DNA from: an uncultured Acetobacteraceae bacterium
GTDB taxonomy: Bacteria > Pseudomonadota > Alphaproteobacteria > Acetobacterales > Acetobacteraceae
NCBI GenBank assembly: GCA_902805625.1
Contig: CADCTL010000242.1
Location: 1-37,582 of the forward strand
DNA: 37,582 nt
Reading direction: 5' to 3'
Positions 1-37,582 of the stretch are shown in pieces; the stretch's first letter is position 1, and each line of letters starts with the position of its first letter. The translations under genes were made by a program, and so were the position numbers. The notes below the pieces were generated by a model, which ran no database searches, was not told the origin of the DNA, and worked only from the letters and a program-made list of their open reading frames with translations.

Positions 1-663
1 TTCAACGCCCAGAAGAAGGGCACCATCACCGGCAAGGGCGTGCTGAACAACCGCATCAGCGAATACCTGATGATGCGCTTGAACGAGATCGGCGTGCCCA
101 CCCACTTCATCCGCCGCCTCAACATGCGCGAGCAGCTCATCCGCGAGGTGGAGATCGTCCCGCTCGAGATCGTGGTGCGCAACATCGCCGCGGGCAGCCT
201 GTCCACGCGCCTCGGCATCCAGGAAGGCACGCGGCTGCCGCGCTCCATCATCGAGTACTACTACAAGAACGACGGCCTCAACGACCCGCTGGTGTGCGAG
301 GAGCACGTCACCGCCTTCGGCTGGGCCTCGACGCAAGACCTCGACGACATGGTCGCGCTGGCGCTCCGCGTGAACGACTTCCTGACCGGCCTCTTCCTCG
401 GCGTCGGCATCCAGCTCGTGGACTTCAAGCTGGAGTTCGGCCGCTTGTGGGAGAACGAGGAGGTGCGGATCGTCCTCGCCGACGAGATCAGCCCCGACAA
501 CTGCCGCTTGTGGGACACCAAGACCGGCGAGAAGATGGACAAGGACCGCTTCCGCCGCGACCTCGGCAACGTCGAAGAGGGCTACCAGGAAGTGGCCCGC
601 CGCCTCGGCATCCTGCCCGAAGCCGGCGTGCGCGACCTCAAGGGCCCAGAGTTGATGCAGTGA
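1..663 (+). CDS. purC: SAICAR synthase PurC, 5'-truncated by window edge
   Basis: Phosphoribosylaminoimidazole-succinocarboxamide synthase joins aspartate to CAIR using ATP, in cytosolic de novo purine synthesis. The frame is open from base 1, which reads in phase with the family ([19 protein letters not shown]). The true start therefore lies upstream, and 220 C-terminal residues of the usual 235-255 are present. The motifs [11 protein letters not shown] and [14 protein letters not shown] match the second SAICAR synthase signature, which helps form the nucleotide and substrate site. It ends with TGA at 661-663, 13 nt before the next gene. It is the first visible gene of a purine operon continuing with purS, purQ and purL on the same strand. 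The methionine at base 40 is internal, not the start. Confidence 0.97.
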
Positions 664-676
664 CCGGGCTGATGCG

Positions 677-892
677 ATGACGGCGCCGACCACGCCCAAC
701 GCGCTGATCGGCGGCGCGGTGGAGGCCGCCGTGGTGTTCTGCGCCGTGGTCGGCTTCTTCGCGCTGATGTCCGTGTTCGGCCTGTTCCCGCAGGAAACGG
801 CGCCGCTGCTGCTGGCGGTGCTGGGCGCCTTCGGATGCTACCTCTACGGCCGCCACGGCCGCGTCCGCTTCGGCAGAGGACCCGCCGCATGA
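677..892 (+). CDS. Small two-segment membrane protein in the purine operon
   Basis: A 71-residue protein of unknown function. Residues about 9-36 and 42-58 are strongly hydrophobic and look like two membrane segments. The tail is basic (YGRHGRVRFGRG), so by the positive-inside rule the C-terminus is probably cytoplasmic. The start ATG lies 13 nt after purC, and the stop overlaps the purS start as ATGA (889-892), which implies translational coupling. That overlap, together with normal high-GC composition, is the main argument that it is a real gene. I recognise no named family. Its place between two purine enzymes suggests co-expression but does not prove a role in purine synthesis. Confidence 0.7.
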   Translation: MTAPTTPNALIGGAVEAAVVFCAVVGFFALMSVFGLFPQETAPLLLAVLGAFGCYLYGRHGRVRFGRGPAA

Positions 893-1128
893 AGGTCCGC
901 GTCACGGTGATGCCGAAGACCGGCGTGCTCGACCCGCAAGGCAAGGCCATCGGCCACGCCCTCGGCTCGCTCGGCTTCGACGGCGTGGGCGAGGTGCGCG
1001 CCGGCAAGGTGATCGAGCTGGAGCTGGCCGAAACCGACCCGCAGGCCGCAAAGGCCGCCGCGGAGGACATGGCCCGGCGCCTCCTCGCCAACGCGGTGAT
1101 CGAAAGCTTCCGGGTGGAGATCGCCTAG
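889..1128 (+). CDS. purS: Phosphoribosylformylglycinamidine synthase subunit PurS
   Basis: PurS (79 residues) is the small bridging subunit of the three-part FGAM synthase. It docks the glutaminase PurQ onto the synthase PurL and helps pass ammonia. The protein begins MKVRVTVMPKTGVLDPQGKA, the typical PurS N-terminus, and is close to the family length of about 80. The reading frame is open further upstream to 835, but ATG 889 is preferred because it gives the conserved N-terminus and overlaps the preceding stop by 4 nt. It is followed after one base by another small membrane-protein gene rather than directly by purQ, the more usual order. Confidence 0.95.
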   Translation: MKVRVTVMPKTGVLDPQGKAIGHALGSLGFDGVGEVRAGKVIELELAETDPQAAKAAAEDMARRLLANAVIESFRVEIA

Positions 1129-1129
1129 C

Positions 1130-1372
1130 ATGGTCAAGATGTCCCTGCTGGTCATGGTGGTGTTCACCTTCGTGATCCGCATGGGCCTGCGCTGGCGCGA
1201 GGAGCGCATGGCGGCCTTGAGACCGGCGGCCAAAGGCCCGCGCCTCGGCTGGATCGCCACCCAGAAGCGCGAAATCAACGTTTGGGTCACGGCGGCGGCG
1301 CTGGGCGTGCTGGCGACGTTGGTGCTGCTCGGCGGGCTGCACTGGATCAGGCAACTGCAAGGGGGCTGGTGA
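1130..1372 (+). CDS. Small membrane protein between purS and purQ
   Basis: An 80-residue protein with two hydrophobic stretches, about residues 3-18 and 52-72. They are separated by a strongly basic, arginine-rich loop ([18 protein letters not shown]), predicted to be cytoplasmic. The ATG is 1 nt after the purS stop, and the stop lies 2 nt before the purQ start, so the gene is embedded in the FGAM synthase operon with no room for separate regulation. I know no function for it. It is the second small membrane protein inserted among the purine genes. The two proteins are not obviously similar to each other beyond size and hydrophobicity. Confidence 0.75.
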
Positions 1373-1374
1373 GG

Positions 1375-2076
1375 ATGCGCGCCGCCGTCGTCGTCTTCCC
1401 CGGCACCAACCGCGAGCGCGACATGGCGCTCGCCCTCCGGCGCGCCGCCGGCGGCCGCAAGCCGGCCATGCTCTGGCATGGCGACGCCGACCTGCCCGAC
1501 GGCCTCGACCTCGTGGTCCTGCCCGGCGGCTTCTCCTACGGCGACTACCTCCGCTGCGGCGCCATGGCCGCGCAGTCGCCGATCATGCGCGCGGTGAAGG
1601 CGTTCGCGGCGCGCGGCGGCCATGTCCTCGGCGTGTGCAACGGATTCCAGATCCTGTGCGAGGCGGGGATGCTGCCCGGCGCGCTGCTCCGCAACGCCTC
1701 CCTCCGCTTCCTGTCCATGGATTGCTGGATGCGCGTGGAGCGGACCGACACGCCCTTCACGAGTCGCTTCCAACGCGGCCAGGTGTTCCGCGCCACCATG
1801 GCCCACGGCGACGGCAACTACTTCGCCGACGGGGAAACGCTCGACCGCCTGGAGGGCGAAGGGCTGGTCGCGCTTCGCTACACCACGCCAGAGGGCGAGG
1901 CGACGCCGGACGCCAACCGCAACGGCAGTGCCCGCGGCATCGCCGGCGTCTTGTCGCCGAACGGGCGTGTGCTGGGCGTCATGCCGCACCCGGAGAACCA
2001 GGTGGACCCGGCGATCGACGGCACGGACGGACTGCCGTTGTTTGAAAGCATCGCCGAGCGTCTCGCCGCCGCCTGA
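1375..2076 (+). CDS. purQ: Phosphoribosylformylglycinamidine synthase subunit PurQ (glutaminase)
   Basis: PurQ is a class I glutamine amidotransferase that releases ammonia from glutamine for PurL. The 233-residue protein starts [16 protein letters not shown], matching the family N-terminus. The nucleophile is Cys88 in GVCNGFQ, and the triad is completed by His205 and Glu207 in MPHPEN. The [14 protein letters not shown] block near residue 55 is also typical. Start ATG 1375 was chosen over an open upstream extension because it sits just after the preceding stop and gives the conserved start. Length is normal (220-235). It is followed by a 127-nt gap with promoter-like sequence, so the purine operon may be split here. 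Confidence 0.97.
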
Positions 2077-2142
2077 CCGCCCGTCGCGCTCCGCTCGACC
2101 CGCCCGGGGCGCAAGTCCGGATTCATCGTTAGGAATATATTC

Positions 2143-2171
2143 TGGTCAGGGCTGCTTGCGATTGCTATGCT
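2143..2171 (+). promoter_or_regulatory. Possible internal promoter upstream of the 2204 gene and purL
   Basis: TGGTCA (2143-2148) and TATGCT (2166-2171) each match the sigma-70 consensus at 4 of 6 positions with an ideal 17-nt spacer. They would place transcription start about 26 nt before ATG 2204. Directly upstream is a perfect 10-bp A+T palindrome, GAATATATTC (2133-2142), which stands out in this GC-rich DNA and could be an operator or an UP-like element. The assignment rests on sequence alone. Confidence 0.4.
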
Positions 2172-2203
2172 CGCGGCCGGACCGTCCGGAACCGCCCGCC
2201 GCC

Positions 2204-2812
2204 ATGCACCCACACCCCCGTCGCCACCGCGGCTACACCCCCGTCCGCCGCTGGCAGCCGCTCACGGACGCAGAGTGGGGCGCGCTCCTCCCCTTCGTCC
2301 TGGTCCAGAACCGCCCCGGCCGCCCGCTCAAGGACGCGCGCCGGCGCATGGACGCCATCTTCTGGATCGCGGCCGCCGGCTCGCCATGGCGCGAATTGCC
2401 GCCCCGTTTCGGCAAGCCCGACACCGCGTCCCGCCATTTCCGCCGCCTCTCGGACGCCGGGCTCTGGGAGCGCCTGTTGCGCGCCCTCGCCCGCCCGGAC
2501 GCGCCCGCAGCGCTGCGCGCCGTGGAACACTGGGTCTGCTGCGCCTGCCGCCGCGTCGGCTGCCGGCGCGACCTCCGAATCATAACCACCGCCCGGCGCC
2601 TCGGCTTCCTCTCCGCCCTGCGCGCCCCGCCCCACATGCTGCCCGACGTGGATTTGTCCGAACGCGTCCACCGCTGGATGTTGCCGGTCCTCCGGGACGT
2701 CCGGGAGCGCGGCGCCCGCGCCCTCCCGCCCGGCTTCCTGCGCGAGTGCCGCCGCTGGCTCACCCTCTGCGGCGGCCGCCTCCGCATCCCGCGCTTCCTG
2801 CAACCCGCCTGA
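2204..2812 (+). CDS. IS5-type OrfA-like (DUF4096) domain protein, probably domesticated
   Basis: A 202-residue protein. Its N-terminal third (about residues 14-95) resembles the DUF4096 domain found at the N-terminus of IS5-family transposases. It contains the LTDAEWGALLP block, a GRPLKDARRRMDAIFWI block, then SPWRELPPRFG, FRRLSDAGLWERL. The rest (about 100-202) is cysteine- and arginine-rich and shows no DDE catalytic domain that I recognise. No terminal inverted repeats, target duplication or second transposase frame flank it. It lies between purQ and purL in the operon direction, 51 nt before purL. A domesticated DNA-binding protein is the likeliest reading, and a transposase remnant with a fortuitous open C-terminus is the alternative. 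Confidence 0.7.
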   Translation: MHPHPRRHRGYTPVRRWQPLTDAEWGALLPFVLVQNRPGRPLKDARRRMDAIFWIAAAGSPWRELPPRFGKPDTASRHFRRLSDAGLWERLLRALARPDAPAALRAVEHWVCCACRRVGCRRDLRIITTARRLGFLSALRAPPHMLPDVDLSERVHRWMLPVLRDVRERGARALPPGFLRECRRWLTLCGGRLRIPRFLQPA

Positions 2813-2863
2813 CCGGACCCGAGCGCGCTTGCCACCGCCCCCCGCCCCGCCCAAGAAGCGCGC

Positions 2864-5101
<2,238 letters not shown>

Positions 5102-5106
5102 CGCGG

Positions 5107-5340
5107 ATGGCGATGCAGCCGGCGGAGATCGAGGCCCTGATAAAAGCGGCCCTGCCCGACGCCCAAGTGACCATCGAGGACTTGGCCGGCGACGGCGACC
5201 ACTACGCCGCCTCCGTCGTGTCCGAGACCTTCCGCGGCAAGAGCCGCGTGCAGCAGCACCAGATAGTCTACGCCGCGCTGCAAGGCCGCATGGGCGGCGA
5301 GTTGCACGCCCTCGCCCTCCAGACCTCAGCCCCTTCGTAG
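5107..5340 (+). CDS. bolA: BolA family protein
   Basis: A 77-residue BolA/IbaG-like protein. BolA proteins partner with CGFS monothiol glutaredoxins to bind [2Fe-2S] clusters and act in iron-sulfur trafficking; some also bind DNA. The sequence shows the expected pattern, with N-terminal [17 protein letters not shown], a loop rich in acidic residues ([10 protein letters not shown]), then [30 protein letters not shown] with the HQ-VYAAL helix-turn-helix-like signature. Start ATG 5107 follows the purL stop by 5 nt; ATG 5113 is a possible alternative giving 75 residues. Its partner grxD follows 13 nt later. Confidence 0.95.
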
Positions 5341-5353
5341 AGGAACAGCTTCG

Positions 5354-5692
5354 ATGACCAACCCCGCCTTCGAACGCATCGAGAGCGACGTGAAGTCCAA
5401 CCCCGTCGTGCTCTTCATGAAGGGAACGCCGGTCTTCCCCCAGTGCGGCTTCTCCGCCCGGGTGGTGCAGGTCCTGTCCCACCTCGGCGTGCCCTTCAAA
5501 GGCGTGAACGTCCTGGAGGACATGGAAATCCGGGACGGCATCAAGGCCTACGCCAACTGGCCGACCATCCCGCAGCTCTACGTCAGCGGCGAGTTCGTGG
5601 GCGGCTGCGACATCGTCATGGAGATGTTCCAGGCCGGCGAGCTGCAGACCATGCTCAAGGAGAAGGGCATCCCCGTCTCGGCCGAGGCCTGA
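5354..5692 (+). CDS. grxD: Monothiol glutaredoxin, Grx4/GrxD type
   Basis: A 112-residue CGFS-type monothiol glutaredoxin, which binds and transfers a glutathione-ligated [2Fe-2S] cluster, normally with BolA. The active site Cys31 lies in PQCGFS. The family motifs LFMKGTP (residues 20-26), [10 protein letters not shown] (cis-Pro loop) and GGCDI (glutathione contacts) are all present, and length is normal. An AGAGGAACAG stretch precedes the ATG as ribosome site. Being adjacent to bolA is a well-known functional pairing. It is the last gene of the block, and a strong hairpin follows at 5701-5733. Confidence 0.97.
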
Positions 5693-5700
5693 CGGTCCAC

Positions 5701-5733
5701 CGGCGGCCGGCAAGACACATGCGCCGGCCGCCG
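5701..5733 (+). terminator. GC-rich hairpin after grxD, possible terminator without U-tract
   Basis: A perfect 11-bp stem (5701-5711 with 5723-5733) encloses an 11-nt loop, starting 8 nt after the grxD stop. There is no T-run downstream, so it would not be a classical intrinsic terminator. It could halt transcription with Rho or protect the 3' end of the transcript. Confidence 0.45.
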
Positions 5734-5804
5734 CACGCGCCCCGCGCCGGCGCGCGCGCGTGTGACCCCAGGCGGCGCGCATCCCATGGCAATCTCTTCC
5801 CGCC

Positions 5805-6776
5805 ATGAGCGACGCCCACCCCCCCGCGCCCGCCGTTTCCATCCTCACGCCGGCCTACGACGTCGCGCGGTTCATCGGCACGACGCTCGACAGCGTGCTC
5901 GCCCAAACGACGCCCGACTGGGAAATGGTGGTGGTGGACGACGGCTCGCAGGACGGCACCGCCGCCGTGGTGGCGACCCGCCGCGACCCGCGCATCCGCC
6001 TCATCCGGCAAGGAAACGCCGGCGTCTCCGCCGCCCGCAGCCGCGCCATGGAAGCCGCGCGGGGGAGGGCCATTCTCTTCCTCGACGCCGACGACTGGCT
6101 CGCCCCCGACGCCCTTGCCCGCCTCTCCACCGCGCTCCGATCCGCGCCGCAAGCGGTCGGCGCCTACGGCGCTTTCGCCTTCGTGGCCGAGGACTCGGAA
6201 CCGGGCGACCCGCCCCTCCGCCGCAAAACCGGCCCCTTCCCGGCCGGCGACATCCTCGAGCGCCTGGTGATCCAGAACCTGTTCGCCAACGGCGGCCACC
6301 TCCTGCTGCGGCGCGAGGCGGTGGACCGCGCCGGCCCGTTCCTGTCCCACGTCCGCTACGGCGAGGACTGGGAATACTGGATCAGGCTCGCCCTCCAGGG
6401 GCAGTTCACGGTCGTGCCCGGCGCCGAGCCGCTGCTCTTCGTCCGCCAGCGCACAGGCAGCGCCTACAACCGCATGGCCCGCGACCCGGCGGCGTTCCGC
6501 CCGGCCATGCAGGCCATCTTCGAGAACCCCGCCTTGGTGGAGCGGCTCGGCGCGGAACGGGTGGGCGCCCTCCACCGCCGCGCCGAAGCGGAAAACGCCT
6601 GGATCGCCGGCCGAGAACTCATCCGCCACGGCCAGCGCAGCATGGGGCTGGCCAGGCTGCGCGCCTCCGTAGCGGCCGCGCCCTCGCCGAAGCGAGTGCT
6701 GCTGCTGGCCGCCGCGCACGCGCTGCCGGTGTTGCCGCAACGCCTGCACGGCCCATTCACGGCCTACCCCGCCTGA
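5805..6776 (+). CDS. Glycosyltransferase family 2
   Basis: A 323-residue GT-A fold glycosyltransferase that would move a sugar from a nucleotide-sugar donor to an acceptor. Acceptor and linkage cannot be read from the sequence. The N-terminal half has VSILTPAYD (11-19), the donor-binding VVVDDGSQDG (42-51), the GNAGVSAARSRAM helix (70-82) and the metal-binding LDADDW (93-98). A GEDWEYWIRLA motif typical of the acceptor side follows near residue 187. No membrane segment or signal peptide is seen, so it is a cytosolic enzyme. It appears alone, without other polysaccharide genes, so its pathway (glycan, glycolipid or protein glycosylation) is unknown. ATG 5805 is placed at the start of the conserved domain. 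Confidence 0.9.
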   Translation: MSDAHPPAPAVSILTPAYDVARFIGTTLDSVLAQTTPDWEMVVVDDGSQDGTAAVVATRRDPRIRLIRQGNAGVSAARSRAMEAARGRAILFLDADDWLAPDALARLSTALRSAPQAVGAYGAFAFVAEDSEPGDPPLRRKTGPFPAGDILERLVIQNLFANGGHLLLRREAVDRAGPFLSHVRYGEDWEYWIRLALQGQFTVVPGAEPLLFVRQRTGSAYNRMARDPAAFRPAMQAIFENPALVERLGAERVGALHRRAEAENAWIAGRELIRHGQRSMGLARLRASVAAAPSPKRVLLLAAAHALPVLPQRLHGPFTAYPA

Positions 6777-6833
6777 ACCCCACCCCGCCCGGCGCCGTTA
6801 CACCGGACAGGACGGAACACGGGAGGGACGCGG

Positions 6834-7040
6834 ATGGCGAACGAAACGCAAGCCGAAACCGGCCAAACGGCGCCGGGCGAAGCCAACATGAGGCCGGGCG
6901 ACGAAGCGCCGCCCGGCACTCCGGGGACCGGCGACAACGTCTGCCCCGAGTGCAACGGCAAGGGGAAGCTACAGAGCGGCGGCCAGTGCCCCAACTGCGG
7001 CGGCACCGGGGTAGTAACCACGGGCATCGCCGGCGGCTGA
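6834..7040 (+). CDS. Small zinc-ribbon protein with DnaJ-type CxxCxGxG motifs
   Basis: A 68-residue protein. Its first 33 residues are polar, Gly/Pro/Glu-rich and probably disordered. The C-terminal part carries CPECNGKGK (Cys37, Cys40) and CPNCGGTG (Cys52, Cys55), two CxxCxGxG units like those of the DnaJ zinc-binding region. Together they would ligate one zinc ion. A strong ribosome site (GGGAGGGA) precedes ATG 6834. DnaJ itself has four such motifs plus J and C-terminal domains, none of which are here, so this is not a DnaJ. A chaperone-like or redox role would be a guess. It is convergent with rpsD. Confidence 0.82.
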   Translation: MANETQAETGQTAPGEANMRPGDEAPPGTPGTGDNVCPECNGKGKLQSGGQCPNCGGTGVVTTGIAGG

Positions 7041-7051
7041 CACGGGATTGG

Positions 7052-7081
7052 GCGGGCCGGGGGAAGCATCCTCCGGCCCGC
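7052..7081. terminator. 13-bp hairpin between convergent genes
   Basis: Bases 7052-7064 pair with 7069-7081 over 13 positions, including one G-T wobble, around an AGCA tetraloop. The hairpin fills the 47-nt gap between the zinc-ribbon gene and the 3' end of rpsD, so it can act for both strands. Neither side has a T-run. Shape and position fit a bidirectional transcript end. Confidence 0.5.
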
Positions 7082-7087
7082 GCGCCC

Positions 7088-7705
7088 TCAGCGCGAGTAG
7101 AACTCCACCACCAAGTTCGGCTCCATCTGCACCGGATACGGCACGTCGGCCAGCTTCGGCGCGCGCAGGAAGCGCCCGCGCATCGCGCGGTGGTCGATCT
7201 CGATGTAGTCCGGCACGTCGCGCTCGCCGCTCTGCGCCGCGTCGAGCACGGCGGTGAGCTGCTTGGAGCGCTCCTTGACCTCGATCTGGTCGTTGTCGCG
7301 CACTTGGTAGGACGGGATGTTCAGCCGGCGGCCGTTGACGGTGACGTGGCCGTGGTTGACGAACTGCCGGGCCGCGAAGGGCGTGACCGCCAGCTTCATG
7401 CGGTAGATGACGGCGTCCAACCGGCGCTCCAGCAACTCGATCAGGTTCTCAGAAGTGTCGCCTTTCCGGCGCACGGCCTCCTGGTAGTACTTCTGGAACT
7501 GCTTCTCGCCGATGTTGCCGTAGTAGCCCTTCAGCTTCTGCTTCGCCATGAGCTGCACGCCGAAGTCCGTGGGCTTCTGCTTGCGCCGGGCGCCGTGCTG
7601 GCCGGGGATGGTTTCGCGCTTGTTGATCGGGCTCTTGGCCCGGCCCCAGAGATTGACCCCGAGGCGGCGGTTGATCTTGTACTTGCTCTCGATACGCTTG
7701 GTCAT
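7088..7705 (-). CDS. rpsD: 30S ribosomal protein S4
   Basis: S4 (205 residues) is a primary 16S rRNA-binding protein of the 30S subunit and a translational repressor in some bacteria. The start [20 protein letters not shown] is the alphaproteobacterial form. [18 protein letters not shown] and the S4 RNA-binding domain (about 95-155, [37 protein letters not shown]) are complete. The reading frame is open 5' to 7822, but ATG 7705 gives the family length and N-terminus. Here rpsD is a single-gene unit outside the alpha operon, as is usual in Alphaproteobacteria. It has its own sigma-70-like promoter at 7842-7871 and a leader of about 130 nt. Confidence 0.98.
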
Positions 7706-7789
7706 GCGGCATGTCCGCCTTGCTGGCGGCCTTCTCTGCTGCGGTGTTGTCCCGGTAGGCCCGGACCCGTAGGCCAGGGCGGGCGCGCG

Positions 7790-7816
7790 GCGGACCGAGC
7801 GGAAAGCTCGGGCCGC
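7790..7816 (-). other. Hairpin in the rpsD 5' leader
   Basis: An 11-bp stem with one mismatch (7790-7800 with 7806-7816) closes on a 5-nt loop (TTTCC on the minus strand). It lies about 20-45 nt downstream of the predicted rpsD start site. A second, shorter stem (7715-7719 with 7725-7729) sits about 10 nt upstream of the start codon and covers the best Shine-Dalgarno-like bases (AAGGCGG). These elements could regulate translation, for instance by S4 itself, but I see no match to a described S4 leader. Confidence 0.35.
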
Positions 7817-7841
7817 GTCCACGTTCCCAGGAATGACGCGC

Positions 7842-7871
7842 GCTATAGGATCGGGGGAGCGGGCTTGTCAA
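7842..7871 (-). promoter_or_regulatory. rpsD promoter
   Basis: On the minus strand TTGACA (7871-7866) matches the -35 consensus exactly. It is followed after 17-18 nt by CTATAG/TATAGC (7848-7842) as -10. Transcription would begin near 7835, leaving a 5' leader of about 130 nt before rpsD ATG 7705. This is the best sigma-70 match seen in the window. Confidence 0.65.
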
Positions 7872-7899
7872 ACCGCAACACGCGCCACATTGCCCCGCC

Positions 7900-8115
7900 A
7901 TGGTGACGCGCGAAGAGATCCTGGTTCTCGGCCTGACCGCCGGCACGGTCGGCAGCTTGGTGGGCGGGCTGATGCTGGGGGTGGGCCTCGGCCTCGCGGT
8001 GCAAGGCGTCCACATCGGCTGGCTTTTGGTGCTGCCGGCAGCGCCGGTCGCCGGGATGCTCGGCTACGTTCTGGCCCGCAAGCTCGCCCGCAAGCTGCCG
8101 CCGACGGTGCTCTGA
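7900..8115 (+). CDS. Small hydrophobic membrane protein
   Basis: A 71-residue protein with two hydrophobic stretches, about 7-36 and 40-58. The first is glycine-rich with spaced Gly-xxx-Gly (GTVGSLVGGLMLGVGLGLAV). The tail is basic (ARKLARKLPP) and probably cytoplasmic. Its ATG has no good ribosome site. The start lies just upstream of the rpsD promoter on the opposite strand, and its stop abuts the phnF stop (TGA 8113-8115, phnF TCA 8116-8118). Composition and codon pattern fit coding DNA, but I recognise no family, so existence is probable rather than sure. Confidence 0.5.
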   Translation: MVTREEILVLGLTAGTVGSLVGGLMLGVGLGLAVQGVHIGWLLVLPAAPVAGMLGYVLARKLARKLPPTVL

Positions 8116-8859
8116 TCAGCTCTCGACCACGATCTGCACCCGCCCGGCCGCGTAACAGCTCCACCCCGCCTCCACCGGCTCGCCCTCGGAATCGGTGTTC
8201 ACCGTCTCGGTCGCCAGCACCGGGCGCGTGCGGGATTGCTGGAGCAATCCCGCCTCCTCCGGCGTGGGCATACGCGCCGTGACCCGGGTGGTCCGCCGGC
8301 GGTAATCGGGCACGCCGCCCGCCGCCAGCGCTCGCGTGACGGACGGGTCGGCCGCCAACTCGGCCGCGATGCGCGGGAAGCGCGCTGCGGAGAAGAAGTG
8401 CGTGCCGAGCACCACCGGCCGCCCGTCCACCAGCCCCAGCCGCTCCGCCTTCACCACCGGCCGGCCGCGCGAAAGGCCGAGCGCCGCGGCCACGGCGGCT
8501 TCGGCCGGCACTTCCGCGATACGAAGGATGCGCCCGCTGGGCTCGCGGTTCTGCCGGCGGATCACCTCGGTGAAGCGGGTGCGGGCGCCGAGCCGGTAGT
8601 CCAGCACGTCCTCGGCCACGAAGGAGCCGCGCCCCTGCTCCACCCGCACCAGCCCGGCGGCCTCAAGTTCCTCCATCGCGCGGCGGATGGTGTGTCGATT
8701 AACGGCGAAGCGCGCGGTGAGGACCTGCTCGGTGGGCAGCCGGGCGCCCGGCCGGTGACGGCCGGAGGCGATTTCACGCTCGATCTCGCCGAAGATCTGC
8801 CGCCATAGCGCGACGCCGCCGCCGCGGGCCAGAGGCTCGGCGGAGCCTGTCTCCGTCAT
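8116..8859 (-). CDS. phnF: Phosphonate metabolism transcriptional regulator PhnF (GntR/HutC family)
   Basis: PhnF is the repressor commonly encoded beside C-P lyase genes. The N-terminal winged helix-turn-helix (residues about 15-80) shows GARLPTEQVLTARFAVNRHTIRRAM, then GLVRVEQGRGSFVAED, the GntR wing. The C-terminal half (about 95-247) is a UTRA/HutC effector domain (GRPVVKAERLGLVDGRPV, PVLATETVNTDSEGEPVEAGW). It is transcribed divergently from phnG with a CTAG-rich array in between, which fits autoregulation and repression of phnG-M. ATG 8859 gives 247 residues, near the usual 240. Earlier in-frame starts exist at ATG 8883, ATG 8895 and GTG 8910, so the exact start is uncertain. Confidence 0.93.
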   Translation of the reverse strand: MTETGSAEPLARGGGVALWRQIFGEIEREIASGRHRPGARLPTEQVLTARFAVNRHTIRRAMEELEAAGLVRVEQGRGSFVAEDVLDYRLGARTRFTEVIRRQNREPSGRILRIAEVPAEAAVAAALGLSRGRPVVKAERLGLVDGRPVVLGTHFFSAARFPRIAAELAADPSVTRALAAGGVPDYRRRTTRVTARMPTPEEAGLLQQSRTRPVLATETVNTDSEGEPVEAGWSCYAAGRVQIVVES

Positions 8860-8907
8860 AGAAGCTTCAACCACGCCGGCCATCCGTGATGCCATCCTGA
8901 GATGCGT

Positions 8908-8940
8908 CACTAGACGGCTAGACTTCTAGTTGTCTAGACC
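8908..8940. promoter_or_regulatory. Probable PhnF operator: four CTAG octamers
   Basis: CTAG occurs at 8910, 8918, 8926 and 8934, exactly 8 bp apart. Within the array are a perfect palindrome GTCTAGAC (8932-8939) and inverted repeats TCTAG-N4-CTAGA (8925-8938) and CTAGA-N2-TCTAG (8918-8929). The array lies between phnF and phnG and overlaps the predicted phnG promoter. That is where a dimeric GntR repressor should bind. Assignment to PhnF is by position and symmetry. Confidence 0.65.
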
Positions 8941-8947
8941 TTATAGC
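8919..8947 (+). promoter_or_regulatory. Predicted phnG promoter inside the operator array
   Basis: TAGACT (8919-8924, 4 of 6 to TTGACA) and TATAGC (8942-8947) are separated by 17 nt. The -10 sequence is the same hexamer as in the rpsD promoter. Transcription would start near 8953-8956, at or just after the first possible phnG codons, so a leaderless message is possible. On the opposite strand TATAAG (8945-8940) could serve as the -10 for phnF. Confidence 0.5.
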
Positions 8948-8949
8948 AC

Positions 8950-9423
8950 ATGGACATGGGCGAGATCATTGGAACAACCGCCGAAGACGTTGTCGCGCGG
9001 CGCCGCTGGATGGGTGTGCTGGCGCGGGCGAGCGGGGCCGAGATCGCGGCCCGCTTGCGGGAAGCGGCGCCTTTGCCGCCGCACACACGGCTCCGTGGGC
9101 CGGAGATCGGGCTGGTGATGGCACGCGGACGGCAGGGCGGCGACGGCGCGCCCTTCAACTTGGGCGAGATAACCGTCACCCGCTGCACCGTCGGCCTCGG
9201 CAGCGCCGCCGTGGGCCATGCCTACGTCGCTGGCCGCGACGCGCGGAAGGCGGAACTGGCTGCGGTGTTGGACGCGGCCTTGCAGGACCGGGCGCTGCGG
9301 CCCGGCTTGTTGGACGCGGTCATCGAGCCGCTGGCAACGGCGCAGGCCGAGCGGGCGGCGCGCACCGCACGCAAGGCGGCGGCGACGCGTGTGGACTTCT
9401 CCACTTTGGCGGTGATGCGGTGA
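8950..9423 (+). CDS. phnG: C-P lyase core subunit PhnG
   Basis: PhnG is part of the PhnGHIJ core complex. With PhnI it takes part in attaching methylphosphonate-type substrates to the ribose of ATP, displacing adenine. The protein carries the PhnG hallmarks RRRWMGVLARASGAEIAARL near the N-terminus, GLVMARGRQGGDGAPFNLGE, then TVTRCTV and GHAYVAGRDARKAELAAVLDA. Length is 157 residues from ATG 8950, or 155 from ATG 8956. Neither start has a ribosome site, and a predicted -10 box lies directly before them, so ATG 8956 may be a leaderless start. The stop overlaps the phnH GTG start by 4 nt. Confidence 0.95.
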   Translation: MDMGEIIGTTAEDVVARRRWMGVLARASGAEIAARLREAAPLPPHTRLRGPEIGLVMARGRQGGDGAPFNLGEITVTRCTVGLGSAAVGHAYVAGRDARKAELAAVLDAALQDRALRPGLLDAVIEPLATAQAERAARTARKAAATRVDFSTLAVMR

Positions 9424-10004
9424 GGGCGGCGGCGCTTTCCCCCGGCCTTGCCGATCCCGTGGCGGACGCGCAGGGCTGCTTCCGCGCCGTGTTGGACGCG
9501 ATGAGCCGGCCCGGCTCGGTGCGCCGCGTCCCTGCGGATGTGCGGCCGCCCGCCCCGCTCGTCCCGGCCGCCGCGGCCGTGCTGCTGACTCTGGCCGACG
9601 CGGCGACGCCGGTTTGGACCGATGCCGGCCCCGACGCCGCGGCTTGGCTGGCCTTCCACGCCGGCTGCCCATTGGCGACCTCGCCCGAGGACGCCGCTTT
9701 CGTCCTCGCCTGCGGCTCGCCGCCCTCGCTCGGCGTCTTGGTCCAGGGCACGGACGAGGAGCCGCATCGGAGCGCGACGTTGATCGCCCAGGTGGCGGCG
9801 CTGGAGGCCGGAAGCGGCGGCTGGCGTTTGCGCGGACCGGGCATCGAGGCGGAGCACCGGCTCCGCGTGTCCGGTTTGCCGAGCGACTTCACCGCGCGGT
9901 GGGGCGCCAACCGGGCCGCCTTCCCACGCGGTGTGGACCTCGTGCTCTGCGCCGGGCGCGAGGTCGCCGCGCTGCCCCGCACCACCGCGATCGAGGAGGG
10001 CTGA
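9420..10004 (+). CDS. phnH: C-P lyase core subunit PhnH
   Basis: PhnH (194 residues) is a structural subunit of the C-P lyase core complex with a fold resembling PLP-dependent transferases but lacking the cofactor. The N-terminal block PVADAQGCFRAVLDAMSRPG is diagnostic. Other family blocks are AAVLLTLADAATPVW, a FHAGCPL segment and GTDEEPHRSATLIAQV. The start is GTG 9420, overlapping the phnG stop as GTGA, so translation is coupled. Its own stop is 4 nt before phnI GTG 10009. The position between phnG and phnI is the standard order. Confidence 0.94.
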   Translation: MRAAALSPGLADPVADAQGCFRAVLDAMSRPGSVRRVPADVRPPAPLVPAAAAVLLTLADAATPVWTDAGPDAAAWLAFHAGCPLATSPEDAAFVLACGSPPSLGVLVQGTDEEPHRSATLIAQVAALEAGSGGWRLRGPGIEAEHRLRVSGLPSDFTARWGANRAAFPRGVDLVLCAGREVAALPRTTAIEEG

Positions 10005-10008
10005 ACGC

Positions 10009-11103
10009 GTGGCCTACGTGGCGGTGAAGGGCGGCGAGCAGGCCATCGGCAATGCCCATGCTTGGCTGGACGAGGCGCGGCGCGGCGACGCGGCGCTGCC
10101 CGCCGTGTCCGTCCGGCAGATCGAGGAGCAGTTGTCGCTGGCGGTGGACCGGGTGATGGCGGAGGGTGCCTGCCACGACCGTTCTCTCGCGGCGCTCGCC
10201 ATCAAGCAGGCGCGCGGGGACCTGATCGAGGCCGCCTTCCTGCTGCGTGCGTACCGCACCACCCTGCCCCGGTTCGGCGCGTCCTTGCCGCTCGACACCG
10301 GCGCCATGCGGGTGCGGCGGCGCGTCAGCGCCACCTACAAGGACCTGCCGGGCGGGCAGGTGCTCGGCCCCACCTTCGACTACACGCACCGGCTGCTGGA
10401 GTTCGCGCTCGCGGCGGATGAAGGCGAGCCGCCGGTGCCAGCGCCGGAAGTCCCGGCCGACGGGGCGACGGCGCCGCGCGTCACCGGGCTGCTGGCGCAG
10501 GAAGGCTTGATGGCGGACGAGCCTCCGTCGGACGCCGAGCCGGGCGACCTGACGCGCGAGCCGTTGGAGATCCCCGCCGACCGGCCGCTCCGCTTGCAGG
10601 CGCTGGCGCGGGGCGACGAGGGTTTCCTGCTCGGCCTCGGCTACTCGACGCAGCGCGGCTACGGCAACGCGCACCCCTTCGTGGGCGAGCTTCGCATGGG
10701 CGAGGTGGCGGTGGAGATCGCGCCGCCGGAGCTGGGCTTCGCGGTGGAGATCGGCGACATCCTCGTGACCGAATGCCAGATGGTGAACCAGTTCGCCGGC
10801 AGCCGGCACGAGCCGCCGCAGTTCACCCGCGGCTACGGCCTCGTCTTCGGGCAGGGCGAGCGGAAGGCGATGGCGATGGCGCTGGTGGACCGGGCGCTGC
10901 GCTCGGCGGAGCTGGGCGAGGAGACGGGGGCGCCGGCGCAGGACGCGGAGTTCGTGCTGTACCATTGCGACAACGTGGAGGCGACGGGCTTCGTGGAGCA
11001 CCTGAAGCTGCCGCACTACGTGGATTTCCAGAGCGAGCTTGAGAAGCTCCGCTCGCTCCGGGCGGCGGTCGCGGCCGGCGCGGAACGGGAAGCGGCGGAA
11101 TGA
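10009..11103 (+). CDS. phnI: C-P lyase core subunit PhnI
   Basis: PhnI (364 residues) is the nucleosidase subunit that, with G, H and L, forms ribose-1-phosphonate 5'-triphosphate from ATP and phosphonate. It starts (as GTG) MAYVAVKGGEQAIGNAHAWL, a strongly conserved N-terminus. Other family blocks are LIEAAFLLRAYRTTLPR, GYSTQRGYGNAHPFVGELR, ILVTECQMVNQF and YHCDNVEATGFVEHLKLPHYVDFQSEL near the C-terminus. A strong GAGGAGGG ribosome site lies about 9 nt before GTG 10009, which decides the start over an upstream open extension. The stop overlaps phnJ as ATGA. Confidence 0.96.
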   Translation: MAYVAVKGGEQAIGNAHAWLDEARRGDAALPAVSVRQIEEQLSLAVDRVMAEGACHDRSLAALAIKQARGDLIEAAFLLRAYRTTLPRFGASLPLDTGAMRVRRRVSATYKDLPGGQVLGPTFDYTHRLLEFALAADEGEPPVPAPEVPADGATAPRVTGLLAQEGLMADEPPSDAEPGDLTREPLEIPADRPLRLQALARGDEGFLLGLGYSTQRGYGNAHPFVGELRMGEVAVEIAPPELGFAVEIGDILVTECQMVNQFAGSRHEPPQFTRGYGLVFGQGERKAMAMALVDRALRSAELGEETGAPAQDAEFVLYHCDNVEATGFVEHLKLPHYVDFQSELEKLRSLRAAVAAGAEREAAE

Positions 11104-11969
11104 GCGCGGCGCCGCAAGACGCGGCCGGCGGCGGGACGCTCGCCGGCTACAACTTCGCCTACCTCGACGAGGACACCAAGCGGATGATCCGCCGCGCGCT
11201 GCTCAAGGCGGTGGCTATCCCGGGCCATCAGGTGCCCTTCGGCTCGCGCGAGATGCCGCTGCCCTATGGGTGGGGCACGGGCGGCATCCAGGTGACGGCG
11301 AGCGTCATCGGGCCGGACGACACGCTTAAGGTGATCGACCAGGGCGCCGACGACACCACCAACGCCGTGTCCATCCGCCGCTTCTTCGGCCGTGTCGCCG
11401 GCGTCGCCACGACGGAGCGCACCGCCGAAGCGACGGTCATCCAAACCCGCCACCGCATCCCTGAAACGCCGCTGCGCGAGGGCCAGATACTCGTCTACCA
11501 GGTGCCCATGCCGGAGCCGCTGTTCCGCTTGGAGCCGCGCGTGGCGGAGACGCGGCGTCTCCACGCGCTCGGCGACTACGGGCTGATGCACGTGAAGCTC
11601 TACGAGGACATCGCGCGGCGAGGCGAAGTGACGATCTCCTACAATTACCCGGTGATGGTGAACGGGCGTTACCTCATGTCGCCTTCGCCCATTCCCGCCT
11701 TCGACAACCCAAAGATGGACCGGATGCCGGCCTTGCAGCTCTTCGGCGCGGGGCGGGAGAAGCGCATCTACGCCGTGCCGCCCTACACCGCTGTGCGATC
11801 GCTCGACTTCGAGGACCACCCTTTCCGGCCGAACCGCGCCGACGCCGCCTGCGCGCTCTGCGGCAGCCGCGACAGCTACCTTGACGAGGTCGTGACGGAT
11901 GACCGCGGCGGGCGCCGCTTCCTCTGCTCCGACACCGACTATTGCGAACGGCGAAGGGCCGAGCAGTGA
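11100..11969 (+). CDS. phnJ: C-P lyase catalytic radical-SAM subunit PhnJ
   Basis: PhnJ is the radical S-adenosylmethionine enzyme that cleaves the carbon-phosphorus bond, releasing methane or another hydrocarbon and the ribose 1,2-cyclic phosphate. The four cysteines needed for the [4Fe-4S] cluster and the thiyl radical are all present at 251, 254, 276 and 282. Their spacing, C-x2-C-x21-C-x5-C, is exactly that of known PhnJ. The N-terminal part has YNFAYLDEDTKRMIRRA and PLPYGWGTGGIQ, the glycine-rich region expected to hold the glycyl radical site. Length is 289 residues (E. coli 281). Overlaps of 4 nt on both sides indicate tight coupling with phnI and phnK. Confidence 0.97.
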   Translation: MSAAPQDAAGGGTLAGYNFAYLDEDTKRMIRRALLKAVAIPGHQVPFGSREMPLPYGWGTGGIQVTASVIGPDDTLKVIDQGADDTTNAVSIRRFFGRVAGVATTERTAEATVIQTRHRIPETPLREGQILVYQVPMPEPLFRLEPRVAETRRLHALGDYGLMHVKLYEDIARRGEVTISYNYPVMVNGRYLMSPSPIPAFDNPKMDRMPALQLFGAGREKRIYAVPPYTAVRSLDFEDHPFRPNRADAACALCGSRDSYLDEVVTDDRGGRRFLCSDTDYCERRRAEQ

Positions 11970-12742
11970 GCGACGCGCCGATCCTGGAGGCGAGCGGACT
12001 CGACCTCCGCTTCGGGGCGGTTCCGGCGCTGGACGGCGTGGCGCTCGGCGTTTGGCCGGGCGAGGTGGTGGCGATCCTGGGTGAGTCCGGCTCCGGCAAG
12101 ACCAGCCTGCTGCGCGTGCTCTCCGGCGCGCTGGCGGCCGACGCCGGCGAGGTGCTCTACCGCAACGCGGCCGGCGCCCTCGTGCCGGTGCATGCGGCGG
12201 GCGAGGCGGCGTTGCGTCGGCTGGCCCGCACCGAATGGGGCTTCGTCCACCAGAACCCGCGCGACGGGCTGCGGCTCGGCGTGTCTGCCGGCGGCAACGT
12301 GGGCGAGCGGTTGATGGCCGTGGGGGCGCGGCACTACGGCGGCATCCGCGCCGCGGCCGCGGAGTGGCTGCGCCGGGTGGAAATCGACCCGGCGCGCATG
12401 GACGACCTGCCGCGCGACTTCTCCGGCGGGATGCAGCAGCGGCTGCAGATCGCGCGCACCCTGGTGACGCGTCCGCGACTCGTGTTCATGGACGAGCCGA
12501 CGGGCGGACTCGATGTTTCGGTGCAGGCGCGGCTTCTCGACTTGATCCGGGCGCTGGTGGCGGATCTCGGCCTCGCCGTGCTGCTGGTGACGCACGACAT
12601 CGCCGTGGCGCGGCTGCTGGCGCACCGGCTGGTGGTGATGCGGCGCGGACGGGTGGTGGAACACGGATTGACCGACCGCGTGCTGGACGATCCGCAGCAC
12701 GAGTACACGCAGCTCCTCGTTTCGTCGGTGCTCGCGGCATGA
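11966..12742 (+). CDS. phnK: ABC-type ATPase PhnK of C-P lyase
   Basis: PhnK is an ABC-family ATPase that docks onto the PhnGHIJ complex rather than a membrane permease. The 258-residue protein has Walker A GESGSGKT (39-46), the signature DFSGGMQQRLQIARTL and Walker B RLVFMDEPTGGLD, followed by the H-loop LLVTHDIAVARLL. The start is GTG 11966, overlapping the phnJ stop as GTGA; a TTG further upstream is less likely. The 4-nt overlap with phnL continues the operon. It resembles oligopeptide-type ATPases, as PhnK proteins do, but gene context settles the name. Confidence 0.94.
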   Translation: MSDAPILEASGLDLRFGAVPALDGVALGVWPGEVVAILGESGSGKTSLLRVLSGALAADAGEVLYRNAAGALVPVHAAGEAALRRLARTEWGFVHQNPRDGLRLGVSAGGNVGERLMAVGARHYGGIRAAAAEWLRRVEIDPARMDDLPRDFSGGMQQRLQIARTLVTRPRLVFMDEPTGGLDVSVQARLLDLIRALVADLGLAVLLVTHDIAVARLLAHRLVVMRRGRVVEHGLTDRVLDDPQHEYTQLLVSSVLAA

Positions 12743-13452
12743 ACGGCTGGGCGTTGCGGACTGAGGGGCTGGCGAAGACCTTCACTCTGCACCTCCAGGG
12801 CGGCGCGCGCTTGCCCGTGCTGCACGGGGTGGACCTGTCCGTGGCGCCGGGCGAATGCGTCGCCCTGGCGGGGCCTTCGGGCGCCGGCAAGTCCACGCTG
12901 ATGCGCTGCCTGTACGGCAACTACGGCGCGGAGGGCGGGCGCATCCTGCTCCGGCATCGTGGCGAGGCTGTCGATTTGACGGCGGCAGACGCGCGGCTGG
13001 TGCGGGAGGTGCGGCGCGAGACGCTGGGCCACGTCAGCCAGTTCCTCCGCGTGATCCCCCGGGTGCCCTCGCTCGACATCGTGGCCGAGCCCTTGGTGGC
13101 GCGCGGAATGGCCTTGGACGCGGCGAGGCAGAAAGCGAAGGACCTGCTCTCGCGGCTGAACATGCCCCCTGCCCTGCACGCGCTGCCCCCCGCCACCTTC
13201 TCCGGCGGCGAGCAGCAGCGCGTGAACTTGGCGCGGGGCTTCGCGCCGGGCTACCCCGTGCTGCTGCTGGACGAGCCGACCGCGAGCCTGGACGCCGCCA
13301 ACCGCGACGTGGCCGTGGCGCTGATCCGCGAGGCCAAGGCGGCGGGCGCGGCCGTGGTCGGCATCTTCCACGACACGGACGTGCGCGACCGCGTCGCGGA
13401 CCGCCTGTTCACCATCGAGCCCAGACCGGAGGCGAGCCGGAGCGCCGCATGA
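12739..13452 (+). CDS. phnL: ABC-type ATPase PhnL of C-P lyase
   Basis: PhnL (237 residues) is the second ABC-family ATPase of the C-P lyase system. In reconstituted systems it is needed with PhnGHI for the nucleosidase step, and it is more LolD-like in sequence. Walker A GPSGAGKS is at 45-52, signature FSGGEQQRVNLARGF, and Walker B VLLLDEPTASLD. The PhnL-specific N-terminus TFTLHLQGGARLPVLHGVDL and the Q-loop region GHVSQFLRVIPRV are present. ATG 12739 overlaps the phnK stop by 4 nt, and its own stop overlaps phnM the same way. Confidence 0.95.
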   Translation: MNGWALRTEGLAKTFTLHLQGGARLPVLHGVDLSVAPGECVALAGPSGAGKSTLMRCLYGNYGAEGGRILLRHRGEAVDLTAADARLVREVRRETLGHVSQFLRVIPRVPSLDIVAEPLVARGMALDAARQKAKDLLSRLNMPPALHALPPATFSGGEQQRVNLARGFAPGYPVLLLDEPTASLDAANRDVAVALIREAKAAGAAVVGIFHDTDVRDRVADRLFTIEPRPEASRSAA

Positions 13453-14594
13453 CCACCGCTGAGACCGTACTGACGAACGCCCTCCTCGTGCTGCCGGGCG
13501 AGGTGGTGCCCGGCACCGTCGTGCTCCGCGGCGGCCTGATCGCCGAGGTCCAACCGGAGCGGAGCGGCGCCGCCTCGGCGGAGGACTTGGACGGCGACCA
13601 CCTGATCCCCGGCGTGGTGGATCTCCACACGGACAACCTGGAGCGGCAGGTGCAGCCGCGCGCCAACGCCCGCTGGCCAAGCCGGTCCGCCATGCTGGCG
13701 CACGACGCGCAGTGCGCGGCGGCCGGCGTGACAACGGTGCTGGACGCGCTGTGCCTCGGCGACCTCGGCTTCGACAACGGGCGCGACCAGACCTTCTGGG
13801 ACGGCGTGCGCGACCTGGACGCGCTGGCCGACACGGGCCTGCTGCGGAGCGAGCACTTCCTGCATCTGCGCTGCGAGCTGCCGGCGCTCGACATGCCGCC
13901 GGCTTTGGAGTCGGTGGCCGACCACCCGCTCGTGCGGATGGTGAGCCTGATGGACCACTCGCCAGGCTACGGGCAGTACCGCGACCTCGACCGCTACCGG
14001 AAGATGCGGGTGCGGCAGACGCAGTTGGACGACGCCGGCATCGGGCGGCGCATCTCCGAGCTGCTGGAGCAGCGGGAGCGACTGCGCGAGCCGCAGCGGC
14101 GCTGGCTGCTGGAGCGCATCGCCCACCGCGCCCTGCCTCTGGCCAGCCATGATGACGACGACCCGGAGGAGATGGACCGCAACCGGCGCGACGGCGTCAC
14201 CATAAGCGAGTTCCCTGTGCTGATGGAGGCGGCCCGGCACGCCCGGACGCTCGGGATGGAAGTGATCGCCGGCGCGCCCAACGTGGTCCGCGGCGGCAGC
14301 CACTCCGGCAACGTGGCCGCGGCCGACCTGGTGCGGGAAGGCGCGGCGGACGCCTTGGCGAGCGACTACGTGCCGAGCGCCATGGTGGAGGCCGCGTGGC
14401 GCTGCGCGGCGCAAACAGGGCTCTCCCTGCCGGAAGCGGTGGCGATGGTCACGGACGCGCCCGCGCGCATGGCGCGGCTCGACGACCGCGGCCGGATCGC
14501 GCCGGGGTTGCGCGCCGACCTGGTGCGGGTGCGCGCGCACGACGGCCTGCCGGTGGTGCGGCAGGTCTGGCGCGGGGGCGCCAGGGTGGCATGA
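13449..14594 (+). CDS. phnM: Alpha-D-ribose 1-methylphosphonate 5-triphosphate diphosphatase PhnM
   Basis: PhnM is an amidohydrolase-fold metalloenzyme that removes pyrophosphate from the ribosyl-phosphonate triphosphate, giving the substrate of PhnJ. Length is 381 residues (E. coli 378). Metal-site motifs include PGVVDLHTDNLERQ near residue 57, the LASHDDD block, GAPNVVRGGSHSGN and the late ASDYVPSAM aspartate. The C-terminal KLG-type rim DRGRIAPGLRADLVRV is typical of this superfamily. ATG 13449 overlaps the phnL stop (ATGA). A DUF1045 gene follows 10 nt after the stop, so it is probably on the same transcript. Confidence 0.96.
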   Translation: MTTAETVLTNALLVLPGEVVPGTVVLRGGLIAEVQPERSGAASAEDLDGDHLIPGVVDLHTDNLERQVQPRANARWPSRSAMLAHDAQCAAAGVTTVLDALCLGDLGFDNGRDQTFWDGVRDLDALADTGLLRSEHFLHLRCELPALDMPPALESVADHPLVRMVSLMDHSPGYGQYRDLDRYRKMRVRQTQLDDAGIGRRISELLEQRERLREPQRRWLLERIAHRALPLASHDDDDPEEMDRNRRDGVTISEFPVLMEAARHARTLGMEVIAGAPNVVRGGSHSGNVAAADLVREGAADALASDYVPSAMVEAAWRCAAQTGLSLPEAVAMVTDAPARMARLDDRGRIAPGLRADLVRVRAHDGLPVVRQVWRGGARVA

Positions 14595-14604
14595 GGCCGG
14601 TCGC

Positions 14605-15300
14605 GTGATCGGGGCTCCGGCGCCGGGGGCGCGTCTCGCGCTGTACTGGACGCCGGACCTCGACGATCCGCTGCACCGGGCCGGCTCGTCCTGGCTGGGC
14701 CGCGACGCCGAGACCGGCGCGCCGTTGCCGCAGCCGCGCGTGCCGGGCGTCGATCTGTCCGCCATCACCGCCGACCCGCGCGGCTACGGGCTGCACTGCA
14801 CCCTGAAGGCGCCGTTCCGCCTCCGCGTCAGTTGGGCCGAGGCGCTGGACGCGGCGGCATCGTTGGCGGCGCGGCTCCGGCCGTTCGACCTGCCCCAGCT
14901 CGCGGTGCGTGATCTCGAAGGATTCCTCGCGCTGCGTGAAACGGCGCCCTGCCCGCCGCTGCGGGCGCTGGCGGACGCCTGCACGGAGGCGCTGGACGGG
15001 TGCCGGGCGCCGCCGGACGAGGCGGAGTTGGCGCGGCGGCGGCGGGCGAAGCTCTCGCCGGAGCAGGAGGCCAATCTGGCCCGCTGGGGCTACCCGCACG
15101 TCTTCGACGCTTGGCGGTTCCACGTGACGTTGACGCGGCGGCTCACGCCCGAGGAGAAAGCGGCGATCCTGCCCGCGGCGGAGGCGCATCTGCGCGGGGC
15201 GCTGGGTCATCCGAGGCGGGTCTCGTCGCTTTGCTTGTTCACCCAGGCGGGGCCTGGCGCGCCTTTCCTGGTCGCGGAGCGGATGCCCTTGGGTGGTTAG
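14605..15300 (+). CDS. DUF1045 2H phosphoesterase of phosphonate metabolism
   Basis: A 231-residue member of the DUF1045 family found in alphaproteobacterial phn operons. It has the two histidine motifs of the 2H phosphoesterase superfamily, His64 in GLHCTLKAPF and His173 in FHVTLT, which open cyclic phosphates in related enzymes. E. coli uses the unrelated metallo-enzyme PhnP to open 5-phosphoribosyl 1,2-cyclic phosphate, the product of PhnJ, and no phnP is present here. I infer, without proof, that this protein may do that step. The start is GTG 14605, 10 nt after phnM. It is the last gene of the operon; an octamer repeat follows. Confidence 0.9.
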   Translation: MIGAPAPGARLALYWTPDLDDPLHRAGSSWLGRDAETGAPLPQPRVPGVDLSAITADPRGYGLHCTLKAPFRLRVSWAEALDAAASLAARLRPFDLPQLAVRDLEGFLALRETAPCPPLRALADACTEALDGCRAPPDEAELARRRRAKLSPEQEANLARWGYPHVFDAWRFHVTLTRRLTPEEKAAILPAAEAHLRGALGHPRRVSSLCLFTQAGPGAPFLVAERMPLGG

Positions 15301-15305
15301 CGTCG

Positions 15306-15337
15306 CCTTACTTCCTTACTTCCTTACCGCCTTACTT
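15306..15337. repeat. Tandem 8-bp repeat, four copies
   Basis: CCTTACTT is repeated head-to-tail four times (15306-15313, 15314-15321, 15322-15329 and 15330-15337). The third copy is altered in its last two bases (CCTTACCG). It begins 5 nt after the DUF1045 stop, between that operon and the convergent phnN. It does not fold into a hairpin. It may be a slippage-prone simple repeat or a protein-binding site; no function is evident. The remaining 107 nt to phnN show nothing else I can name. Confidence 0.8.
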
Positions 15338-15444
15338 TCGGCCCTGTACGACCTTCGGACAAATCGGTGAGGTTCGGGTGTCGGCAAGTCGATCGTAGCT
15401 GTTTTGTTGCGGCGGCACGAGCGTTTCCGACCGGGCGGCGAAGC

Positions 15445-15999
15445 TCAGTCCGGGTGGTCTCCGCCGGCAGCGGTCTCCAGCAGCGCGGCCGCAACCTCCG
15501 CGGCACCGGCTTCCGGGGAGCGGTCGTTCACCACGCGGCGGACGCGCAAACCGGGCGGCAGCGGCGCTTCGCGGGCCAAGCGCGCGGCGATCGTGTCCGG
15601 GTCCTCGCGGCCGCGCGCGGCGAGGCGGGCCGCCAGGACGGCAGGCGGGGCGGTGATCTCCAGGACCAGCAGCGGGTAGCGGGAGGCCGCGTCGGCCAGC
15701 GCGCCGCGGGACAGGTTGGCGACGACGCAGCGGCCGGCGGCGAGGTCCGGTTCGATGTCGCGCGGGATTCCGTAGAGCAGGCCGTGCGCTTCCCACCACA
15801 GGGCGAAGCCGCCGGCGTCCCGGCGCTGGAGGAAGGCGTCGCGGTCCAACGGCTCGTGGTCCTCGCCGCCGGCCGAGGCCGGGCGGGTGATGGTTCGCCG
15901 GACGAATTTGAAGCGTCGATCGGGTCCGATACGCATCCGTGCGCCGGCCATCACCGTATCTTTCCCCGCCCCCGAGGGGCCGACAACCGCCACCAGCAT
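15445..15999 (-). CDS. phnN: Ribose 1,5-bisphosphate phosphokinase PhnN
   Basis: PhnN phosphorylates ribose 1,5-bisphosphate to PRPP, the last step that returns the ribose carrier of phosphonate degradation to metabolism. It is related to guanylate kinase. The 184-residue protein begins MLVAVVGPSGAGKDTVM with the P-loop at 7-15. It shows FVRRTITRPA and GEDHEPLDRDAF, the guanylate-kinase-like substrate loop, then GIPRDIEPDLAAGRCVVANLSR. It is convergent to the phnG-DUF1045 operon, so it must have its own promoter and is not directly under the operator at 8908-8940. The 96-nt gap on its 5' side is shared with the divergent gene at 16096. Confidence 0.93.
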   Translation of the reverse strand: MLVAVVGPSGAGKDTVMAGARMRIGPDRRFKFVRRTITRPASAGGEDHEPLDRDAFLQRRDAGGFALWWEAHGLLYGIPRDIEPDLAAGRCVVANLSRGALADAASRYPLLVLEITAPPAVLAARLAARGREDPDTIAARLAREAPLPPGLRVRRVVNDRSPEAGAAEVAAALLETAAGGDHPD

Positions 16000-16095
16000 G
16001 AATCCGCCCCCGATTGACCCCGCGCCTCGCCCTGCGCCAAACCGGGCCGGGATTCAACGCCGGGGCGGCCAGCGGGGCCGGGAGAGAAGCGCGCG

Positions 16096-17889
16096 ATGTT
16101 CACCACCCGTCCCGAGATCGCCGGCACCTTCGGCGCCGTCGCCTCCACCCATTGGATCGCCAGCGGGGTGGGGATGGCGGTGCTGGAGCGCGGCGGCAAC
16201 GCCTTCGACGCGGCGGCGGCGGCGGGGTTCACCTTGCAGATCGTGGAGCCGCACCTGAACGGTCCGGGCGGCGACTGCCCCATCATCCTGCACAGCGAGC
16301 GGCTCGGCGCGCAGCAGGTGATCTGCGGCCAAGGGCCGGCGCCGCGCGGGCTGACGGTGGCGAAGCTGAAGGGCGAGTTGGGCCTCGACCTGGTGCCCGG
16401 CACCGGCCTGCTCCCCGCCCCCGTGCCGGGCGCCTTCGACGCCTGGGCGCTGATGCTGCGCGACCACGGCACCTGGAGCCTGCGGGACGTGCTCGGCTAC
16501 GCCATCGGTTACGCGCGGAGCGGGGCTCACATGGTGCCGCGCGTCGCGGCGACGGTGGAAACGGTGCGGCCGCTGTTCGAGAGCGCTTGGCCGACCTCGG
16601 CGGCGCTGTGGCTGCGCGGCGGGGGGCCGAAGCCGGGCGAACTCTACGCCAACCCCGTGCTGGCCGACACCTACGAGCGGGTGGTGCGGGAAGCCGAGGC
16701 GACGGGCGGTGGCCGGGAGCGGCAGATCGACGCGGCGCGGGACGCTTGGTACCGCGGCTTCGTCGCGGACGCCGTTGACCGCTTCTGCCGGACCACCGAG
16801 GCGCTCGACACCTCCGGCCGGCGCAACGCGGGGGTGCTGACCGGCGAAGACATGGCGGGGTGGCGGGCCGGGGTGGAGTCGCCGCTGGCGCGGGGCTACC
16901 GCGGCCGCCACACGGTGCTGAAGTGCGGGCCTTGGAGCCAGGGCCCGGCCATGTTGCAGACCCTGGCGTTGCTGGAGGGCTTCGACCTCGGCGCCACGGA
17001 TCCGGTCGGCACCGACTTCGTCCACTTCGTGACGGAGGCCATGAAGCTCGCCTTCGCCGACCGGGAAGCCTTTTACGGCGATCCGGACTTCGTGGACGTG
17101 CCGATGGAGACGCTGCTTTCGCCCGCTTACGCCGAGGCACGGCGCGCCCTGATCGGCGAGCGGGCCAGCTTGGAGTTCCGCCCCGGCAACCCGGACGGGC
17201 GGGCGCCGCGCACGGACTACGCCGCCGCCGTCCGCCGGGCCGAGGAGGTGGCGATGGCGGCCGGGACGGGCGAGCCCACCGTGTCGCGGTTGGGCGCTTC
17301 GGGCGGGGACACCTGCCACGTGGATGTCATCGATCGCTGGGGCAACATGGTGAGCGCGACGCCCTCCGCGGGGTGGCTGCAATCCTCGCCGGCCATCCCG
17401 GAACTCGGCTTCTGCCTCGGTTCGCGCTGCCAGATGTTCTGGCTGGACGAGGATTTGCCGAACGGCCTCAAGCCCGGGAAGCGGCCGCGCACCACCCTTT
17501 CGCCTTCCATGGTGCTGCGCGACGACGGCAAGCCTTGGATGAGCTTCGGCACGCCGGGCGGCGAGCAGCAGGACCAGTGGCAGCCCATCATGCTGGCGCG
17601 GATGGTGGACCACCGCTTCACGATCCAGCAGGCGATCGACCTGCCGGCCTTCCACAGCGAGCATTGGGTCAGCTCCTTCTGGCCGCGTGGCGCCAAGCCG
17701 GGGAAGCTGGTGCTGGAAGGCCGCTTCGCGCCGGAGGTTCTGGAAGCGTTGCAGGGCCGCGGGCACCGGGCGGAGATGGGCGGCGAGTGGTCCGAAGGGC
17801 GGCTCACGGGCGCGCGGCGCGAGGCGGACGGGCAGATCTTCGCCGGCGCCAATCCGCGCGGGATGCAAGGCTACGCGGTGGGGCGTTGA
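16096..17889 (+). CDS. Gamma-glutamyltransferase family protein (Ntn hydrolase)
   Basis: A 597-residue GGT-family proenzyme. These enzymes self-cleave before a threonine, which becomes the N-terminal nucleophile of the small subunit. The predicted cleavage site is before Thr406 in GGDTCHVDVIDRWGNMVS. The N-terminal part has STHWIASGVGMAVLERGGNAFDAA, LQIVEPHLNGPGGDCPI and GTGLLPAPVPGAFDAW, all typical. No signal peptide is seen, so it is probably cytosolic, unlike periplasmic GGT. Some GGT-like proteins are cephalosporin acylases or oxamate amidohydrolases, and the substrate is not readable here. A GGGAGAGAAG ribosome site precedes ATG 16096. A second, distinct GGT paralogue lies at 29318-30931. 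Confidence 0.9.
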   Translation: MFTTRPEIAGTFGAVASTHWIASGVGMAVLERGGNAFDAAAAAGFTLQIVEPHLNGPGGDCPIILHSERLGAQQVICGQGPAPRGLTVAKLKGELGLDLVPGTGLLPAPVPGAFDAWALMLRDHGTWSLRDVLGYAIGYARSGAHMVPRVAATVETVRPLFESAWPTSAALWLRGGGPKPGELYANPVLADTYERVVREAEATGGGRERQIDAARDAWYRGFVADAVDRFCRTTEALDTSGRRNAGVLTGEDMAGWRAGVESPLARGYRGRHTVLKCGPWSQGPAMLQTLALLEGFDLGATDPVGTDFVHFVTEAMKLAFADREAFYGDPDFVDVPMETLLSPAYAEARRALIGERASLEFRPGNPDGRAPRTDYAAAVRRAEEVAMAAGTGEPTVSRLGASGGDTCHVDVIDRWGNMVSATPSAGWLQSSPAIPELGFCLGSRCQMFWLDEDLPNGLKPGKRPRTTLSPSMVLRDDGKPWMSFGTPGGEQQDQWQPIMLARMVDHRFTIQQAIDLPAFHSEHWVSSFWPRGAKPGKLVLEGRFAPEVLEALQGRGHRAEMGGEWSEGRLTGARREADGQIFAGANPRGMQGYAVGR

Positions 17890-17891
17890 GG

Positions 17892-18281
17892 GTGGCGGTG
17901 CTGCGGGTCCTCCCTCTGTTGCTGGTCCTGGCCGTCGCCGCCGGCGGCTGCCAGCGCGAGAAGTCCCCCCTGGTGGTCGCCATGGAGCCGCGGCCGAACC
18001 CGCCGGTGTTCAAGCCGCCCGACAACCCGCGCGAGCGGCTGCGGCAGAACCGTTGGCTCGCCCAGTTCTGGGAAGAGTTGACGCCCTCGCAGCGCCGTCG
18101 CGTGGAAGCGCGGATGCGGCGCTCGCAGCCGCCCATCGCCTCGAATCAGGAAGGCGCCGGCTTGGCCTGGGACGCGCTCGGGCTCGCCGAACGGGACCGG
18201 CTGGTGTTCGGCGGCGCCGGGTCCGTCCGCCCCGCCACCACGGTCGGCGCGGAGGCGGCCGGCCCGCCTCCCTCGCCTTGA
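17892..18281 (+). CDS. Small putative lipoprotein
   Basis: A 129-residue protein starting with GTG 17892, 2 nt after the preceding stop. The N-terminus MAVLRVLPLLLVLAVAAGGC is a lipoprotein-type signal with a lipobox-like AGGC, Cys20 being the likely lipidated residue. The mature part has a proline-rich stretch, then a charged helical region (RERLRQNRWLAQFWEELTPSQRRRVEARMRR) and a Gly/Pro-rich tail. I recognise no family. It is probably co-transcribed with the GGT-like gene and is convergent with the long gene at 18289, with only 7 nt between. A TTG at 17886 is an alternative start. Confidence 0.75.
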   Translation: MAVLRVLPLLLVLAVAAGGCQREKSPLVVAMEPRPNPPVFKPPDNPRERLRQNRWLAQFWEELTPSQRRRVEARMRRSQPPIASNQEGAGLAWDALGLAERDRLVFGGAGSVRPATTVGAEAAGPPPSP

Positions 18282-18288
18282 GGAACCG

Positions 18289-20200
18289 CTAGCCGATCGG
18301 GCTGGAGTCGGTGATGCCGAAGCCCTGCGGCCCTTCGCGCTCGAAGGTGGCGGTGGCGCCGGCGACCGTCGCGCCGTTGTAGGTGGCGCCCTCCAGGTAG
18401 AGATTGCGGTCGGCGGCCGGGGAGCCGCCGTAGGCGTCGTTGAGGAAGTTGATCGAGACGCTGTGGCTGCCCGGGGCGAAATCGCCGCGCACCGTCACCG
18501 CGTCCGACGCCCCGCCGCCCCGGAGCGCCTGCGCCGTGAGGACGCCCCCGATCTGCGTGCCGTCCACGCTGACGGTGTACTGCGCGCTGCCTTGGTAGGC
18601 GTCCTGCGTGACGCGCAGCACCAGCGCGTCGGAGCCGGCGCCGACCGTCGTGGTCGCGCCGCCGGACGGCGGCGGCGTGCCGGCCTCCGTGAAGCCGAAG
18701 CTCTCGGGACCGGAGGATTCGAGCGAGAGCGCCGCCCCGCCCACCGCCGAACCGTTGTAGGTGGCGCCCTCCACATAGAGGTTGCGGTCGGTGGTCGCCG
18801 TGCCGCCGTAGGCGTCGTTGAGGAAGTTCACCGTGACGGTGTGGGCGCCGGGCGCGAAGTCGCCGAGGACGTTGACCGTGTCGGTCGCGCCGCTGCCGCG
18901 GAGCGCCGCCGCGGTCAGGGTGCCGTTGATCTGCACGCCGTCCACGCTCACCGTGTACTGGGCGCTGCCTTGGTAAGCGTCCTGCGACACGCGCAGCACC
19001 AGCGTGTCGGGACCGCTGCCGATGGTGGCGGTGGAGCCGCCCGGCGGCGGGGGCGCGCCGGCCTCCGTGAAGCCGAAGCTCTCGGGACCGGAGGATTCGA
19101 GCGAGAGCGCCGCCCCGGCCACCGTCGCACCGTTGTAGGTGGCGCTTTCCACGTACAGGTTGCGGTCCGTCGTCACGGTGCCGCCATAGGCGTCGTTGAG
19201 GAAGTTCACCGTCGCGGTGTGGCTGCCGGGCGCGAAGTCGCCCCGCACCGTGACGGTGTCGGTTCCGCCGCTGCCGCGCAGCGCCGACGCGGTCAGCGTG
19301 CCGTTGATCTGGACGCCGTCCACGCTGACGGTGAACTGCGCGGAGCCTTGGTAGGCGTCTTGCGAAATCCGCAGCACCAGCCTGTCGGGCCCGGTGCCGA
19401 TGGTGGTCGAAGTCGGGCCGCCGCCACCCGGCGGCGTCCCGGCCTCGGTGAAACCGAAGCTCACCGGGCCGGCGGACTCCAGCGAGCGCGCCGCGTCGGT
19501 GATGGCCGCGCCGTTGTAGGTGGCGCCCTCCAGGTAGAGGTTGCGGTCGGTGGTCGTCGTGCCGCCGTAGGCGTCGTTGAGGAAGTTGACGGTGGCCGTG
19601 TGGCTGCTGCCCGGCGCGAAATCGCCGAGCACGGTGACTGTGTCGGCTTCCCCGCTGCCGCGGAGCGCCGACGCGGTCAGCGTCCCGTTGATCTGCACGC
19701 CGTCCACGCTGACGGTGAACTGCGCCGGACCGTTGTAGGCGTCTTGCGAAATGCGCAGCACCAGCGCGTCCGGGCCGCTGCCGATGGTGGTCGAGGTCGG
19801 GCCCCCGCCGCCCGGAGGCGGCGCGCCGGTGTCCGTGAAGCCGAAGCTGGACGGGCCGGAAGACTCCAAGGAGCGCGGCGCGCCGCCCACCGCGGCGCCG
19901 TTGTAGGTGGCGCTTTCCACGTACAGGTTGCGGTCTGCCGCCGGCGAGCCGCCGTAGGCGTCGTTGAGGAAATCGACGGTCGCCGTGTGGCTGCCCGGCC
20001 CCCAGTCACCGAGCACGGTGACGGTGTCGGTTCCGCCGCTGCCGCGCAGCGCCGACGCGGTCAGGGTGCCGTTGACCTGCACGCCGTCCACGCTGACGGT
20101 GAACAGCGCCGAGCCCTGGTACGCGTCCTGCGACACGCGCAGCACCAGCGCGTCCGGGCCGCTGCCGATGGTGGTCGAGGTCGGGCCGCCTCCGGGCGGC
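18289..20200 (-). repeat. Five in-frame tandem repeats of about 375 bp (CBM60-like modules)
   Basis: The 3' half of the gene consists of five direct repeats with a period of 373-384 bp, separated by Gly/Pro linkers. Copies 3 and 4 share long identical runs, for example around 18683 and 19061, exactly 378 bp (126 codons) apart. The terminal copy (18289 to about 18650) is the most divergent. High identity at DNA level suggests recent duplication and possible copy-number change or assembly collapse. Confidence 0.9.
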
Positions 20201-21939
20201 GGCGGGGGCGGCGGGCCTCCGCTGATTTCGAGGCGGCCGATCTGGCCGGCGACGATGTCGGCGTAGTACACGTAACCATTCGGGCCTTGGACGAAGTCGA
20301 TCGGCACCGCGTCGCCGCCCTGGTACAGGAATTTCAACGAGGTCCGGTCGTTCACATCGACCGTGTAGACCTCGCGCCCGGAGAAATCCGTGAAGAAGAA
20401 GTCGTCTCGGAAGGCCGATGGGTACACGCCCCCGGTGTAGATCGCGTCTCCCCCGGTGATCGCCTGCACCTGGAAGCCCGGGTCGGAGCTGTTGTGGGAG
20501 AACGCGCGGAACGCCGGCGTGATCTCGATGTCGTCCCTGTCGACCGCGTCGTAGAACGCGCGGGCGGAGTCGAAATCGCGGTAGTTCGGCGTTTCCAGCA
20601 GCTCGCCGCCGTCGCCGCCTTCGTAGTAGGGCCAGCCGAAGTTGGCCCCCGGCCCCCCGAGCTTGATCATCTCGTAGGAGTTCCAGCCGGTGTCGGTCAT
20701 GAACAGCCGGCCTTCCTCGTCGAAGGCCGTCGAGAACGCGTTGCGCAGGCCGTACTGCCACACCTTGGCGCGGTTGGTGTCGAGCGAGGCGCCCGTGCCC
20801 GCGAAGGGGTTGTCTGTCAGGCCCCGGCCGGTGATCGGGTCGATCCGGAGGATCTTGCCCGCGAGGCTGTCGAGCGACTGCACGTCCGGCGTCCGCGGGT
20901 CGGCGTAGTCGAAGGCCGTGCCGTCTCCAACCGAGACGAAGAGCGCGCCGTCCGGCCCGAAGGTCAGGGCCCCTCCCGCGTGGGAGGCGGAGTCCACCTT
21001 GATGTAGTCCTGCTTGAAGCCGTCGATGACGGCCTGCGAGGGCGCGCTCGTGTTGATGTACCGCTCCGACGACGTGTCGCCCGCGAAGGCCGGGCTGGTG
21101 AAGTCGTCCCAGCCGCCGCCGCTGATGTCTTCGAGCGAGCGCCCCGCCCTCCCCGCGAGGACGACCTCGCTCCCCGGCACGACGGTGGTGTACCCGGTCG
21201 CCGCGTTGGCGGTGAACCGCAGCACCTGGGCGTAGCGGTTGCCGGCGCCGTCCAGGCCCGCGTTCCCGCTGAGATCGGCCGCGCCGCCGGGATCGACGAC
21301 GACGAAGGCGTAGATGTACGGATTGTTCGTGAAATCCGGGTGCAGGGCGATGTCCATCAGGCCGCGGTCCTGGTGCGAGTTCACCCGGTCGCGGATGTCG
21401 AGGACGACGCTGCTCGCGCCGGTGGTGATGTCGGCGACCCGGATGATCCCGACCTTTTCCGCCACGTAGACGCGGGAGGCGTTAACCGGCGAGAATTCGA
21501 ATTTAATTGGCTGGTCGAGGCCGCCCACGACGGGGACCTGCCTGACATCGTAGTCCGAGGAGAGCGGCGGTTCCGGGTCGGGCGGGACGGCCGGCGTTTC
21601 GTTGTCGAGGATGGAGATCCGCGACGTGCGCGGCGCCCAGAGGGTTCCCCCCTCGACGTTGACCAGCGAGAAGACGAAGAGTTCGGTGTCCTCCCCCAGC
21701 GTGTCGTCCAGCAATTGGATGGGGACCGACACCTCCGCCGCGCCGGGCGGCATCGTGACCGTGCCGAAGCCCCCCACGAAATCCTGTCCCGCGACCGCGG
21801 TGTCGCCCGTGACGCCGTAGGTTATCCTCACGGTGTCGTCCAACGACCCGTTGCGGGTGATGCGCTCCGTCACGGAGCCCGCCCTCTCGTCCACCCGCAA
21901 CTCGGTGTCGGCAAGGAAGATCGTGCTGTTTACAGCCAC
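18289..21939 (-). CDS. Calx-beta / PQQ sugar dehydrogenase / five CBM60-like repeats
   Basis: A 1216-residue multidomain protein. Residues about 5-110 resemble a Calx-beta domain (DTELRVDERAG, AGQDFVGGFGTVTMPPG, ISILDNE). Residues about 130-580 are a soluble glucose/sorbosone dehydrogenase six-blade propeller, which uses PQQ and calcium to oxidise sugars. Markers are SHQDRGLMDIALHPDF, SHAGGALTFGPDGALFVSVGD (His320 is the probable general base), YGLRNAFSTAFD and NFGWPYYEGGDGG. Five tandem repeats of about 120 residues follow (about 590, 718, 846, 971 and 1096 to the end). They have the pattern DALVLRVSQDAYQGSAQFTVSVDG, broken here into overlapping motifs, and LNDAYGG-x-DRNLY, like calcium-dependent CBM60. 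No Sec signal is visible, so a type I route is possible. The start is GTG 21939. Confidence 0.85.
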   Translation of the reverse strand: MAVNSTIFLADTELRVDERAGSVTERITRNGSLDDTVRITYGVTGDTAVAGQDFVGGFGTVTMPPGAAEVSVPIQLLDDTLGEDTELFVFSLVNVEGGTLWAPRTSRISILDNETPAVPPDPEPPLSSDYDVRQVPVVGGLDQPIKFEFSPVNASRVYVAEKVGIIRVADITTGASSVVLDIRDRVNSHQDRGLMDIALHPDFTNNPYIYAFVVVDPGGAADLSGNAGLDGAGNRYAQVLRFTANAATGYTTVVPGSEVVLAGRAGRSLEDISGGGWDDFTSPAFAGDTSSERYINTSAPSQAVIDGFKQDYIKVDSASHAGGALTFGPDGALFVSVGDGTAFDYADPRTPDVQSLDSLAGKILRIDPITGRGLTDNPFAGTGASLDTNRAKVWQYGLRNAFSTAFDEEGRLFMTDTGWNSYEMIKLGGPGANFGWPYYEGGDGGELLETPNYRDFDSARAFYDAVDRDDIEITPAFRAFSHNSSDPGFQVQAITGGDAIYTGGVYPSAFRDDFFFTDFSGREVYTVDVNDRTSLKFLYQGGDAVPIDFVQGPNGYVYYADIVAGQIGRLEISGGPPPPPPPGGGPTSTTIGSGPDALVLRVSQDAYQGSALFTVSVDGVQVNGTLTASALRGSGGTDTVTVLGDWGPGSHTATVDFLNDAYGGSPAADRNLYVESATYNGAAVGGAPRSLESSGPSSFGFTDTGAPPPGGGGPTSTTIGSGPDALVLRISQDAYNGPAQFTVSVDGVQINGTLTASALRGSGEADTVTVLGDFAPGSSHTATVNFLNDAYGGTTTTDRNLYLEGATYNGAAITDAARSLESAGPVSFGFTEAGTPPGGGGPTSTTIGTGPDRLVLRISQDAYQGSAQFTVSVDGVQINGTLTASALRGSGGTDTVTVRGDFAPGSHTATVNFLNDAYGGTVTTDRNLYVESATYNGATVAGAALSLESSGPESFGFTEAGAPPPPGGSTATIGSGPDTLVLRVSQDAYQGSAQYTVSVDGVQINGTLTAAALRGSGATDTVNVLGDFAPGAHTVTVNFLNDAYGGTATTDRNLYVEGATYNGSAVGGAALSLESSGPESFGFTEAGTPPPSGGATTTVGAGSDALVLRVTQDAYQGSAQYTVSVDGTQIGGVLTAQALRGGGASDAVTVRGDFAPGSHSVSINFLNDAYGGSPAADRNLYLEGATYNGATVAGATATFEREGPQGFGITDSSPIG

Positions 21940-22302
21940 GGAATATCTCGCTTGTAACTGTTAATGTCTTTTGCGTGATTGGCATAACAAGCGGGACGGG
22001 GACGTGTCTTTTATTTTATCGGTAACATTGATCACAAGTTTCGTTACTTGACATCTAAGCTTCTGTACTTCTGGTTGCAGTAATAGTGCTTGCAATCGCG
22101 CCGCAGTGAGCGGCGCACCTCACCAGCATCCGTGGCGTTGCCGCGGCTGGACGCGACCTTGCCGCCGCGAGCGTCACGGACGGCCTTTACCAAACAGTCG
22201 GGACTGCACCCGCATGGGTGTCAACCACACCCCAGACAGCTCGTCTCCTGCAACTCCCTGGCGCTTCGTGCGCGCGATGCCGGACGCTCGCGGGCGTTTG
22301 GA
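21940..22302. other. AT-rich intergenic island with no gene seen
   Basis: About 21945-22095 is strikingly AT-rich (roughly 40% G+C by eye) against more than 70% around it. It should hold the promoter of the minus-strand gene starting at 21939, but I find no convincing -35/-10 pair. It contains repeated GTAAC/GTTA sites (near 21955, 22021 and 22043) and a TGATCA palindrome. A perfect 7-bp hairpin with a 5-nt loop lies at 22098-22116. The GC-rich part 22117-22302 shows no credible gene and is the 3' side of the minus-strand gene ending at 22303. Confidence 0.6.
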
Positions 22303-24072
22303 TCAGCGCGGGCGCGGCCCGGTCCGCCGCGGTTCCGGGCTGCGGGCCGGCTGCATCGGCGAAGCCGCTTCCGGAGCGGCGGCGCCCTCCGCCGCGCGCC
22401 GCGCTTGTTCGCGCAGCTGCGCGACCGTGGAGCGGTTGGTGATCTGCTCCGGGTCGGTGCGGAGCTCGATCAGCGCCGGCTTGCCGCTGGCGCGGGCGCG
22501 CTCGAAGGCGGGCAGGAGGTCGTCCGTGCGCTCCACCACCTCGCCGTGGCCGCCGAAGCTCTCGATGAAGCGCGCGAAGTCCGGGTTGGTCAGGGCGGTG
22601 CCGGAGACGCGGCCGGGGAAGGTCTTTTCCTGGTGCATCCGGATGGTGCCGTACATCTGGTTGTTGAACACCAGCACGATGGGCGCGACCGAGTGGTGGA
22701 AGGCGGTGGCGATCTCCTGCCCCGTCATCAGCATCCCGCCGTCGCCGACGAAGCACACCACGCAGCGGTCGGGATGCACGATGGCGGCGCCGATCGCGGC
22801 CGGCACGCCGTAGCCCATGGCGCCGTTGGTGGGGCCGAGGAAGTCCTGCCGCTCGCCCACGTGCATGAAGCGGGTAGGCCAGGTGGCGAAGTTGCCGGCG
22901 TCGGTCGTGAAGATCGTGTCGGGCGGCAGCGCCTTCTCCAGCGCCTGCAACGCGCGGGCGACGTCTAGCGGGCCGCCGACCTCGGGCGCCGCGGCTTGCG
23001 CCTCGCGGGCCGCGCGCAGCTCGCGCGTCCAGCCGGACCAGGGCGGGTCGGCGACCGGCGCGGCGGCTCGAGCGGCGGCGGCGAAGGCGTTGAGGTCGGA
23101 GGTGATGCCCAACGCCGGGCGGTACACGCGGCCGATCTCGGCCTGGTCCTGGTGGACCTGCACGATCGGCGTGGCGCCGGCCATGTCGAGCAGGGTGTAG
23201 CCCTGGCTCACCGGCTCGCCCATGCGGGTGCCGAGCGCGAGGAACAGGTCGCACTCCTTGGCCTTGGACACCAGGGTCGCGTCGGCGCCGACGCCCAAGT
23301 CGCCCACGAAGTTCGGCGAGGTGCCGTCGAACAAGCCTTGGCGGCGGAAGGACACGGCGACGGGCAGGTCGTTGGCGAGGAGGAAGTCGCGGATGGCGGC
23401 GCGGCCCGCGGCGCTCCAACCGCTGCCGCCGAGCACGGCGAAGGGCCGCTGCGCCCGGCCCAGCATCTCCATCATCGCCGGCACCGCTTCCGGCGCGGGG
23501 TGGGGCGGCAGGACGCGCGCCGGGCCGATGTCCGGCACCGAGGCCATCTCGCGCTGCATCTCTTCCGAGATGGCCACGACCACCGGGCCGGGGCGGCCGC
23601 TGGTCGCCACGTCGAAGGCGTGCGCCATCAGCTCGGGGATGCGCGCGGCGTCGTCGATCTGCGTCACCCACTTGGCGAGCGGCGCGAACATCTTGCGGTA
23701 GTCCACCTCCTGGAAGGACTCGCGGTCGGTTTCCTCGAAGGGGATCTGGCCGATCAGCAGCACCAGCGGCGTCGAGTCCTGGAAGGCGACGTGGACGCCG
23801 ATGGCCGCGTGGCAGGCGCCGGGGCCCCGCGTGACGATGGCGACGCCGGGCTTGCCCGTCAGCTTGCCGTAGGCCTCCGCCATGTGGACGGCGCCGGCCT
23901 CGAAGCGGCAGGTGACGAGCTGGATGCGGTTGCGCTGCGCGTACAGGCCGTCCAGCAGGTCGAGGTAGCTCTCGCCCGGCACGCAGAAGGCGTGGGTCAC
24001 GCCCTGCGCCACCAGCGCGTCCGCCAGCAGCTTGCCGCCGGGGCGCTGCGGCGCCCGCTTTCCGTCCGTCAT
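22303..24072 (-). CDS. ThDP-dependent enzyme, acetolactate synthase large-subunit-like
   Basis: A 589-residue protein with the three-domain layout of the acetolactate synthase / benzoylformate decarboxylase family. The catalytic glutamate is Glu58 in TCRFEAGAVHMAEAYGKLTG. The N-terminal Pyr domain (about 12-180) has VTRGPGACHAAIGVHVAFQDSTPLVLL. The middle domain is about 195-330. The C-terminal PP domain binds ThDP-Mg through the GDG at 443-445 with a following FNNQ. The real biosynthetic IlvB has a regulatory partner IlvN, which is absent here, so a related decarboxylase or ligase is equally possible. A strong GGAGGAG ribosome site precedes ATG 24072. The C-terminal 40 residues are Ala/Pro/Arg-rich and atypical. 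Confidence 0.88.
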   Translation of the reverse strand: MTDGKRAPQRPGGKLLADALVAQGVTHAFCVPGESYLDLLDGLYAQRNRIQLVTCRFEAGAVHMAEAYGKLTGKPGVAIVTRGPGACHAAIGVHVAFQDSTPLVLLIGQIPFEETDRESFQEVDYRKMFAPLAKWVTQIDDAARIPELMAHAFDVATSGRPGPVVVAISEEMQREMASVPDIGPARVLPPHPAPEAVPAMMEMLGRAQRPFAVLGGSGWSAAGRAAIRDFLLANDLPVAVSFRRQGLFDGTSPNFVGDLGVGADATLVSKAKECDLFLALGTRMGEPVSQGYTLLDMAGATPIVQVHQDQAEIGRVYRPALGITSDLNAFAAAARAAAPVADPPWSGWTRELRAAREAQAAAPEVGGPLDVARALQALEKALPPDTIFTTDAGNFATWPTRFMHVGERQDFLGPTNGAMGYGVPAAIGAAIVHPDRCVVCFVGDGGMLMTGQEIATAFHHSVAPIVLVFNNQMYGTIRMHQEKTFPGRVSGTALTNPDFARFIESFGGHGEVVERTDDLLPAFERARASGKPALIELRTDPEQITNRSTVAQLREQARRAAEGAAAPEAASPMQPARSPEPRRTGPRPR

Positions 24073-24124
24073 CCGCTGCGCTCCTCCGTTCCCGGCAGCG
24101 TACCGCGCGGGCGGCGCCGCGTCA

Positions 24125-24412
24125 TCAGAGGTGGCGGCCGCGCTCCATGATCTCCAGCGCGTAAGCGCGGTAGCTCATGCCGAGCGCTTCGGCGCGCGCG
24201 AGGCGGCGCAGGGCGATCTCGCGCGGCGGCGTCTTCCAGGCGCGGCGGTGCGCGCGGCGCCAGCACCAGTCGCGCCAGCCGCCGTCGGCCGGCTCCTCGT
24301 CGTCCAGCGGCGGCCCGCCGTTGTGGCCGAAGGGCAGCGGCGGCTTCGGCGCGGCGGCGCCCTGCCCGTCCCGGTGCCGCAGCAGGTTGGAGCGCCGGCG
24401 CGACGCGCTCAT
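24125..24412 (-). CDS. Conserved small protein with HNGGPPL motif
   Basis: A 95-residue basic protein of unknown function. Notable blocks are PFGHNGGPPLDDEE in the middle, a Trp-rich WRDWCWRRAHRRAWKT, and a C-terminal RRLARAEALGMSYRAYALEI helix pair ending ERGRHL. I have the impression that similar small proteins with the HNGGPPL block are widespread in Alphaproteobacteria, but no function comes to mind. The ATG at 24412 overlaps the stop of the upstream ABC ATPase gene by 4 nt, indicating coupled translation. The gene for the ThDP enzyme follows 52 nt downstream. There is no signal peptide or membrane segment. Confidence 0.72.
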   Translation of the reverse strand: MSASRRRSNLLRHRDGQGAAAPKPPLPFGHNGGPPLDDEEPADGGWRDWCWRRAHRRAWKTPPREIALRRLARAEALGMSYRAYALEIMERGRHL

Positions 24413-25386
24413 CCCGGCACGTGGATGCAGCGCGCGGCCCGGCCCGGCACGGGCGAGCGCGGCGCGGGCACGGCGGCGGTGCAGGCGGGCTCCTCCACCT
24501 CCGGGCAGCGCGGCGCGAAGGGGCAACCGGTGGGCGCGCGCTCCAGCGAGGGCGGCGCGCCGGGGATGGTGGTGAGGCGCTTGCCGCGCATCCCGGCGTG
24601 GACCGTGGCGCCGAGCAGGCCGCGCGGGTAGGGGTGGAGCGGGCCGCCCATCAGCGCGCCGACCGGCCCTTCCTCCACCACCTTGCCGGCGTACATCACC
24701 GCCACCCGGTCGGCGATCTCGCCGGCCACGCCGAGGTCGTGGGTCACGAAGACCACGCCCATGCCCATCTGCTCTTGGAGCTTCCGCAGCAGCAACAGCA
24801 CCTGGATTTGCACGGTGGCGTCGAGCGCCGTGGTCGGCTCGTCGGCCAGCAGCAGCTTCGGCCGGCAGGCCAGCGCCACCGCGATCATGGCGCGCTGGCG
24901 CAGGCCGCCGGACAGCTCGTGCGGGTAGGCTGCCAAGCGGCGTTTGGCGGAGGGGATCTGGACCAGCTCCAGCAGCTCTAGCGCGCGGGCATCGGCTTCG
25001 CGGCGGGACGCCTTCTCGTGGCGGCGAACCGTTTCGCCGATCTGCTGGCCGATCGTGAACACCGGGTCGAGGGCGGTCATCGGCTCCTGGAAGATCATCG
25101 CCACGTCGCCGCCGCGGAAATCCTGGAGCGCGCCCTCGTCCATGGCCTGCACGTCGCGCCCGGCGACCTCAATCGTCCCTTCGACGCGGGCGGTGCGGGG
25201 CAGCAGGCGCATCAGCGCGCGCAGGGTGACGGACTTGCCGGAGCCGCTCTCGCCCAGGATGCAGAGCACCTCGCCCGTCGCCAGGTCGAGGTCCACGCCG
25301 TTCACCGCGTGGACGGTGGAGTCGCGGGACACGAAGCGCACGGAAAGGTCGCGCAGCCGCATCAGCGGGGTCGCGGGGGCGCTCAT
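24409..25386 (-). CDS. Peptide/nickel-type ABC transporter ATPase (DppD/OppD-like)
   Basis: A 325-residue ATPase of the dipeptide/oligopeptide/nickel import family, which energises uptake through two permeases. Walker A GESGSGKS is at 45-52, the Q-loop MIFQEPMTALDPVFTIGQQI, signature ELSGGLRQRAMIAVALA and Walker B KLLLADEPTTALD. The C-terminal OppC-type extension carries cysteines in GCPFAPRCPEVEEPAC, as in family members with an iron-sulfur-like region. It overlaps the upstream ATPase gene by 4 nt. No permease or substrate-binding gene is in the window, so the rest of the transporter must be elsewhere. The frame is open far upstream; ATG 25386 matches the family start. Confidence 0.93.
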   Translation of the reverse strand: MSAPATPLMRLRDLSVRFVSRDSTVHAVNGVDLDLATGEVLCILGESGSGKSVTLRALMRLLPRTARVEGTIEVAGRDVQAMDEGALQDFRGGDVAMIFQEPMTALDPVFTIGQQIGETVRRHEKASRREADARALELLELVQIPSAKRRLAAYPHELSGGLRQRAMIAVALACRPKLLLADEPTTALDATVQIQVLLLLRKLQEQMGMGVVFVTHDLGVAGEIADRVAVMYAGKVVEEGPVGALMGGPLHPYPRGLLGATVHAGMRGKRLTTIPGAPPSLERAPTGCPFAPRCPEVEEPACTAAVPAPRSPVPGRAARCIHVPG

Positions 25387-26438
25387 GCCGCGAGCCTCGC
25401 CGCTTGGCTGTGGCCGCTGCCGGGATCGGCCATGTGGCACCTCGCCAAGTGGCCGCCGCCGAGGTCGGCCGCCACCGGGGCGCGCTCGGCGCAGACCGGC
25501 TCGGCGTGCGGGCAGCGGGTGCGGAATCGGCAGCCGGAAGGCGGGTTGATGGGATTGGGCGGGTCGCCCGTCAGCGGCGGTTCCGTGCGGCGGCGTGCCG
25601 GGTCCATGGAGGGGCGGCTGGCCAGCAGCGCGCGGGTGTAGGGGTGCGCCGGGCGCTCGTAGATGGAGTCCACCGGGCCGATCTCCGCCACCTCGCCGAG
25701 GTACATCACCAGCACCCGGTCGCTGATGTACTGCACCACGTTGAGGTCGTGGCTGATGAAGACGTAGGTGAGGCCGAAGCGCTCCTTCAGGTCCACCAGG
25801 AGGTTGAGCACCTGCGCTTCCACGCTCTTGTCCAGCGCCGACACCGGCTCGTCCAGCAGCACCAGGCGCGGGCGGAGCGCCAGGGCGCGGGCGATGTTCA
25901 CGCGCTGGCGCTGGCCGCCGGACAGCTCGTGCGGGTAGCGGCGGGCGAATTGCGCGGGGGCGAGGCCCACCGCCGCCAGCAGCTCCCGCGCCCGTTCCCG
26001 CGCCTCGCCGCCGGGGAGGCCGTGGACGCGCGGGGCGAAGGCGATGCTGTCCTCGATCGGCAAGCGCGGGTTGAGCGAGGCGTAGCTGTCCTGGAACACC
26101 ATCTGGACCTGGCGGCGGTACTCCTTCAAGCCGATGCCGCCCGTTTGGCTGTCCTGCCCCACGCCCTCGCCGTCGAAGACCATGGAGCCGGCATCCAGGT
26201 CCAGCAGGCGCATCAGCAGGCGGGCGGTGGTGGATTTGCCGCAGCCGGACTCGCCCACGATGCCCAAGGTCTCGCCCTTCCGCACGGCGAAGGAAACGTC
26301 GTCCACCGCGCGCACGGTGGCGACGGTCCGGCCGAACAGGCCGCCTTTGATGGGGAAGTGCTTGCGGAGGCCGGCGAGCGCCAGGAGGGGCTGGCCGGGG
26401 CCGCCGCGGTCGAGGATGTCGGTGTCGGGAGGGGTCAT
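25383..26438 (-). CDS. Peptide/nickel-type ABC transporter ATPase (DppF/OppF-like)
   Basis: A 351-residue ATPase, partner of the preceding OppD-like protein. It starts [12 protein letters not shown] and contains [16 protein letters not shown], the typical OppF N-terminus. Walker A GESGCGKS is at 62-69, followed by the Q-loop [15 protein letters not shown], signature [16 protein letters not shown] and Walker [14 protein letters not shown]. The cysteine-rich tail ([16 protein letters not shown]) is complete. The frame is open to 26753, but ATG 26438 is chosen because the preceding residues are unlike the family. It is the first gene of a four-gene minus-strand cluster, divergent from a Lrp-type domain gene with 190 nt between. 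Confidence 0.93.
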
Positions 26439-26628
26439 AGGGCGTCCAGGCGGCGGTGTTGGATGCTGCGGTCTCAGGCGAGGCGCTGCAATCCGCGTGC
26501 CAGCGGCAATCCGCTCGCGGCGTGCTGCCGTGGCACCGTGCCCGTGCTCCCGCCGTGGGCAACGGCCCTTCCCGGCCGCCTGCCTGCCCGCCATGCTGCC
26601 GGCGGCACCGGGCCGCGGGGAAGGGGCG

Positions 26629-26883
26629 ATGCGGGCGATATTCGTCATGATCAAGTGCGAGATGGGCCAGGCGTACCGCGTGGCGCGCGACATCGCAGAC
26701 GGCATCGAGGAGGCATCGGAGATGCATTCCATCTCCGGCCAATACGATCTCATGGGTAAGTTCTACCTTGCCCCCGACCAGGACATCGGCCTCTTCGTCG
26801 TAGAGCGGCTGCAAACGGTGCCCGGCGTGAAGGACACCTACACCTTGCAAACCTTCAACGCCTTCACCGCCGCTCAAGGATAA
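26629..26883 (+). CDS. Stand-alone Lrp/AsnC-type ligand-binding (RAM) domain protein
   Basis: An 84-residue protein equal to the C-terminal RAM domain of Lrp/AsnC regulators, with no DNA-binding helix-turn-helix. Key features are [19 protein letters not shown] at the N-terminus, the [12 protein letters not shown] strand, and [21 protein letters not shown] at the C-terminus. Such small proteins form ring-shaped oligomers and can bind amino acids or modulate full-length relatives. A good AAGGGG ribosome site precedes ATG 26629, which decides this start over a longer open frame. It is divergent from the peptide-type ABC ATPases. A compact hairpin follows directly after the stop. Confidence 0.9.
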
Positions 26884-26903
26884 GTTTTCGCCGCCGCGAA
26901 AAC
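26884..26903 (+). terminator. Perfect 8-bp hairpin directly after the Lrp-type gene
   Basis: GTTTTCGC (26884-26891) pairs with GCGAAAAC (26896-26903) around a CGCC tetraloop, starting at the base after the stop codon. The stem itself is AT-rich at its base, and no T-run follows. It may end or stabilise the short transcript. Confidence 0.4.
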
Positions 26904-27027
26904 GCCTCGGATCGGCCAAGCCGCCGCCGTGCGGATCGCGGAGTGTGCTCCTCGAACGCTGGTATGTTGCTGGTTCGCGCACCGAGCCGGGGGTGGACCG
27001 TCAACCGGCGCCAGGAGAGACCGGACC

Positions 27028-27318
27028 ATGAGAAGCCTGACCGCCGCCGTCCTATCCGCCGCGCTGCTGGCCGGCTGCACGGATCCCTACGGACGGGTGG
27101 ATTACGGCCGCACCGCCCTGCTCGGGGTGGGTGTCGGCGCGGCCGCCGCGCTGACGGCGGGCGCGCTGTCCGACAAGCCCCGGCCCTACTACGGCAATCG
27201 AGGCGGCTACCGCGGCGGGTATGGCGGCGGCGGATACGGCTACGGCGCGCCGCAGCGCGGTTACGGCTACAGCGGCTACGGTTCGCCGCGGGGCGGCGGT
27301 TACTACGGCGGCTGGTAG
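27028..27318 (+). CDS. Small glycine/tyrosine-rich lipoprotein
   Basis: A 96-residue predicted lipoprotein. The signal MRSLTAAVLSAALLAGC ends in a canonical lipobox LAGC (Cys17). The mature part has a short hydrophobic segment (residues about 30-46, LLGVGVGAAAALTAGAL), followed by about 45 residues built of Gly, Tyr and Arg repeats (RGGYGGG, RGYGYSGYG). Low complexity of this kind is common in small envelope proteins and gives no function. AGGAGA lies 9 nt before ATG 27028. The gene is convergent with the amidase gene, 6 nt away, with no visible terminator. Confidence 0.8.
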   Translation: MRSLTAAVLSAALLAGCTDPYGRVDYGRTALLGVGVGAAAALTAGALSDKPRPYYGNRGGYRGGYGGGGYGYGAPQRGYGYSGYGSPRGGGYYGGW

Positions 27319-27324
27319 GCGCCC

Positions 27325-28824
27325 TCAGCCGAAGCCGAGGAAGCCTTCGTTGCCGCTGATGGGCGCCGCCGCGCGCAGGGCCGCGACGTCCGGCACGGGG
27401 CGGCGCAGCGCGGGGTCGGACGCGAAGGCCTCCTCCAGCGCCGCCGCAACACCGAGGACGAAGGCGTCGCCGCCGCGCGGCCCCACGATCTGCAACCCGA
27501 AGGGCATGCCCTTGGAGTCGGTGCCGACGGGCAGGCTGATGGCCGGGTGGCCGGTCAGCGTGACGTAGTAGGCCAGCGCGAGCCAGTGGAAGTAGGTGCG
27601 GGTCGGCTTGCCGTCGATCTCGGCGGGGTAGAGCTCGCGCCAGGGCCGCGGGCTGATCGTGATGGCCGGGGTGATGAGCACGTCGTGCCGCTCGAAGAAG
27701 CGCTGGAAGCCGCGGTAGATGCGGGTCTGGGCGGCCGCGGCGCGGACGTGGTCGTTGAGGTTGTACCGCAGGCCCTCCTCCACGTTGGCGCGGACGTTGG
27801 GGCCGACGTCCTCCGGCCGCTTTTGCACCTTCTCCAGGTGGGAGTGCAGGAAGCTGCCGGCGCGCAGCACCTCGAAGGCCGTGTCGCCGTCCGTGCAGTC
27901 CGGGTGCGCTTCGGCGGCGTCGCGGAACAGCTTGGAGGAAGCGGCGGCCACCTTGCGGAACGCCTCGCGCACCGTTTCTTCGACCGGGGCCAAGCCGAAG
28001 TCTTCGCTGAAGGCGAGGCTCAGGGTGGACAGGTCGATCGCGCGCGCGGGGTGGAACAACGCCTTTTCGCCGCGCACGGGCCGGGCGTGCAGCGTGTAGG
28101 CCAGCGGGTCGGCGGCGTCGTCCGAGGCCATGGCGGAGAGCAGCAGCGCCGCGTCCGGCACGTTGCGCGCCATCGGGCCCAGCACGGGCAGGCAGGACCA
28201 ACCGAGGCCGCGCTTCTCGGACGGCACCAAGCCGGCGCTCGGCCGGAAGCCGACGATGCCGCAAAAGGCCGCCGGGTTGCGGAGCGAGCCGCCGGTGTCG
28301 GAGCCGGAGCAGAGCGGCGCCATGCCGGTGGCGAGCGCGACGGCCGAGCCGCCGGAGGAGCCGGCCGCGGAGCGCGCGGGGTCGAAGGGGTTGCCGGTGG
28401 CGCCGTAGACGGCGTTGCGGGTGTTGGCGCCGGCGCCGAATTCAGGGGTGTTGGTCTTGCCGAAGACCACGGCGCCCGCGGCGCGGACGCGCGCCACCAT
28501 GCCGCAGTCGGCGTCCGGCACGAAGTCGCGGAAGATCGGGCTGCCGTAGGTGGTGCGGACGCCCGCGACCTCCTCCAGGTCCTTGATGCCGACCGGGAGG
28601 CCGTGCAGCGGTTGGAGGTGGTCGCCGCGCACCACCGCGGCCTCGGCCTCGCGCGCGGCGGCGCGGGCGCGGTCCGTGTCGAGCGCGACCACGGCGTTCA
28701 CCGCCGGGTTCACCGCTTCGATGCGCGACAGGCAGCTTTCCAGCAGCTCCACCGGCGACAGGGCCTTGCGGCCGATCAGGCGCCGCGCCTCGACGGCGGA
28801 CAGGTCGCAGGGCTCGGTGGTCAT
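27325..28824 (-). CDS. Amidase signature family enzyme
   Basis: A 499-residue serine amidase, hydrolysing an amide to acid and ammonia. The Lys-cisSer-Ser triad is visible, with Lys81 in VGIKDLEEVAGV, Ser156 in AAGSSGGSAVALATG and nucleophile Ser180 in GSDTGGSLRNPAAFCG. The 24-residue spacing between the serines equals that of characterised members. No GatB or GatC gene is near, and the sequence lacks obvious GatA-specific context, so it is more likely a catabolic amidase than the tRNA amidotransferase. Its start overlaps the macrodomain gene stop by 4 nt. It ends the cluster GGT-macrodomain-amidase. Substrate unknown. Confidence 0.92.
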   Translation of the reverse strand: MTTEPCDLSAVEARRLIGRKALSPVELLESCLSRIEAVNPAVNAVVALDTDRARAAAREAEAAVVRGDHLQPLHGLPVGIKDLEEVAGVRTTYGSPIFRDFVPDADCGMVARVRAAGAVVFGKTNTPEFGAGANTRNAVYGATGNPFDPARSAAGSSGGSAVALATGMAPLCSGSDTGGSLRNPAAFCGIVGFRPSAGLVPSEKRGLGWSCLPVLGPMARNVPDAALLLSAMASDDAADPLAYTLHARPVRGEKALFHPARAIDLSTLSLAFSEDFGLAPVEETVREAFRKVAAASSKLFRDAAEAHPDCTDGDTAFEVLRAGSFLHSHLEKVQKRPEDVGPNVRANVEEGLRYNLNDHVRAAAAQTRIYRGFQRFFERHDVLITPAITISPRPWRELYPAEIDGKPTRTYFHWLALAYYVTLTGHPAISLPVGTDSKGMPFGLQIVGPRGGDAFVLGVAAALEEAFASDPALRRPVPDVAALRAAAPISGNEGFLGFG

Positions 28825-29312
28825 GCGGCGAGTTCCTTCTCGTAGGCGGCGAGCGTCGCGGGGTCGAAGCAGGCGAAGGCGATGTCGAGGTCCGCGCCGA
28901 CCTCGCGGCAGGTGGCGACAGCGATGCGCGTCGCCTCGGCGACGGGGTAGCCGTAGATGCCGGTGGAGATGGCAGGGAAGGCGATGGAGGTGCCGCCGGC
29001 TTCGCGCAGCCGAGCCAGCGAAGCCCGGTAGGCGCCGGCCAGCAGCGCCGCCTCGCCCTGCCCGCCGCCGCGCCACACCGGGCCGACGGCGTGGATCACG
29101 TGGCGCGCTCTCAAGCGGAAGCCCGGCGTGGTCCGCGCTTCGCCGGTCGGGCAGCCGCCGATGCGCCGGCAGGCCGCGAGCAGTTCCGGTCCGGCCGCTC
29201 GATGCACCGCGCCGTCCACGCCGCCGCCACCGGCCAGCCGATCGTTTGCCGCGGTGACGACCGCGTCCACGTCGAGCGTCGTGATGTCGGCCAGCACCGC
29301 GCGCATCGGCAT
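28821..29312 (-). CDS. Macrodomain protein, probable O-acetyl-ADP-ribose deacetylase
   Basis: A 163-residue stand-alone macrodomain of the YmdB/MacroD type. Proteins of this group bind ADP-ribose and remove acetyl or ADP-ribosyl groups. The catalytic-loop pattern is present as VVTAANDRLAGGGGVDGAVHRAAG with Asn23, and the second loop as FPAISTGIYGYPVAEA. ARHVIHAVGPVWRGG is also typical. Start ATG 29312 gives MPMRAVLADIT; ATG 29306 is a close alternative. It sits 5 nt after the second GGT gene and overlaps the amidase gene, so it is likely on the same transcript. Why an ADP-ribose enzyme accompanies two amide-bond enzymes is unclear. Confidence 0.9.
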   Translation of the reverse strand: MPMRAVLADITTLDVDAVVTAANDRLAGGGGVDGAVHRAAGPELLAACRRIGGCPTGEARTTPGFRLRARHVIHAVGPVWRGGGQGEAALLAGAYRASLARLREAGGTSIAFPAISTGIYGYPVAEATRIAVATCREVGADLDIAFACFDPATLAAYEKELAA

Positions 29313-29317
29313 CGGCG

Positions 29318-30931
29318 TCAGAACCCCAGGGCGCAGCCGTCCTTGCGCGGGTCGCTGCCCGCGACCAGCACGCCGCGCTCGTGGTCTATGCGGATCGCTT
29401 GGCCGCCGCCGTGCGGCTTGGCGATGACCTCGCAGCGGTGGCCGAGCTGTTGCAGCCGCTCGACCGCCGCCGCGGGGATGCCGCGCTCCAGCTCCACCAC
29501 CCCCTTGGCCGGGTTGGGGAAGAGGCGCGGGCAGTCGATGGCTTCCTGCACGTCCAAGCCGAATTCGAAGTGGTTGGACAGGAACAGGGTCTGGCCCATC
29601 GGCTGGAAGTGCCCGCCCATGACGCCGTAGGGCATGATGGCCTGGCCGTTCTTCACCACCATGCCGGGGATGATGGTGTGCATGGGCCGCTTGTTGGGCG
29701 CGATGCAGTTCGGGTGGCCTTCCTGCAAGCGGAAGCCGTAGCCGCGGTTTTGCAGCATCACGCCCGCGCCCTCGGCCAGGATGCCGCTGCCGAAGCTCTC
29801 GAAGAGGGAGTTGATGAAGGAGCAGGCGTTGCCCTCGCCGTCCACCACGCAGAGGTACACCGTGTCGCGGTGGCGCGCGTGGTCGGCGGTGCCGGCCGGC
29901 GGCAGGGCGGGCGTGGCGCGCGAGTCGTCGATCAGGCCGCGCAGCTTGGCGAGGTAGGCGGGGTCGGTGAGGCGCGCCACCGGCACGTCGGCCTGCAAGG
30001 GGTCGGCGAGGAACGCGTCGCGGTCGCGGTAGGCGAGGCGCGCCGCTTCCACGTGGCGGTGCAGCCGCTCGGGGGAGAGCGGGCCGCCGTCGGGCGGCTC
30101 GAACCCTTCCAAGATGCCCAGGATCTGCAACACGTGGAGGCCGACGCCGTTGGGCGGGCACTGGACCACCTCCATGCCGCGCCAGGGCGCGCGGATGGGC
30201 TCCACGAATTCCGCGACTTCCAGGCCGGCGGCGAAGTCGGCTTCCGTGTGCAGCCCGCCCGCGTCCCGCAGCGCCGACACCATGGAAGCCGCGATCTGGC
30301 CCTCGTAGAAGGCGCGCGGCCCCTCCTCGGCCACGGCGCGGAGGGTTCGGCCCAGTTCGGGTTGGACGAAGCGGTGGCCGACCGCGGGCGCTTCACCGCC
30401 GGGCAAGAAGCGGCGGTGGGAGGCGTCGTTCAGGCGCAGCTTCTCGGCGGCGTTGGCCCAGTCGAGGGCGACGCGGGCGTGGACGGGCCAGCCCTCCTCG
30501 GCGCAGCGGATGGCGGGGCGGAGCAACTCGGCCAGCTCCTTGCGCCCGTGTGTCCGGTTCAGCAGCGCCCAGGCGGAGATCGCGCCCGGCACGGTGACGG
30601 AATGCGGCGAGGCGGGCGTCAGGGCCTCGACTCCCCGCCCACGCAGCGCCTCGGGCGTGGCGGCGGCGGGGGCGCGTCCGGAGCCGTTCAGCGCCACCAC
30701 CTCCCCCGAGCCGGCCGGCGCGTAAAGGCAGAAGCAGTCGCCGCCGACGCCGGTGCTCTGCGGCTCCACGACGCCCAGCACGGCTACGGCGGCGATCGCG
30801 GCGTCCAGCGCGTTGCCGCCGGCGCGCAGCACGTCCAGCGCGGTCAGGGTGGCGATCGGCATGGAAGTGGCGGCCATGCCGCCGGTGGCGTAGACGGCGC
30901 TGCGGCCGGGGGCGTGGAAATCGCGCTTCAT
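29318..30931 (-). CDS. Gamma-glutamyltransferase family protein, second paralogue
   Basis: A 537-residue GGT-family Ntn hydrolase. Autoprocessing is predicted before Thr357 in RHRDTVYLCVVDGEGNACS. Other blocks are GMAATSMPIATLTALDVLRAGGNALDAA, VEPQSTGVGGDCFCLY and SFGSGILAEGAGVMLQNRG. The last contains the residues that line the gamma-glutamyl site in GGT, and a C-terminal PHGGGQAI block is also seen. No signal peptide is seen. It is clearly diverged from the other GGT-like protein (16096-17889), so the two are probably not redundant. It is first in a three-gene minus-strand cluster with a macrodomain and an amidase. Start ATG 30931 fits the family; the frame is open further upstream. Confidence 0.92.
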   Translation of the reverse strand: MKRDFHAPGRSAVYATGGMAATSMPIATLTALDVLRAGGNALDAAIAAVAVLGVVEPQSTGVGGDCFCLYAPAGSGEVVALNGSGRAPAAATPEALRGRGVEALTPASPHSVTVPGAISAWALLNRTHGRKELAELLRPAIRCAEEGWPVHARVALDWANAAEKLRLNDASHRRFLPGGEAPAVGHRFVQPELGRTLRAVAEEGPRAFYEGQIAASMVSALRDAGGLHTEADFAAGLEVAEFVEPIRAPWRGMEVVQCPPNGVGLHVLQILGILEGFEPPDGGPLSPERLHRHVEAARLAYRDRDAFLADPLQADVPVARLTDPAYLAKLRGLIDDSRATPALPPAGTADHARHRDTVYLCVVDGEGNACSFINSLFESFGSGILAEGAGVMLQNRGYGFRLQEGHPNCIAPNKRPMHTIIPGMVVKNGQAIMPYGVMGGHFQPMGQTLFLSNHFEFGLDVQEAIDCPRLFPNPAKGVVELERGIPAAAVERLQQLGHRCEVIAKPHGGGQAIRIDHERGVLVAGSDPRKDGCALGF

Positions 30932-31036
30932 GCTGTTCCTGTCCCCTCCGGGCTTCCCTCCGCGTCTCGCATGGCCCCGGTCCCGCGGCAACCCGGCGCT
31001 TCCCAGGCGCCGCGCCGCCGCGCTATGCCGGAGTCC

Positions 31037-31378
31037 ATGGCGGACGGCATCTCCTACGATGATTTCGAGCGGGTCGAGATCCGGGTCGGCACGGTCATCG
31101 ACGCGCAGCCCTTCCCCGAAGCGCGCAAGCCCTCCATCAAGCTTTGGGTGGAGTTCGGCGGCGCCGTCGGGGTGCGGAAGACCTCCGCCCAGATCACCAA
31201 GCACTACTCCCCGGACCGGCTGATCGGCCGGCAGGTGGTGGCGGTGGTGAACTTCCCGCCCCGGCAGATCGGCCCGTTCATGAGCGAGGTGCTGGTGCTG
31301 GGCGTCCCTGATGAGGCCGGCGAGGTCGTGCTGCTGCGCCCGGACCTGAAGGTGCCCGACGGCGGGCGGATGTTCTGA
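31037..31378 (+). CDS. csaA: tRNA-binding-domain chaperone CsaA
   Basis: A 113-residue protein consisting of one OB-fold tRNA-binding domain as in CsaA, a dimeric protein with export-related chaperone activity in Bacillus and structural similarity to Trbp111. Typical sequence is [40 protein letters not shown], and [22 protein letters not shown] 31037 has a GGAG ribosome site at good distance, while ATG 31025, four codons earlier, has none. It is followed 2 nt later by gpt and is probably co-transcribed with it. It is divergent from the GGT cluster with 105 nt between. Confidence 0.92.
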
Positions 31379-31380
31379 GG

Positions 31381-31863
31381 GTGGCCGCGCCCCGCTACTA
31401 CACCGTGAGCTGGGACCAGCTCCACCGCGATTCCAAGGCGCTCGCCTGGCGGCTGGTGGAACGCGGGCCGTTCCGCGGCGTGTGCGCCATCACCCGCGGC
31501 GGGCTGATCCCGGCGGCCATCGTGGCGCGGGAGTTGGAGTGCCGCATCATCGAGACGGTGTCGGTCGTCACCTACGACGAGGAGGAGCGGGGCGAACCCA
31601 GCGTGGTGAAGCCGCCCGCGGCCGCCGGCGACGGAGAGGGCTGGCTTCTGGTGGACGATCTGGTGGACACTGGCACCACGGCGCGGCTGGTTCGCGGGTT
31701 GCTGCCGCGGGCGCACTTCGCCACGGTCTACGCCAAGCCCGCCGGCCGGCCGCTGGTGGACACCTTCGTCACGGAGGTGAGCCAGGACACCTGGATATTG
31801 TTCCCCTGGGACACGGAAGCGCAGTTCGTCGCGCCGATCGCCCGCACCGCCGGGGGCGGATAA
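31381..31863 (+). CDS. gpt: Xanthine-guanine phosphoribosyltransferase
   Basis: XGPRT (160 residues) salvages guanine and xanthine to GMP and XMP with PRPP. The protein resembles E. coli Gpt along its length, with [16 protein letters not shown] at the N-terminus, [18 protein letters not shown], the PRPP-binding loop [13 protein letters not shown], and [12 protein letters not shown] followed by [11 protein letters not shown]. It starts with GTG 31381, 2 nt after csaA. It complements the de novo purine genes at the start of the window, but they are 26 kb apart and unlinked in expression. Confidence 0.95.
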
Positions 31864-31962
31864 GTCCCGGTCCGTTCTGCAAGCGGCGCCGAACCCGACC
31901 GGTGCTCCGCCGTTGTGGCCGCCATGGCCGCGTCGCGGTCCAACAGCGGGAGACAGCCACCC

Positions 31963-32490
31963 ATGATTCGCCGCACCCTCCTCCTCGCCGGCGCCGCCGG
32001 CGCGGGCCTCGCCTCCGCCCTCAGCCTCCCCGCCGCCGCGCAGCAGCGGGCGATGTCCCCCAGCGGCGCGGCGCTCGACAGCACGACGCAGATGGCGCTG
32101 GGCGGCATGGCCTTCGCGCTGGCCACCAGCCAGCTGGCGATGCAGCGGGCCGAGAGCCCGCTGGCGAGGACCTTCGCCCAGCTCGAAGCGGAGGAGCAGA
32201 TGGCCTTCGCCGACGCCCGCCGAATGGGCGGCCTGCCTGTGCCCTCGCCTTCCATGATGGACACGCAGAAGCAGCAGATGGTGCAGCAACTGCAATCCAT
32301 GAGCGGCGCCCAGTTCGACCGCATGTTCGTGCAGGGCCAGATCATGGGCCACCAGGAGCTGTTGCAGTTGCACCAGACCCTGGCGCAGTCGGGCGCGACG
32401 CAGGGGGACCGGATGCTCGCCACGGTCGCGGTGCCGGCCATCAAGAGCCACCTGGCGATGCTGCAAGGCATCCAGCAGATGCGCTCGTAG
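31963..32490 (+). CDS. Secreted DUF4142-like protein
   Basis: A 175-residue exported protein. The twin-Arg-like start MIRRTLLLAGAAGAGLASAL is followed by LPAAAQQ, with cleavage likely after AAA (around residue 27). The mature part is helical and rich in Gln and Met. It has the DUF4142 ferritin-like pattern: ASQ-type FALATSQLAMQRAESPLARTFAQ, EAEEQMAFADA, FDRMFVQGQIMGHQELLQLHQTLAQ and LATVAVPAIKSHLAMLQ. The role of this family is not established. GGGAGA precedes ATG 31963 by about 9 nt; an upstream in-frame ATG would extend past the signal peptide and is rejected. It is convergent with the CorC gene. Confidence 0.88.
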   Translation: MIRRTLLLAGAAGAGLASALSLPAAAQQRAMSPSGAALDSTTQMALGGMAFALATSQLAMQRAESPLARTFAQLEAEEQMAFADARRMGGLPVPSPSMMDTQKQQMVQQLQSMSGAQFDRMFVQGQIMGHQELLQLHQTLAQSGATQGDRMLATVAVPAIKSHLAMLQGIQQMRS

Positions 32491-32498
32491 AGCGCGGC

Positions 32499-32529
32499 GG
32501 GCGGGCCGCCCGGCATCGGCGGTCCGCCC
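32499..32529. terminator. 12-bp hairpin between convergent genes
   Basis: Bases 32499-32510 pair with 32518-32529 over 12 positions including one G-T wobble, with a 7-nt loop. It occupies most of the 46-nt gap between the DUF4142 gene and the CorC-family gene, and there is no T-run on either strand. It resembles the hairpin at 7052-7081 in form and placement. Confidence 0.5.
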
Positions 32530-32536
32530 AAGTTCC

Positions 32537-33847
32537 TCACGCCGCTTCCGCGGTTTCTTCCCGGTTCGCCAAGATCTTGTCCACGCGGCGGCCGTCCATG
32601 TCCATGATCTCGAACCGCCAGCCGGCCCAGACGATGCGGTCGCCCTCGCGCGGCACGCGCTGGAGCAGAGCCAGCATCAGACCCGCGACCGTGTGGTAGG
32701 TGCCCTGGTAGGGCAGCGGCGGCAGCTCGAGCTGCGCGCGCAACTCGTCGCTCGGCATCATGCCGTCGAGCAACAGGCTGCCGTCGGCGCGGCGCACCGC
32801 TTCGCCGGGCTTTTCTTCCCGCACCTCCACGGGGCCGAGTTCGCCGACGATCGCTTCCAGCAGATCGGACGCGGTGACCACCCCCTCGAAGCTGCCGTAC
32901 TCGTCCAGCACCAGGGCCATGCCGATCGGGTCCTGGCGCATGCGCTCCAGCGCGTCGAGAGCCGAAAGGCTGTCGGGCAGCACCAAGGGCTGACGCAGCG
33001 CGCTCGCCAACCGCAGCCGGCCGCCGGACAACGCCTGGTCCAGCAGGTCCTTGGCCGCCACCACGCCGACCACGTTGTCCACCCGGCGGTCGGACACCAC
33101 GAACCGCGTGACGCTGTGCTCCCGCAGGGTGGCGGCGATCGCCTCCTGCGGCGCGGCGCGGTCGATCCAGGCGACGTCGTTGCGCGGGGTCATCAGCGCC
33201 CGCACCGGCTTGTCGGCCAAGCGCAGCACGCGCTCGATCATGTGCCGCTCCTCGCGTTCCAGCGCGCCGGCCTCGACCCCTTCGGCGACCACCGCCTTGA
33301 CCTCCTCCTCCGTCACGGACTGTTCGCTGGGCCGGGCGGCGCCGAACAGCCTCAGCACGAGGCTCGAAGATTGCGACATCACCCAGATCGCCGGCGACGT
33401 CATCCGCGCCAGCCAAGCGAGCGGCCGAGACACGATGACGGCGACGCGCTCCGGGTCGCGGAGCGCGAGCTGCTTCGGCACCAATTCACCGACAATGAGG
33501 TTGGCGTAGGTGATGGCGACCACCACCAGCACGAAGGCGGCCTCGCTCGCCACCGACGCTACGCCCGGTATTCCTGCCAGCAGTGATTCCAGCGGCCCGG
33601 CGAGACGCGCGCCGCCGAACACGCCGGCCAGGATGCCCACCAGGGTGATGCCCACCTGCACCGTCGGCAGGAAGCGCTGCGGGTCTTCCGCGAGGGCGAT
33701 CGCCGCGGCGGCGCCGAGGCTGCCGGTCCTCTGCATGGCCAAAAGCCGCCCGCGGCGGGCGGAGACGATGGCCAGTTCGCTCATGGCGAAGGCGCCGTTC
33801 AGGAAGACGAGCAGGAACAGGACGACGATTTCTAAGCCGATGGCCAT
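32537..33847 (-). CDS. CorC/HlyC (CNNM-like) family membrane protein
   Basis: A 436-residue protein with the DUF21-CBS-CBS-CorC_HlyC layout. The N-terminal DUF21 part (about 1-180) has membrane segments near 3-22, 62-85, 96-120 and 135-155, with LNGAFAMSELAIVSARRGRL and GELVPKQLALRDPE. The CBS pair spans about 200-330 (ALMTPRNDVAWIDR, FVVSDRRVDNVVGVVAAKDLL, MALVLDEYGSFEGVVTASDLLEAI). The C-terminal domain covers about 345-430. Related proteins transport or regulate magnesium and other divalent ions, and the old label hemolysin is not informative. AAGGA lies 7 nt before ATG 33847. It is divergent from the DUF3429 gene. Confidence 0.93.
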   Translation of the reverse strand: MAIGLEIVVLFLLVFLNGAFAMSELAIVSARRGRLLAMQRTGSLGAAAAIALAEDPQRFLPTVQVGITLVGILAGVFGGARLAGPLESLLAGIPGVASVASEAAFVLVVVAITYANLIVGELVPKQLALRDPERVAVIVSRPLAWLARMTSPAIWVMSQSSSLVLRLFGAARPSEQSVTEEEVKAVVAEGVEAGALEREERHMIERVLRLADKPVRALMTPRNDVAWIDRAAPQEAIAATLREHSVTRFVVSDRRVDNVVGVVAAKDLLDQALSGGRLRLASALRQPLVLPDSLSALDALERMRQDPIGMALVLDEYGSFEGVVTASDLLEAIVGELGPVEVREEKPGEAVRRADGSLLLDGMMPSDELRAQLELPPLPYQGTYHTVAGLMLALLQRVPREGDRIVWAGWRFEIMDMDGRRVDKILANREETAEAA

Positions 33848-33992
33848 GAAGGGATCCTTGATGGCGGTTATCTATCCCCGCAGCCCTCCGCGAGGTAGCC
33901 GCCCTGCGTCGGGCGCCCGCCCCTTCGCCCGCCAATGACGTCTTCGCGCCCCGGCGTTGCGCGGCGGGTCGACGGGCCGAGGTGATGTGGCG

Positions 33993-34442
33993 ATGCAAAC
34001 GCCGATCGCCCTTCCCTTCCGCCTGCTCGGCTACGCGGGCCTCCTTCCTTTCGCCGCCGCGGCGGCGCTGGCCCTCCTGGGGCCGCTGCCATGGCGCGGC
34101 CTGGCGCTGGCTGCGCTGGCCGCCTACGGCGCGGTCATCTTGAGCTTCCTAGGCGCTGTCCACTGGGGCTTGGCCCTGCGCGCTTCCCCGGAGGAAGCGC
34201 CGGCTGCCTGGCCGCGACTCGCCCTCGGGGTGCTGCCGGCGCTGATCGGGTGGGTCGCGCTGATGCTGCCCGTGCGACCGGGGCTGGCGCTGCTCGCGGC
34301 CGGCGTCCTGGCTGTCGCTCTGGTTGAGACGGCGGCGGCGCGGCGGGGGCTGCTGCCGAAGGATTACCTCGGGCTACGCTGGCAGCTCAGTGCCGGGGCG
34401 GGCGCCTGTCTTCTCCTGGGCGCGGTTGTGCCGGGCGCCTGA
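33993..34442 (+). CDS. DUF3429 membrane protein
   Basis: A 149-residue integral membrane protein with about five hydrophobic segments (near residues 10-30, 35-55, 75-93, 95-112 and 128-147). The FLGAVHWGLALR block following the second segment and the LRWQLSAGAGACLLLGA end are typical of DUF3429. The function of this family is unknown. ATG 33993 begins the conserved domain. No clear ribosome site is seen beyond GAGGTGATG about 9 nt upstream. It stands alone between the divergent CorC gene and the roadblock cassette. Confidence 0.85.
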   Translation: MQTPIALPFRLLGYAGLLPFAAAAALALLGPLPWRGLALAALAAYGAVILSFLGAVHWGLALRASPEEAPAAWPRLALGVLPALIGWVALMLPVRPGLALLAAGVLAVALVETAAARRGLLPKDYLGLRWQLSAGAGACLLLGAVVPGA

Positions 34443-34563
34443 CCGGGGTGAGGCACGGGCCGGACGGACGGCGCCCGGCCACGTCCGATGGCACGGTGTA
34501 TGCCGCTTTCGAGACACAGGGACGAAATTCAGTTCTTCTTTGCTCGCGAACTCGAAATCACCT

Positions 34564-34591
34564 TTGCGTAATCAAAGAACCTCTTTATTCT
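34564..34591 (+). promoter_or_regulatory. Possible promoter of the roadblock-GTPase cassette
   Basis: TTGCGT (34564-34569) and TATTCT (34586-34591) are separated by 16 nt within an AT-rich stretch (about 34525-34595) that contrasts with the surrounding DNA. A short inverted repeat CTTTG-N6-CAAAG overlaps the -35 region. Transcription would begin near 34598, about 57 nt before ATG 34655. The hexamers match the consensus only partly. Confidence 0.4.
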
Positions 34592-34654
34592 ACCAGACCG
34601 CGAGATCGGGTGCGCTGACCAAGCGCGCGTCCGGTTCCACTGGAGATTGTGCTC

Positions 34655-35020
34655 ATGAACTCGGCGAAGGTGAAGGCCGCGCTGGACGAGGCGATGGAGA
34701 TCGAGGGCGCGCTCGGCGTGTGTCTCGTGGACTACCAGAGCGGCATGACCCTCGGCACCGCCGGCGGAGACGGCTTGAACCTCGAAATGGCGGCCGCCGG
34801 CACCACGGAAGTGGTGCGGTCCAAGCTGCGGGTGATGGGCGCGCTCGGCCTGGATGACCGGATCGAGGACGTGCTGATCACCTTGGGCACCCAGTACCAC
34901 CTGATCCGGATGGTGAAGGACACCGATTCCCTCTTCCTCTACATGGCGCTCAACAAGGGGCTCTCGAACCTTGGGATGGCCAAGTTCCAGCTCTCGAGCG
35001 TCGAGCGGAAGCTGAGTTGA
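34655..35020 (+). CDS. Roadblock/LC7-like protein, first of cassette
   Basis: A 121-residue protein of the roadblock/LC7 (MglB-like) superfamily, whose members dimerise and act as activators or scaffolds for small GTPases. The fold pattern is visible as an N-terminal helix (KVKAALDEAMEIEGALG), strand pair GVCLVDYQSGMTLG, a helix EMAAAGTTEVVRSKLRVMGALG, strands EDVLITLGTQYHLIRMV and SLFLYMALNK, and a final helix. GGAGA lies 8 nt before ATG 34655; GTG 34649 is a less likely start. It leads a four-gene set that also encodes a Ras-like GTPase and a second roadblock protein. Confidence 0.85.
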   Translation: MNSAKVKAALDEAMEIEGALGVCLVDYQSGMTLGTAGGDGLNLEMAAAGTTEVVRSKLRVMGALGLDDRIEDVLITLGTQYHLIRMVKDTDSLFLYMALNKGLSNLGMAKFQLSSVERKLS

Positions 35021-35103
35021 GCGGGCCACGGAAGGTGAAGAACCTGATCGACATGCCGGCGCGGGCCGCAGCCCCGCGCCACCGCAGCGGCGCTTGAGCG
35101 CCG

Positions 35104-36516
35104 GTGCCCAACGATACGCCCGGGAAAGGCGAAATGGAAAGGCTGCTCTGCTGCCTCCTCGGCTTCACCGAGAAAGACGCCCAGGTTCTCCGGAGCCTGA
35201 CCAGGCTCTTCCGGCCCAGCCTGAGCGCTGATTGGGCCTTCGAGGTCGGCGTCACGGAGGATTGCGACCTCCTGGTGTGCGACCTGGACGACCCCGGCGG
35301 CCAGCACGCGTGGAACAGCCCGGCGCCGCCCGGCCTGTTGCGCGCCGCCGCCAGCGGCAACGACGTGGACGCCGGCGCGCTGCTGCTGCGGAAGCCGGTG
35401 CGCGGCCACGGACCGTCCGGCATCGTGCAGGTGCTGAACGCCGCGGCCGCCATCAAGCGCCCGGACATCGCGCCGGCACCGCCTCCGTCACCCGGCCCCG
35501 GTCCCGCCGCGCCCGTGGCGGAAGCGGCGCCCGCGCCGTCCGCCTTCTTCAAGCCGGAAGCCGCGCTCAAACCCGCACCGGCGCCGCAAGCCTCCCGGAG
35601 CACCACGCCCCAACCGGCGGAGCCGTCACCGCGCGCCGCGGCGCTGGGCGCCGATGAGCAGGCCGTCGCACGGGACGCGGCAGGGTCGGTTTCGGATGAT
35701 CGTCACAGCGACGTTGCCGAACAGGTCGGCGCGGAGCAGGCCGCCCCCGCGCCCTTGATCGGCGAGGCGACCGAGCCGGCTCCGCCCCCTGCTTGGGCGT
35801 CCGAAACCCCGCACGGGGGGGAACCCGCCCAGGACGACGCCGACATCAAGGACATCCTGCGGCGCATGCGCTTCGCCACCCTCGGCAACCCAGCCGAGGC
35901 CCGGACGATGCTGGACGCGTTGCGCGACCTCCGCGGTTCGGACAAAGCGGCCGTGCTGGAAGCGCCGGGGCTGAAGTCGGTGTGCGTGATGCCGCAGGCG
36001 CGCGCCTGGTTCTCCACGGGGCCTGCGCCGGAAATCTTCGGCTGGCTCGGGGAAGGCAACCGGCCGGTGCGCGTGCTGCCCTTCGCCAACACGGAAGAGG
36101 CGCGCGACGCGGCCGGCTGCAAGGACGAGCCGGCCCGCCCCTTCGAGCAGCTCATGTGGCTGGCCTGCGTCCGCACGCCGCCGGAGCGCCTGGAGACATA
36201 CGAGTCCGCCCTGTTCCGCCTCAAGCGCTGGCCCGACCTCGGCAACCTGCCGCACGAGCCGCACCACATGCACTGGTGCGGCATCCTCACGCGGCAGCAG
36301 GCGCCGCTGCACGCCCTGGCGGGCACGGGCGGCGTGACGCCGGCGCAAACGGCGGCCTTCCTCGACGCTTGCGGCGAGCTGGGCATCCTGGAGCGCACCG
36401 CGGCCACGCCCGCCGAGATCGCGGCGGTGCAGTTGCCGGTGGTGTCCAAGAAGGGACGCGAGCGGGTCTCGCTCTTCAAGAACATCCTTGGCCGGTTGAG
36501 GATCTTCAAGTCTTGA
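35104..36516 (+). CDS. Unknown 470-residue protein of the roadblock-GTPase cassette
   Basis: Not a family I can name. The N-terminal part (about 12-118) has alternating strands and helices with LLCCLLGFTEKDAQVLRSL, an acidic strand end CDLLVCDLDD (54-63) and LLLRKPVRG (93-101). This resembles a receiver (CheY-like) fold with a Lys-Pro pair, but without the usual phosphorylation pocket, so a pseudo-receiver is my inference. Residues about 120-240 form a Pro/Ala-rich, probably disordered linker. The C-terminal part (about 245-470) is folded, contains HHMHWCGILTRQQ, and ends with a possible winged-helix region and a basic tail. The start is GTG 35104; ATG 35134, with GGGAAAGG before it, is a good alternative. 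It overlaps the GTPase gene by 4 nt. Confidence 0.72.
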   Translation: MPNDTPGKGEMERLLCCLLGFTEKDAQVLRSLTRLFRPSLSADWAFEVGVTEDCDLLVCDLDDPGGQHAWNSPAPPGLLRAAASGNDVDAGALLLRKPVRGHGPSGIVQVLNAAAAIKRPDIAPAPPPSPGPGPAAPVAEAAPAPSAFFKPEAALKPAPAPQASRSTTPQPAEPSPRAAALGADEQAVARDAAGSVSDDRHSDVAEQVGAEQAAPAPLIGEATEPAPPPAWASETPHGGEPAQDDADIKDILRRMRFATLGNPAEARTMLDALRDLRGSDKAAVLEAPGLKSVCVMPQARAWFSTGPAPEIFGWLGEGNRPVRVLPFANTEEARDAAGCKDEPARPFEQLMWLACVRTPPERLETYESALFRLKRWPDLGNLPHEPHHMHWCGILTRQQAPLHALAGTGGVTPAQTAAFLDACGELGILERTAATPAEIAAVQLPVVSKKGRERVSLFKNILGRLRIFKS

Positions 36517-37037
36517 AAGACATCAAGCTCATCATCACCGGCAGCATGGGCGCGGGGAAGACGACGGTCGTCAGCACGATCAGCGACATCCCCCCGATCC
36601 GCACCGACGTGCCGGTCAGCGCGGACAAGGTCCGCGGCGACAAGACCACCACCACGGTGGCGCTCGACTACGGGTCGCTGACGCTCGACAAGGAGCGCCG
36701 GCTGCTGATCTTCGGCACGCCCGGCCAGCGCCGCTACGACTTCATGTGCAAGATCCTGGCGCGCGGCGCGCTCGGCGTGGTGATCCTGATCGACCACGCG
36801 TGCCAGGACCCGGTGGACGACCTCCGCTACTACCTCAACCTGTTCAAGGACACGATCGAGGACTCCACCGCGGTGATCGGGGTGACCCACACGGACGAGA
36901 AGCCGGACTCCCCGTTGCAGCCCTACTACGACCTGCTGGAGGAGCGGGAGATGCCCCTCCCCGTGTTCAGCATCGACGCGAGGCGGCACGACCACATCAT
37001 CATGATGCTCGAGGCGCTGCTCGAGACTACCCGGTGA
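36513..37037 (+). CDS. Small Ras-like GTPase, MglA/CvnD type
   Basis: A 174-residue P-loop GTPase. Walker A (G1) is GSMGAGKT at 10-17. The switch I threonine lies in the DKTTTTVALDYG stretch (43-54). Switch II is FGTPGQRRYDFM, where GTPGQ (68-72) replaces the classical DxxGQ. THTD (125-128) takes the place of NKxD for guanine recognition. GTPGQ followed by an arginine and an aromatic residue is characteristic of GTPases encoded with roadblock proteins, such as CvnD of actinobacterial conservons; MglA has a similar TVPGQ. The start is TTG 36513, overlapping the previous stop as TTGA, so translation is coupled. No lipid or membrane anchor is seen. It is probably regulated by the flanking roadblock proteins. 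Confidence 0.9.
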   Translation: MKDIKLIITGSMGAGKTTVVSTISDIPPIRTDVPVSADKVRGDKTTTTVALDYGSLTLDKERRLLIFGTPGQRRYDFMCKILARGALGVVILIDHACQDPVDDLRYYLNLFKDTIEDSTAVIGVTHTDEKPDSPLQPYYDLLEEREMPLPVFSIDARRHDHIIMMLEALLETTR

Positions 37038-37050
37038 AGGATTGAGGGAC

Positions 37051-37452
37051 ATGGCTATCGACAACAAGCCCGCGCTGGCCGCGGCCGCCAAGCAGGCGCT
37101 GAGCCGCCTCGCCCAGAACTGCCCCGGGCTGAAGTGGGCGACGGTGGCCACCAAGGACGGGGCCGAGATCGCCAGCCACGGCTCCAGCGCCGACGAGAAG
37201 CTCAGCGTGATGACGGGCACCATGCACGCGCTCGCCGACGGCATCGTCGGCGAAGCGGAGCTGGGCTCCTGCAACGACATCATCCTCGCCGCCGCCAAGG
37301 GCCGCATCGTGATCCAAGGCCTCCAGGGCGCCGCGGGCGACCTGGTGCTGGCCGCCATGACGACGCCGCAGACCAGCCTCGGCCTGCTGCTCAACTGCTG
37401 CAGCACGGCGGGCAAGGAGATCAGCGCGGCGCTGGAGAAGCAGCCGGCCTAA
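37051..37452 (+). CDS. Roadblock/LC7-like protein, second of cassette
   Basis: A 133-residue roadblock/LC7 superfamily protein. It has an N-terminal helix (ALAAAAKQALSRLAQNCPG), strands LKWATVATKDGAEIASHG, the helix DEKLSVMTGTMHALADGIVGEAELG, and strands NDIILAAAKGRIVIQGL and DLVLAAMT, with a final helix. This is the MglB-type order with a longer N-terminus than the first roadblock protein. The start is ATG 37051 with GAGGGA just upstream; TTG 37042 is a poorer option. It follows the GTPase gene by 13 nt and is closed by a strong terminator, so it is the last cassette gene. Confidence 0.87.
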   Translation: MAIDNKPALAAAAKQALSRLAQNCPGLKWATVATKDGAEIASHGSSADEKLSVMTGTMHALADGIVGEAELGSCNDIILAAAKGRIVIQGLQGAAGDLVLAAMTTPQTSLGLLLNCCSTAGKEISAALEKQPA

Positions 37453-37489
37453 GCCGCCCTCCCCTTCCGCATCGGGTGCTTGGACCAGG

Positions 37490-37513
37490 ACGCCGCCTTC
37501 GGGCGGCGTTTTT
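37490..37513 (+). terminator. Rho-independent terminator after the roadblock-GTPase cassette
   Basis: ACGCCGCC (37490-37497) pairs perfectly with GGCGGCGT (37502-37509) around a TTCG tetraloop, followed by TTTT. It lies 37 nt after the last roadblock stop. This is the only hairpin in the window with both a stable stem and a proper T-run. The final 69 bases of the window after it show no gene. Confidence 0.9.
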
Positions 37514-37582
37514 CGTCGTTGGCCCGGACGCGGCCGGGGCGCCCACGCGGAGAAAGGCGGGCCGCGCCCGCGGTGTCTGCTC

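Follow-up and report, generated by a model that had tools for sequence, protein, structure and literature searches.

The window analysed here, a 37,582-nucleotide stretch of DNA from an uncultured Acetobacteraceae bacterium (contig CADCTL010000242.1, assembly GCA_902805625.1), carries at its right-hand end four genes that almost certainly form a signalling operon of MglA Group 3, in the version with one MglA to two MglBs (1:2). The cassette is not a new system but a further case of one described in 2014 by Wuichet and Søgaard-Andersen (PMC4316618) in beta- and gammaproteobacteria, in which MglA is accompanied by one or two MglBs and a conserved protein with a receiver-like N-terminus, a variable linker and a winged-helix C-terminus. 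This identity is assigned because gene content, GTPase motifs, tree position (99/99) and predicted folds all fit. The features of the locus are as follows.

34655..35020, + strand: P1, predicted second MglB-type roadblock protein, 121 aa
35104..36516, + strand: P2, Group 3 three-part protein, 470 aa
36513..37037, + strand: MglA-family small GTPase, Group 3, 174 aa, TTG start
37051..37452, + strand: P4, predicted first MglB-type roadblock protein, 133 aa
37492..37513, + strand: probable intrinsic terminator GCCGCC-TTCG-GGCGGC-GTTTTT, hairpin and T-run

All four genes are read in one direction on the forward strand between positions 34655 and 37452, as the original prediction had it. Its description of overlaps or short gaps holds where the TTG start of the GTPase gene overlaps the P2 stop by 4 nt, but not between P1 and P2, where the gap is 83 bp and tight coupling is therefore confined to the last three genes (P2, GTPase and P4). 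The single terminator said to close the set probably corresponds to a hairpin and T-run whose 22-nt string has one exact match, at 37492-37513, and none in 100 shuffles, but it was not in the list of a generic terminator scan. No sigma-70-like promoter was found. Upstream of the cassette there is a DUF3429 gene; on the other side, 130 bp of contig remain beyond P4.

The GTPase is the sole cassette protein above the Pfam cut-off (PF03029, E 5.7e-13), and it contains both motifs previously read from it, with GSMGAGKT at the P-loop, TT at G2 (TTTTVALDY), FGTPGQ at G3, THTD at G4 and DAR at G5. Under the Group 3 motif definition of PMC4316618, it shows GTPGQ, a G2 threonine replacing arginine, DAR, and a G4 motif without the usual lysine. 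In a tree built on a reference set assembled for this analysis, which differs from the 2014 set, the window GTPase falls inside Group 3, with a 99/99 split separating it from the CvnD, Deinococcus/Thermus and f188 sequences, and is nested among gammaproteobacterial ones, with Methylococcaceae and Thiomargarita nearest.

Relatives of this GTPase were detected in 59 of the 398 Pseudomonadota genomes searched, and 80 named loci with beta- or gammaproteobacterial or unclassified Proteobacteria titles were added from a genome collection. Across 103 GTPase loci, neighbouring genes belonged to the P2 C-terminal family in 94, to the P4 family in 90 and to the P1 family in 33. These counts are approximate: what the P1 and P4 profiles detect overlaps in part, and the loci include truncated ones and a few from other GTPase groups. 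The original prediction was to be given up if the four genes were not conserved together; the set is found together elsewhere, so this objection does not apply. What was proposed there, a GTPase switch of proteobacteria combining two roadblock proteins with a receiver-like partner, corresponds to Group 3, but the “new receptor or effector subunit” is not new, as P2 is the conserved Group 3 protein, of the same architecture, already described in 2014 (PMC4316618).

Several features of the related loci were also recorded. One-roadblock loci (L036, L038 and many of L066-L135, from Neisseriaceae, Methylococcaceae and others) share a further conserved gene, located between mglA and the gene for the roadblock protein, whose product of about 210 aa was assigned to no family here. 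A TPR-repeat protein gene lies directly upstream of P2 at L036:7706-9316 and L038:7653-9074, the former product showing a weak match to the type IV pilus protein PilW. The P2 and GTPase frames are broken in a Neisseria gonorrhoeae record (L004), unlike in its relative L038.

The two roadblock proteins claimed for the cassette are supported by different kinds of evidence, P1 by fold and P4 by sequence profile. P1 has no match to Pfam Robl_LC7, and that of P4 (E 0.0017) lies below the cut-off; because the model misses both proteins, a Robl_LC7 search of the window's own genome found nothing. The AF2 model of P1 (pLDDT 88) has the a-bb-a-bbb-a topology of a roadblock domain, and its best Foldseek match is M. 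xanthus MglB (6hjm, E 1.9e-8, TM 0.84), so the predicted fold is clearly MglB-like. In addition, P1 is 43-53% identical to the roadblock protein encoded after mglA-mglB in other loci of Group 3. An iterated profile places the P4 family after mglA across Group 3 loci and, together with the below-cut-off match, identifies P4 as a predicted MglB-type roadblock protein. Two MglB homologues (P4 and P1) thus adjoin the window mglA, Group 3 having one or two. Profile searches of P1 and P2 against PDB sequences yielded nothing useful.

P2 has no match in Pfam or NCBIfam, in keeping with its description as a 470-residue three-part protein of no known family, and its AF2 model resolves into a receiver-like domain (residues 11-123), a disordered linker (about 129-260), an alpha/beta middle part (263-337), a winged helix (347-433) and a C-terminal helix (449-464). 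Structure comparison of residues 11-123 with the AraT receiver domain (Z 11.4, rmsd 2.7 over 106 residues) confirmed a receiver fold in the modelled N-terminus; the list of structural matches covers this receiver part alone, and Foldseek with the whole P2 model gave no match at E <= 0.001. The pseudo-receiver-like reading of P2 is thereby upheld, and the structure prediction suggested as a check came out in its favour both here and for the roadblock fold of P1. The C-terminus is a predicted winged helix, on the strength of AF2 secondary structure and profile matches, and the alignment of P2 with Thiomargarita P2 (E 1.7e-18) takes in the N-terminal as well as the C-terminal part. With CheY positions assigned by secondary structure only, the receiver pocket retains D60 and K97, but its A81 stands in place of the Ser/Thr of most family members, and its T22 in place of an Asp found in half of them. 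As this pocket is degenerate, gating by phosphorylation may not apply in the window, and the receiver may instead act by binding. A DUF4388/PATAN assignment for the middle part was rejected, as the strand order is similar but the comparison of this part alone gave E 0.1.

A basic amphipathic C-terminal helix is present in all 36 aligned P2 proteins, with a mean net charge of +2.8. The window P2 tail is SLFKNILGRLRIFKS, which we take to resemble a MinD-type membrane-targeting tail. Pfam scans of P2 gave no DUF742 match, but hhalign comparison of its C-terminal part returned matches to CvnC/DUF742 (E 1.3e-4, prob 54%) and to the DUF4388 proteins of Deinococcus/Thermus (E 2.5e-5, prob 75%), each a weak, single comparison. 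Shuffled or reversed targets gave prob <= 1.2%, the best of 16 unrelated families had E 0.1, and IclR and LysR, with shallow profiles, had E about 0.46; the GntR winged-helix control gave E 0.043 (0.006 when compared with only the winged helix), and single P2 family members also match TrmB or ArsR winged-helix profiles at about 3e-4. These values suggest that the C-terminal half of P2 resembles CvnC/DUF742, and give modest support at the profile level to a link with DUF742 and DUF4388 that is stronger than that with GntR, one general winged-helix family. P2, DUF742 and DUF4388 genes each lie directly upstream of mglA. So far as the literature found allows us to say, the tail helix and the C-terminal profile link both go beyond the 2014 description. 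The earlier statement that a kinase is lacking stands, as no CvnA sensor kinase is among the four cassette genes, but P2 does not simply take the place of DUF742, which its C-terminal half may itself resemble.

Compared with known systems, the window shares with Group 3 loci of Neisseria, Snodgrassella, Xanthomonas, Thiotrichales and Methylococcaceae its gene content, a P2-type protein directly before mglA, the GTPGQ and DAR motifs, one MglA with two MglBs, and the tree position. It differs in its alphaproteobacterial host, in the long Pro/Ala-rich linker and degenerate receiver pocket of P2, and in gene order, which is P1-P2-MglA-MglB rather than the usual P2-MglA-MglB-P1, although a Marinobacter locus (L091) also has the P1 gene before P2. 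The actinobacterial conservon (CvnA-D, Group 2; MfpE-D-C-B) likewise combines a roadblock protein, an MglA-family GTPase and a helix-turn-helix gene directly before the GTPase gene, but the window lacks its CvnA kinase, has two roadblocks and a GTPase in a different clade, and adds receiver-like and middle parts to the winged-helix protein. The DUF4388-GTPase-roadblock operons of Deinococcus/Thermus also place before mglA a gene for a protein with an input-like N-terminus, a winged helix and a basic amphipathic tail, but DUF4388/PATAN replaces the receiver and the GTPase belongs to a different clade. On Deinococcus and Thermus plasmids (L165-L172, L005), the DUF4388/PATAN-like gene is directly 5' of the MglA-type GTPase gene, usually with a roadblock gene after it, and its products end in a basic amphipathic tail; the Thermus loci also have protoglobin genes, which the window does not share, and two of them EAL (c-di-GMP) genes. 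The Group 1 system of M. xanthus (MglA/MglB/MglC with the RomR-RomX GEF) would be comparable in its Ras-like GTPase, its roadblock GAP and paralogue, and its receiver protein tied to exchange; however, the Group 1 TVPGQ motif and arginine finger are absent from the window GTPase, and the M. xanthus partners are not encoded together as in the window operon.

By analogy with these systems, we tentatively propose, with somewhat less than even confidence in the mechanism as a whole, that P2 is a receiver-gated, membrane-tethered exchange factor or adaptor whose signal is ended by the roadblock proteins. The basic amphipathic helix at the C-terminus would hold P2 to the membrane, and the winged helix would bind the GTPase and promote GDP release. 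This exchange would be gated or localised by the receiver-like N-terminus, which is attached by a long flexible linker. The exchange role is proposed because the C-terminus resembles CvnC/DUF742 and the mycobacterial CvnC homologue MfpC is reported, in work cited by PMC13343842 and PMC13015309, as a GEF for the GTPase MfpB. In M. xanthus, it is RomR/RomX that provide exchange activity (PMC9481161), and RomR carries a receiver domain (PMC6785124). MglA-GTP would act on a downstream target, probably the pilus machinery in relatives with type IV pili, until the roadblock pair stimulated GTP hydrolysis, with GAP activity probably in one copy and a modifying role in the other, on the pattern of MglB and MglC.

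An unlikely alternative is that P2 works as a transcription factor of the response-regulator kind, binding DNA with its winged helix under the control of MglA/MglB. DNA binding was proposed for the Group 3 winged helix in PMC4316618, a winged helix is predicted in the P2 model, single members of the family match DNA-binding profiles of the TrmB and ArsR types, and in the conservons cvn8 mutants change gene expression and CvnC has been suggested to bind DNA (PMC8510531). Weighing against this are the membrane-targeting type of helix that ends every aligned P2, the greater closeness of P2 to CvnC and the DUF4388 partners than to GntR, and the reports of MfpC as a GEF, and not as a DNA-binding protein. 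P2 could instead be no exchange factor on MglA-GDP but an effector or scaffold that recognises MglA-GTP and couples it to machinery in the membrane, for instance type IV pili, a reading to which we also give a low probability. The amphipathic tail would suit such a role, SgmX-type effectors are placed downstream of MglA in M. xanthus (PMC7519303, PMC7668184), and mutation of Snodgrassella mglB, a Group 3 roadblock gene, alters pilus-dependent motility (PMC11112851). PilT was over the cut-off in 22/22 GTPase-positive genomes tested, but as almost every non-carrier outside the window's class has it too, this co-occurrence is uninformative and was set aside as evidence of a pilus role. The recovered host genome (77% complete) yielded no homologue of PilT or PilM, which makes a pilus output doubtful in the window host.

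The locus is of interest as a rare case in alphaproteobacteria and for the testable function that it suggests for P2. The Group 3 partner protein was given no biochemical role in 2014, though such systems occur in many beta- and gammaproteobacteria, and no later assignment was found in the literature; the CvnC/MfpC link provides a role that can be tested, nucleotide release. More broadly, and with rather low confidence, a winged-helix and amphipathic-helix module before the GTPase gene may be a general exchange factor and membrane tether in Group 2, Group 3 and Deinococcus/Thermus, with only the input domain varying (separate kinase, receiver-like or PATAN) and P2 as the receiver-gated version. 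If true, bacterial Ras-like switches would share one common activator design across phyla.

The window GTPase type was found in 1 of the 385 sampled alphaproteobacterial genomes and 1 of the 299 genomes of the window's family, in both cases the window's own, and the other relatives searched yielded no P2. The host thus lies outside the beta- and gammaproteobacteria that “almost exclusively” carry Group 3 (PMC4316618), a matter of distribution and not a defining requirement. Within the window's family, three members of a single genus (L156-L158) encode a distant GTPase, 25-39% identical in aligned stretches, with roadblock-like genes adjoining; this set has no relation to the Group 3 cassette.

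The simplest reading is that the cassette was acquired horizontally, long ago, from a gammaproteobacterium, as the native left flank and host-like GC3 suggest. The CNNM protein to the left is up to 76% identical within the family, in which CNNM-DUF3429 synteny is conserved and genes other than the cassette follow DUF3429, and GC3 is 0.89-0.98 in the cassette and 0.85-0.93 in its neighbours. A misassembly or binning artefact that joined foreign DNA to an alphaproteobacterial contig would agree with the fragmentation of the genome (307 contigs) and the absence of the cassette from nearly all relatives; it is nevertheless very improbable, given those native neighbours on the same contig, the matching GC3, and a best foreign match to the GTPase of 51% identity, with no close foreign copy. 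A misjoin keeps a small probability because the contig ends so soon after P4, placing the cassette at its edge. The Acinetobacter wuhouensis plasmid p1_010062 (L003/L006), which is conjugative, carries Group 3-like GTPase and roadblock genes, making conjugative plasmids a possible route of horizontal spread for Group 3 genes.
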